Positions 1 to 46,309 of a stretch of 46,309 nucleotides of DNA are shown here, in pieces; the first letter of the stretch is position 1; each line of letters begins with the position of its first letter. Made by a program: the position numbers and the translations under genes. The notes under the pieces were generated by a model, which saw nothing but the letters and a program-made list of their open reading frames with translations, was not told the origin of the DNA and ran no database searches. Source of the stretch: Ignavibacteriales bacterium (lineage in GTDB: Bacteria; Bacteroidota; Ignavibacteria; UBA10030; UBA8401). The stretch spans positions 1-46,309 of the forward strand of contig JAPLFO010000160.1 in assembly GCA_026390635.1 (NCBI GenBank), in the 5' to 3' direction.

Positions 1-870
1 CTCATCGATATTCTTGATGTGTCAGGGAAGATCCTTAAGAGTGTTACCGTTGGTGATTTTACCGGAAAGAATCCGACAAGCGGCATTAAATTAGTTGGCG
101 CAAAATCGCAGGCACAGCAGCAAAGGGCGGAAATACTTCATGAGATTTCCCTGCCTGCCGGTCGCATTATACTTTCCACCAAGATCTTGGCCACCGGTAC
201 GGGGAAAACGCAAGGAAATCCGGCGCAGCTATTTATCAGCTTCTGCGTCACGAGCGTAACAGCGCAAAATCTTGCACTCAACGTGAACCTCCCTCTGGAA
301 GGCACAGTGGAAGGAAAGGCGAATGGCGCCGTCGTCAGTGCGAAAAATTCACCCGCATCGATCGGCATATCGATTGTTGGGAAGTCGGAAAAAATTGAAG
401 TGGTGAAAAATGTTCTTGTTGCAAAAAGTGCGGTAACTGCTGTGTCAAAGGAGACACCGGTGCTTTGGTTGGTGGTCGATGGCTCGACAAATGCCGCGGC
501 GGTTGCGGCAAAAAACGAGGTGAGCGCATCAATGGGAAAAATGACCAATTCTGCCTCTGAGCCTCTGTTAAGCATTGTGAATACCTTGGACAAAGAAAAT
601 GCCCAGCCGGCAGATACAATAGCGTATACTCTTTTCTGTAAGAATGTTGGCGGTGCACAGGCAACCGATGTCGTTGTATCAAATCCGATCCCGGCAGGCG
701 CCCGCTTTCTGGAGAACAGTGCTACAGGGGAGAAGACGGACATTACGATCGTTCGCACTGCCACCGCCGCACCGCAATTGGGCGAAGTAAAAGAGGTTCG
801 GTGGAAATTTCTTGAACCCCTCGGTGCCGGATGCGAAAAAATTGTGACCTTTAAAGTAGTAATACTATAA
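1..870 (+). CDS. DUF11-type surface protein, 5'-truncated by window edge
   Basis: The reading frame is open from base 1 (LIDILDVSGK...), so the GTG at 19 is unlikely to be the true start; the gene begins upstream of the window. The visible 289 residues are rich in Ala, Val, Thr and Ser and predict beta-strands. The last ~100 residues form a DUF11-like (conserved repeat) beta-sandwich: a double-strand pattern 'DTIAYTLFCKNVGGAQATDV' followed by 'NPIPAGARFLE' and a closing strand ending in 'FKVVIL'. No cysteine-rich or catalytic motif is seen. Such domains occur in exported cell-surface or matrix proteins. It lies 29 bp upstream of the next gene, which has related beta-sandwich domains, so the three genes at 1-12214 probably form one surface-protein operon. 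The exact function is unknown. Confidence 0.7.
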   Translation, partial: LIDILDVSGKILKSVTVGDFTGKNPTSGIKLVGAKSQAQQQRAEILHEISLPAGRIILSTKILATGTGKTQGNPAQLFISFCVTSVTAQNLALNVNLPLEGTVEGKANGAVVSAKNSPASIGISIVGKSEKIEVVKNVLVAKSAVTAVSKETPVLWLVVDGSTNAAAVAAKNEVSASMGKMTNSASEPLLSIVNTLDKENAQPADTIAYTLFCKNVGGAQATDVVVSNPIPAGARFLENSATGEKTDITIVRTATAAPQLGEVKEVRWKFLEPLGAGCEKIVTFKVVIL

Positions 871-899
871 CCTATCACTAACCTCAAAAGAGGATCGCT

Positions 900-2846
900 A
901 TGAAAAACCATTCTGTTCTGGGACCAATTTTGGTCGCACTGGCGTTCATGTTCGTCATGACGCAGGTTGCCGAGGCGGCAGGTACGCCCGCGGGAACCAC
1001 AATCACGACGCGTGCGAGTGCGACATTCACAACCCTGTCGGGCGCGGCCTATTCGACGGTATACTCCGAGGATGTTACAGTCACTGTGGTACAGGTGGCT
1101 GCGCTCAACGTCGCGAGTTCGCCGCAAAACCAAACGGTGCATGACGGCACCAGCGCCTACTATCCGTTGACGATCACAAATTCCGGCAACGGAAGCGACG
1201 TGTTCACACTCTCGGCGTCCTCGACGCGGGGATTTACAGCGAAATACTACTTCGACTCGAACGGAAATGGCTCATACGACAGCGGGGAACCTGAAATTAC
1301 CTCCGGTAAAACTGCTTCGGTTGCCGCAGACGCATCCTACAAGATAATCGTGGCTGTCGCGGTGCCAAAGGACCAGACTCTCCACAATCAGACGGATGTC
1401 ACGACTTTTGCAGCCACATCAGATTGGAACAATGCAAAAACAGCTTCAGCGAATTTGCAGACAACCATTCAAACCACCTATTTCTCAAATATCGGAACTG
1501 CGCTGAGCGTTACCCCGTCGCGTCCGTCGCCGGGCGGGACGGTGACCTATACGTTCACTGTTACCAACACGGGAACGGTGACTGCAACTCCCGTGACATT
1601 TTCATTTCCGGTGAGCTCGCCGCTAAGTTCAGTGACTTCGGCTTCGCCGTCCGGCTCGCTTGCCGGCGGCGTCTATACATGGAATATTTCACCGATTGCA
1701 GCAGGAGCGTCCCAAGAGGTTTCCATTACTCTCACGGTTGATGGCGGAGCCCCCTATGCGACTCCGATCAGTCGTGCAATGACAGTAGATTACACGTCAG
1801 ACGGGCTATCGTACTCCGTTACAAGCAACTCCCCCACATGTCAGGTTGTTGGCGCCCCTTCCAAATATCTTGTCACATCGAGCAGCAGCACGCCAGTCGG
1901 TGGCAGTTCGGTGACGATTACGGCCCAGCTTGTTGACGCCAGCAACAATACCGTTGCATTGGGCGGCAGAGTTGTAACATGGAGCAAGACGGGCACGGAC
2001 GGATCGTTTGCCACCGCCACCAGCACTACAAATGCCAGCGGCGTTGCCACGGTTGTCTTCACCCCCAACGCTACAACTGGGTCAACTCATACCGTCACGG
2101 GCACAGACGGCGGTGGATTGACCGGTAGCACCGGCACCATTACCACGCAAACCGGTGGAGCGGCAAAATACCTTGTCACGTCAAGCAGCAGCAATCCGGC
2201 GGTGGGAACGGGTGTAACAATTACTGCTCAACTTGTAGATGCGGGCGACAACCCTGTTGCAGAGGCCAACAGAGTGGTGACTTGGAGCAGTGCGGGCGCA
2301 GGCGGATCGTTCCCTCCGGGGACCGGTACTACAAATGCAAGCGGTATCGTGACGGTCACTTTCACTACACATACCGTGGCAGGGACAGTGCATACCGTGA
2401 CGGCTACGGATGCCGGATCCCTGACCGGTACGACGAGCAACATCACCACGGTTGCGGGTACTGCGACTCACTATGTAGTAGCTTCCACAGACTACGGTCC
2501 GATTGCAGGCGCCAATGTGACAATTTCAGCGCAACTTGCTGATCAATATGAAAATCCTGTTGGAATATCCGGCCGCACGGTTACCTGGGGTAGTACCGGC
2601 ACCGGCGGATCATTTGCGAATGCGACCAGCACTACGTTTCCGAGCGGCCTTGCGACCATCGTCTTCACGACACATACCGTGGCGGGAACGGTACATACTG
2701 TAACTGCCAACGATGGTACAGTGAATGGCACGAGTCCCAACCGGGAATATCACGACAACCGTTGGTTCGGCTCACCACTACACAGTTTCGTCGAGCAGCG
2801 GCAGTGTGGTTGCAGGCGGTACGGTGACGATCACGGCAGAGCTTAA
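900..2846 (+). CDS. Invasin/intimin-like Ig-repeat surface protein, N-terminal part (frameshifted gene)
   Basis: An ATG preceded by AGAGGA (spacing ~6) starts a signal peptide ending AEA-A near residue 27. Next comes a 'TPAGTTITTRASATF' domain also found at the start of the downstream giant protein. Residues ~70-190 are a beta-sandwich carrying the acidic loop FDSNGNGSYDSGE (calcium-loop-like), followed by a DUF11 domain (~190-310). From residue ~320 there are tandem Big_1-type Ig domains with a period of about 303 bp, each with the pattern KYLVTSSSS...VTITAQLVD...VTW...TNASG.A.V.FT..T...HTVT. The fourth copy is cut off: after residue ~613 the frame leaves the repeat and runs into unrelated sequence, while the +1 frame carries the rest (next entry). 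Restoring one base at the CCC run 2736-2738 would give one ~1500-residue protein. It may be a sequencing error or a real lesion. Confidence 0.75.
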   Translation: MKNHSVLGPILVALAFMFVMTQVAEAAGTPAGTTITTRASATFTTLSGAAYSTVYSEDVTVTVVQVAALNVASSPQNQTVHDGTSAYYPLTITNSGNGSDVFTLSASSTRGFTAKYYFDSNGNGSYDSGEPEITSGKTASVAADASYKIIVAVAVPKDQTLHNQTDVTTFAATSDWNNAKTASANLQTTIQTTYFSNIGTALSVTPSRPSPGGTVTYTFTVTNTGTVTATPVTFSFPVSSPLSSVTSASPSGSLAGGVYTWNISPIAAGASQEVSITLTVDGGAPYATPISRAMTVDYTSDGLSYSVTSNSPTCQVVGAPSKYLVTSSSSTPVGGSSVTITAQLVDASNNTVALGGRVVTWSKTGTDGSFATATSTTNASGVATVVFTPNATTGSTHTVTGTDGGGLTGSTGTITTQTGGAAKYLVTSSSSNPAVGTGVTITAQLVDAGDNPVAEANRVVTWSSAGAGGSFPPGTGTTNASGIVTVTFTTHTVAGTVHTVTATDAGSLTGTTSNITTVAGTATHYVVASTDYGPIAGANVTISAQLADQYENPVGISGRTVTWGSTGTGGSFANATSTTFPSGLATIVFTTHTVAGTVHTVTANDGTVNGTSPNREYHDNRWFGSPLHSFVEQRQCGCRRYGDDHGRA

Positions 2847-3060
2847 AGATATCAATGGCAATGCTGTGAGCACCACAGGCAATGTCGTGACGTGGAACAA
2901 CAACGGTACTGGTGGTACCTTCGCTACAGCCACCAGCACGGTTACCGGCGGCATAGCGACCGTTGTCTTTACGACAAGCACCACGGCCGGCACGACGCAT
3001 ACAGTGACCGGCACAGATGTCGGATCATTGACAGGCACTACCGGGAATATTGCCACGGTT
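1863..3060 (+). repeat. Four tandem ~303-bp coding repeats (Big_1-type Ig domains)
   Basis: Repeat units begin near 1863, 2166, 2469 and 2776. Their spacing is 303 bp, except that the last unit follows the extra base near 2737. The protein units share the KYLVTSSSS / THTVTGTD frame. The conserved period shows the frameshift lies inside a repeat rather than at a gene boundary. Confidence 0.75.
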
Positions 3061-5415
3061 GTTGGAGGAGCCAATGCTGCACAATCAACACTAACGCCTA
3101 CGAGCGCAAGCATCGCCGGTAACGGATCAAGCACACAGACCTTGACCGTAACGGCAAAAGACGTCAATGGCAATCCTCTCGTAACAGGCGGTGCAACTGT
3201 GACAATTACAAAATCGTCCGGTACGGGCACAGTAGGCGCCGTTGTTGATAATGGAAATGGAACATATTCAGCAATTGTTACATCACCCGTCCTGCCGGGC
3301 AGCGGCGTGTTTGTGGCCACTCTCGGCGGAAATCCGGTTCAAGGCGGCACGGGAAGTCAAACGTCAGCGACACTTACCTACACGCTGAGTGCCGGTTCCG
3401 CGAATGCAGCGAGATCAACCTTGACGCCAACCAGTGCGAGCATCACAGCGAACGGGACGAGCACGCAAGTGCTAACTGTGACGGCGATTGATGTCAACGG
3501 AAATCCAGTTGGTGCCGGCGGTGCAACGGTGACAATCACAAAGTTGTCCGGTGCCGGTACCATTAGTTCTCCGGTAGTCGATAATGGAAACGGTACATAC
3601 ACAGCCACTGTCACCTCGCCGTCATTGGTAGGCACCGGTAGCGGTGTTTTCGTTGCCACTCTCGGTGGAAATCCAGTCCAGAGCAATAGTGGAAGTCAGA
3701 CTCAGGCGACTGTCACCTATACCGTAGGAGCTATTAGTGCAGTTGGCTCTACTCTTACGCCGACCGCTGCAAGCATCACGGCGAATGGAACGAGCACAAC
3801 GGTATTGACTGTCACTGCAAAAGACGCCACGGGAAACAATATTGGAACAGGCGGAGCAATTGTGACGATCACAAAACAATCGGGCGTTGGTACGATAGGT
3901 GCCGTAACCGATAATGGAAACGGAACCTACACAGCAACGATCACATCGACAACGACCGCCGGCAATGGAGTCTTTGTTGCCACTCTCGGTGGCAGTCCGG
4001 TCCAAAGCGGCACGGGAAGTCAGACGCAATCAACGATCACCTGTACCCCGGGTGCTGCGGATGCAACAGTGTCAACATTGACGCCGACCAGCACAAGCAT
4101 CACAGCAGACGGATCGAGCACGCAAAACCTGATCGTGACCGTCAAAGATGCCAACGGCAACAACGTTGGAACCGGCGGAGCGACTGTGGTAATTACACAA
4201 CTCTCTGGTACAGGTTCGATTGGATCTGTCTCTGATAATGGAGACGGCACCTACAGAGCAACCGTTACTTCCCCGACATTGGTCGGCAACGGAATTTTTG
4301 TGGCGACAGTGGGAGGCAACCCCGTCAAGAACAGCGGAGGCAGCCAGACACAGGCAACCGTTACCTACGTCGCCGGAGCTGTCAATGCAGCAGCATCGAC
4401 GTTGACGCCAACCAGCGCAAGCATCGTTGCCGATGGTTCAAGCACGCAGGTGCTGACTGTCACTGCGAAAGACGTTCATGGCAACAACATTGGAACAGGC
4501 GGTGCAACGGTGGTTATCGCGCAGTCATCAGGTACCGGCACAATAGGCGCCGTGACTGATCATGGAGATGGCACCTACACCGCAACGGTCACATCACCCT
4601 CGTCTGCGGGCAGCGGAGTCTTTGCTGCAACTTTGGGAGGAAGCGCTGTGAAGAGCGGAACCGGAAGTCAGACGGCAGCGACAATCACCTACACCACTCC
4701 CACAACACGCGGAGTTTCTGTCTCACCGGTGACTCTGTCCGGTTCGAAAGAAGCTGAGGTCGAGCATCTCTATAGATTCGACATCCAGAACACCGGCAAC
4801 TTGTCCGACATTATTGAATTGTCGTACAGTTCGACGCAATCGTGGGTATGGACATTCTACAACGACGCGAACAACAACGGCGCTATTGATGGAGAAGAAG
4901 CTCTGTTGACCGACCACGATGCAGACGGCAAAGTCGATACAGATGTCCTTGCCGCGTCGGGAGTGATGCATGTTCTCGCGCGCACGGTCTATCCGAACGA
5001 TCCCGCGAACCATACAACGGATGTTACGACCGTGACAGTCAAGTCCGGAGCAGATGCGTCGAAAACCATGAACACTGTAATCACCACAACCATTAATTAC
5101 CCGTCAATCGTGCTGACTCGTTCAGTCTCATCACCAACGGCAGTGCCGGGAACGGAACTGACGTACACGATTAGCTATCACAATGCCGGTCTTGGACGTG
5201 CATTCAATTTCCAAGTGGTCGACGGTGAACCGGACAACACGCTTTATGTTCCAGGGTCTGTTACGCTCGGCGGTGTCTCAAAAACTGACGCTGCGGATTC
5301 AGACGAGGTCACGGTCACGACTGTCAGCGGCAAGAAAGTGATCACAGTGCGTCTCACACCTCCACTCGCCCCATCGGAGACAGGGACGGTAACATTCAAA
5401 GCAGTTGTGCAGTAA
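2725..5415 (+). CDS. Invasin/intimin-like Ig-repeat surface protein, C-terminal part (frameshifted gene)
   Basis: This frame continues the protein that starts at 900; its own ATG at 2725 lies inside the previous Ig domain, has no Shine-Dalgarno sequence or signal peptide, and is probably not a natural start. It holds the rest of the fourth Big_1 domain, then five tandem invasin-type Ig repeats of ~320-333 bp, each beginning with a STLTPTSASI-like segment and containing TVTAKD.NGN...GGATVTIT and DNGNGTYTATVTSP...GVFVATLGG. Next is a beta-sandwich with two acidic loops (NDANNNGAIDGEE and DHDADGKVDTD), the same fold type as near the N-terminus, and a final DUF11 domain ending in TFKAVVQ. There is no T9SS sorting tail or LPXTG motif, so its route to the surface is unclear. 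The role is inferred to be adhesion or matrix. Confidence 0.75.
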   Translation: MARVPTGNITTTVGSAHHYTVSSSSGSVVAGGTVTITAELKDINGNAVSTTGNVVTWNNNGTGGTFATATSTVTGGIATVVFTTSTTAGTTHTVTGTDVGSLTGTTGNIATVVGGANAAQSTLTPTSASIAGNGSSTQTLTVTAKDVNGNPLVTGGATVTITKSSGTGTVGAVVDNGNGTYSAIVTSPVLPGSGVFVATLGGNPVQGGTGSQTSATLTYTLSAGSANAARSTLTPTSASITANGTSTQVLTVTAIDVNGNPVGAGGATVTITKLSGAGTISSPVVDNGNGTYTATVTSPSLVGTGSGVFVATLGGNPVQSNSGSQTQATVTYTVGAISAVGSTLTPTAASITANGTSTTVLTVTAKDATGNNIGTGGAIVTITKQSGVGTIGAVTDNGNGTYTATITSTTTAGNGVFVATLGGSPVQSGTGSQTQSTITCTPGAADATVSTLTPTSTSITADGSSTQNLIVTVKDANGNNVGTGGATVVITQLSGTGSIGSVSDNGDGTYRATVTSPTLVGNGIFVATVGGNPVKNSGGSQTQATVTYVAGAVNAAASTLTPTSASIVADGSSTQVLTVTAKDVHGNNIGTGGATVVIAQSSGTGTIGAVTDHGDGTYTATVTSPSSAGSGVFAATLGGSAVKSGTGSQTAATITYTTPTTRGVSVSPVTLSGSKEAEVEHLYRFDIQNTGNLSDIIELSYSSTQSWVWTFYNDANNNGAIDGEEALLTDHDADGKVDTDVLAASGVMHVLARTVYPNDPANHTTDVTTVTVKSGADASKTMNTVITTTINYPSIVLTRSVSSPTAVPGTELTYTISYHNAGLGRAFNFQVVDGEPDNTLYVPGSVTLGGVSKTDAADSDEVTVTTVSGKKVITVRLTPPLAPSETGTVTFKAVVQ
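3072..4700 (+). repeat. Five tandem ~330-bp coding repeats (invasin-type Ig domains)
   Basis: Units start near 3075, 3405, 3738, 4062 and 4386 and each encodes an STLTPT...GVFVATLGG...GSQT..T.TYT module. DNA identity between units is visibly high (for example the repeated GATAATGGAAA block encoding DNGN), so the array could expand or contract by recombination. Confidence 0.75.
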
Positions 5416-5431
5416 CGATATATGAGCTCTT

Positions 5432-5462
5432 GCCCGGAGCGGTTTTTGCAGACCGTCCGGGC
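5432..5462 (+). other. Intergenic hairpin between the two surface genes
   Basis: The arms GCCCGGAGCGG and CCGTCCGGGC pair with one bulged G around a TTTTTGCAGA loop. No U-tract follows, so it is more likely an RNA processing or stabilising element, or a weak attenuator, than a terminator. Confidence 0.45.
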
Positions 5463-5491
5463 AGGCAGCCTCTCTCATTCAAGGTTTGATA

Positions 5492-8400
5492 ATGCAACAG
5501 AGAAGCAGAAACATAAGCATTCGCAAGATCCTGTTGCTTCTGGGAGGCATTGTGCTTGCTCTTGGAGGTGTTGAACGTCTCCATGCGGCCGGAACGCCGG
5601 CGGGGACAATCATCAACAGCAGGGCTTTGGCAACATATACCGATTTCTCCGGAAACAGGCAGGACAGTCTCTATTCCAATGTGGTTTCTGTTGTGATCCG
5701 CCAAGTTGCCTCCCTGAATATCACCCCACCGAGTTTCAACAAGACGGTCAGCTCGGACAGTGTGGCGGTCGATTTTCCGATCACCATCACCAATTCCGGA
5801 AACGGCCTTGATGTTCTGAAGTTTTTTGCGACGTCGTCCATGGGATGGCTCGAAGGAGTTTACCTCGATCTCGACAGGGACGGGATTCTTCAAAGCGGAG
5901 AGATAGCTGCCGGCAGAATTACAGAAACGCCGTCCCTTCCCGCAGATAACTCCTTTTTTGTAATCGTGCGGATTTTTGTTCCCCGGAACTCACTGTTGAA
6001 CGGTCAACAGGACACAACCATATTCACCGTACAATCCCAGTTTGATTCTCTGAAACGTGCTGCGGGACGTTACGTCACAACAGTCCATACCGCACAGCTT
6101 GCTCCCGTTGTTCTCTCTGTCGATTTGCCGACGCCGTATGCTGAGCAGGACGTTACACTCAGTTTATCGTTCACCAATACAGGTTCTGTTCCGGCGGCCA
6201 ATGTGTCGGTGACCGACGTGCTGCCTCCGGAATTCAACTATCAACGCTCTGGTACCGTTTCAGGAGTGTACAACCCTGCGACGCGAAAAGTTGTGTGGGC
6301 GATAGGTGCAGTTGCTCCGGAAGCTACGGTAAACCTGTCGGTTGTGGTTCGAGTGCCGTTGACCGTTCCCGTGGGAACAACTATTCCGAATGCGATGACG
6401 GTGCAATATGCTCTTGATGCGAACACGTTTACGCTGGGCAGCAATATTGTGCGGGTCACGGTCGCGAAGGTTCCGGGGCCGGACTATGATTTTGAGCTCT
6501 CTCCGATTCAATTCACATCACAGAAAGAAATCTCCGACACTGTCGTCTATGCGATCAAGGTCAAAAATACCGGCACGAAGAAAGACGTCTTCGAACTGGC
6601 GTTTGTTGACACTCTGATCGGATGGAATTTCTTTCTTGACAAGAACAGGAACGGTCTCTTTGATCCGACCGATTTGCAGATAAAAATAAAGAACGGCTCC
6701 GCAGGCGTCCAGGCAGATAGCGTTGCCCCCGGTGACAGTGTGCGTATTTTTGTGACAACAGCGTCGCCGCTGCCGCCGGTGCAATTCGATCAGACTGAAA
6801 TAATCTCGTCCTTCGTGGCGAGCTCCTCGGGCAAACCGAGTCTGCAAAAAGCGGCCACTGCGAGAATTACCATAAGCCGTCCGGTCATTTCTCTGGCGGT
6901 CGGTATGAATGTGCAGCCTCGCTATGCACCGAACGATACGATAGTGTACGCGATTAGCTATCAGAATGACGGACACTCGGCCGCTGACTCTCTGACGGTT
7001 GTGAACAGCGTACCGGGTGAGACCCGCTACATACCCAATAGTATCGTTCTCAATGGTATTCTGCAGCAGGATGCCGGCGGTCCCGTGAGTATTTCCGATA
7101 TTGGCGGGCGAACCACAATCAAGGCGCAGACGGGCTCGCTTGCGTCCGGTCGCAACGGTCGATTGGCGTTCAGCGTCCGGATTGCAGACAAGACTCCGAG
7201 TGAAACCACGATAGCGAATGGAGCAGTTGGTATCTATAGATTTCGAGCCCTCACAGATACTGCGCGTGCATTCACCAATTTCACGGTCAGTCCGATCCCG
7301 AACTTCACGCTCCGATTCTCTGTTGCCAATGCAACCGTCGCCAGACGCGATACTGCACTTCTCTGGCTCGCCTATGAGAACACCGGCAATGCAGCATCAG
7401 ACATCGTAATCCGCAACACGATAGACAGGCCGGGCATGCAATATGTCCGGATTCCCGGGGGAGCAGTGTTGTCCGGCGATACGCTGATCTGGCGTTTGTC
7501 CAATGTCGTGGCGGGAGTAAGAGATTCCGTTTCGTACGTTGTCCGCATTTCTGATTCGGCGTCTGTCGGTTCTGCACTCATCTCCCGGGCGTCACTTCAA
7601 TGGGGCAATGGGACGGTTTCCGCACTCCAGCCTCTCAATATTCGTGTGTTGCCGAATCTCGCCATGACTGTGGCTGCCTCCCTCAAGCAAATCCGATCGG
7701 GACGGAATCTTGACTATGTCATCACCCTGACGAACAGCGGGACCGGTTCGGCGGACGGAATCGTTGTAGTGGACAGCCTTTCGTTGACCGGCACCTATCT
7801 GAGTGCGACGGTTACCCCCGCGTCCGTGACTTCAAATGGTCGGATTATTACGTGGAATCTTGGTTCACTGTCTGCCGGACAATCCCGTTCAATCAATCTT
7901 ACTGTACGCACGCAGCCCAATTTGCTCAACGATTCTCTTGTAGCGACTACAACAACATTTGCGACGAATATCACCGGAATCTTACGCGCCGCAGTAACGA
8001 CACCGATTCTTCGACTGCGGCCCGCTTTGGTGAAAATTACTCCAAGAGATAAATATATCTTTGGAGGATCAGTCGTTGGCGGACTGCCTGAGGACAGCAC
8101 TTTGGTGACGGTCGTTGTCACGGACTCCATCGGATTGGAAATGCCGGACGGTGTTCCTGTTTCGTTAACGACGACTCATGGAACGTTTGCCGGCGGCGTC
8201 AGAACGATGCTCATGACAACGATCAATGGCGGCGTTACTTTCTATCTGCGTTCCGAATATGTGACAACGACTTTTGTCGTGGCAACCATCCAGGCTATCG
8301 CCGGTATCGCCGACACGAGCCAGGGCATGACGACTGTAACGATGTTTCCCGGCGGTGTCACAGGTCTGGTACGGGACGGACTGACATTACAGCCGATCAA

Positions 8401-11400
8401 GGGAGCTGTTGCGGAGGTGCGCAATTCGATCGATGTGCTTCTCGGACGAGATGTCACAGAGGCTGACGGAATTTTCTTCATTGCTCTTGAAAAGAAGCTT
8501 GAGAATTTTCCCTATACGCTCACCCTTTCCGTACGAGACGAGTTCGGCGATACGATACGGACAACAACGACCGTGGATCCGACCGTATTTCCACGTGCTA
8601 CGATCCATATCAAAAACACCATTGCGGGACGTCTCCAATATGCTCAAAAAGCGGGGCAGTTTGTGCCGATTCCGGGTGTTATCGTTTATTTAGATTCGGT
8701 CACGCGCTCAACAAAAATACCAAAACCGAGCTTGGCACAGGAAATTGGAAAGATGTTTCGTGTGAGATCCACCGTGACCGATGAGGCGGGACGTTTTCGG
8801 TTTGACAGTCTGACAGCAGCAGTTTATCGCATTATGGTTGACAGCGTGAGGTTCCCGAACTATGCAGGAGAAGTCTCGTTGTCCGATACTACCGAAGGAA
8901 CATTCACGGTAAACATGAACATTAATGTCAAGCCTGATTCCTCATTGTCTCTTGCTCTCAGCGGTCCGTCACGAGTGTATGCCGGCGACACAGTGAAACT
9001 CATGATCCATTATGCGAATTCCGGCAACATGGTGCATTCGAACGTCGTTCTGCGCAATATATTGCCGCCGTTCGTGACGCTCGATTCAGTGCAGCGCGGC
9101 GCTTTTGATTCAACAGGATATGATGCAGCGTCGCGCACCGTGCGATGGAAAACGAGCACTTTGGGACTCAATGTATCGGACTCCGTTTGGATCCGGATGA
9201 TCGTGGCAAAAAATGTTCCCGAAAACACTCGGCTCGCCGATACCGCATGGATTGGTACAGACAAGCTCACCAGACAGGCGAGCAATCCATGGTCGGCAAT
9301 CGTTCGTTCAGCACCGGTGCTCTTTATCCGCAATCTGATTCTCAGCGGAAAAGATTCAGTTCTTGCCGGCGACAGCCTTCATTTTGCGCTGGTGTACGGC
9401 AATACCGGTACGGGAATTGCACGCAATGTATTGATCGTGGATTCGCTCCGCGGATTCCTGCGCTCGTTGGTAACGCCTCTGTACTCCACCCGTGCGTATC
9501 GGGACACCGTTCTCTCCAAAGACTCGATCATTGCATGGAAGATCGACTCTCTTGCTGCCGGATCGATCGACACACTTCACGTCAGAGTGAAAACGGATCC
9601 CGGCATACTTGCCGGCGCGATATTTCGTACGCACGCCTATTTCTACTTGAATGATACCATTCGCGATGACAGTCCACGGGAAGTCGCCGTGTTGGTGAAT
9701 CCGCTCTTTGCCAACTACCTCGAACTGAACAAAATAGGAAACAAGAAAACAGTTGAGATCGGTGATGTAGTTACGTACCAGGTGACAGTGAAAAACAACA
9801 GCGCTTTCACGATGACCGGATTGGATGTGACCGACCGCCTGCCGTATGCCTTTAAGTACTACAAATCCTCCGCGCGCTGGAACGGAAAACGGGTGGAGCC
9901 GCTGCTTCTGTCAAACGCAACGGCGCTGCGTTGGGTGCTGGATACATTGCGGGCGGGACAGATGGGTGCCGTCATGTACCAGGTTGTTGTCGGGGCCGAT
10001 GCGTTGGAGAGCGATGGTATCAACTCGGTCTACGCCTCTGCGACGCTTCCGCCGGGGGTTCCCGTTATCGCGCAGCCGAAACAATGGCAAGTATTGGTGA
10101 AGGCAGGCGTTTTTACAGAGCGCGGATTAATCATCGGCAAAGTATTCTACGATGACGACCGAAACCTGTACCAGAGCAAGGGCGAGAACGGTGTGAAGGG
10201 AGTCGACCTTTGGATGGAAGATGGAACGCGTATCACGACGGGCGATGACGGAAAATTTTCTCTGCCGGATGTGAAGCCCGGACAGCACGTTTTGCGCGTG
10301 GACGAGCGGTCGCTGCCGTCCGGCACGAAACTCATTCCCGGTTTGACCCGGTTTGCCGGCGATGCTGCATCTCAATTTGTGCGGTTGACGGAATCCGGGA
10401 TCGCCCGTGCGAATTTCTATGTCCAGCGGATGATGCGTGATTCACTTGCCCAAACAATCGCAAAGGGAACGCAGTTCACGCTGCAGCGGCTTATGTTTCC
10501 GCAATATTTGTATGTGCATGAAAATTTCCGCCCGGGATCGCAGTACAACACAATGACGATTTCTGCGCGCTTTACATATTCGGGAAGCACATACTTGCAG
10601 AGAATTCTTCTGCATGATACCGTTCCCGAAGAGATGTCCTATGTGAGCGGGACCGGCGAGTTCAATGGCCGGAAAGTTGAACCGAAAGTCAATGGCAGGG
10701 AGCTTCTCTGGAATCTCGGGCGCACTCCCGCCATCGGAGAAGGGCGCTTGAACTACAGGCTGACTGCGCGTCCCGTGCGGGCACAAGAGGTAACGGTGCG
10801 TCTCAGTTCAACGATTGAGTTGATGACGGCCGATTCGTTGTCCATGACATCCGATCCGCTGGCGGCGCAGGTGACGATGCGGAATGCGGTTCTCACGGAA
10901 AAGATCATTCCGCTGAGCGGACGTATTTTTGAGAACGGGAAATCATCTGTGGCCGAAAACGGTGCCAGCCGATTGCAGGAAATCACCGGACACGTCCAGA
11001 GTTCACCGTTTGCAGAATTTGTGATGCTGACATATCCCGATGGGATGCGGACACTGGCGGCCAATGATACCACCGACAAGGCGCTTGCAGCTTCGCGCGC
11101 TATGAAACTCGAACAGAACATCTTGCGAAAAGCGGGAGAAGATTCGACTCGCGTTTCTGTCCAGTCAATCTTCAATTATCGCAGGTTCGATACGACAATG
11201 CAGGCTGTTCCGGGCGATGTTGAATTGCGGATGCAGACCTACTCCTATAATGGGTCCGTGCCGATGGACACGGGCTACGTCCTGACGGCGGCATTCGGAG
11301 GTACGGCGGAACCTTCTGAAAAAGCCTATCGCGATACGGTGAAAACCATTCCCGGAGACAATGTTATGTTCCGGGGTGTCTATGTTGCCGATCCGGCGGT

Positions 11401-12214
11401 GAAACATACTACCGTGATTCTGATCGATTCACTCATACGGTCGATCGCAATCGATGAAAACTCTTTCACCGTCAATGGGGTGAAGGTGCCCCTGGGATCG
11501 TTCTCCCTGAGATCAGTGTCCCCCGCATTGTCGTTGAACAAAAAGGCGAAATTCCGTGAAGCCGATTTCAGGCAGATTCTCTCTATCGAGATGACAAATC
11601 TATTGAAGCCCGGCTTGAATGAATTTGCATTCATGGGCCGCGTCGCACAGTCCGGCGGAGCTGCGCTGGTTGTCAACAAAATGTTTGTGCGTCTGTGGAA
11701 TGCCTTCCAGGAAGAATCGCTGATTGAAGCAAAGAGAACGGTGATTCTTATTGATAAATCTCTCCGTGTGTCCAAAACGGTTTTGGAACCTCCGGCACAG
11801 CATATTCGAACCGCTGAACCTGTCGCGGCAGGAGAAGCTGCTGCAAAACTGGAATCGCTGAAAGAAAGTGTCGGCAAAGTCATTATTCTGGAAGGCATTA
11901 CATTCCTGCCGGCAAGCCGCATACTGACCCCGGGCGGGAAGATGCTGCTTGGGCAGATCGTCACAACGTTGAAAGAAAATCCGGAGATGGAACTCGAAAT
12001 CAGCGGTCATACCGACAATGTCGGAACAGCGGGACCGAACAGGAAACTTTCTTTGGCACGGGCAGAGTCGGTCAAGTCTTTCCTGATCGGGCTCGGTATT
12101 TCTCCTCTTCGTCTCACAACGAAGGGATATGGACCCGACAAACCGATCGCCGACAATTCAACAGCCGCCGGCCAGGCGAAGAACCGTCGTGTGGAATTTG
12201 CCCGGACGAAGTAG
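5492..12214 (+). CDS. Giant DUF11-repeat protein with C-terminal OmpA domain
   Basis: ATG 5492 is preferred over TTG 5486 because AAGG at 5481-5484 is spaced correctly for it; this gives 2240 residues. A signal peptide ends near LHA-A (~33). Domains in order: the TPAGT N-terminal module, a beta-sandwich with acidic loop DLDRDGILQSGE, a DUF11 domain, a second acidic-loop sandwich (DKNRNGLFDPTD), at least three DUF11 domains, a Big_1-like domain (~850-950), carboxypeptidase-regulatory-like domains (~950-1140), three more DUF11 domains, an SdrD-B-like segment (~1545-1610) and another DUF11-like unit. Residues ~2129-2240 are an OmpA domain with ISGHTDNVG, NRKLSLARAESVKSFL and a final NRRVEF, which supply the Asp and Arg that bind diaminopimelate in this family. 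The likely role is a periplasm- or surface-spanning protein anchored to peptidoglycan. It shares its N-terminal architecture with the preceding gene. Confidence 0.85.
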   Translation: MQQRSRNISIRKILLLLGGIVLALGGVERLHAAGTPAGTIINSRALATYTDFSGNRQDSLYSNVVSVVIRQVASLNITPPSFNKTVSSDSVAVDFPITITNSGNGLDVLKFFATSSMGWLEGVYLDLDRDGILQSGEIAAGRITETPSLPADNSFFVIVRIFVPRNSLLNGQQDTTIFTVQSQFDSLKRAAGRYVTTVHTAQLAPVVLSVDLPTPYAEQDVTLSLSFTNTGSVPAANVSVTDVLPPEFNYQRSGTVSGVYNPATRKVVWAIGAVAPEATVNLSVVVRVPLTVPVGTTIPNAMTVQYALDANTFTLGSNIVRVTVAKVPGPDYDFELSPIQFTSQKEISDTVVYAIKVKNTGTKKDVFELAFVDTLIGWNFFLDKNRNGLFDPTDLQIKIKNGSAGVQADSVAPGDSVRIFVTTASPLPPVQFDQTEIISSFVASSSGKPSLQKAATARITISRPVISLAVGMNVQPRYAPNDTIVYAISYQNDGHSAADSLTVVNSVPGETRYIPNSIVLNGILQQDAGGPVSISDIGGRTTIKAQTGSLASGRNGRLAFSVRIADKTPSETTIANGAVGIYRFRALTDTARAFTNFTVSPIPNFTLRFSVANATVARRDTALLWLAYENTGNAASDIVIRNTIDRPGMQYVRIPGGAVLSGDTLIWRLSNVVAGVRDSVSYVVRISDSASVGSALISRASLQWGNGTVSALQPLNIRVLPNLAMTVAASLKQIRSGRNLDYVITLTNSGTGSADGIVVVDSLSLTGTYLSATVTPASVTSNGRIITWNLGSLSAGQSRSINLTVRTQPNLLNDSLVATTTTFATNITGILRAAVTTPILRLRPALVKITPRDKYIFGGSVVGGLPEDSTLVTVVVTDSIGLEMPDGVPVSLTTTHGTFAGGVRTMLMTTINGGVTFYLRSEYVTTTFVVATIQAIAGIADTSQGMTTVTMFPGGVTGLVRDGLTLQPIKGAVAEVRNSIDVLLGRDVTEADGIFFIALEKKLENFPYTLTLSVRDEFGDTIRTTTTVDPTVFPRATIHIKNTIAGRLQYAQKAGQFVPIPGVIVYLDSVTRSTKIPKPSLAQEIGKMFRVRSTVTDEAGRFRFDSLTAAVYRIMVDSVRFPNYAGEVSLSDTTEGTFTVNMNINVKPDSSLSLALSGPSRVYAGDTVKLMIHYANSGNMVHSNVVLRNILPPFVTLDSVQRGAFDSTGYDAASRTVRWKTSTLGLNVSDSVWIRMIVAKNVPENTRLADTAWIGTDKLTRQASNPWSAIVRSAPVLFIRNLILSGKDSVLAGDSLHFALVYGNTGTGIARNVLIVDSLRGFLRSLVTPLYSTRAYRDTVLSKDSIIAWKIDSLAAGSIDTLHVRVKTDPGILAGAIFRTHAYFYLNDTIRDDSPREVAVLVNPLFANYLELNKIGNKKTVEIGDVVTYQVTVKNNSAFTMTGLDVTDRLPYAFKYYKSSARWNGKRVEPLLLSNATALRWVLDTLRAGQMGAVMYQVVVGADALESDGINSVYASATLPPGVPVIAQPKQWQVLVKAGVFTERGLIIGKVFYDDDRNLYQSKGENGVKGVDLWMEDGTRITTGDDGKFSLPDVKPGQHVLRVDERSLPSGTKLIPGLTRFAGDAASQFVRLTESGIARANFYVQRMMRDSLAQTIAKGTQFTLQRLMFPQYLYVHENFRPGSQYNTMTISARFTYSGSTYLQRILLHDTVPEEMSYVSGTGEFNGRKVEPKVNGRELLWNLGRTPAIGEGRLNYRLTARPVRAQEVTVRLSSTIELMTADSLSMTSDPLAAQVTMRNAVLTEKIIPLSGRIFENGKSSVAENGASRLQEITGHVQSSPFAEFVMLTYPDGMRTLAANDTTDKALAASRAMKLEQNILRKAGEDSTRVSVQSIFNYRRFDTTMQAVPGDVELRMQTYSYNGSVPMDTGYVLTAAFGGTAEPSEKAYRDTVKTIPGDNVMFRGVYVADPAVKHTTVILIDSLIRSIAIDENSFTVNGVKVPLGSFSLRSVSPALSLNKKAKFREADFRQILSIEMTNLLKPGLNEFAFMGRVAQSGGAALVVNKMFVRLWNAFQEESLIEAKRTVILIDKSLRVSKTVLEPPAQHIRTAEPVAAGEAAAKLESLKESVGKVIILEGITFLPASRILTPGGKMLLGQIVTTLKENPEMELEISGHTDNVGTAGPNRKLSLARAESVKSFLIGLGISPLRLTTKGYGPDKPIADNSTAAGQAKNRRVEFARTK

Positions 12215-12235
12215 CAATTACCGGAGGGGAAACAA

Positions 12236-12265
12236 AGAAGGCGCAGGGAGTTGTCTGCGCCTTCT
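12236..12265 (-). terminator. Terminator hairpin between the giant surface gene and argD (convergent)
   Basis: A perfect 10-bp stem GAAGGCGCAG / CTGCGCCTTC with an 8-nt loop. Read on the minus strand the stem is followed by CTTTGTTTCC, a usable U-rich tract, so it best terminates argD; on the plus strand the tail is poorer. It may serve both convergent genes. Confidence 0.65.
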
Positions 12266-12350
12266 GCATTATGGCTGTTGCAGAAACATTCCGAATGCTG
12301 AGCCTGCTCGTCTCTCCATTCTACAGTGAACGGACTTTTCGGTCACGCCT

Positions 12351-13526
12351 CTAGAGCGATGCGAAAACTTCTTTCAATGCTGAGATCGTTGCATCGATGT
12401 GCTCTCTGCCGATGATAAGCGGGGGAATGAACCGCAATACAGTCTGATCTGTTCCATTAACCAGTATTCTCTTATCTCTCATCGCTACGACAACCGGATC
12501 GGCTTCGCGCGTGAGTTCCGCACCGATCATCAATCCCATTCCGCGAACTTCCTTTATTAGCAAAGGATATTCATTCTGCAGCGCTGTCAACCGCTGGAGG
12601 AAATGGGCGCCCATCGCGGAGATATTGTGCAGAATACCTTTCTCCATGATTTCGTCCAAAACAACAATGCCGGCGGCGCATGCCACGGGATTGCCGCCGA
12701 AGGTCGAGCCATGCATTCCCGGTTCAAGAATGTTTGCGACTGCATCACCGCCGAGAATGGCTCCGAGAGGTAGTCCGCCGCCAAGAGGCTTCGCCACGAC
12801 TGCAATGTCGGGTTTGACTGAAAAATGTTCGAATCCAAAAAACTTGCCCGTACGCCCCAGACCGGATTGGATCTCATCAGCAACAATCAGGAATCCGAAT
12901 TGCTGCTGGAGCGACTTCAACGTTTCTGCAAACTCGGGAGAGATCGGGCGAATACCGCCTTCGCCCTGGATAAATTCCAGTACAATTGCGGCGGTCGTGG
13001 GAGTCGCGGCGGCCAGCAATGACGGGACATTGTTGAATTCCACTGTCGCAAAACCGGAGAGCAGCGGTTCAAATCCTGCGCGGTATTTCGGCCGGTCCAT
13101 CAGAGAGAGCGCGCCGAACGTCCTGCCGTGAAAGGCATTGGAGATCGCCAGGATAGTGTTTTTGCCATTGAGCGAACCCCAACGGCGGACAATTTTCAAT
13201 GCTCCTTCCATAGCCTCCGTCCCGCTGTTTGTAAAGAAGACGCGGGAAAAGCCGGAATATTTGCAGAGTGTTTCTGCAAGAACGATCTGCGGTTCCTGCA
13301 GGAAATAGTTGGAGACATGAATGTACCGTGCAGCCTGCTGCGCAATGGCGTCGATCAGCCGCTGATGGCCGTACCCCAGTGCATTGACCGCCACACCGCC
13401 GACCATGTCCAGATATCTCGAACCATCGGCCGTTATCAGATAAGCGCCGTCGCCGCGTACAATTTCCAGCGGAAGGCGCTTGTAGGTGTGGAAAAAGCTG
13501 CTATATTCCCGATCAGAAAGCGTCAT
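12351..13526 (-). CDS. argD: Acetylornithine aminotransferase
   Basis: A PLP class-III aminotransferase that converts N-acetylglutamate semialdehyde to N-acetylornithine in arginine synthesis. The start at 13526 (MTLSDREYSS) is chosen because the upstream in-frame extension overlaps the ARG-box operator and AGGATGG lies upstream. At 391 residues it has the usual length. Visible motifs are NSGTEAME (~100-107, phosphate binding), FHGRTFG (~132), VADEIQSGLGRTG (Asp ~217, pyridine N) and VAKPLGGG with the Schiff-base Lys ~246, plus HGSTFGGNPVACAA. The fold cannot by itself separate acetylornithine from succinylornithine or gamma-aminobutyrate use, but divergence from argCJB across a shared ARG-box region makes ArgD the best name. 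Confidence 0.93.
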   Translation of the reverse strand: MTLSDREYSSFFHTYKRLPLEIVRGDGAYLITADGSRYLDMVGGVAVNALGYGHQRLIDAIAQQAARYIHVSNYFLQEPQIVLAETLCKYSGFSRVFFTNSGTEAMEGALKIVRRWGSLNGKNTILAISNAFHGRTFGALSLMDRPKYRAGFEPLLSGFATVEFNNVPSLLAAATPTTAAIVLEFIQGEGGIRPISPEFAETLKSLQQQFGFLIVADEIQSGLGRTGKFFGFEHFSVKPDIAVVAKPLGGGLPLGAILGGDAVANILEPGMHGSTFGGNPVACAAGIVVLDEIMEKGILHNISAMGAHFLQRLTALQNEYPLLIKEVRGMGLMIGAELTREADPVVVAMRDKRILVNGTDQTVLRFIPPLIIGREHIDATISALKEVFASL

Positions 13527-13567
13527 GAGAATCCATCCTTTGCGTGCGTCGTGTTCAAATAATGGGC

Positions 13568-13603
13568 TTGCATAAGTATACACATTTCTGTATATTTATG
13601 CAA
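13568..13603. promoter_or_regulatory. Tandem ARG-box operator (ArgR/AhrC type)
   Basis: Two 14-bp sites, TGCATAAGTATACA and TGTATATTTATGCA, fit the ARG-box core TGMATWWWWATKCA at 12 and 13 of 14 positions. They are separated by CATTTC, so their centres are 20 bp apart, the usual spacing for tandem boxes bound by one ArgR hexamer. The whole block is also an inverted repeat (TTGCATAAGTATACA against TGTATATTTATGCAA, 14 of 15 matching). It lies between argD and argC, 42 bp from the argD start and 73 bp from argC, so it can repress both. No argR gene is in the window. Confidence 0.8.
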
Positions 13604-13675
13604 TCAGTTTTGCAGGCTCCATTCGCGCCGCTGCGTTGTCGGCGCATTTCTTTTTAGAAAAAGATACGGAAAAAC

Positions 13676-14689
13676 ATGTTCACTGTCTCCATTCTCGGTG
13701 CATCCGGCTATGCCGGAGCAGAACTTGTCCGGCTTCTTTCGAGTCGTCCGGATGTCTCGATCAGTGCACTCGGCGCCCATAGCGCTGCCGGACAGCGCAT
13801 GGATGCATTGTACCCGGCGCTGACAGGACGTATCGATCTTGTTCTGGAGTCCTTGGAAGAGGCGTCAGCGCATCATGTTGATTGCGCTTTTGTCGCGTTG
13901 CCGTCGGGCGAGGGACAGAAAATCGTTCCACTCCTTCTCAAGAACGCAAAACGCGTTATCGACCTGGGAGGCGATTTCAGGCTTCAGGATACAACGCTGT
14001 ATGAAAAATACTATAAGCATGCGCACCATGAAAAAGACCTCCTTCGGGAAGCAGTCTATGGTCTGCCGGAATTAAACAAGTCGGCCATTGCAGCCGCACG
14101 ATTGATCGCAAACCCGGGCTGCTACCCGACAAGCATCATCCTTGGATTGCTGCCGGCGCTGACAGGCGAAATCGTTGAGCCCGAAGGGATTGCGATTGTT
14201 TCGATGTCGGGTATTTCAGGGGCCGGCCGGACCTCCACCGTCGATTTTAGCTTTTCGGAACTGAATGACAATATTCGCGCCTACAAAATCGGTGCCCATC
14301 AGCATTTGCCGGAAATAGAAAGCGTCCTGACAGGCGCGTCCGGCAGAACTGTAACGGTGTCTTTTGTGCCGCACCTGGTCCCGCTGACGAGAGGAATTTA
14401 TTCCACGATCCACGCGCGCCTGTGCGGCGAAATGGCAGCGGCGGATATTCTGAAAAGATATAGACAGTTCTACCGCGAGGCGCCGTTCGTCCGCATGCGC
14501 GAGCAGATTCCTCAACTCGGAGCCGTCGCGAATACGAACTATTGCGATATCGGACTGACGGTAGATGTGCGTACACGGCAATTGATCATCACATCGACAA
14601 TCGACAATCTTCTAAAAGGCGCAGCCGGCCAAGCGGTGCAGAATTTCAATATCATGCTTGGTCTGCCGGAAACGACCGGCCTGCTATAA
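13676..14689 (+). CDS. argC: N-acetyl-gamma-glutamyl-phosphate reductase
   Basis: Reduces N-acetylglutamyl phosphate to the semialdehyde with NADPH, the third step of arginine synthesis, in the cytoplasm. The 337 residues match the family. The N-terminus SILGASGYAGAELVRLL is the nucleotide-binding Rossmann motif; ANPGCYPTS at ~146-153 contains the catalytic Cys149; KIGAHQHLPEIE supplies the conserved His. The Shine-Dalgarno sequence is weak (ACGGAA), as elsewhere in the window. It is first in argC-argJ-argB and is controlled by the ARG boxes just upstream. Confidence 0.95.
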   Translation: MFTVSILGASGYAGAELVRLLSSRPDVSISALGAHSAAGQRMDALYPALTGRIDLVLESLEEASAHHVDCAFVALPSGEGQKIVPLLLKNAKRVIDLGGDFRLQDTTLYEKYYKHAHHEKDLLREAVYGLPELNKSAIAAARLIANPGCYPTSIILGLLPALTGEIVEPEGIAIVSMSGISGAGRTSTVDFSFSELNDNIRAYKIGAHQHLPEIESVLTGASGRTVTVSFVPHLVPLTRGIYSTIHARLCGEMAAADILKRYRQFYREAPFVRMREQIPQLGAVANTNYCDIGLTVDVRTRQLIITSTIDNLLKGAAGQAVQNFNIMLGLPETTGLL

Positions 14690-14721
14690 GAAGATTGTCC
14701 ATTTTTTCTCTGTGTCCTCTG

Positions 14722-14781
14722 CCCGCTTCGCCGAGCTCAGCGAGGCGAGTGCTCTCTGTGGCAAAGGCTTCTGCCACAGAG
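14722..14781. repeat. Palindromic repeat insertion between argC and argJ
   Basis: The 189-bp argC-argJ gap contains CCCGCTTCGCCGAGC-TCA-GCGAGGCGAG and then a perfect 10-bp hairpin CTCTGTGGCA / TGCCACAGAG (14754-14781, loop AAGGCTTC). The first module recurs at 41814-41843 inside a coding sequence. The spacing breaks an otherwise compact operon and could act as an mRNA stabilising or processing structure. Confidence 0.6.
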
Positions 14782-14878
14782 GATGCAGATTCTAGAGATG
14801 CCCCAGGCAGTAATGATGAAAGCACAGAGATTCGGGATGAACATTAAAAACCATTGTCTGTAGAGAAAGAGTGCGGTT

Positions 14879-16087
14879 ATGGCAGATTATTCAGTAAACG
14901 GTATCACCGCAGCGAAAGGCTTTCTGGCGGCAGGTATTCACTGCGGAATAAAACGGGAGAAAAGAGATCTTGCGCTCGTTGTGTCAGAGTTTCCGGCTGT
15001 CTGTGCCGGTGTCTTTACGCGCAACAAAGTTGCCGCTGCTTGTGTGGATGTCGATAAGTTTCAGATGACGGCTTCTCCGTACGTGCGCGCAATCGTTGTG
15101 AACAGCGGAAATGCCAATGCCTGCACCGGTGCACAGGGATTGGCGGATGCATGGGAAATGGTCGACGCAGTGGCCGGGGCAATGAATATAGACCGCAATG
15201 AAGTTTTCGTCTCTTCCACCGGTGTTATCGGCCGTACGCTTCCCATGGAAAAACTGCGTGCCGGCATCGCCGCCATAGTCCCGATCGTGAGTAGTGAGGG
15301 ACATGAGGCAGCCGCTGACGCGATTCTGACGACTGACACATTTTCAAAAGAATATGCTGTTCAGGTAATGGTGCAGGGGGCGGAGGTTTGGATCGGCGGG
15401 ATGTCAAAGGGCTCCGGGATGATTGCCCCGAATATGGCGACCATGCTTGCATTCATCACGACGGATGCGGCCATCTCATCCTCGCTGCTGCAAACGGCGG
15501 TCAAACGGGCGACGGATCTATCGTTCAATAGAATTACCGTGGACGGAGACACCAGCACGAACGACATGGCTATCGTCATGGCGAACGGGGCGGCCCACAA
15601 TAGCGAACTCACCTCCATCGACGATCCCGGATACCGGGAATTCTTTGACGGACTTGTGGAAGTATTTGTGAAGCTGTCAAAGCTCATTGTGCTGGATGGC
15701 GAAGGTGCGACGAAGTTCATTGAAGTATGCGTGAAGAACGCCGCGACGGAAGCAGCCGCCGAAATAGCCGCTCGATCTATTGCGAATTCGAATCTGGTAA
15801 AAACCGCCATCCACGGAGAAGATGCAAATTGGGGACGGATTCTGGCCGCGGCAGGATATTCCGGGATAGATTTTGATCCGGCCAGGACAGAAATATTTTT
15901 CGGAGATGTTCCAATTTTGAGGCAGAATTACGGCATTGATTTTTCTGAAGAAGCAGCGCTTGGGGTGCTGAAGAAGAAGGAAATCACGATCACTGTCGAT
16001 CTGCATCAGGGCGACCAGTCGGCAGTTTTCTGGACCTGCGATTTGTCGAAGGAATATATCACCATCAACGCTAATTATCGCACGTAG
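14879..16087 (+). CDS. argJ: Bifunctional ornithine acetyltransferase / N-acetylglutamate synthase
   Basis: Transfers the acetyl group from N-acetylornithine to glutamate, which recycles acetyl in the cyclic arginine pathway; bifunctional members also use acetyl-CoA. The 402 residues are full length. The self-cleavage site is KGSGMIAPNMATML at ~177-190, with the nucleophilic Thr188 giving alpha and beta chains. VNSGNANACTG and FVSSTGVIG (oxyanion region) and the C-terminal NANYRT, typical of ArgJ, are present. No argA or argE is seen in the window, consistent with the cyclic route. Whether it is mono- or bifunctional cannot be decided from sequence by eye. Confidence 0.95.
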   Translation: MADYSVNGITAAKGFLAAGIHCGIKREKRDLALVVSEFPAVCAGVFTRNKVAAACVDVDKFQMTASPYVRAIVVNSGNANACTGAQGLADAWEMVDAVAGAMNIDRNEVFVSSTGVIGRTLPMEKLRAGIAAIVPIVSSEGHEAAADAILTTDTFSKEYAVQVMVQGAEVWIGGMSKGSGMIAPNMATMLAFITTDAAISSSLLQTAVKRATDLSFNRITVDGDTSTNDMAIVMANGAAHNSELTSIDDPGYREFFDGLVEVFVKLSKLIVLDGEGATKFIEVCVKNAATEAAAEIAARSIANSNLVKTAIHGEDANWGRILAAAGYSGIDFDPARTEIFFGDVPILRQNYGIDFSEEAALGVLKKKEITITVDLHQGDQSAVFWTCDLSKEYITINANYRT

Positions 16088-16107
16088 GATGCTGATGATC
16101 GCCTGTA

Positions 16108-16129
16108 GATCGACTCCATGGTGTCGATC
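16108..16129 (+). other. 22-nt palindrome in the argJ-argB gap
   Basis: GATCGAC-T-CCATGG-T-GTCGATC is self-complementary apart from one T-T pair. It would form a hairpin in the polycistronic arg mRNA, or could bind a dimeric protein. There is no U-tract, so it is not a terminator. Confidence 0.4.
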
Positions 16130-16193
16130 CACAGAAGTCGAACTGCAAATCAACACCTACGCAACCGCAATGAGGGAAATGAAAGATTAACTC

Positions 16194-17054
16194 ATGACAT
16201 CCATCGCTCAAAAAACAGAAGTATTGATCCAGGCTCTTCCCTATATACAGCGCTATGAACAGAAAACATTCGTCATCAAATATGGCGGCGCCGCCATGAT
16301 TGACGACGAGCTGAAACAGAGCTTTGCTCAGGATGTTACGCTGCTTAAAAAAATCGGCATCAATATCGTCATCGTCCATGGCGGAGGGAAGGAAGTGACA
16401 GAGCTTTCATCCCGGCTCGGGATTCAATCCACATTCATCGACGGTCAGCGCTATACCGACGACGCAACGATGGAAATCGTGCAGATGGTGCTTGCCGGCA
16501 AGACGAATAAGGAAATTGTCGCGCGAATTAATCAAATGGGAGGCGGGGCAGTCGGACTTTCCGGGATCGATGCAGATTTGCTGCGCGTGAAGAAATATTC
16601 GGAAGGAAACACCGATCTCGGCTGGGTTGGTGAAGTGACATCCGTTAATTCCGACTATCTTAACCTGATGCTTCGCAACGGCTTGATGCCCGTTGTCGCG
16701 CCGGTCGGTGTCGGCGTGGAAGGCCATTCGTACAATATCAATGCGGACATCGCCGCGGCCAACATCGCCGAGGCATTGCAAGCGGAGAAGCTTGTGTACC
16801 TGAGCGACGTGAAAGGCGTTATGGACGGGGAGGCATTGGTGCCGACAATTCTTGAAGAAGAGGCGATGTCTTTTGTGGAGCGCGGCGTCATCAGCGGCGG
16901 AATGATTCCCAAAGTACGCTCGGCATTTGCAGCCCTTCAATCCGGCGTGAACAAGGTGCACATGATCGATGGACGCGTGCCGCATTCATTGCTGCTGGAG
17001 ATCTTTACCGATGAAGGAGTGGGAACGGAACTGGTACACGGAAAAAAAAGCTAA
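16194..17054 (+). CDS. argB: Acetylglutamate kinase
   Basis: Phosphorylates N-acetylglutamate with ATP, the second and usually feedback-controlled step of arginine synthesis. The 286 residues carry FVIKYGGAAM (Lys29), IVHGGG (~61-65), a DGQRYTD substrate loop and YNINADIAAANIAEAL plus LSDVKGVM near the nucleotide site. The N-terminal helix (residues ~3-22, ...LIQALPYIQRYEQK) is of the kind found in hexameric, arginine-inhibited kinases such as those of Pseudomonas and Thermotoga, so feedback inhibition by arginine is inferred. It is last in the argCJB operon. Confidence 0.95.
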   Translation: MTSIAQKTEVLIQALPYIQRYEQKTFVIKYGGAAMIDDELKQSFAQDVTLLKKIGINIVIVHGGGKEVTELSSRLGIQSTFIDGQRYTDDATMEIVQMVLAGKTNKEIVARINQMGGGAVGLSGIDADLLRVKKYSEGNTDLGWVGEVTSVNSDYLNLMLRNGLMPVVAPVGVGVEGHSYNINADIAAANIAEALQAEKLVYLSDVKGVMDGEALVPTILEEEAMSFVERGVISGGMIPKVRSAFAALQSGVNKVHMIDGRVPHSLLLEIFTDEGVGTELVHGKKS

Positions 17055-17066
17055 AAATCAAAACGT

Positions 17067-17117
17067 AAAAGGTAAAAGTGAAAGGAAAAATGACAGGACT
17101 TTTCGCTTTTAACTTTT
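17067..17117. terminator. A/T-rich stem-loop between convergent argB and the FAD/Fe-S oxidase
   Basis: AAAAGGTAAAAGTGAAAGG pairs (with G-U wobble) with CTTTTCGCTTTTAACTTTT, followed by TACTTTTTTAC on the plus strand; A-rich flanks give a U-rich tail on the other strand too. It looks like a bidirectional terminator. Confidence 0.55.
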
Positions 17118-17123
17118 ACTTTT

Positions 17124-19976
17124 TTACTTTGCCATGGTGCACTCATCGACGAGATAAACAATCGACTGATAGTGAATGCCGCTGTGCAATGACAGTCCTA
17201 TCTCACACGTCCGGCTCGTGGAGTATCCCTGCCTGCAATCGGGCGGAAGTTGACGCTGCAGATCTTTCAATGCGTTGGTATTGAGCTCCGGGTATGTAAA
17301 ACCACGATCGCCCGCCCACCCGCAGCATTCAATTTCTTCCGGAAGGATGACATTCGCCGCACACATTGCCGCCAACCGTTTGAGCTCACCGGTCAATCCC
17401 ATTTTTTCGGAGCTGCATGTGGAGTGGATTGCGATTGTTCCCGGTACTTTTGTAAAGACAAGACGGTCAACAGCATAACGCAACATAAACTCCACCGGCT
17501 CGAAGAGCTGTAACCGCGGATCGAGCACCTGCTTCATCCGATAGAGGCAGGGGCTCATGTCGCAATACACCGGAATGCGGCCGTTCTCAGATACTGCAAG
17601 AAGCGCCGCTTCAAGTTCTGAAGATTTCATCATCCCTTCTTCTTTGAATCCCTTGCTGTCGAATGCCATACCGCAACAGAGAGTCGAGAGGCGGTCGGGA
17701 TAGAGCACTCTGAAGCCGGCTTTAATGAGAAACGACTGCGTACGTGTGACGAGCGAGTCCTCGTATTTATCACCGTCGGCAACACCCATCGTCCGGTTGA
17801 TACAAGTGGGGAAGTACACAACTTCCGGCGCGCTGTCGGGAAGCGCAGCAAGAGGAGGTTTGACAAGATCTGCGCCCTTTGGCATATATCGATTCCAGAG
17901 GGGAATGAGATTTCCGGAGAGGGATCGAAGTGCCAATGTATTCCTGCCGAAGAACTCCGTACCCACAAGGCGATGGAGCCAATCCACAAACGAAAGCATG
18001 AGCCGCATCACATCCGTTACGAGGTGCATATTTGCGGCGACGAGACCGGCAACGCCATGTGCAAACCCGGAATGGGAGCGGAACCGGAGCGTCTTGATCA
18101 TCTTTCCCGTATCGATGCCGACGGGGCATGCGGTGGCACAGAGACCGTCCGTAGCACATGTTTCATCCGCCTGATAGGGAAAATCCTTCTCAAAGATCTG
18201 CAATCGTTCAGGATTCTCGCCTGATGCACGGAGGCGGCTCATTTCCCGGAAAACGACAATCCGCTGACGCGGTGTAAGCGTGAGTCCGCGGGAAGGACAA
18301 TGCACTTCGCAGAATCCGCATTCGATGCACTTGTCCACAATTTCGTCGGCAGCGGGGAGCGGCTTGAGTGATGCAAGATGCACTTTCGGATCAGAGTTCA
18401 GAATCACGCCGGGATTGAGAAGGCTTTCCGGATCAAAGAGCCGTTTGATCTTCTTCATCAGATCGTAGGCTTCCGTGCCCCATTCCATTTCCACGAACGG
18501 CGCCATGTTGCGGCCGGTGCCATGCTCGGCTTTCAGCGATCCATCGTATTTATCGACGACGAGAGCGGTTACGTCGTCTATGAAACCCGCATAGCGCTGA
18601 ATTTCTTCCGCAGAGTTAAAATCCTGATTGAAGACGAAATGAAGGTTGCCTTCCAATGCGTGGCCGAAAATAATCGCGTCGTGGTATCCGTGTTTCAGAA
18701 ACAGCCGCTGCAGGTCCAGCGTTGCTTCCGCAAGACGCGGCAGCGGGAAGGCGACGTCCTCGATGATGCAAGTTGTGCCGGAGGCGCGCATAGCCCCGAC
18801 AGAAGGGAACAGCCCTTTGCGAATGTCCCAGAGTTTTGTGTATTCCCCCGTAATCGTCGTAAACTCAAATGGAATGACCTGGGGAAACATTTTCATCGCG
18901 TCAAGGATATTTTTGATACCTGCGCCGAGAATGACCGGGTCTTCCGCGCGGGTTTCCACCAGCAGCGCGGCTGCGTTGGCATCCAGCGTACGAAGGTATT
19001 CCGGCATGCCCGGTTTGTTTTCCACGGAGCGAAGGGCGGCGCGGTCCATTATTTCGCAGGCATCCACCAGGCAGCGCTTCAGTACAGGCACGGCGCTGCA
19101 GGCGGAAGCGATGTCGGGAAAAATCATCAACGAACTTGTCTTGTGCGGCAGTTCCGGTACAGTTCTGTAGGTGATCTCCGCAATGAATCCGAGCGTGCCT
19201 TCCGAACCGATCATCAGATGTTGAAGTATGTCGATCGGATCGGTATAGTCCACCAACGCATTCAGGCTGTAGCCGGTGGTGTTTTTCATTGTATACTTCT
19301 GCCGGATCCGCGCCGCCAGCGGAATGTGTGCCCGGACGGACTCTGCCAGCGCTGCGAGTTGCTCTATCATCTGCGGATGTGACAGCGCAAACTGTTCGCG
19401 GCTTCGGGGATCGAGCGTGTTCAGCAGCGTACCGTCATGGAGGATCACTTTCATACCGGCAAGCGTGCGGTAGCTGTTCTGCGATGTTCCGCAGCACATG
19501 CCGCTGGCGTTGTTAGCCGCAATCCCGCCAATCATTGCTGAATTGATGGACGCAGGATCCGGCCCGATTTTTTTCCCAAATCCGGCGAGGCGTGCATTCG
19601 CATACGCACCGATCACGCCGGGTTGCAGTGTGATGGCCGAAGCGTCTTGGGTGATGCTGCATTTTTTCCAGCCGCTGCCCAGTGTGATCAAAACAGAGTC
19701 GGAGATTGCCTGGCCGGAAAGACTGGTACCCGCCGCGCGGAATGTGACCGGCAGATGGAGTGCGTGTGCCAACCTCAGGATAGAGATTACATCATCTTCA
19801 GATTCCGCCTGGACGACAATCTTGGGGATCAGCCGGTAGAATCCGGCGTCCGTGCCATAGGCAAGCGTTCGAAGGTCATCGATGACGAGCCGGTCGGCGG
19901 GAATCGATATCGAGATGCGCTCGTAGAATTCGTTGTAGGGCGCGGGAAGCGTCTGAGCGGGGGATAGTTTCTTCAT
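17124..19976 (-). CDS. FAD-binding and 4Fe-4S oxidoreductase (D-lactate/glycolate dehydrogenase type)
   Basis: A 950-residue fusion of a flavin 2-hydroxyacid dehydrogenase and an iron-sulfur subunit, as in GlcD-GlcF fusions. The N-terminal half is a FAD_binding_4 domain (FRAAGTSLSGQAISD and IGGIAANNASGMCCG) and an FAD-oxidase C domain (~300-540, HALEGNLHFVFNQDF, HGTGRNMAPFVE). Two 4Fe-4S motifs follow (CIECGFCEVHCP and CATDGLCATACPVG), then two CCG domains (CCGMAFDSKG and CCGWAGDRGF). No signal peptide or membrane helix is visible, so it is cytoplasmic or peripheral. The substrate is probably D-lactate or another D-2-hydroxyacid, with electrons passed to quinone through the Fe-S part; the exact substrate cannot be read. 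It is convergent with argB and lies next to the hip module but is not functionally linked to either. Confidence 0.88.
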   Translation of the reverse strand: MKKLSPAQTLPAPYNEFYERISISIPADRLVIDDLRTLAYGTDAGFYRLIPKIVVQAESEDDVISILRLAHALHLPVTFRAAGTSLSGQAISDSVLITLGSGWKKCSITQDASAITLQPGVIGAYANARLAGFGKKIGPDPASINSAMIGGIAANNASGMCCGTSQNSYRTLAGMKVILHDGTLLNTLDPRSREQFALSHPQMIEQLAALAESVRAHIPLAARIRQKYTMKNTTGYSLNALVDYTDPIDILQHLMIGSEGTLGFIAEITYRTVPELPHKTSSLMIFPDIASACSAVPVLKRCLVDACEIMDRAALRSVENKPGMPEYLRTLDANAAALLVETRAEDPVILGAGIKNILDAMKMFPQVIPFEFTTITGEYTKLWDIRKGLFPSVGAMRASGTTCIIEDVAFPLPRLAEATLDLQRLFLKHGYHDAIIFGHALEGNLHFVFNQDFNSAEEIQRYAGFIDDVTALVVDKYDGSLKAEHGTGRNMAPFVEMEWGTEAYDLMKKIKRLFDPESLLNPGVILNSDPKVHLASLKPLPAADEIVDKCIECGFCEVHCPSRGLTLTPRQRIVVFREMSRLRASGENPERLQIFEKDFPYQADETCATDGLCATACPVGIDTGKMIKTLRFRSHSGFAHGVAGLVAANMHLVTDVMRLMLSFVDWLHRLVGTEFFGRNTLALRSLSGNLIPLWNRYMPKGADLVKPPLAALPDSAPEVVYFPTCINRTMGVADGDKYEDSLVTRTQSFLIKAGFRVLYPDRLSTLCCGMAFDSKGFKEEGMMKSSELEAALLAVSENGRIPVYCDMSPCLYRMKQVLDPRLQLFEPVEFMLRYAVDRLVFTKVPGTIAIHSTCSSEKMGLTGELKRLAAMCAANVILPEEIECCGWAGDRGFTYPELNTNALKDLQRQLPPDCRQGYSTSRTCEIGLSLHSGIHYQSIVYLVDECTMAK

Positions 19977-20006
19977 ATTTTTGATATTCGAAAATAGAGT
20001 GAATGA

Positions 20007-20177
20007 CTACAATGAAAGGATCGCAAATCGTGCATCCAGGATACGTCTGTATTGATCCTGCAATCCAGCGGGGAGAAAGGAACTCGAAAGCAATGTTTCC
20101 CATGATGTCCGCGACGCGGCAAATGCGGAAAGCGTGTCAGCAATCGTCTTTTCTGTCAGCTGGAGGCGCTGTTTGGA
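20007..20177 (-). pseudogene. Out-of-frame C-terminal remnant of hipT
   Basis: In the frame ending at 20007 the minus strand encodes 56 residues including RLQLTEKTIADTL and SWETLLSSSFLP, which have the character of the HipA-family C-terminal helical tail. It follows directly on the truncated kinase (next entry) but in another frame, so it is the severed end of that gene. Confidence 0.6.
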
Positions 20178-20881
20178 GCAATCTGCTCAATCGGATCGGC
20201 CAACACGATCGTCGTATTGATAAGATCATATGCCGGTGTGAGCCGTACTAGCCCGTCGTGAGAGATCAACGAATAATTTTTCAAGTGCATGTCTTCATTG
20301 CCAACAAGGAAATTGAAAACAGTCAGACGGAAGAGTTTCGCTTTTTCAATGACAGGGAACGTGCAGTACCGTTCAATAATGGCGGCAACTTTCTCCATGC
20401 TCGAATTATATTTTGTATCCCGCATCATTCCGGAGAGCTGGGCGAAATCTTCAACGCCAACTTTTTCCCTTCTGCCAATCCGATCGAACCGTCGAATCCA
20501 ATAGGTCAATGAATTATCCGCAGAATACATCAATCCGTGATCAGGGACGTCAATACCGGCAATCCGGGCGCACTTCATTGTAACGTCCTCGTTCTCCGGC
20601 AGATGATTGTAGAGATGGCTCTGAGGTTTGAGAATGAACCGTCCTCCACGGTCAACAACGCGGAAGATCATCGCCTTCGCATCAAGAACGGCGCTCACTT
20701 TGGGTTGCACGCCCTGGATCGACATTTTCTGCGCCCGTATCATCGCCTCGCGCCGCTGTTCTTCGGCGGTGTAGGGGAACGGAAGAAGATCAGTCAACAC
20801 GCCGGAGAGCATGCGCATTCCGTCCGGCGAGTATTTCTTTGTGCCGGCGATTTCCTGATATGTGATCGGACAGCGGCTCAT
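20156..20881 (-). CDS. hipT: HipT-like Ser/Thr kinase toxin, C-terminally truncated
   Basis: A HipA-family kinase lacking the N-terminal subdomain, as in tripartite HipBST systems, where HipT phosphorylates a translation target. Motifs: Gly-rich loop SIQGVQPK (~54-61), ATP-binding Lys in RFILKPQ (~85), YWIRRFDR (~127-134), catalytic GNEDMHLKN (Asp ~197) and the metal Asp in PAYDL (~219). The frame stops after DPIEQIAPNSASS, where family members continue for about 70-90 more residues; the expected tail is found out of frame at 20007-20177. The catalytic residues are present, but loss of the C-terminal helices probably inactivates it. Its start overlaps the end of the HipS-like gene by 4 bp, so the two are translationally coupled. 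Confidence 0.8.
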   Translation of the reverse strand: MSRCPITYQEIAGTKKYSPDGMRMLSGVLTDLLPFPYTAEEQRREAMIRAQKMSIQGVQPKVSAVLDAKAMIFRVVDRGGRFILKPQSHLYNHLPENEDVTMKCARIAGIDVPDHGLMYSADNSLTYWIRRFDRIGRREKVGVEDFAQLSGMMRDTKYNSSMEKVAAIIERYCTFPVIEKAKLFRLTVFNFLVGNEDMHLKNYSLISHDGLVRLTPAYDLINTTIVLADPIEQIAPNSASS

Positions 20882-21189
20882 GCGATTTCTTTCGCCGTTA
20901 TGCAGCCGACAAGATCATCTCCGACGGCGATGAGCAGCGAAAAGAAGTCGCTGCGATCGATCTTCTTCTGCCGTACCAAGGCATCCAACTGAAATCCTTC
21001 CGGAAGCAATCCGTCGAAGAATGGCGGAAAGGATTGAAAGAGATATTCTCTGACGTTCGCCGGCATGGTCAAGGAAACTGCCTGACCATCGTAGCCGTCA
21101 TCGTACCGAAAGGCGTACGATGAGCCGGGCGACTGCTCTTCCAGGATGCCGGCGGGGACATCGCCGACAAATATTCTAGCTTTTCTCAT
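20878..21189 (-). CDS. hipS: HipS-like protein (HipA N-terminal subdomain as a separate gene)
   Basis: 103 residues matching the N-terminal subdomain of HipA: an initial strand pair (ARIFVGDVPAGILEE), YDDGYDGQAVSLTMP and the signature FFDGLLPEGFQLDALVR, ending in LLIAVGDDLVGCIT. In the E. coli O127 HipBST system the equivalent small protein, not HipB, is the main antitoxin that blocks the kinase; the same role is inferred here. It overlaps hipB by 14 bp and hipT by 4 bp. Confidence 0.8.
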   Translation of the reverse strand: MRKARIFVGDVPAGILEEQSPGSSYAFRYDDGYDGQAVSLTMPANVREYLFQSFPPFFDGLLPEGFQLDALVRQKKIDRSDFFSLLIAVGDDLVGCITAKEIA

Positions 21190-21430
21190 CTGCCGGACCG
21201 TCTACTGGATTCTGATTGTGAAAATATTTCATGAGGGGGCTTTCCAATTGTACGGAGATATTCAGCACCTTCATGATTTTCAATAAGGAGTCAAGCTGGA
21301 CTGTTTTTTTCCCCCGCTCTATATCAAAGACAACAGTCTTGCCGACACCGGCAAGCACCGCCAGTTGAAGCTGCGTGAGTCTGCTTCTTTTTCTATGAAA
21401 GCGGATTATTTTTGGAAGAGAATCGGTCAT
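21176..21430 (-). CDS. hipB: HipB-like Xre-family regulator
   Basis: 84 residues, almost all a single Xre/Cro helix-turn-helix: SRLTQLQLAVLAGVGKTVVF is the HTH (~residues 16-35), followed by DIERGKKTVQLDSLLKIMKVL, the usual second half of the fold. It is first in the hipB-hipS-hipT operon and should repress it by binding the repeats upstream (21443-21601). There is no clear Shine-Dalgarno sequence. Confidence 0.85.
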   Translation of the reverse strand: MTDSLPKIIRFHRKRSRLTQLQLAVLAGVGKTVVFDIERGKKTVQLDSLLKIMKVLNISVQLESPLMKYFHNQNPVDGPADEKS

Positions 21431-21442
21431 TTGAATAATTTT

Positions 21443-21601
21443 TTACTGGTAAAGCGGTAATGATTCGAAAACCGTGCCATCTCATCGTAATCCAAGTGTT
21501 AATCTGGATCAATTTACTGTTATGACGGTAAAATGTCAAGCAAAATCAATACAAACATCAAAAAACCGCGAGGACTTTAAAGATTACTGCTATAGAAGTA
21601 A
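21443..21601. promoter_or_regulatory. Three phased operator-like repeats upstream of hipB
   Basis: TTACTG-N6-CGGTAA occurs at 21443-21460 and 21514-21531, and a variant TTACTG-N6-AAGTAA at 21584-21601. Each is an imperfect inverted repeat (TTACTG against TTACCG or TTACTT), as expected for a dimeric Xre repressor. Successive starts are 71 and 70 bp apart, close to seven helical turns, so bound dimers would face the same side. The first site lies 13-30 bp upstream of the hipB start. The rest of this 229-bp gap is A/T-rich without further recognisable features. Confidence 0.6.
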
Positions 21602-21659
21602 AAAATGATGTCTCAGTCTTTCTTATTGCTTTCCAGAGTGATCAAGAAAGTATCAGAGG

Positions 21660-22415
21660 TCACCTGGCGGGATAGGCTGATGCTCGCCGTGCGCAATGGC
21701 CGTTGAGGACGGTACACAGATTCCAACGACTGATTGGTGCAGTCAGGAGGGAAAGAAATGGCACGATGGTGTTGAATGCGAACGAGATCAATCCATGCAG
21801 CAGTGCCAGCCGTCGCAGATGGGTGGACGTCACTGGTACGTCCGACACCTGGCAGGTCATGCCGATGACGAAGGAGAAGTAGGCGAAATCAAGATAGCCG
21901 GGATGTGCCGTCTTTGGAAAATCAAGTCCACCGGCGTGTCCTGCGGTAAGATCTGCATTAATGCCGGTATAATAATGATGTGCGTAACGCATAGTAAATA
22001 TCGTGTGCATCAACATCCACGAAGAAAGAACGGAAAGCACCGACAAGAGGACGTGCTCCTGCAGTCTTTCACCGGACAATCCTTTCGCCGGACCGAGCAG
22101 AAATCCAACCGCAAGAAAGCAGGCAGTTGTTGCACATACGAGCAGGACAAAAACTACCGATCGTCCGGTATCCTGCAGCCTGACCGTGCGGCGGATGTGC
22201 CGGGGGTCTGCATGAAGCAGAGTATTCCACGATAGCAGAATCATGCACAGTGCGAACACATTCCACACAACAATCAGCTCTGTATTGACTGAATGGCGTC
22301 CATGCAGAAAAAGAAATCCGATAAAAGCCGCTATGCCGGATATCAATGTCCGATGATGTGCATCCAGCCCGGCAAGCCGGCGGAGGACTCCGCTGCTGTT
22401 CACTTTCCTTTCCAT
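21660..22415 (-). CDS. DUF1345 family membrane protein
   Basis: 251 residues with about six membrane segments (for example ~25-41, 48-64, 85-107, 120-145, 172-190 and 205-225). The DUF1345 signature is visible: DFAYFSFVIGMTCQVSD, RRLALLHGLISFAFNTIV. The last ~35 residues after FNTIV are polar and unlike the usual hydrophobic end, so the C-terminus may have been altered. Function is unknown for the family. Its ATG lies inside the enoyl-CoA hydratase gene (16-bp overlap), so it is translated from the same mRNA, but no metabolic link is evident. Confidence 0.8.
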   Translation of the reverse strand: MERKVNSSGVLRRLAGLDAHHRTLISGIAAFIGFLFLHGRHSVNTELIVVWNVFALCMILLSWNTLLHADPRHIRRTVRLQDTGRSVVFVLLVCATTACFLAVGFLLGPAKGLSGERLQEHVLLSVLSVLSSWMLMHTIFTMRYAHHYYTGINADLTAGHAGGLDFPKTAHPGYLDFAYFSFVIGMTCQVSDVPVTSTHLRRLALLHGLISFAFNTIVPFLSLLTAPISRWNLCTVLNGHCARRASAYPAR

Positions 22416-23173
22416 TCCGCCTTCCGTTTCTCGATGAATGCGTTCATGCCTTCTTTCTGATCATCGCTCGCAAAGAGGAGGTAGAAGTTCTTTCGCTCCA
22501 GTGCCAATCCAGCCTCCAACGGCATCTCAAACGATTGATTGATGGATTCTTTTGCAAGACGTATGGCCAGTGGAGGTTTTGCCGCAATTTTTGCCGCGAA
22601 TGCTTCCGCTTCTGGCAGGAGCGATGCTGCAGGGACCACGCGCGAGACTAACCCGCAGCGCAGGGCCTCATCCGCTGTCATCGGTTCGCATCCGAGTATC
22701 ATTTCCATCGATTTTGACTTCCCGACGGCGTGCGTCAACCGCTGTGTTCCGCCCCACCCTGGAATGACGCCGATGCTCACTTCAGGCTGACCGAACTTTG
22801 CTGAGTCTGCTGCAAGAATGATATCGCACATCAATGCGAGTTCACATCCACCACCGAGCGCGTAGCCGGCGACCGCAGCGATGATCGGCTTTGTGATGCG
22901 TCTGATCCTGTCAAACAATACAAATTGGTCGCGGAGGAGCATCTCAATGGCAGAAGCCGACGCCATTTCCCTTATGTCCGCTCCGGCAGCAAATGCCTTT
23001 TCGTCTCCGGTGAGCACAATGCAGCGAATGGCATCGTCCTTCTCAGCGGCTTCGATGCCTTCCATCAAATCCTTGATAAGCTGCAGATTGATGGCATTGC
23101 GTGCCTCCGGACGATGAAGTTGGAGAATGATGAAACCGTCGTGCGGCGTTGAAATGATGGTCGATGAAGGCAT
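22400..23173 (-). CDS. Enoyl-CoA hydratase/isomerase family protein
   Basis: 257 residues of the crotonase fold; start chosen at 23173 (MPSSTIIST) because AGAGG sits just upstream and the longer frame is unrelated. It hydrates enoyl-CoA esters in fatty-acid or amino-acid breakdown. CoA-binding and oxyanion segments are FAAGADIREM and AGYALGGGCELALMCDI; both catalytic glutamates are present, in GGGCE and in GQPEVSIGVIPGWGGTQRL. This pattern fits a true hydratase (crotonase/PaaF type) rather than an isomerase only. It is first in a two-gene unit with the DUF1345 gene. Confidence 0.9.
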   Translation of the reverse strand: MPSSTIISTPHDGFIILQLHRPEARNAINLQLIKDLMEGIEAAEKDDAIRCIVLTGDEKAFAAGADIREMASASAIEMLLRDQFVLFDRIRRITKPIIAAVAGYALGGGCELALMCDIILAADSAKFGQPEVSIGVIPGWGGTQRLTHAVGKSKSMEMILGCEPMTADEALRCGLVSRVVPAASLLPEAEAFAAKIAAKPPLAIRLAKESINQSFEMPLEAGLALERKNFYLLFASDDQKEGMNAFIEKRKAEWKGK

Positions 23174-23373
23174 GCGTACCTCTGAAGTGACAGACAATAT
23201 CAAACAATATAGACGAAGCATGGGGCAAAATCAATGAAAAGCCGTATGGGCGCATCGAAACACCGCCCACGGGGCCCTCTTTCAGTCATTTGATTCTGAT
23301 GGCAAGAACCCATACTTTGCTGTCCATAATCAATCGGCAATTTCTGATTCATCCGTTCACAAAGGACATCGCT

Positions 23374-24951
23374 ATGGACTCGACACGACGGAGTACAATG
23401 GCACGAAAATATTTCACAATCATCATCAGCGTCCTCTTCGGATGCGCTTCCATGCCGGGACAATCGGCGCCGCGGGATATTGATGCGCTCGTAGAACGGG
23501 TGCAGTCGGCGTTTGCCGTGCCGGGCATCGCCGTAGCAATCGTGAAGGATGGAAAGATTGTCCTTGCGAAAGGATACGGTGTTCGCACGGTTGGTACCGG
23601 CGAGAAAGTCGACGGTAAAACCAACTTCTCCATCGCCTCCAATACAAAAGCCTTCACTGCGACCGCACTGGCGCTGCTCGTGGAAGAAGGAAAACTACAG
23701 TGGAACGATCGCGTGATCGATCATCTGCCATGGTTTCAAATGTCGGATCCCTATGTCACCCGGGAAATGAGAATTATCGATTTATTGGTACACCGCAGCG
23801 GACTCGGGCTTGGTGCGGGCGATTTACTTCTCTGGCCTTCAACGATCTATGAGACGAAAGAGATTGTACGGAGGCTCCGCTATGTTCCTCTTGCGACGAG
23901 CTTCAGAAGTGCATACGCGTACGATAATGTGCTGTACCTGGTGGCGGGGGAAGTGGTGGAAGCGGTCAGCGGTATGCCATGGCATGAATTCATCGAAAAG
24001 AGAATTATGAATGTGGTTGGTATGTCCGGCAGTACCACCACCTATGCGGACGCAGTCAAGAAAGGGAACGCCGCAACTCCTCACGCCCTTATCGCACACC
24101 GCGTTCAGATCGTTCATCCGAGCGACGGAACAAAGACAGATCCGGCGGGAAGCATCAATTCGAACGCTGAAGATATGGCGCGGTGGATGATCTGTCAGCT
24201 GGACTCAGGAAAGACCGTCGGCGGCACGAGACTCTTCAGTCAAAAAACAACCCGAACCTCCTGGACGCTGGTCACTCCTATCCCCATGCGGACGGAGCCG
24301 CAAGAACTGGCTCCGCTGCGGAGAAATTTCAACGGCTATGGACTCGGATTTTTCCTGCGCGACTATCGCGGCCGGAAATTGGTGATGCATACCGGAGGAT
24401 TGAACGGATTTGTTTCTCTCGTGGCAATGATTCCCGAGTTGCGGGTCGGTGTGGCAGTGTTGACGAATCAGGAAGAAACCAGAGCGTTCTATTCCATTGG
24501 CTGGCATGTGCTCGATTACTATCTGAACGCACACTACGATTGGCTCTCAGCATATCAAAGCGTGAAGGCACGTGAAGACTCCATCGCTGAAGTCGCTGAC
24601 CGAAAAACGATAGTGACACGGGATTCGCTGTCGCATCCATCGCTGAACCTGGCACGGTACGCCGGCACCTATAGCGATAATTGGTACGGCAGCGTCAGGA
24701 TTGATTACAACGGCGGAAATCTTTCCATCCACATGGTACCATCGCCCGGGATGAAAGGCACACTGGAGCACTATCAATTTGATACGTTCATTGCCCGATG
24801 GGACGATCCGGAATTGCGCGCGGATGCTTTCGTGACCTTCTGTCTGGATCCCAAAGGAAATATCGAGCAGGTGAAAATGAAAGCGGTTTCTCCCGCGACC
24901 GATTTCAGCTATGACTTCCAGGATCTTGTTCTTACACCGGCCGGAAAATGA
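23374..24951 (+). CDS. Exported serine hydrolase, class C beta-lactamase / DD-peptidase fold
   Basis: ATG 23374 is chosen for AAAGGA eight bases upstream; 525 residues. A hydrophobic leader (KYFTIIISVLFGCASM) suggests export, perhaps as a lipoprotein through the LFGC Cys although position -2 is unusual. The beta-lactamase (PF00144) core has SNTK (Ser89, Lys92), YDN (183-185) and HTGG in place of KTG. The C-terminal ~110 residues (YAGTYSDNWYGSVRIDYNGG) are a DUF3471-like lipocalin-type domain often attached to these enzymes. The likely substrate is a peptide or ester in the periplasm; true beta-lactamase activity is not implied. A second, distantly related hydrolase is at 39597. Confidence 0.88.
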   Translation: MDSTRRSTMARKYFTIIISVLFGCASMPGQSAPRDIDALVERVQSAFAVPGIAVAIVKDGKIVLAKGYGVRTVGTGEKVDGKTNFSIASNTKAFTATALALLVEEGKLQWNDRVIDHLPWFQMSDPYVTREMRIIDLLVHRSGLGLGAGDLLLWPSTIYETKEIVRRLRYVPLATSFRSAYAYDNVLYLVAGEVVEAVSGMPWHEFIEKRIMNVVGMSGSTTTYADAVKKGNAATPHALIAHRVQIVHPSDGTKTDPAGSINSNAEDMARWMICQLDSGKTVGGTRLFSQKTTRTSWTLVTPIPMRTEPQELAPLRRNFNGYGLGFFLRDYRGRKLVMHTGGLNGFVSLVAMIPELRVGVAVLTNQEETRAFYSIGWHVLDYYLNAHYDWLSAYQSVKAREDSIAEVADRKTIVTRDSLSHPSLNLARYAGTYSDNWYGSVRIDYNGGNLSIHMVPSPGMKGTLEHYQFDTFIARWDDPELRADAFVTFCLDPKGNIEQVKMKAVSPATDFSYDFQDLVLTPAGK

Positions 24952-25044
24952 TCTGTTGTGCGGGGCAGCGGCGTCATCTGAGTGCGCAGCACGCTTATGT
25001 GATTTGTTAATGCGATTGGCGCGTGAGTGTAACGAAGGAAATCA

Positions 25045-26865
25045 TCACCGGCCTGCCAATTGTTCGGCGGCCGGAACAGCGATTGCGAAGAGTTCTTCTT
25101 CCAGGGCCAGCAGCTCGTTCCACATGGTTTCGCGATAGCGCTCTGATTCCTCGATCAATCGCGGGATGAGCTCGCGGTAATAGGCAATTCCGTCGGAAAG
25201 ATTCTTCCGGAATGTATCGAAATATTTTTGTTCTTTCGCGTTCCAGTGTTCAAAACGTTTCTGCATTTCGTTTTTCATGTAGTCGACGTACAGCCGCAGT
25301 TCGTTAATGAACAGATTCGGGCGGTGCATCTCACGCAGCAGTTGAACACGACCGTAGATGTGGCCGACCATTTCTTCCAGTGAAGCAATTCTGGAGAAAT
25401 ATGCGAGATTCGGGCCGGGACACACTGCCACGGCGCGGTCTGCCAGCTTCTGTTCCTGATTGGCATTGATAATGCCTGGAGCGGCGAGGTCTTCGCACAG
25501 GCAGGCCTTCTCCAGCACTTTGCCGATTTTCTGCTCGAGCTGTTCCGGTGAAAGATCAAGACTCTTCAGCTGTTCGATCTTCAGCTTTTGATATTCGCGC
25601 GACGCGGTACAAATAGGCTCAGAAGTAAATTCCAGGTTCGAGACCAGAAATTTTTTTGTGCAGAAGCTTCCGTGCTCTCCGTCCTCTATTTGCTGACGGA
25701 TTTTTTCTTCGCTGGACGAGCCTCTCACATTATTGAATGCAATCCCGAGTGGGGAAGTATCGCTGATGTAGTAATCGTCCTTCTTCGCACGTGCAAGAAA
25801 GTTCCTCGTCTTTTCGTCCAGATTGGTCGCTTCCGGTACGAGCAGGAACGGCGATCCCCAGCCGGTTCCATCGACAGCGTAATAGTTTCGCAGGAAGCTG
25901 TCCTCTTTTGCCGTCCCGATACCGCCCTGTACCGTGAGGCGAAAGGGAAGAGTGGCCGGGCAATCGACATTCTTCTCGCGCAATGCCGCTGCGTAAAGTT
26001 GAGTCAATTCCTGTTGGAGAGCATCTTTGTTGTTCTTGAATTCGTTCAAAATCGGTCCGAGCAGATAACCGTCGGAAGCAAATGCGTGGCCGCCGCAGTT
26101 CAATCCGGACTCGATTCGGTATTCCGAAACCCATACTCCCTTTTTTGCAAGGATCTTTCCTTGAATGATTGCGGAGCGATAGTCGCTCACTTTCAGAATA
26201 ACTTTCTTCTTAAAGGAGCCGTCCGCGCCAGGAAGAAATTCCGGTCTCTGTCCCATGTAGGTAAAGAGCCGCTGATTCAGTCCGGCCGAGAGCACAACTG
26301 AAGAGGCGACATCACTCTTAGCGAATCCGCGAAGAGAGGCAAGGGCGTCGCAGAATTCCGCCGGAAGCGCATTTTTGTTCCGATCCTTGTTCAGCTTATC
26401 CAGCTTGGTCATGATATTGACATCGATGGAACCAGGGACGATTTTGGATCGAAGTTCGTTCTGAAGATGGGACCGTGCTTCGATATCGCAGCTTTCAGTC
26501 ATCCGCCGGTAGAGCATCTTCAGCGATGATTGGTCCGGCAGCATTTCAAAATATTTGACGATCTCACTCCCCGTTTCAAATGCCGACGCACGAAGCGCCG
26601 CGATCTGTTTATCAACGGTGCGATGAAGAAGATTCAGGTACTCGGTGATGCGGCGCGCGCGATAGTCTTCGTCGCGCATCGTAATGGGTTGATAGGGTTC
26701 TCCCTGCACGCGGCAGTAGTGCTTGCGCATATGCTCGATAAGGATATCATCCACAATCGAAACAACGGAGGAAATGCCGTAACGCGCCACACGGATCGGC
26801 GTGTCAATTGAAAACGCCAATCCCAAAACAGGTATATGAAACGTATGCACTGACGATTGTTCCAT
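25045..26865 (-). CDS. Conserved-looking 606-residue protein of unknown function
   Basis: Start at ATG 26865 with AGGA nine bases upstream. There is no signal peptide or membrane helix. The N-terminus has LAFSIDTPIRVARYGISSVVSIVDD, the middle has ESGLNCGGHAFASDGYLLGP (~252-271) and FRLTVQGGIGTAKEDSFLR plus VDGTGWGSPFLLVPEAT (~309-347), and then SPLGIAFNNVRGSSSEE. Gly-rich segments of this kind recall FMN-binding TIM-barrel oxidoreductases (nitronate monooxygenase / glutamate synthase-like), but I cannot assign it. Further cysteines (CLC ~455-457, Cys257) could bind metal or be redox active. The C-terminal ~110 residues are helical and coiled-coil-like. It stands alone between unrelated genes. 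Confidence 0.75.
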   Translation of the reverse strand: MEQSSVHTFHIPVLGLAFSIDTPIRVARYGISSVVSIVDDILIEHMRKHYCRVQGEPYQPITMRDEDYRARRITEYLNLLHRTVDKQIAALRASAFETGSEIVKYFEMLPDQSSLKMLYRRMTESCDIEARSHLQNELRSKIVPGSIDVNIMTKLDKLNKDRNKNALPAEFCDALASLRGFAKSDVASSVVLSAGLNQRLFTYMGQRPEFLPGADGSFKKKVILKVSDYRSAIIQGKILAKKGVWVSEYRIESGLNCGGHAFASDGYLLGPILNEFKNNKDALQQELTQLYAAALREKNVDCPATLPFRLTVQGGIGTAKEDSFLRNYYAVDGTGWGSPFLLVPEATNLDEKTRNFLARAKKDDYYISDTSPLGIAFNNVRGSSSEEKIRQQIEDGEHGSFCTKKFLVSNLEFTSEPICTASREYQKLKIEQLKSLDLSPEQLEQKIGKVLEKACLCEDLAAPGIINANQEQKLADRAVAVCPGPNLAYFSRIASLEEMVGHIYGRVQLLREMHRPNLFINELRLYVDYMKNEMQKRFEHWNAKEQKYFDTFRKNLSDGIAYYRELIPRLIEESERYRETMWNELLALEEELFAIAVPAAEQLAGR

Positions 26866-27080
26866 CAATCCATCCTAAGAGTTCAACAACAATATTTTGC
26901 CTTATGAGTACCGGGACCAATGGGCCGCGGAGTAAGTGTTCTGGCTCGCCCGGCGATCGGGTAATACTGAGAGGAATTCAAAAGGCTATGTATATATAAT
27001 GTAGGAAAATATTATTGAATTCATAGAAAAATTTGTTCAGGAACGGTTTTTTTGGGGGAACGCCGTATATTCATTTTTCC

Positions 27081-27124
27081 CAAAAACAGAAAAGGCGATA
27101 CCGTGGCCGGAATCGCCTTTTCTG
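27081..27124 (-). terminator. Rho-independent terminator of the M49 peptidase gene
   Basis: A perfect 13-bp stem CAGAAAAGGCGAT / ATCGCCTTTTCTG with a 12-nt loop. On the minus strand it is followed by TTTTTGGG, a U-tract, 26 bp past the peptidase stop. The flanking 26866-27080 region is A/T-rich, with nothing else recognised beyond promoter-like TATATATAATG near 26990. Confidence 0.8.
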
Positions 27125-27149
27125 TCGACGACACTTTTCGTTCAGCGTT

Positions 27150-29183
27150 CTAGTTCCAGGTTGGAAGAAATGAATAGCGCTTTGAATACCGCAGCATTTG
27201 CCCGACATAGTCCTCGGGATAGGAAATAGAGACGTCTTTGATTTCCCTATTTTCCTCGATCGCAGTGTATTCCGGATTCAGAAATCCGCTGTAGGGAGCG
27301 ATGTTCAGCGCTGCGTACCGCTCCCGTGCTTCTTTGTGAAGCGCCGGATCGATTTTGACACCATAGCGCTCGACGAGTTCTTTGCCTGCGGCGTAGTCAC
27401 CTTCTGACTTGATGCGCTGCACTTCCTTGAGCAATTCACCGAAAAGCACGCGGAGTTGTCCATAGTCATTGATACGGAAACAGGTCTTTCCGTTTTTTGT
27501 GAATTGTTCGATGACGTTGCCGGGTTTTCCTTTCTCAAAGCACCAGCGTGCGATCAATTGGCGATTGCGCATGTGTGCTTCCTCGATATCACTGCCCGGC
27601 TGGATGCGTACTAATTGTGTGAACAGGCCGTTGGTGATTTGTGCAAGGTAGGCTGCTTTCGCCGCATCGGGATGAGGCAGTAATCCGAGCTCGATAATTT
27701 GGGGATCCATCATATAGTAGAGGGCGAAGAGATCTGCACGCGCTTCCTCGAGCGTCGAGTGATAATTCTTCAATGCCTCGACGGACACGCCGGGCAGAAG
27801 TTGTCCCGAAGCGTGTCCAATGCATTCATGCAGGTCTGTATGCAGATTATCCGAAATGCAGCCGTAGGCCTTCACCATGGCTATTTCTTCCGGCGTGCTG
27901 TAGAACTCCTCTGGAAATCCATTGCCCTGGGCTGCCTGATCATACGCGTGGGTGATGTTGTCCAGTGTCACGGATTTTGAACCATGACTTTTCCGGATCC
28001 AATCCGCGTTCGGCAGATTGATGCCGATCGGTGTTGCCGGGTAACAGTCGCCTCCCAACTGCGCCACAGTAATCACTTTTGCGCTCACGCCTTTCACTTC
28101 TTTTTTCTTGAAGCGCGGATCAACGGGGGAATGGTCTTCAAACCACTGGGCATTCGCCGTTACAATCTCTGTTCTTCGAGTGGCCTCGATGTTCTTAAAA
28201 TTCACAATCGCTTCCCACGTGGCTTTAATACCCAGCGGGTCGCTGTATGTTTCGATAAAACCGTTGGTGAAGTCCACGCTGCTTGCCGTATCTTTCAGCC
28301 AGAGAATATTGTATTCGTCAAATGTCTTTACGTTGCCGGTGGTGTAGTAGGAAATAAGTGATGCAATGGTCTGTTTCTGCTGCTCGCTTTCCGTCACCGT
28401 CATCGCTTTTTCCAGCCAATAGACGATTTGCTTGATCGCCGGTCCGTACAGGCCCTCACACCTCCACACTTTTTCCGTTAATCGGCCGTTTTCACGTACA
28501 AGCCTGGAGTTGATGCCGTAGGAGGGAGGTTCTGCATCATGCTCGTTCTTCATTGCTGCATAAAATGCAGCCGCTTCTTTTTCTGAGACACCGTCGTAAA
28601 AATGCACCGCGGAATTCTTCACGAGATCTTTATCCGGTTCCTGGCACACCATTTTTGGCAAAATACTCTGATCGAACATGACGGGCACAATGAGATTCAG
28701 CAGGTCGTTTACCTTCTGTCCATTTTCCAACGGCAGGAGCGCCGCATCGCTCTCGCGTACAAGAGTCCGGAAATATGATTCCGGGAATTCCGGAGTAAAC
28801 TTGTCGCTCGCGTAATGATGATAGATACCATTGGAGAACCACACCCGTTTTGCATATACCAACACTTGTTGAAATTCCGGTGTCTGCCGGTCGCCCTTGT
28901 AGCTCAGAACAATCGCTTCGAGCGTTCGGCGGATGGCAAGACCGTATTTCCCATGTTGATCGAAAATAATATCCCGACCCGACAGCGCGGCTTGACTAAG
29001 ATAATAGATAAGTTTCTTCTGATTCAGCGAGAGCTTTTCAAAACCAGGAACCTGATAGCGGAGAATTTGAAGGTCGGCAAACTTGTCGACCCGGCGGGCA
29101 AACGGCTGCTCAGTCTCCGCTTTCTGACATCCATTGAGAAGGACGGACATGATGATCAAGGCAAGGATGGAAATATGTTTCAT
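27150..29183 (-). CDS. M49 (dipeptidyl-peptidase III-like) lipoprotein
   Basis: 677 residues. The leader MKHISILALIIMSVLLNGC ends in a clear lipobox (Cys19), so it is anchored to a membrane. The zinc site is HECIGH (His452, Glu453, His457) with the third ligand in LEEARADLF (Glu480), the M49 pattern (human DPP III has HELLGH and EECRAE). The family removes dipeptides from the N-terminus of short peptides. The size fits bacterial M49 enzymes. The start is supported by AAAGGATC upstream. It is divergent from the S15 hydrolase at 29615, which could act on the same pool of extracytoplasmic peptides. The hairpins at 29224-29289 lie in its upstream region. Confidence 0.9.
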   Translation of the reverse strand: MKHISILALIIMSVLLNGCQKAETEQPFARRVDKFADLQILRYQVPGFEKLSLNQKKLIYYLSQAALSGRDIIFDQHGKYGLAIRRTLEAIVLSYKGDRQTPEFQQVLVYAKRVWFSNGIYHHYASDKFTPEFPESYFRTLVRESDAALLPLENGQKVNDLLNLIVPVMFDQSILPKMVCQEPDKDLVKNSAVHFYDGVSEKEAAAFYAAMKNEHDAEPPSYGINSRLVRENGRLTEKVWRCEGLYGPAIKQIVYWLEKAMTVTESEQQKQTIASLISYYTTGNVKTFDEYNILWLKDTASSVDFTNGFIETYSDPLGIKATWEAIVNFKNIEATRRTEIVTANAQWFEDHSPVDPRFKKKEVKGVSAKVITVAQLGGDCYPATPIGINLPNADWIRKSHGSKSVTLDNITHAYDQAAQGNGFPEEFYSTPEEIAMVKAYGCISDNLHTDLHECIGHASGQLLPGVSVEALKNYHSTLEEARADLFALYYMMDPQIIELGLLPHPDAAKAAYLAQITNGLFTQLVRIQPGSDIEEAHMRNRQLIARWCFEKGKPGNVIEQFTKNGKTCFRINDYGQLRVLFGELLKEVQRIKSEGDYAAGKELVERYGVKIDPALHKEARERYAALNIAPYSGFLNPEYTAIEENREIKDVSISYPEDYVGQMLRYSKRYSFLPTWN

Positions 29184-29223
29184 TTCTGATCCTTTCGAAT
29201 TGCAGTTAATACTCCATTTGCCT

Positions 29224-29289
29224 CTCAGTTCATAGCATAATTATGAACTGAGCGGAGATTGCTCCAGTATAATAGAAGCAAATCTCCGC
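29224..29289. promoter_or_regulatory. Two adjacent inverted repeats in the divergent peptidase/hydrolase intergenic region
   Basis: First, a perfect 11-bp inverted repeat CTCAGTTCATA / TATGAACTGAG (29224-29252, 7-nt spacer). Second, GCGGAGATTGCTCC paired with GAAGCAAATCTCCGC (29252-29289, imperfect), with a TATAAT at 29268-29273 in its loop. They could be an operator/promoter pair or a small palindromic repeat. The rest of 29184-29614 shows no convincing gene. Confidence 0.45.
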
Positions 29290-29614
29290 GTGTGCAAAAG
29301 AATATCGGTGAATGGAATGGATCAGCAGGGAATCAGCAAATCACAACGAAATTCTTCATCAAAATATGGAATTGCATCGATGAATGGTAGCGAAAAATAT
29401 CCGTCGTCCATTGAGAAATTTTATAGCAGCACGCGCAACGGCAGACGGGTATCCTGTGTGGTGCTTGGGGGAGGTGCTCGGCAAGAAACGCACGCATATT
29501 GCATAGAAAGGAAGGCAATGGAACGAGCCGGCCTTACGGGTTGAAGATTCCCTGTGAATTCGTTACGTTTCAGACAGAAATATGTCCATAAACGAGGTCC
29601 ATTCAAAGAGAGCC

Positions 29615-31462
29615 ATGAAAATACTATATGCGTTATTGATGTCCTGTGCAATGTATGGCCAGGACAACTACGTCATCGAAGAGCACTATACAAAAGCGGA
29701 ATACCGGATTCCGATGCGCGATGGTGAGACGCTCTTCACCAGTGTCTATACCCCCAGAGACACGACGAAATCCTACCCGCTTCTGATGCATCGCACTCCC
29801 TACAGTGTCGCACCCTATGGCGAAAAATACAGGGATAATCTTGGTCCCTCCACTATATTGATGAAGGAGGGATATATTTTTGTCTATCAGGACGTTCGCG
29901 GAAGGTTCATGTCGGATGGCGTTTTCGAAGACGTCCGGCCGCACAATAAAAATAAAAAAACAAATCAGGATGTCGATGAGAGCAGCGATACGTACGATTC
30001 CATCGAATGGCTCATCACGCATTGTGCGCACAATAACGGCAAGGCCGGACTCTGGGGAATTTCGTATCCGGGATTCTATGCCGCGCACGGCCTTATTGAT
30101 GCCCACCCTGCAGTGAAAGCTGTTTCGCCGCAGGCGCCCATCGGCGATTGGTTTCTCGGCGATGACTTTCATCACAACGGAGCTATGTTTCTTATTGATG
30201 CGTTCAACTTCTACCGTTCTTTCGGCCGGCCGCGTCCTTTCCCTACAACGACGTGGCCGTCGGGCTTCCAGTACCCGACGCCGGACGGATACCGGTTTCT
30301 GCTCAATGCCGGTTCCATCGCTTCATTGAAAAAGAAAATCTATGGTGACACATCACACTTCTGGAACGAAGCCTTCGCCCATCCGGACTATGACGAATTC
30401 TGGAAGGCGCGCAATGTTCCGCAGCACATGAAAAACATCCGTCCGGCGGTAATGGTGGTTGGCGGATTGTTCGATGCAGAAGATCTCTACGGTCCTCTCC
30501 ATATCTACCAGGCAATAAGAGAAAATAGTCCGTCGGCATATGCCGTTTTGGTGCTGGGGCCATGGTCGCATGGCGGCTGGGCTCGGGCGAAAGGAGACCG
30601 GCTTGGCAATATCAGTTTTGGTGAAGAGACCTCTGTCTATTTTCAGTCAAAGCTGGAGCTGCGATTCTTCAATTATTTTCTCAAGGGGAAAGGAGTCGCA
30701 CCCGAACATCAGATTTACGCGTTTGAAACAGGGAGGAACCAATGGCATACGTATTCGTCCTGGCCTCCGACAGAGAAGATGATGAAAAAAATCTATTTTT
30801 CATCCGGCGGCAAACTCGCATTGAGTCCGCCGGCAGAAACAACGGGGTACGATGAATACTGCAGTAATCCCTCGCGACCGGTTCCATACACCGAGGACAT
30901 CACGAACGGACGCGGTCGGGAATATATGACAGATGACCAGCGATTTGCCTGGCAGCGGCCGGATGTTGTGTCGTATGAAACGGATGTGCTGCGTGAGAAC
31001 ATCAGCGTTGCAGGACCAATCACGGCGAACCTTTTTGTCTCCACCACGGGAACAGATGCTGATTTTGTTGTCAAGGTGATTGATGTCTTTCCCGAGTCAG
31101 CGAAAGATGATCCTGCAAATGCCGGCCGTACTAAAATGGGTGGATATCAGATGCTGGTGCGTGGAGAAGTGATGCGCGCACGCTACCGGAAAGGTTTCGA
31201 CAAGCCCGCTGCGATGAGACCGAACACCATAGAACAGGTGAACTTTCAATTGCAGGATATTCATCATACATTCAACTATGGACACAAACTGATGGTACAG
31301 GTGCAGAGCAGCTGGTTCCCATTAGTTGACCGCAATCCGCAGTCGTTTGTCAATATTTATCAGGCGTCGGAAAGTGATTTTAGAAAAGCCACACAAAGAA
31401 TTTATACAGCAGGCAAGCATGCATCAAATATTGAACTTCCAATTCTGCCGGAAAAGCCATAG
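29615..31462 (+). CDS. S15 CocE/NonD family hydrolase (X-Pro dipeptidyl-peptidase / acyl ester hydrolase type)
   Basis: ATG 29615 is preferred over 29582 because it starts a short signal-like segment (MKILYALLMSCAMYG) and has AAAGAGAG upstream; 615 residues. The alpha/beta hydrolase core has the nucleophile in GISYPGF (Ser150), Asp287 in GLFDAEDLYG and His319 in GPWSHGGWARAKGDRLG. The last ~200 residues are the jelly-roll domain of S15 enzymes. The phrase around the catalytic His closely resembles alpha-amino-acid ester hydrolases and glutaryl acylases, so it may cleave acyl or amino-acid esters rather than X-Pro peptides. Probably periplasmic. Confidence 0.88.
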   Translation: MKILYALLMSCAMYGQDNYVIEEHYTKAEYRIPMRDGETLFTSVYTPRDTTKSYPLLMHRTPYSVAPYGEKYRDNLGPSTILMKEGYIFVYQDVRGRFMSDGVFEDVRPHNKNKKTNQDVDESSDTYDSIEWLITHCAHNNGKAGLWGISYPGFYAAHGLIDAHPAVKAVSPQAPIGDWFLGDDFHHNGAMFLIDAFNFYRSFGRPRPFPTTTWPSGFQYPTPDGYRFLLNAGSIASLKKKIYGDTSHFWNEAFAHPDYDEFWKARNVPQHMKNIRPAVMVVGGLFDAEDLYGPLHIYQAIRENSPSAYAVLVLGPWSHGGWARAKGDRLGNISFGEETSVYFQSKLELRFFNYFLKGKGVAPEHQIYAFETGRNQWHTYSSWPPTEKMMKKIYFSSGGKLALSPPAETTGYDEYCSNPSRPVPYTEDITNGRGREYMTDDQRFAWQRPDVVSYETDVLRENISVAGPITANLFVSTTGTDADFVVKVIDVFPESAKDDPANAGRTKMGGYQMLVRGEVMRARYRKGFDKPAAMRPNTIEQVNFQLQDIHHTFNYGHKLMVQVQSSWFPLVDRNPQSFVNIYQASESDFRKATQRIYTAGKHASNIELPILPEKP

Positions 31463-31544
31463 CGGCTATACGGTGGCCGACAATACATTACATGCAACAA
31501 AACTGCGAATGAAATGACGACGATGGAATCGAAGCAGAGGATCT

Positions 31545-34500
31545 ATGAGTAGTCAAAAGCCGACGGCTCCGGACGTGCATTCGTTGTATCAGGATCTAGT
31601 TGAAACCTCTCAGGACCTGATCTGGCAGTGCGACAATGAGGGACGCTATACCTATCTCAATCCTGCCTGGGAGGACACGCTTGGATATGCGATCAACCAG
31701 ATGCTGGGAAAAAAATTCTCGGAATTCCAGTCGAGCGAGTATGCAAAACGGGATCAGTCTGAGTTTGCCAGACTCCTTGCAGGCGGGACCGTGAAAGGAT
31801 ACGAGACCATTCACCGGAGCAAATCGGGGAGGGACGTTTATCTTGTCTTCAATGCAAAGCGGGTGCTCGATGTTGAAGGCAGGAGCATAGGTGCCCGCGG
31901 GACGGCGTATAATATTACGCCGTACAAAGAGGCGCTGGAACAATTGCGCGAAAGCGAAGAACGGTACCGGCGCGCGTTTGACACAAGTCCGGATTCGATC
32001 AACATCAATGCAATGGACGGAACCTACGTTGATATCAACGAAGGGTTTACCAAACTGACCGGCTACAGCCGTCCGGAAGTCATTGGGCTGTCTTCAGAAG
32101 CCATCAATATCTGGGCGCATGCGGGCGACAGGAAGAAGCTGATCGACGGTTTGCAGGCACATGGACGCGTGGAAAATCTGGAAGCCGATTTCCGATTGAA
32201 GGATGGTACCGTCAAGACCGGCCTCATGTCTGCCTGCATTATTCCGCTGCAAAACAAGCCGCACATTCTCTCGATCACACGGGATATTTCCGAGCGCCAA
32301 CGAAGTGAGAAAGAAATCTTCGATAGTGCAGATCGGTACCGGATGTTGATAGAGTTTGCCGTGGATGCATTTTTTCAGGGAGATGCGCTTGGGAATTTTA
32401 TCGACGTCAACACGAGCGCCTCGGAGCTGACGGGGTACACGCGCGAGGAACTGTTGCAAATGAATATGCGGGATCTCTTTCCGGCGGACGTGCTGAGCAG
32501 TATGCCGTTGAGATATGACGTGCTCGACAGCGCCCAGAAGATCATTGCTGCGCGGGATATTATTCAGCGTGACGGCACACGTCGTTTCGTCGAAATGCAT
32601 TCCAAAAAAATGCCGGACGGTACCTATCAATCCTTCATGCGAGACAACACCGAACGGAAGCAGACGGAAGAAGCGCTGCGTGAAAAAGACCTCGTCTTTC
32701 AATCACTGATGGACAATAGCCCGGTCTATGTGTTCTTCAAGGACCACAATATCAAAGCGATCCATCTTAGCAAAAACTACGAACAAATGCTGGGAATGCC
32801 GCTTCCGGATATGCTCGGCAAGGACATGAATGACTTGTTCCCGTCGGACCTTGCCAAGGACATGATTGCAGTTGATCAGCGGATTCTCCGGGAAGGGAAG
32901 CTGGTGCAGGTCGATGAGGAACTGAACGGACGGTACTACACGACAATCAAGTTTCCGATTCAGCGGGAAGCCGGGCATCCGATGCTCGCAGGATTTACGA
33001 TCGACATTACGGAGCGTAAAAAGGTGGAACTCGCCTTACAGGAAAATGAAGCGCGGCTGAAAGCGTTCATGGACTTTGTCCCTGCCCTGATTCTTATCAA
33101 AGATCATCAACTGCGTCCTCTGTATGCAAATGACAATATGCGCGAAGTCTTTCCAGTGGACGATTGGATTGGAAAAACGCCGGCGGAACTCTTCCCTCCG
33201 GATGTGGCGGATGCAATGGCTGCCAAGGATTGGGAGGCATTCGAGACAGGGTACACTTCGTATGAGGAAGAGTGGCTGGACAAAAACGGCGGCCAGCGCG
33301 TTTTCTACACGCAAAAATTCAGAATAGCGGTTCCTGAAGGTCCTCCGCTTCTCGGCGCTATCATTACCGACATCACCGAGCGAAAGCACGCGCAAGAGGC
33401 GGTTGCTGCCGAGAGGGAACGATTGTCTGTCACGCTCCGGAGTATCGGCGACGGCGTCATCACCACCGATACCAAAGGGAATGTTGTGATCATGAACAGA
33501 GTTGCCGAGCAGTTGACGGGATGGACGCAGCAGGAATCGGCCGGGAAACCGCTTTCTTCGGTCTTTACGATCGTCGATGAAACAACGCGCGAGGCCTGTG
33601 AAAATCCGGCAGCCAAAGTTCTCTCCAATGGTTTGATCGTGGAATTGACCGGGAATACAATCCTGATCTCCAGGGATGAAGTGGAACGGCTTATAGCGGA
33701 CAGTGCTGCACCGATCAAAGACAAGAATAGCAATACCATCGGGGTCGTGCTCGTGTTTCGCGACATGACGGAGAAGAGAAAACTACTGGAAGCTTCGCAA
33801 AACAATCAAAAACTTGAATCCCTCGGAATTCTCGCGGGCGGCATTGCGCACGATTTCAACAACCTCCTGGGCGGCATCTTCGGATATCTGGATCTTGCAC
33901 AGTCGAAGTCAACTGATATTACCATTACGCGATACCTCGAGAAGGCTGTCGGCACAATCCATCGGGCCAGAGGACTGACGCAGCAATTGCTGACGTTTGC
34001 CAAAGGCGGCGCTCCCGCCCGTGCCACCGGACGATTATTCCCATTTGTACAGGAAGCGGCACAATTTGCACTAAGCGGTTCGAGCGTCTCATGTCACTTC
34101 GATGTTCCGGAGGATCTGTGGGCGTGCAACTTCGACCGGAATCAGATCGGGCAGGTAATTGACAATATTGTGATCAATGCGCAGCAGGCAATGCCCATGG
34201 GTGGTGTCATCGAAATCTCTGCGCGAAATGTGTTGGTCCGGGAATTTGAACGGGCAGCGCTTGCGAAAGGCGCCTACGTCAAAATATCGATCACGGATCG
34301 CGGCATCGGTATCCCCCGTGAAATACTCTCCCGTATCTTTGATCCCTTCTTTACGACCAAGACAAAGGGCCATGGATTGGGTCTGGCGACTTGTTTCTCG
34401 ATCATTCGTCGTCATGATGGTGAGATCACAGTCGAATCCGAATCCGGACACGGCAGTACGTTCCACATCTATCTTCCCGCATCATCGGAGTCATTGGTTC

Positions 34501-34913
34501 CGGAAAAATCAGATGCTTCGCCGATTCTGACGGGCACCGGAATGATTCTCGTTATGGATGATGAAGCGATAATTCGCAACACGATCGAAGCGATGCTGCA
34601 ATCGCTTGGCTATAGCGTCGTGACGATGAAAGACGGAAGGGAAGTCCTGGAATTCTTTGCCGGGCAGCGACATCCTGCAGCGATGATCCTGGACTTGACA
34701 ATCCCCGGGGGTATGGGCGGCCGGGAAACGATTCTGGAAATACGGAAACGCGATATGGCTCTTCCCGTCATCGTCTCCAGCGGCTACGCCGAAGATCCTG
34801 TGATGAGCAACCCTGCTGCATTCGGATTCACGGCAAGCCTGCGAAAGCCGTTCATGCTCTCGGAACTGGCAGCGGTTTTGAAGAAACATATGGCGCCGCT
34901 GGATCAATCGTAG
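31545..34913 (+). CDS. Hybrid histidine kinase with six PAS domains and a receiver
   Basis: 1122 residues, no membrane helices, so a cytoplasmic sensor. Six PAS-like domains start near residues 10, 139, 262, 379, 498 and 622, most followed by a PAC-type end (DITERK, DISERQ, DNTERK). The kinase core has LAGGIAHDFNNLL with phospho-accepting His769, an N box IDNIVINAQQAM (~872) and DRGIGIPREILSRIFDPFFTTK (~918). A C-terminal receiver has MDDEA, phospho-acceptor Asp1050 in MILDLTIPGGMGG, and the conserved Lys in LRKPFM. There is no DNA-binding output and no partner regulator nearby, so signalling goes to an unlinked protein. AGAGGA lies just before the ATG. The ligand is unknown. Confidence 0.92.
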   Translation: MSSQKPTAPDVHSLYQDLVETSQDLIWQCDNEGRYTYLNPAWEDTLGYAINQMLGKKFSEFQSSEYAKRDQSEFARLLAGGTVKGYETIHRSKSGRDVYLVFNAKRVLDVEGRSIGARGTAYNITPYKEALEQLRESEERYRRAFDTSPDSININAMDGTYVDINEGFTKLTGYSRPEVIGLSSEAINIWAHAGDRKKLIDGLQAHGRVENLEADFRLKDGTVKTGLMSACIIPLQNKPHILSITRDISERQRSEKEIFDSADRYRMLIEFAVDAFFQGDALGNFIDVNTSASELTGYTREELLQMNMRDLFPADVLSSMPLRYDVLDSAQKIIAARDIIQRDGTRRFVEMHSKKMPDGTYQSFMRDNTERKQTEEALREKDLVFQSLMDNSPVYVFFKDHNIKAIHLSKNYEQMLGMPLPDMLGKDMNDLFPSDLAKDMIAVDQRILREGKLVQVDEELNGRYYTTIKFPIQREAGHPMLAGFTIDITERKKVELALQENEARLKAFMDFVPALILIKDHQLRPLYANDNMREVFPVDDWIGKTPAELFPPDVADAMAAKDWEAFETGYTSYEEEWLDKNGGQRVFYTQKFRIAVPEGPPLLGAIITDITERKHAQEAVAAERERLSVTLRSIGDGVITTDTKGNVVIMNRVAEQLTGWTQQESAGKPLSSVFTIVDETTREACENPAAKVLSNGLIVELTGNTILISRDEVERLIADSAAPIKDKNSNTIGVVLVFRDMTEKRKLLEASQNNQKLESLGILAGGIAHDFNNLLGGIFGYLDLAQSKSTDITITRYLEKAVGTIHRARGLTQQLLTFAKGGAPARATGRLFPFVQEAAQFALSGSSVSCHFDVPEDLWACNFDRNQIGQVIDNIVINAQQAMPMGGVIEISARNVLVREFERAALAKGAYVKISITDRGIGIPREILSRIFDPFFTTKTKGHGLGLATCFSIIRRHDGEITVESESGHGSTFHIYLPASSESLVPEKSDASPILTGTGMILVMDDEAIIRNTIEAMLQSLGYSVVTMKDGREVLEFFAGQRHPAAMILDLTIPGGMGGRETILEIRKRDMALPVIVSSGYAEDPVMSNPAAFGFTASLRKPFMLSELAAVLKKHMAPLDQS

Positions 34914-35010
34914 CGGATCCGCCGAATCCTTGGCCGCGACCAACATGTCGCCGATTTTCTTCTTACCTTTAATCAGGTACACACATCCAATCCTTTCGAA
35001 GATGCGCACC

Positions 35011-38010
35011 ATGAAGCAATCGCAGTTCATTCCGATATCAGTTGCATTGTTGTTTGTCCTTTCGATAGTACAACCGGCAGGCGCTCAAACGGTCTTTATC
35101 AATGAGTTCATGGCGTCGAATTCTATAACGATCACGGATCCTGATTATAAGGACTACGCTGATTGGATCGAACTCTTCAACGCCGGCGATTCATCTCTGA
35201 ACCTGAAAGGGTATTCGATCACAGATCTGCTTTCACAGCCAAAGAAATATGTCTTCACCGCAGATGTGGTCATTCCGGCGAAAGGGTATAAGCTTATTTG
35301 GGCAGACGATAGAGCGACGGCAAATCACGCAAACTTCAAATTGAGCGCAAGCGGTGAAAGCATCGGCCTCTTCTCTCCGTCGGGACAGGTTGTGGACAGC
35401 ATTACATTCGGTGCACAGCAAAATGATATTTCCTACGGAAGGTTTCCCAACGGTGCGGTGGCATGGTACAAAATGTCTCCATCCTCTCCGGGCACTCCCA
35501 ATGTCGAATCACAGATCGCAGACAAAATTCCCCTTCCGATCGTTTCTTTGAAAAGCGGATTCTATCCCGGAAATATTTCGGTCTCTCTTACGCACACATT
35601 TCCGAACGTATCTCTTCGCTACACAATCGACGGACATACGCCGACACCGGCAAGCCCTCTCTATTCCTCTCCCATCGCCATAGATTCTACACTGGTGTTG
35701 CGCGTGAAGGCGTTTAAGGTTGGTTCGCCCTCCAGCAGCGTATTGACGTCAACATATTTTATCAACGAGGGGACCACTCTTCCGGTCTTCTCCCTGGTGA
35801 CGGATCCGGAAAACTTCTTCAGCGACACATCGGGAATTTACGTGGCGGGCACGAGCGGCATTATCGACAATTGCAGCACTGCTCCGCGAAACTGGAATCA
35901 GGACTGGGAACGACCCATTGACATAGAGCTCTTCGAAAAAACCCGGCAATCGGCATTTTCTGTTGCTTCGGGGGTTAAGATTTTTGGCGGATGCGCACGA
36001 CTCTATGCCGAAAAATCGTTGGCATTCTATTTTCGCTACACCTACGGTTTCGACAAGCTCAACTATCGCCTTTTCCCCGATCAGCTGATTACCGAGTACA
36101 ACAATTTCGTTTTGCGGAGCGGCGGCCAGGATTGGTGGCGGACAATGTATCGCGACGAGATGGGACAGATGCTGATTAAGGGCGCCATGAACATCGACTA
36201 TCAGGACTATCGTCCGTCGGTGGTGTTCACCAACGGACAATACTGGGGTATCCATAATGTCAGGGAAAAGCTGAATGAACACTATATTGAATCACATTAC
36301 GGCATTGACGGCAACAATGTCGATGTGATTGATATCAGTAAAGCTGTCTCGGCCAACAACGGCGACACGCTGGCGTACAAAGAGATGATCGATTTCCTTA
36401 CGGCGAACAGTCCTGCCGTTGCAGCGAATTACGATCATATCCGTTCGATCGTCGATATTGACAACTACATCGACTACAATATTGCGGAGATTTATTACGC
36501 CAACGGTGATTGGCCCGGTTCCAATATGAAGCTCTGGCGCGAGCGCACGGCTCAGGCGAAATGGCGATGGATGATCAGCGATCTGGATTTCACCTTCGGC
36601 GGCAATGCAGAGGGAATGTCCACGACGAATACGCTTGTCCAGGCCACGGCGACGAACGGACCAAGTTGGCCAAATCCGCCCTGGGCGACGATGATGCTGA
36701 GAAGAATGCTGGAGAACACCGATTTCAGGAACGAATTCATCCAGCGCTTTGCGGTCCACATGAATACGACCTTCGACAAGGACCGCGTGCTCTTTATGAT
36801 CGACAGTCTCGGTGCGGCCATTGCCGCCGAGATACCACGCCACAAAGCCCGATGGCCTCAATCGATCTCCATCGGAAATTCGCCGGTGACGTGGACCGGC
36901 AATGTGCAGATCATGAAGGATTTTGCCGTTGCGCGGGCTCCGGCAATGCGCGGCTTTATCCAGTCAAAATTCGGACTCACGGGGACGTACAACCTGACGA
37001 TCACCAGAAATGATTCAATGCGGGGGAAAATATTCGCTCATACCGTCGAGCTTAGGAAGAACGCGACGACACATCTGTACTTCAAAAATGTACCGCTGTC
37101 CTTGAAAGCCGTGTCCCTGCCCGGATTCCGTTTCGTCCGATGGGAAGGAGTGTCCCCATCGACATTGCCGGAAATCACAGTCTTATTAAACGCCGACGCA
37201 ACGATGACGGCGGTCTTTGAACCGATACAGCTTTCGGTGACATCGGTTGTCATCAACGAGATCAACTACAAATCATCTCCATTGTTTGATACCGAGGATT
37301 GGATCGAACTCTATAATCCCGCCAATGGGCCGGTGGACGTTTCCGGATGGAAATTCCGCGACGACCACGCGAACGAGTTCACATTTCCACCTCTCAGTTC
37401 CATCGGTGGACGGTCCTATCTTGTTCTTGCACGGGATACGACGAAGTTCTTGTCGCTTCGGTCTTCCATTCGTCCCGTCGCCGGCGGCTTTGGTTTCGGA
37501 TTGATGAATGAGGGACAAAAGATACAATTGACGGATGATGCGGGAAATATTGTTGACGAAGTGGCGTATGGATCCACAGGGAAGTGGAGCCCGCTTCCAA
37601 ATGGAACCGGTGCTACCCTGGCGCTGACAAATCCGCAAGGGGACAATTCGCTTCCGGAACAATGGAAGCCTTCGCTGCGCTACGGAACTCCGGGAAACCT
37701 GAACGACGTCTATTCAACATTACAGCGTCGCGCAGAATCGCTGCCCGAAGATTATGAATTGTTCAACAATTATCCTAATCCGTTCAATCCCTCGACAACC
37801 ATACGGTTCTATCTGCCTGAACGAGTCATGACAGATCTAACGATCCACAATCAGCTTGGCCAACGGGTCCGGCAGCTCGTCCATGGAATTCTGGGGGAGG
37901 GAATGCATCAGGTGGATTTCAACGCGGAGCGTCTTGCTTCCGGGATGTATTTCTACGAACTGGCGACACCAAAGTATCGAAATAGTAAAAAGCTAATTTT
38001 GTTGAAGTAA
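35011..38010 (+). CDS. Secreted CotH-type kinase with lamin-tail domains and T9SS sorting tail
   Basis: The start at 35011 gives a signal peptide (MKQSQFIPISVALLFVL...AGA-Q); 999 residues. Order: lamin-tail domain (INEFMASNS...DWIELFN, ~25-175), chitobiase-type beta domain (~180-255), CotH kinase-like domain (~275-640) with VFTNGQYWGIHNVREK and the WRWMISDLDFTFGG segment holding the catalytic DLD, a short beta region, a second lamin-tail domain (VINEINYKSS...DWIELYNP, ~750-890), and the tail NNYPNPFNPSTTIRF...LASGMYFYEL...KKLILLK. The tail directs export by the type IX system and surface attachment. CotH enzymes phosphorylate proteins; the target here is unknown. Confidence 0.9.
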   Translation: MKQSQFIPISVALLFVLSIVQPAGAQTVFINEFMASNSITITDPDYKDYADWIELFNAGDSSLNLKGYSITDLLSQPKKYVFTADVVIPAKGYKLIWADDRATANHANFKLSASGESIGLFSPSGQVVDSITFGAQQNDISYGRFPNGAVAWYKMSPSSPGTPNVESQIADKIPLPIVSLKSGFYPGNISVSLTHTFPNVSLRYTIDGHTPTPASPLYSSPIAIDSTLVLRVKAFKVGSPSSSVLTSTYFINEGTTLPVFSLVTDPENFFSDTSGIYVAGTSGIIDNCSTAPRNWNQDWERPIDIELFEKTRQSAFSVASGVKIFGGCARLYAEKSLAFYFRYTYGFDKLNYRLFPDQLITEYNNFVLRSGGQDWWRTMYRDEMGQMLIKGAMNIDYQDYRPSVVFTNGQYWGIHNVREKLNEHYIESHYGIDGNNVDVIDISKAVSANNGDTLAYKEMIDFLTANSPAVAANYDHIRSIVDIDNYIDYNIAEIYYANGDWPGSNMKLWRERTAQAKWRWMISDLDFTFGGNAEGMSTTNTLVQATATNGPSWPNPPWATMMLRRMLENTDFRNEFIQRFAVHMNTTFDKDRVLFMIDSLGAAIAAEIPRHKARWPQSISIGNSPVTWTGNVQIMKDFAVARAPAMRGFIQSKFGLTGTYNLTITRNDSMRGKIFAHTVELRKNATTHLYFKNVPLSLKAVSLPGFRFVRWEGVSPSTLPEITVLLNADATMTAVFEPIQLSVTSVVINEINYKSSPLFDTEDWIELYNPANGPVDVSGWKFRDDHANEFTFPPLSSIGGRSYLVLARDTTKFLSLRSSIRPVAGGFGFGLMNEGQKIQLTDDAGNIVDEVAYGSTGKWSPLPNGTGATLALTNPQGDNSLPEQWKPSLRYGTPGNLNDVYSTLQRRAESLPEDYELFNNYPNPFNPSTTIRFYLPERVMTDLTIHNQLGQRVRQLVHGILGEGMHQVDFNAERLASGMYFYELATPKYRNSKKLILLK

Positions 38011-38157
38011 GAGTGCTGTATGCAGAACCTGGGCCGCTGCAAGTTTTCCGGACTTTCCTCCACCATCTCACTCTCCGATGAAGGTTCTTTGATTTCTTTC
38101 TCTCCTAAACAGTACCTTCATTCGTGAGCGGCCACCGCATCATCCCGGTATCCACGC

Positions 38158-38922
38158 TCATGCATTCAAGAGGAACATGTAATTCGACTGGATATAGTGC
38201 AATATCTTATCCGCGATTACTTTATGTCCTTCTTTGTTGGGATGAATTCCGTCAATGCAAATTAATTTGGTATAATCGTCCTTTTGCAGGAATGCAGAAC
38301 GGATATCAATCAATCGGGTTTTCGTCTCTTCCGCCACGCGAAGGATCGCGGCATTGTACCGTTCGTGCCAGGAATAGATGTGCGAGACATTTCCGATGAA
38401 CTGCAGAATATTTTTCCCGGCCTGTTCACTGTTGTGACTAATCCAGCGAAAGTACTTGTCGGGATCAAGGGGCGGGAGAGAGACAAGGACGGGCACGATA
38501 TTCATCGTGCACAGTTTCTCCACCAGGTCCGTGAGCAACTCGTAGAAGGCGGAACACTCTGTGTTCGGATGAAACTCTCCGGAAGGATTCTCCGCGATCT
38601 CGTCCCAATGATAGTCGCAGTCGTTGCCGCCAAATTCTATGAGAACAATATCCGGCTTCCTTCTCAGAACGTCATTCTGCAGCCGGAGCAGTCCTTCAAC
38701 GATCGTGCTTCCGAACTTCGCTGCATTGTACACAACTCCTTTGAGGCGGTCGCGCACCAGATTCGTATAGCTTTCCAACAGCAGTGAGTGCTTCTGCTTT
38801 TCCTCGTCAAAAATTATGCCGCGGGAAATAGAATCTCCATAGACCACGATCGTGTACCGGTCTTTCTGTCCAGCAGTATCATTCAATGTTTCCACGACTT
38901 CGTCCTCGCTGTGATGTTGCAT
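38158..38922 (-). CDS. SGNH/GDSL-family hydrolase
   Basis: 254 residues, no signal peptide, so cytoplasmic. The four SGNH blocks are visible: VVYGDSISRG (Ser31), a Gly in NAAKFGS (~67-72), FGGNDCD (Asn100) and IDGIHPNKEGH (Asp224, His227). Such enzymes deacetylate or hydrolyse esters of sugars or lipids; the substrate is unknown. It is convergent with the CotH gene, and the 147-bp gap holds a loose inverted repeat (ATGAAGGT...ACCTTCAT) that could aid termination. Confidence 0.88.
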   Translation of the reverse strand: MQHHSEDEVVETLNDTAGQKDRYTIVVYGDSISRGIIFDEEKQKHSLLLESYTNLVRDRLKGVVYNAAKFGSTIVEGLLRLQNDVLRRKPDIVLIEFGGNDCDYHWDEIAENPSGEFHPNTECSAFYELLTDLVEKLCTMNIVPVLVSLPPLDPDKYFRWISHNSEQAGKNILQFIGNVSHIYSWHERYNAAILRVAEETKTRLIDIRSAFLQKDDYTKLICIDGIHPNKEGHKVIADKILHYIQSNYMFLLNA

Positions 38923-39150
38923 TTCTCAACATATAATGTAGCAAGAAAGAGTCGTACGTGCAAAAAAATTCCCTTGCCGAATGCCCGTCGTGTGATGAAG
39001 ATCATGGTAGTCAACTCATTGACCTACTCTCCCAAAAGTGATCCAGAATGAACTTCGTAAAAAGTGTATTGGGATCAAAAAAAGACAGGTTTGTGGAATC
39101 AAATGAAAGATCCCTGCCGTGATGAGCAGTAGGGATTTCTTTCTTAAAGC

Positions 39151-39189
39151 TTGTAGCAGGGACCCGAAGAACCGTCTGAAGGAAAATCT
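39151..39189. repeat. Short dispersed repeat, copy 1
   Basis: The block TTGTAGCAGGGACCCGA...GTCTGAAGGAAA has about 30 of 38 positions in common with 42453-42491. It precedes an 8-bp hairpin (CTGTGATC / GATCACAG, 39188-39224). It is part of the gene-less 38923-39596 stretch, which otherwise holds a transposase remnant and no gene. Confidence 0.5.
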
Positions 39190-39241
39190 GTGATCGCTTG
39201 CTGAAGAAAGTCAATTGATCACAGGTGAGAAACTACCGCAT

Positions 39242-39394
39242 GGGGTGGCGCGGATACGGCGTCGGGAAGGCCTGAAAGTGCCCGCAAAACAGCCCAAACG
39301 GAGAAGACTCTGGTTCAACTATGGATCGTGTCTCCGATTTCGGGCAACCCATAGAAACCATGTTTGGAGTTATGATTTCGTTGCGGAGAGAACT
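39242..39394 (+). pseudogene. IS3-family transposase fragment
   Basis: About 51 residues read as the middle of an IS3-type OrfB: VARIRRREGLKVPAKQPKRR, RLWFNYGSC and NHVWSYDFVAERT, the lead into the DDE integrase core. No start, no active-site triad and no partner OrfA are present, and the frame ends at 39403. It is a relic; terminal inverted repeats were not found. Confidence 0.75.
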
Positions 39395-39596
39395 ATTCAT
39401 TAGGGTATCGGCCACCAGCACCCTCGACCTGTTTTCTTCTTCAGGTAGCCAATGCTTGAAAATGGAAGAAAAATAGCCTATCATTGGCGCACGCTCTGGG
39501 GGCAGGTCAGTATAAATAAATGAGAACTTGCAATTGGGAGATAATCGCGACAAAGCGTATAAAAAATATTTCAGAACTCTCCGAGAGAGCGTTTAT

Positions 39597-41924
39597 GTGA
39601 AACAGTACTGTATGATCATTGCTTTCATTCTGAGTGTATCGGCTCATGCCAACGCCCAGGAAGAGGCGCGGGTGAAGGCGCCGCCTGTCGATTCTACGCA
39701 ATCGGTTGAGGCTCGGTACGAACCTGGCATTGAAGTGTATCCGGCTGGGCGGTTCACCATACTGCCGGACAACGAAGGACGCCTGGCATTCGATCCCATT
39801 CTCGCCTATGCTCTCCAGCGAGCGCTGGACAGTGTCCGGACATCTCAACGGATGGCGGGTGTGTCTGCCGCCGTGCTGGTTCCGGGGCAGGGGGTCTGGC
39901 AAGGAGTCTCCGGGGTTTCATCCAAGACACCGTCGATAAGCATTCAACCCGAGATGCTCTTCGGCATCGGAAGCAATACGAAAGCATTTATCAGCACGAC
40001 GATCCTGAGCCTCGCAGATGCTGGAGCGCTGTCGCTCGACGATCCGCTCAGCAAATGGCTGCCGCCATATCCCAACATCACCGGCTCGGTTACGATCCGT
40101 CAGCTTCTGAACATGACGTCCGGGCTGTACGATTACCTGAACGATTCAAACGCCCAGGGAGATTCTGTTGCGGCGAATCCGACACGGCTCTGGACTCCTG
40201 AAGAACTCATCCGCACATTCGTCGGCCCGCCTCACAGGCTTCCGGGCGGGGCATACAGTTACTGCAATACCGACTATGTCCTTCTGGGCATGGTCATCAA
40301 CAAAGTCACCGGCAAATCAGTCTCATCTCAGATCAGACAGCGTATCCTCGCGCCGCTCTCACTCGATCATACCTACCTGGAAGTTGAGGAACACTATATT
40401 GATCCGGTTGCGCATCCATGGGACAGCGGCATTGACTTCGCATCGATTCCGGTCACTGCGCACTTCAGCACACTCTGGACGGCCGGCGGTGTAATGTCCA
40501 CAGGGGAGAACATGGCGCGATGGGTCAAGGCGCTTTATGAAGGGGCAGTGATCTCGCCGTCGGCACGCGCGCAGATGTTGACGTTCGTGCCTGCATCGTC
40601 AACGCAAACGACAGGGTTCGTATGGAGCGGCTATGGTTTGGGAGTGAGGCGGGGGGCATACTACGGTAAATCAGTTCTGGGCCATGCGGGAGCTGTGATG
40701 GGATATGTTTCCATCGCAGGATATTTTCCCACAACAGGAGTCAGCGCTGTCGTGCTCTTCAACGCATCGGAAGGAGGTGCCGGGAGCGCGCTCACCGCAT
40801 TATTCGATGTGTATCTCCATTCTGTCGAAACCCGCGTCGCCCATCCCGGACTCTGCTATGCATTGGCAGGAGCCGCTGACAGCGCACGTGTGTGCTTGGC
40901 CGATACTTCAACCGGCGTGTTGACAGCCGTCGGGACGACGCAATACGGCACAATCGTGAACGCAAGGATAGATGCCCGAACGGGGAAGGTGTGGGGACTT
41001 GCGAGTGCAAACGGCTGGGAGCTTGTCCAGATCGACGGCGAATCGGGTGAAGCATTTCCGCGCATACGGATCAAGTTCCCCGCAGGTGCGCCGACAGATT
41101 TCAAAGGATTGGATTTCACTCTTGACGGAGCAATCCTCATCGGTTCGGTAGATGGACGCATATACAAGGTCGATCCCGCAACAGGTGCTGCTGCTCTGGC
41201 TGTCACGAGCAGAATCTCGATATCGGGTCTTGCGCTCGATCCGACATCCGGCGTACTCTGGGCTTCGATACGAACAAGCGCAGTGCTTCGTGACCGCATC
41301 TTCAGAATCGACATGGCGACAGGCGACACTGTTGGTGCCGGAAACACTGGCTTCAATTCGCCGCTTGTCGATCTTGCTTTCGACAGATCGGGGAATCTTT
41401 TCGGACTCGTCGGAAACCCTTCGAGTTCGGTCCAATACAGACTGGCCCGCATCAACAAATCGACCGGCGCCGGAACGGAAATCGGTTCGCTAGGGCTCTA
41501 CGGAATGATGGGCATAGCATTCTCGCCTGCATCGATCCGGACAAGTGCGGATGGTCACGTGCCTGGCGGAGCCGTCACTGGATTCAGACTCGAACAGAAT
41601 TATCCGAACCCGTTTAATCCTTCGACAACATTTTCGTTTGATCTTGCGACTCGTTCCCTTGTTTCACTCAAAGTGTATGATGCCATTGGAAGGGAAGTAT
41701 CGCAAGTGGCTTATGAGGAATTACCAGCCGGCCACTATGCACGACAATGGAATGCGTCGGCTTTGCCAAGCGGGATGTATTTCTATCGCCTGTCCGTCGT
41801 GCCGTTGGCACGACCCGCTTCGCCGAGCGCGGAGCGAGGCGAGCGAGATCTTGTTCCGACCGAAGGTCGGAACGGACAAGCAGGCTCTTTTGCAGAAACC
41901 AAAAAGCTTCTTTTATTGAAGTGA
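39597..41924 (+). CDS. Secreted serine hydrolase with C-terminal propeller-like region and T9SS tail
   Basis: GTG 39597 is favoured because it gives a clean signal peptide (MKQYCMIIAFILSVSAHANA-Q); ATG 39612 is the alternative. 775 residues. The beta-lactamase (PF00144) core has SNTK (Ser126, Lys129), YCN in GGAYSYCNTDY and GHAGAVMGY, as in D-alanyl-D-alanine carboxypeptidase/esterase relatives. Residues ~420-645 repeat segments such as ARIDARTGKVWGLA and GRIYKVDPATGAAAL, a beta-propeller-like pattern. The T9SS tail starts at NYPNPFNPSTTF and ends KKLLLLK, but between GMYFYRL and the end it contains an extra ~27 residues encoded by palindromic DNA (41799-41880). Function: extracellular peptide or ester hydrolysis. 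Confidence 0.87.
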   Translation: MKQYCMIIAFILSVSAHANAQEEARVKAPPVDSTQSVEARYEPGIEVYPAGRFTILPDNEGRLAFDPILAYALQRALDSVRTSQRMAGVSAAVLVPGQGVWQGVSGVSSKTPSISIQPEMLFGIGSNTKAFISTTILSLADAGALSLDDPLSKWLPPYPNITGSVTIRQLLNMTSGLYDYLNDSNAQGDSVAANPTRLWTPEELIRTFVGPPHRLPGGAYSYCNTDYVLLGMVINKVTGKSVSSQIRQRILAPLSLDHTYLEVEEHYIDPVAHPWDSGIDFASIPVTAHFSTLWTAGGVMSTGENMARWVKALYEGAVISPSARAQMLTFVPASSTQTTGFVWSGYGLGVRRGAYYGKSVLGHAGAVMGYVSIAGYFPTTGVSAVVLFNASEGGAGSALTALFDVYLHSVETRVAHPGLCYALAGAADSARVCLADTSTGVLTAVGTTQYGTIVNARIDARTGKVWGLASANGWELVQIDGESGEAFPRIRIKFPAGAPTDFKGLDFTLDGAILIGSVDGRIYKVDPATGAAALAVTSRISISGLALDPTSGVLWASIRTSAVLRDRIFRIDMATGDTVGAGNTGFNSPLVDLAFDRSGNLFGLVGNPSSSVQYRLARINKSTGAGTEIGSLGLYGMMGIAFSPASIRTSADGHVPGGAVTGFRLEQNYPNPFNPSTTFSFDLATRSLVSLKVYDAIGREVSQVAYEELPAGHYARQWNASALPSGMYFYRLSVVPLARPASPSAERGERDLVPTEGRNGQAGSFAETKKLLLLK
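41799..41880. repeat. Palindromic element inserted in frame in a T9SS tail
   Basis: Three consecutive palindromes lie in coding DNA: GTGCC-GTT-GGCAC (41799-41811), CGCTTCGCC...GGCGAGCG (41817-41845) and GTTCCGACC-GAA-GGTCGGAAC (41853-41873). The middle one shares CCCGCTTCGCCGAGC...GCGAGGCGAG with the argC-argJ gap (14722). Length is compatible with the frame, so the protein end is preserved. Confidence 0.65.
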
Positions 41925-42200
41925 CGAACGGGTGGAAGAGTTGCCTGCTCCACAAGAATTAGCAACATCGCAGCAGCTGCCCAGACAGTGGACGAAGAAT
42001 CCCTGCCTCCTGCAAACCTCATTTTTGGACAACTGTTAGCAACAAAATCATCTATCGGTGATGGGGATGTTGGAATAGAGGCAAGAAGAGGACTGGTGGT
42101 CGTGACAGGAGGAATGGAATAGAACGGGAATTTTGCCTAACGATGCGCCCTGCGTCTCTTCGTGCGTCTGCACCATAGCAAAACGCTGTGAGAATTGCAA

Positions 42201-42465
42201 GCGTGGGAGGCGATGCAGGATATCGGGGCAAACAGGATCCCGCAAAAAGCCGCGGGATTTCATTCTCCGCCTTCGGCGGGTCGCACAACTTGAGATTAGA
42301 TTTGTTTGGCGCTGCCGAAAACCGCCGGGGCTGTCCCAAAAGGAAGCCTTGACGTAACGTGGGCTTCAGCCCGCGGCCAAAAAGATCTGATGAAGACCAA
42401 GTATGACGAGCTGAAGCTCGCTTTACGTTCTTTTGAGACAGCCCCATCGTTTTTGTGGCGGGGAC
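42201..42465. repeat. tRNA-linked dispersed repeat, copy A (interrupted by a MITE)
   Basis: From a degenerate GCGTGGGA...ATCGGGG through the hairpin ATCCCGC-AAAAAGCC-GCGGGAT and CTCCGCCTTCGGCGG to ACTTGAGATTAGATTTGTTTGG and, after the inserted element 42327-42445, ATCGTTTTTGTGGCGGGGAC, it parallels copy B at 45991-46157 in the same orientation. The whole 41925-42634 gap has no credible gene; it is made of repeats. Confidence 0.65.
42327..42445. mobile_element. 119-bp MITE-like element
   Basis: The termini GGGGCTGTCCCAAAAGG and CTTTTGAGACAGCCCC are near-perfect inverted repeats, of the GGCTGTCTCAAAA kind found on several DDE insertion sequences. Inside are two hairpins with complementary loops, CGTGGGC-TTCA-GCCCGCG and CGAGC-TGAA-GCTCG, so the two halves of the whole element are inverted copies. 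It encodes no protein and would need a transposase in trans. No target duplication is obvious. Confidence 0.65.
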
Positions 42466-42491
42466 CCGATGTATGTTCTGAAGAAAAGTCA
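42453..42491. repeat. Short dispersed repeat, copy 2
   Basis: TTGTGGCGGGGACCCGA...TTCTGAAGAAAA parallels 39151-39189. It begins inside the right end of copy A, so the two repeat types share the GCGGGGAC start. Confidence 0.5.
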
Positions 42492-42634
42492 GCTCCTTCG
42501 TAGGTTCTAACATCCGCATGGATGAACAGAGCTAATCAATGGTTTAGGTCATGATCTTTTTTCATTGAAATGTCTGCAAATACTTACCGGGACGTTCATT
42601 CCAGATCATGTCAGGGTGTCCGTTCGCCGGGCGA

Positions 42635-43390
42635 TTATACGCGGCCTGCTTTTTTCAGTGCTGTCATCGATTCTTCAATGTGCTTCTCCGCACCCAATTG
42701 AGAATTGAATATGTGAATGACAACGCCTTGCCTGTTCACCACATAGGTGACTCTTCCCGCAAGAAGGCCGAAAAGATTCGTTGGGACACCGAATAAATTG
42801 CGGACACTATTATCGCCGTCGCTGAGAAGGACATACGGCAGATGATATTTCTCCGCAAACCGCTTGTGACTTGCGACATCGTCAGAACTGATCCCGATGA
42901 TCTCAGCATCTACTTCTTTGAATATTTCATATTGATCTCTGAAACTGCATGCCTCTTTTGTGCAACCCGGACTATCGTCCTTCGGATAGAAATAGATGAC
43001 AATATTCTTCTTTCCAAGGATGGAGGAAAGAGCAAATAGATTCCCATTTTGATCCGGGAGGGAGAATTCCGGTATATGACTGCCCAGTTCAACTTTTTTC
43101 ATAGTGCCAACTCCAGAATTATTATGTGACACGCTATAACCGCAAAAGAGGAGTACATAGATGACAAGATAGACGCGATAAAAATTCCGAAATCGGATAT
43201 AGCTCCTGTTCTCAGGGTACAGATTTCCCAGGAGGCCTTTCAGTTCTTTTACGAAAACAGGTTTGATGTTGATTATCCATTTGTCCGTTTGATACACGAT
43301 CTTTCTGAATTTCCCGCGGTAGTATCCCAGGGGCAATCCCCAGAGGAGAAATACGATCAGCCATAGATTGTCTATGATATATTTCCGCAT
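42635..43390 (-). CDS. BCP-type peroxiredoxin fused to an N-terminal membrane segment
   Basis: Residues 97-251 are a complete bacterioferritin-comigratory-protein peroxiredoxin, starting MKKVELGSHIPEFSLPDQ, with peroxidatic Cys143 and likely resolving Cys148 in DDSPGCTKEACSF. It reduces peroxides with thioredoxin. The first ~96 residues hold two hydrophobic segments (LWLIVFLLWGLPLGYY and YLVIYVLLFCGYSV) and look like a separate small membrane protein; no stop codon separates the parts. An internal ATG at 43102 has GGAG eight bases upstream, so a soluble 155-residue peroxiredoxin could also be made. Third gene of a minus-strand unit after the ligase gene (55 bp gap). Confidence 0.85.
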   Translation of the reverse strand: MRKYIIDNLWLIVFLLWGLPLGYYRGKFRKIVYQTDKWIINIKPVFVKELKGLLGNLYPENRSYIRFRNFYRVYLVIYVLLFCGYSVSHNNSGVGTMKKVELGSHIPEFSLPDQNGNLFALSSILGKKNIVIYFYPKDDSPGCTKEACSFRDQYEIFKEVDAEIIGISSDDVASHKRFAEKYHLPYVLLSDGDNSVRNLFGVPTNLFGLLAGRVTYVVNRQGVVIHIFNSQLGAEKHIEESMTALKKAGRV

Positions 43391-43445
43391 AGTTATTTCT
43401 TCCGATTCTTCTACTGACTGTGTGGATCGAATGTGAGCGGACTGT

Positions 43446-44981
43446 TCATTTTTTTCTAATCAATTCCCGCACATTCTCCGTAATGAGCTTGAAGTCTGTC
43501 TTCCCGCTTGCCATCTTCGGAAGGACTTCCAGGACAAAGAATCGCTTCGGCCTCGCGATTGCAGGCAATTGACCGGCCATTTCCTTCAATATGCGACGCT
43601 CATCGATCGGTCGAGTGATCGCAGCGACTATTTTCGCCCCTCGCATTGCATCCGGAATTTCCACGACACAACAGGACACCTCCGGCGGAAGCAGGCTTTC
43701 CAATACTTCTTCAACGCGGATAAGGGAGATCATCTCGCCGCCGATTTTGACGAACCGGCGGAGCCTGCCGACGTGCCAGAGGAATCCATCCGCGTCCATA
43801 TACCCCATATCGCCTGTATCGTACCAGCCATTGTGAAAGGCCCGTGCCGTGGCTTCCAGATCATCGAAATAGCCGGAGAAGACGCTTTCTCCCTTCACCA
43901 GAATTTTGCCGATTTCTCCGGATCGACACTCATCGCCAGTATCATACTGTTCCAGACGGATGCGGATGTTCGGCAGGACCCGGCCGACGCTTCCCGGACG
44001 ATGCTGGTCGAGAGTGTTGACCGTTATGATCGGACTGGTTTCTGTAGTTCCATATCCTTCATAAATATTGATACCATGCTTTTTCAGATATTCCTGCCGC
44101 AGCGACTCGGGCAATTTGTCCGCTCCTGTTACAACCAGCTTCAATGATTTGAAATCGCCGGGTTGAGAATGATGCAGGTAACCCCAGAGAAACGAAGGTG
44201 TTCCAACAAGGAATGTAGGCTTTTCTTTCTTGATAATAGTGCAGATCGTTTTATGGTCCATCGGATTGACGTAGGTGACGATTGTCATTCCGAATCGGAA
44301 TGGAAGCCATAGATTCGTGGTCAGGCCGAAGACGTGGAAGAACGGTAGACTCGCGAACATGACGTCATCGGAGGAAAACGGATAGACCAGTGATATTGCT
44401 TCAAGATTTGCCTCGATGTTCCGGTGTGTCAGAGGGACGGCTTTGGGTTCCTGTTCGCTTCCTGTTGTAAACAGGATCACGGCAGTGTCGTCCATTTCGG
44501 TGCGGGGAAATCTGGAGATGATGCGTTCCTCAGAAGCGCCGGCACGCAGCACCGCTTTTGTTTTGTCGAGCAACGAAACGCCCCCGAGCAGGTCTTCGAT
44601 ATACACAAAACCGTTCATCATCGGCGCATTCATCTTTTCGAGTAGCCCCTTTGCGGTGATGACGGTTTCGAAGTCGCATTTCTTTCGCGCAAAGTCGACG
44701 TTGTTTTGCAGACCGGTGGAGTAGTTCAGGAGGACGGGCGTCTTACCGTTCATCAGCAGGGCAAGTATGACAAGAGCGGCACCGGCCGAGGTGGGGAGCA
44801 TAACACCGACGATTGGATCTTCCACATGCTGTAATTTACCGGCAAGGAGAATGGCGGCTGTGAGTGCACGGCCATAGGTGAATTTCTTATTGAGGCCGCA
44901 ATCAATAAATGCGGTCTTCCTGTCGAACTGTTTCGCGATGCGGACAAATTGATAATGGAGCGGCTCTCTCTGCACGGACAT
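43446..44981 (-). CDS. AMP-dependent acyl-CoA/acyl-ACP synthetase (Aas ligase-domain-like)
   Basis: 511 residues from ATG 44981, two bases after the stop of the DUF1295 gene; an upstream ATG at 45005 would overlap that gene by 22 bp. The ANL-superfamily enzyme has a P-loop VILFTTGSEQEPKAVPLTHRN, the segment FASLPFFHVFGLTTNLWLP typical of the Aas ligase domain, INIYEGYGTTETSP, DTGDMGYMDADGFLWHVGR and the C-terminal Lys in PKMASGKTDF. It activates a fatty acid as an adenylate and transfers it to CoA or ACP. No acyltransferase domain is fused. Pairing with a membrane DUF1295 protein suggests lipid metabolism. Confidence 0.85.
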   Translation of the reverse strand: MSVQREPLHYQFVRIAKQFDRKTAFIDCGLNKKFTYGRALTAAILLAGKLQHVEDPIVGVMLPTSAGAALVILALLMNGKTPVLLNYSTGLQNNVDFARKKCDFETVITAKGLLEKMNAPMMNGFVYIEDLLGGVSLLDKTKAVLRAGASEERIISRFPRTEMDDTAVILFTTGSEQEPKAVPLTHRNIEANLEAISLVYPFSSDDVMFASLPFFHVFGLTTNLWLPFRFGMTIVTYVNPMDHKTICTIIKKEKPTFLVGTPSFLWGYLHHSQPGDFKSLKLVVTGADKLPESLRQEYLKKHGINIYEGYGTTETSPIITVNTLDQHRPGSVGRVLPNIRIRLEQYDTGDECRSGEIGKILVKGESVFSGYFDDLEATARAFHNGWYDTGDMGYMDADGFLWHVGRLRRFVKIGGEMISLIRVEEVLESLLPPEVSCCVVEIPDAMRGAKIVAAITRPIDERRILKEMAGQLPAIARPKRFFVLEVLPKMASGKTDFKLITENVRELIRKK

Positions 44982-44983
44982 AC

Positions 44984-45760
44984 TTAGTGATTCCCGGGAA
45001 ACCATGGAAAAAATGTATTAGTGTTGTGCACATACGCTGCGTAACCGGGGCGGGTCTTCATCGTTTTTTCGAGCAACGTCACTCCGGAAACGCGCATCAA
45101 CAAGATTGTCATAAGCAGTGGAGAGTAGACCGTCCACCAGCTTCCCGACGATACCGCAAAAATGAAGAAGCCCCACCATTGAACCGCATCGCCAAAATAG
45201 TTCGGATGGCGCGTAAAACGCCACAGTCCATGTGTCAAGATCTTTCCCCCGTTGGATGGGTCAGATCTAAAAGCGGCAAGTTGATAGTCGCCAACCGATT
45301 CAAAGAAGAAGCCGACCGCCCAGACACACGCGCCGGCGTAAGCGTATATGCTGATCGGTCCTTGATGCCCGGCCGCCTGAACCGCTAGGAGGGGAATGGC
45401 GATCATCCATAACAAGACGCCTTGAAGCAGAAAAACCTTAAAGAAGGAAACCCACCACCATCGCACTCCATGCTCTTTTCTCCATTGAGCATACCGAAAA
45501 TCCTCCGCCTTCCCTTTGTTGCGGAGAAAGATGTGAATGCTCAGCCGCAGTCCCCACAGTGTGACCAGAACTGTCAGAAGTGTTTGCTGTGCCGTATGTC
45601 CGGAGAAATAGAATGCCGCAAGGTTGGTGCTGACAAAGCCGGTTCCCCAGAAAACATCGACGATGCTGGAATTCTTCATGGCCAGGCTCAGCAGCCAGAG
45701 AGCCGTCATCATGCCAAGAATAAGTGCGCCGCACACAAGACAAAGTTCAGAGAGGTCCAT
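44984..45760 (-). CDS. DUF1295 family membrane protein (steroid 5-alpha-reductase-like)
   Basis: 258 residues with about six membrane segments. Motifs of the DUF1295 family are NSSIVDVFWGTGF near the start, LRNKGKAEDFRYAQWR, and TRHPNYFGDAVQWWGFF and KTRPGYAAYV near the end, which in related reductases and methyltransferases bind NADPH or SAM. The substrate is unknown; lipid or isoprenoid is likely. First gene of the minus-strand unit. Confidence 0.88.
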   Translation of the reverse strand: MDLSELCLVCGALILGMMTALWLLSLAMKNSSIVDVFWGTGFVSTNLAAFYFSGHTAQQTLLTVLVTLWGLRLSIHIFLRNKGKAEDFRYAQWRKEHGVRWWWVSFFKVFLLQGVLLWMIAIPLLAVQAAGHQGPISIYAYAGACVWAVGFFFESVGDYQLAAFRSDPSNGGKILTHGLWRFTRHPNYFGDAVQWWGFFIFAVSSGSWWTVYSPLLMTILLMRVSGVTLLEKTMKTRPGYAAYVHNTNTFFPWFPGNH

Positions 45761-45948
45761 CGTAGTCTCGGAAGTAATTCAAATGAGATTGCAAAAGTAT
45801 CGCCCATCCAGCGCATCTGCGTCATTTTGCCTGACAATGAATGCAATATATGAAACGTCACAGTAGGTAACACTCAACAGGTCGCAATTGTTCTAATGAG
45901 AGCGGTCACGTTCGAGCATCGTTTTCGAGAGGTTGATGTTGCGGGGAA

Positions 45949-45990
45949 TATAGAAAAGGCTGATTCTTTTCGGAATTGGCCTTTTCTATA
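45949..45990. terminator. Stem-loop, possible terminator
   Basis: A perfect 12-bp stem TATAGAAAAGGC / GCCTTTTCTATA with an 18-nt loop. It is symmetric and could stop transcription from either side. It borders repeat copy B. The remainder of 45761-45948 shows no gene. Confidence 0.5.
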
Positions 45991-46147
45991 GCGGGGACCC
46001 CGATACAAGCATCGGGGTAAACATGATCCCGCAAAAAAGCTGCGGGATTTCGCTCTCCGCCTTCGGCAGAGAGCTCAACTTGACATCCAATCTGTTTGGT
46101 ACTACACAAAACGCCGACGCCCCCAAATGGGGGCGTCATCGTTCTTG

Positions 46148-46157
<10 letters not shown>
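45991..46157. repeat. tRNA-linked dispersed repeat, copy B
   Basis: Contains four hairpins in a row: ACCCCGAT / ATCGGGGT (45997-46018), ATCCCGC / GCGGGAT (near 46024-46047), TCTCCGCC / GGCAGAGA, and GACGCCCCC / GGGGGCGTC (46116-46137). The ten bases TAGCGGGGAC, the end of the adjoining tRNA, occur at both ends (45989-45998 and 46148-46157). Confidence 0.65.
46116..46137 (-). terminator. Terminator of the initiator tRNA
   Basis: A perfect 9-bp stem GACGCCCCC / GGGGGCGTC with loop AAAT; read on the minus strand it is followed by GGCGTTTTGTG, 10 bp after the tRNA end. Confidence 0.7.
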
Positions 46158-46207
<50 letters not shown>

Positions 46208-46220
<13 letters not shown>

Positions 46221-46309
46221 ATGTATAATTCTTTCTATTGCTGAAAGCCTCGGCGGCCAAAGGCCGACGGGCTCCACCCCGCGATGTATAATTCTTTCTA
46301 TTGCTGAAA
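46208..46309. repeat. 39-bp direct repeat including the tRNA 5' end
   Basis: 46208-46246 is repeated exactly at 46271-46309: the first 13 nt of the tRNA plus 26 nt of leader. The 24 bases between contain GGCC-AAA-GGCC. The second copy ends at the window edge, so it may be the start of a second tRNA copy or an assembly-end repeat. Confidence 0.7.

Follow-up and report, generated by a model that had tools for sequence, protein, structure and literature searches.

The insert and its empty site

How does palindromic DNA come to be read in frame within the secretion signal of a protein? The question is raised by a serine hydrolase gene (39528-41924, plus strand) in a window of 46,309 nucleotides, which lies on contig C186 of an Ignavibacteriales genome (G000; 3.98 Mb in 202 contigs). 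The open reading frame encodes 798 amino acids from a TTG start at 39528, and a Beta-lactamase domain (PF00144) and a C-terminal type IX secretion system (T9SS) sorting domain were identified in it by profile search. The sorting domain (Por_Secre_tail; 41583-41921, plus strand) comprises 113 residues that are predicted to form an Ig-like sandwich, with the insert lying between the last two strands. It scores above the cut-offs of the sorting-domain profiles (PF18962, 28.3 bits against 27; TIGR04183, 31.8 bits against 23), and the tail reads GMYFYRL-SVVPLARPASPSAERGERDLVPTEGRNG-QAGSFAETKKLLLLK. The original prediction held that palindromic repeat DNA is read in frame inside this domain, which was confirmed by a census of tails and by orthologues with an empty site.

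A TIGR04183 search of the genome gave 150 scored T9SS tails, about 97 of which were inspected for tail length. The distance from GxYFYR to the stop was exactly 22 amino acids in 77 of these, while the longer tails include a group of 26-30 amino acids, three of 40, and the window tail with 50. Alignment of the tail with orthologues, as had been suggested, showed a plain 22-residue tail without the insert in G021 (81% identical), G002 (76%) and G080 (71%). The insert is therefore 28 codons or 84 nt long (41793-41876, plus strand), with YFYRL ending at 41792 and QAGSF starting at 41877; the earlier estimate of about 27 residues was close, and the span first given, 41799-41880, deviates by about 5 nt at both ends.

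Three consecutive hairpins code for the insert, as had been predicted. On the plus strand these are hairpin 1 (41796-41814; GTCGTGCC-GTT-GGCACGAC, 8 of 8 bp), a 30-nt palindrome (41815-41844; CCGCTTCGCCGAGCGCGGAGCGAGGCGAGC) and hairpin 2 (41853-41873; GTTCCGACC-GAA-GGTCGGAAC, 9 of 9 bp). The insert was found to be more palindromic than shuffles of its codon order (P about 0.003) and dinucleotide shuffles (z = -3.6). Palindromic loops as a general trait of long T9SS tails were considered and rejected, as codon-shuffle tests were negative for most other tails of 27-39 amino acids, among which the element described below stands out. Downstream of the hydrolase, an imperfect inverted repeat with 22-nt arms (82%) was observed at 42352-42428, bounded by GGCTGTCCCAAAAGG...CTTTTGAGACAGCC ends and resembling another small interspersed repeat.

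Two nested elements

A single insertion had been proposed. Paralogous tails in the same genome (C31:166590, C123:17380, C123:22002 and C123:20704, the last incomplete) read SAVPxARRDLVPTxGRNG and lack the middle ten codons, which encode PASPSAERGE in the window. When the genome was searched with the window insert, both halves of the query adjoined exactly at C31, and CCGCTTCGCCGAGCGCGGAGCGAGGCGAGC is therefore a clean 30-nt insertion. Since these paralogues hold the outer 54 nt alone, the whole insert as one element of the type of the 30-nt palindrome was ruled out. We consider it very probable that two palindromic-repeat insertions of different age and family occurred successively at one codon junction, that of a 54-nt double-hairpin element first and that of the 30-nt palindrome, a member of a family termed P1, later. 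The claim of a non-coding palindrome inside coding sequence accordingly applies to the middle ten codons only; the outer 18 (SVVPLAR-RDLVPTEGRNG) belong to a different, older element. In the first step the 54-nt element would have inserted between the Leu of YFYRL and the Gln of QAG, a junction apparently entered in no fewer than 23 further tails, within this genus and others related to it, without target duplication. In the second step the REP-like, genome-specific P1 member would have inserted after hairpin 1, ahead of the central GAGATCT.

The P1 family was represented in the genome by 33 pattern matches, against 0 for the reversed pattern. One non-coding copy of the consensus form lies in the argC-argJ gap of the window (14723-14751, plus strand). 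The hairpin that the original prediction described as common to the hydrolase and this gap is common to them as a family with identical arms, but not letter for letter, as the centres differ (GCGGA in the hydrolase copy, TCA in the consensus). The hydrolase copy is 30 nt long against about 28-29 nt, and the frame is kept because its centre is 2 nt longer than that of the consensus copies. Most other copies occur in a CTCTG...TTCTCTGTGG context. P1, including the copy at 14723-14751, mostly splits another repeat, CTCTGTG..CTCTGTGGC, of which unsplit copies are also present in the genome.

The proposed genome search for further copies of the palindrome thus returned about 33 in G000, and the hydrolase copy was the only one found within a gene. 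P1 inside other genes was looked for by reading the longest open reading frames over its copies and was rejected, as in the recognisable proteins the copy precedes the real start. The family is nearly confined to this genome, a search of the order's 97 other genomes having given one exact match, and its insertion in the hydrolase gene is known from one assembled genome.

The 54-nt unit in T9SS tails

The older element has a fixed framework, TCCG-hairpin 1-CGAGAYCTCG-hairpin 2-CGGR, which may also be rendered as TCCGT-hairpin-ACGAGAYCTCGT-hairpin-ACGGA. From matches read in context, it was found at one codon junction, YRL/Q, and in one frame in 24 tails, which belong to seven genomes (G000, G026, G052, G053, G070, G071 and G072) representing three families, and short or degenerate versions were observed in G054, G078, G094 and G097. 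A covariance model built on four copies had matches in 32 of the 98 genomes of the order, and a refined model in 37 of the 391 genomes of the class (E<=1e-5).

Both hairpins of the unit covary. The alignment comprised 24 rows, including 20 copies from tails, and in it 14 of the 26 pairs were changed on both sides, with 38 cells against 11.1 in shuffles (0 of 500), and pairing amounted to 91.9% as compared with 32-44% after sliding. The stem TGTCGC/GCGACA in G026, for example, is replaced by TCGTGCC/GGCACGA elsewhere. We also observed 98-100% identity among five units of G071, against 37-79% over the 90 nt before them and 23-82% over the 39 nt after them. As the identity is limited to the 54 nt and includes synonymous sites, the unit was copied without the surrounding sequence; judged by sequence, this is not a pattern that inheritance of tails or selection on the peptide alone would yield.

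These observations bear on whether the insert is instead a peptide loop with a useful role in the sorting domain, passed on by descent or recombination together with whole tails, with the palindromes arising as a by-product of the codons. Equal residues do occur at the equal place in several genera, and two tails of G026 have common flanks (83% upstream). However, unit identity far exceeds flank identity with synonymous sites included, compensatory changes swap the residues (SVVPSARR against SVSPSATR) while the pairing is kept, the decayed copies L298 and L303 retain length but not residues, and other genes contain copies in antisense or in another frame, which together leave the peptide loop improbable. 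The original prediction had named the same residues in distant genera as evidence against an insertion. Taken literally, this applies to the outer 18 codons, since SVVPSARRDLVPTEGRNGQ occurs in other families, but the insertion reading survives because the DNA shows the element itself copied into different tails.

Short-tract gene conversion among T9SS tails, following one original insertion, is somewhat less improbable than the peptide loop but still unlikely. It would account for the constant site and for the strong model matches in G000, all of which lie in T9SS tails. Under this explanation, however, the tracts must stop exactly at the 54-nt boundary, where flanks are 37-59% identical, and the element has also entered another gene and pieces of tRNA.

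Repeated insertion of the element, the reading that we prefer, would leave in place those copies whose length is divisible by three and whose frame contains no stop, since these could survive selection. Of four tested versions of the unit, three contain no stop in any of the six frames and one lacks stops in five; six open frames were seen in 3.3% of random genomic 54-mers. The two G052 copies mentioned above, L298 and L303, have kept length and frame and lost the hairpins, as expected of decay after insertion.

Further segments were observed at this position. In L251, L284, L294 and L296 a repeat-like segment (CTTCGACAGGCTCAG / CCTTCGTCAAGCTCAGGG) follows directly after the unit and in frame, as if inserts accumulate in this tail loop. 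Other long loops occupy the same tail junction in three tails of G004, from a related genus (L072, L074 and L076), two of which have in common KDGRQTATTLSSGQAG with a GTCGTC..GACGAC palindrome.

Copies outside the tails

An antisense copy of the unit is read in frame in a PGM/PMM-type sugar mutase of G073, where it adds 24 residues. The site is empty in G069 (ESSRNS/QSLKVV), and an imperfect 9-nt repeat (CGCAATTCG/CGAAATTCG) is present on both sides of the insert. Another antisense copy was found in an open reading frame of 610 amino acids in G026 (L255). In the gene of a PIF1-like helicase (L256) the element may lie before the true start, so this copy is an uncertain coding insertion.

Incomplete tRNA copies also contain the double-hairpin framework, located in the D-loop and arranged as GCTCAG-element-TTGGTTAGAGC (L354, L353, L345, L357 and L358 near 1501; also L259, L267, L314, L264 and L351). 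An intact tRNA of matching sequence lies close by in L345, L353, L354, L357 and L314 and represents the empty site, without target duplication. Matches to the unit model occur in intergenic DNA as well. The intergenic and tRNA matches have the common framework with different stems, and we infer from this framework that they descend from one element. In two intergenic neighbours of L287 (1272-1341 and 1715-1778) the outer flanks and hairpin 2 are equal and hairpin 1 is wholly different, as if the stems were exchangeable cassettes.

The positions of the copies also bear on a role of the hairpins in the transcript, for example as a stabiliser of the mRNA 3' end or as an attenuator. The hairpins are strong and do lie close to the 3' end, about 15 codons ahead of the stop, and an RNA role has been suggested for REPs (PMC3733652). 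Against such a role, copies are found mid-gene and on either strand, the hairpins are gone from some old tail copies (L298 and L303), and an Rfam search of 41700-42000 gave no match; we regard a transcript-level element as having little likelihood.

Fold of the sorting domain and choice of site

AlphaFold2, run on the window domain together with 42 tails of G000, predicts a confident sandwich with core pLDDT above 90. In the window domain the last strands are predicted at residues 64-74 and 103-111, and the insert forms a low-confidence loop at 75-102. A PDB fold search with the tail model gave weak Ig-like matches only, including PorU and FlgD. In solved T9SS domains the connecting loops are mostly variable in length, while the C-terminus and the loop between beta3 and beta4 are required for export (PMC11285876). 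The predicted position of the loop, taken with this published variability, makes it plausible that the export signal tolerates the insert. The motifs known to be required for export do not include the loop between strands 6 and 7, which may be why the insertion was tolerated.

Every unit in a tail is followed by a Gln codon, as compared with Gln in 17 and Leu-Gln in 12 of the 77 plain tails. As Gln always follows the tail units, their exact boundaries are uncertain, with CAR either inside or outside the unit. Several of the Leu-Gln empty sites in plain tails have the sequence CTGCAG, which is perfectly palindromic, as TTGCAA would also be.

Relation to known repeats and possible movement

The comparison with Rickettsia palindromic elements (RPEs) made in the original prediction proved apt. 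RPEs are palindromic repeats that occur both between genes and, in frame, within unrelated protein-coding genes (PMC10969869; PMC3733652), and the unit likewise occurs in frame in unrelated genes (T9SS tails and the PGM/PMM-type mutase) whose relatives have empty sites. The unit differs in consisting of two hairpins whose stems vary freely within a fixed framework, in strongly favouring a single codon junction within the T9SS sorting domain and in its host, an Ignavibacteria-like member of the Bacteroidota as against an intracellular alphaproteobacterium. By analogy of behaviour, taken from descriptions of RPEs, the unit appears to work like RPEs and intragenic REPs.

CGTC-tagged REPs are short stem-loops, often inverted dimers, that occur in Chlorobi and Bacteroidetes and in part within open reading frames (Di Nocera et al. 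2013; PMC3733652). The unit hairpins resemble them in often starting with CGTC and ending with GACG. CGTC-tagged REPs, however, have a terminal unpaired tag, a stem whose first two positions are A/T and an unpaired CCA-like tail (PMC3733652), whereas in the unit CGTC is paired, the stems vary freely and there is no CCA tail, which places it outside this class. MITEs of DNA transposons are defined by terminal inverted repeats together with a target-site duplication; the ends of the unit are inverted (TTGTCCG/CGGACAA), no duplication was seen in tails or tRNA pieces, and the imperfect 9-nt repeat lies around the mutase insert. A search of the open-access literature on palindromic elements in coding genes and on type IX secretion returned no comparable element, and the unit matches no described family that we found.

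Both elements are similar to REPs moved by RAYT or Y1 proteins in being small multi-copy palindromes without visible target duplication in a genome that encodes Y1_Tnp proteins. The lack of target duplication, the inverted ends and the Y1_Tnp genes fit movement by a hairpin-recognising activity, for example a Y1/RAYT-type transposase, which is a possible but doubtful mechanism. A RAYT with P1 flanks was searched for and not found: none of the five Y1_Tnp places examined was flanked on both sides by P1 or the unit, and neither element contains GTAG, so that both differ from GTAG-tagged REPs and REPtrons. In one region of the genome (C92:16225-16398 and 16635) a weak Y1_Tnp gene lies between CGTTCCCAAGC..CTTGGGAACG palindromes, with a P1 copy a few hundred nucleotides away.

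We tentatively propose, at a little under even probability, that the unit represents an undescribed family of mobile double-hairpin palindromes with exchangeable stems in a fixed framework, which would favour the T9SS junction and the D-loop of tRNA copies and for which the tail would serve as a safe harbour.

In-frame palindromic repeats have been known mainly from Rickettsia and from a few REP-rich genomes, where their positions are spread across genes of no common kind. In the present case the same position in a secretion signal was colonised repeatedly, by one element and in several genera, and many natural pairs of sites with and without the insert are the result. Such pairs allow tests of how selfish palindromes settle in coding DNA, of whether the element selects this site or is simply tolerated there, and of how far a T9SS export signal can change. 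Bacterial repeats can repeatedly rewrite the export tag of a protein with the reading frame left intact.
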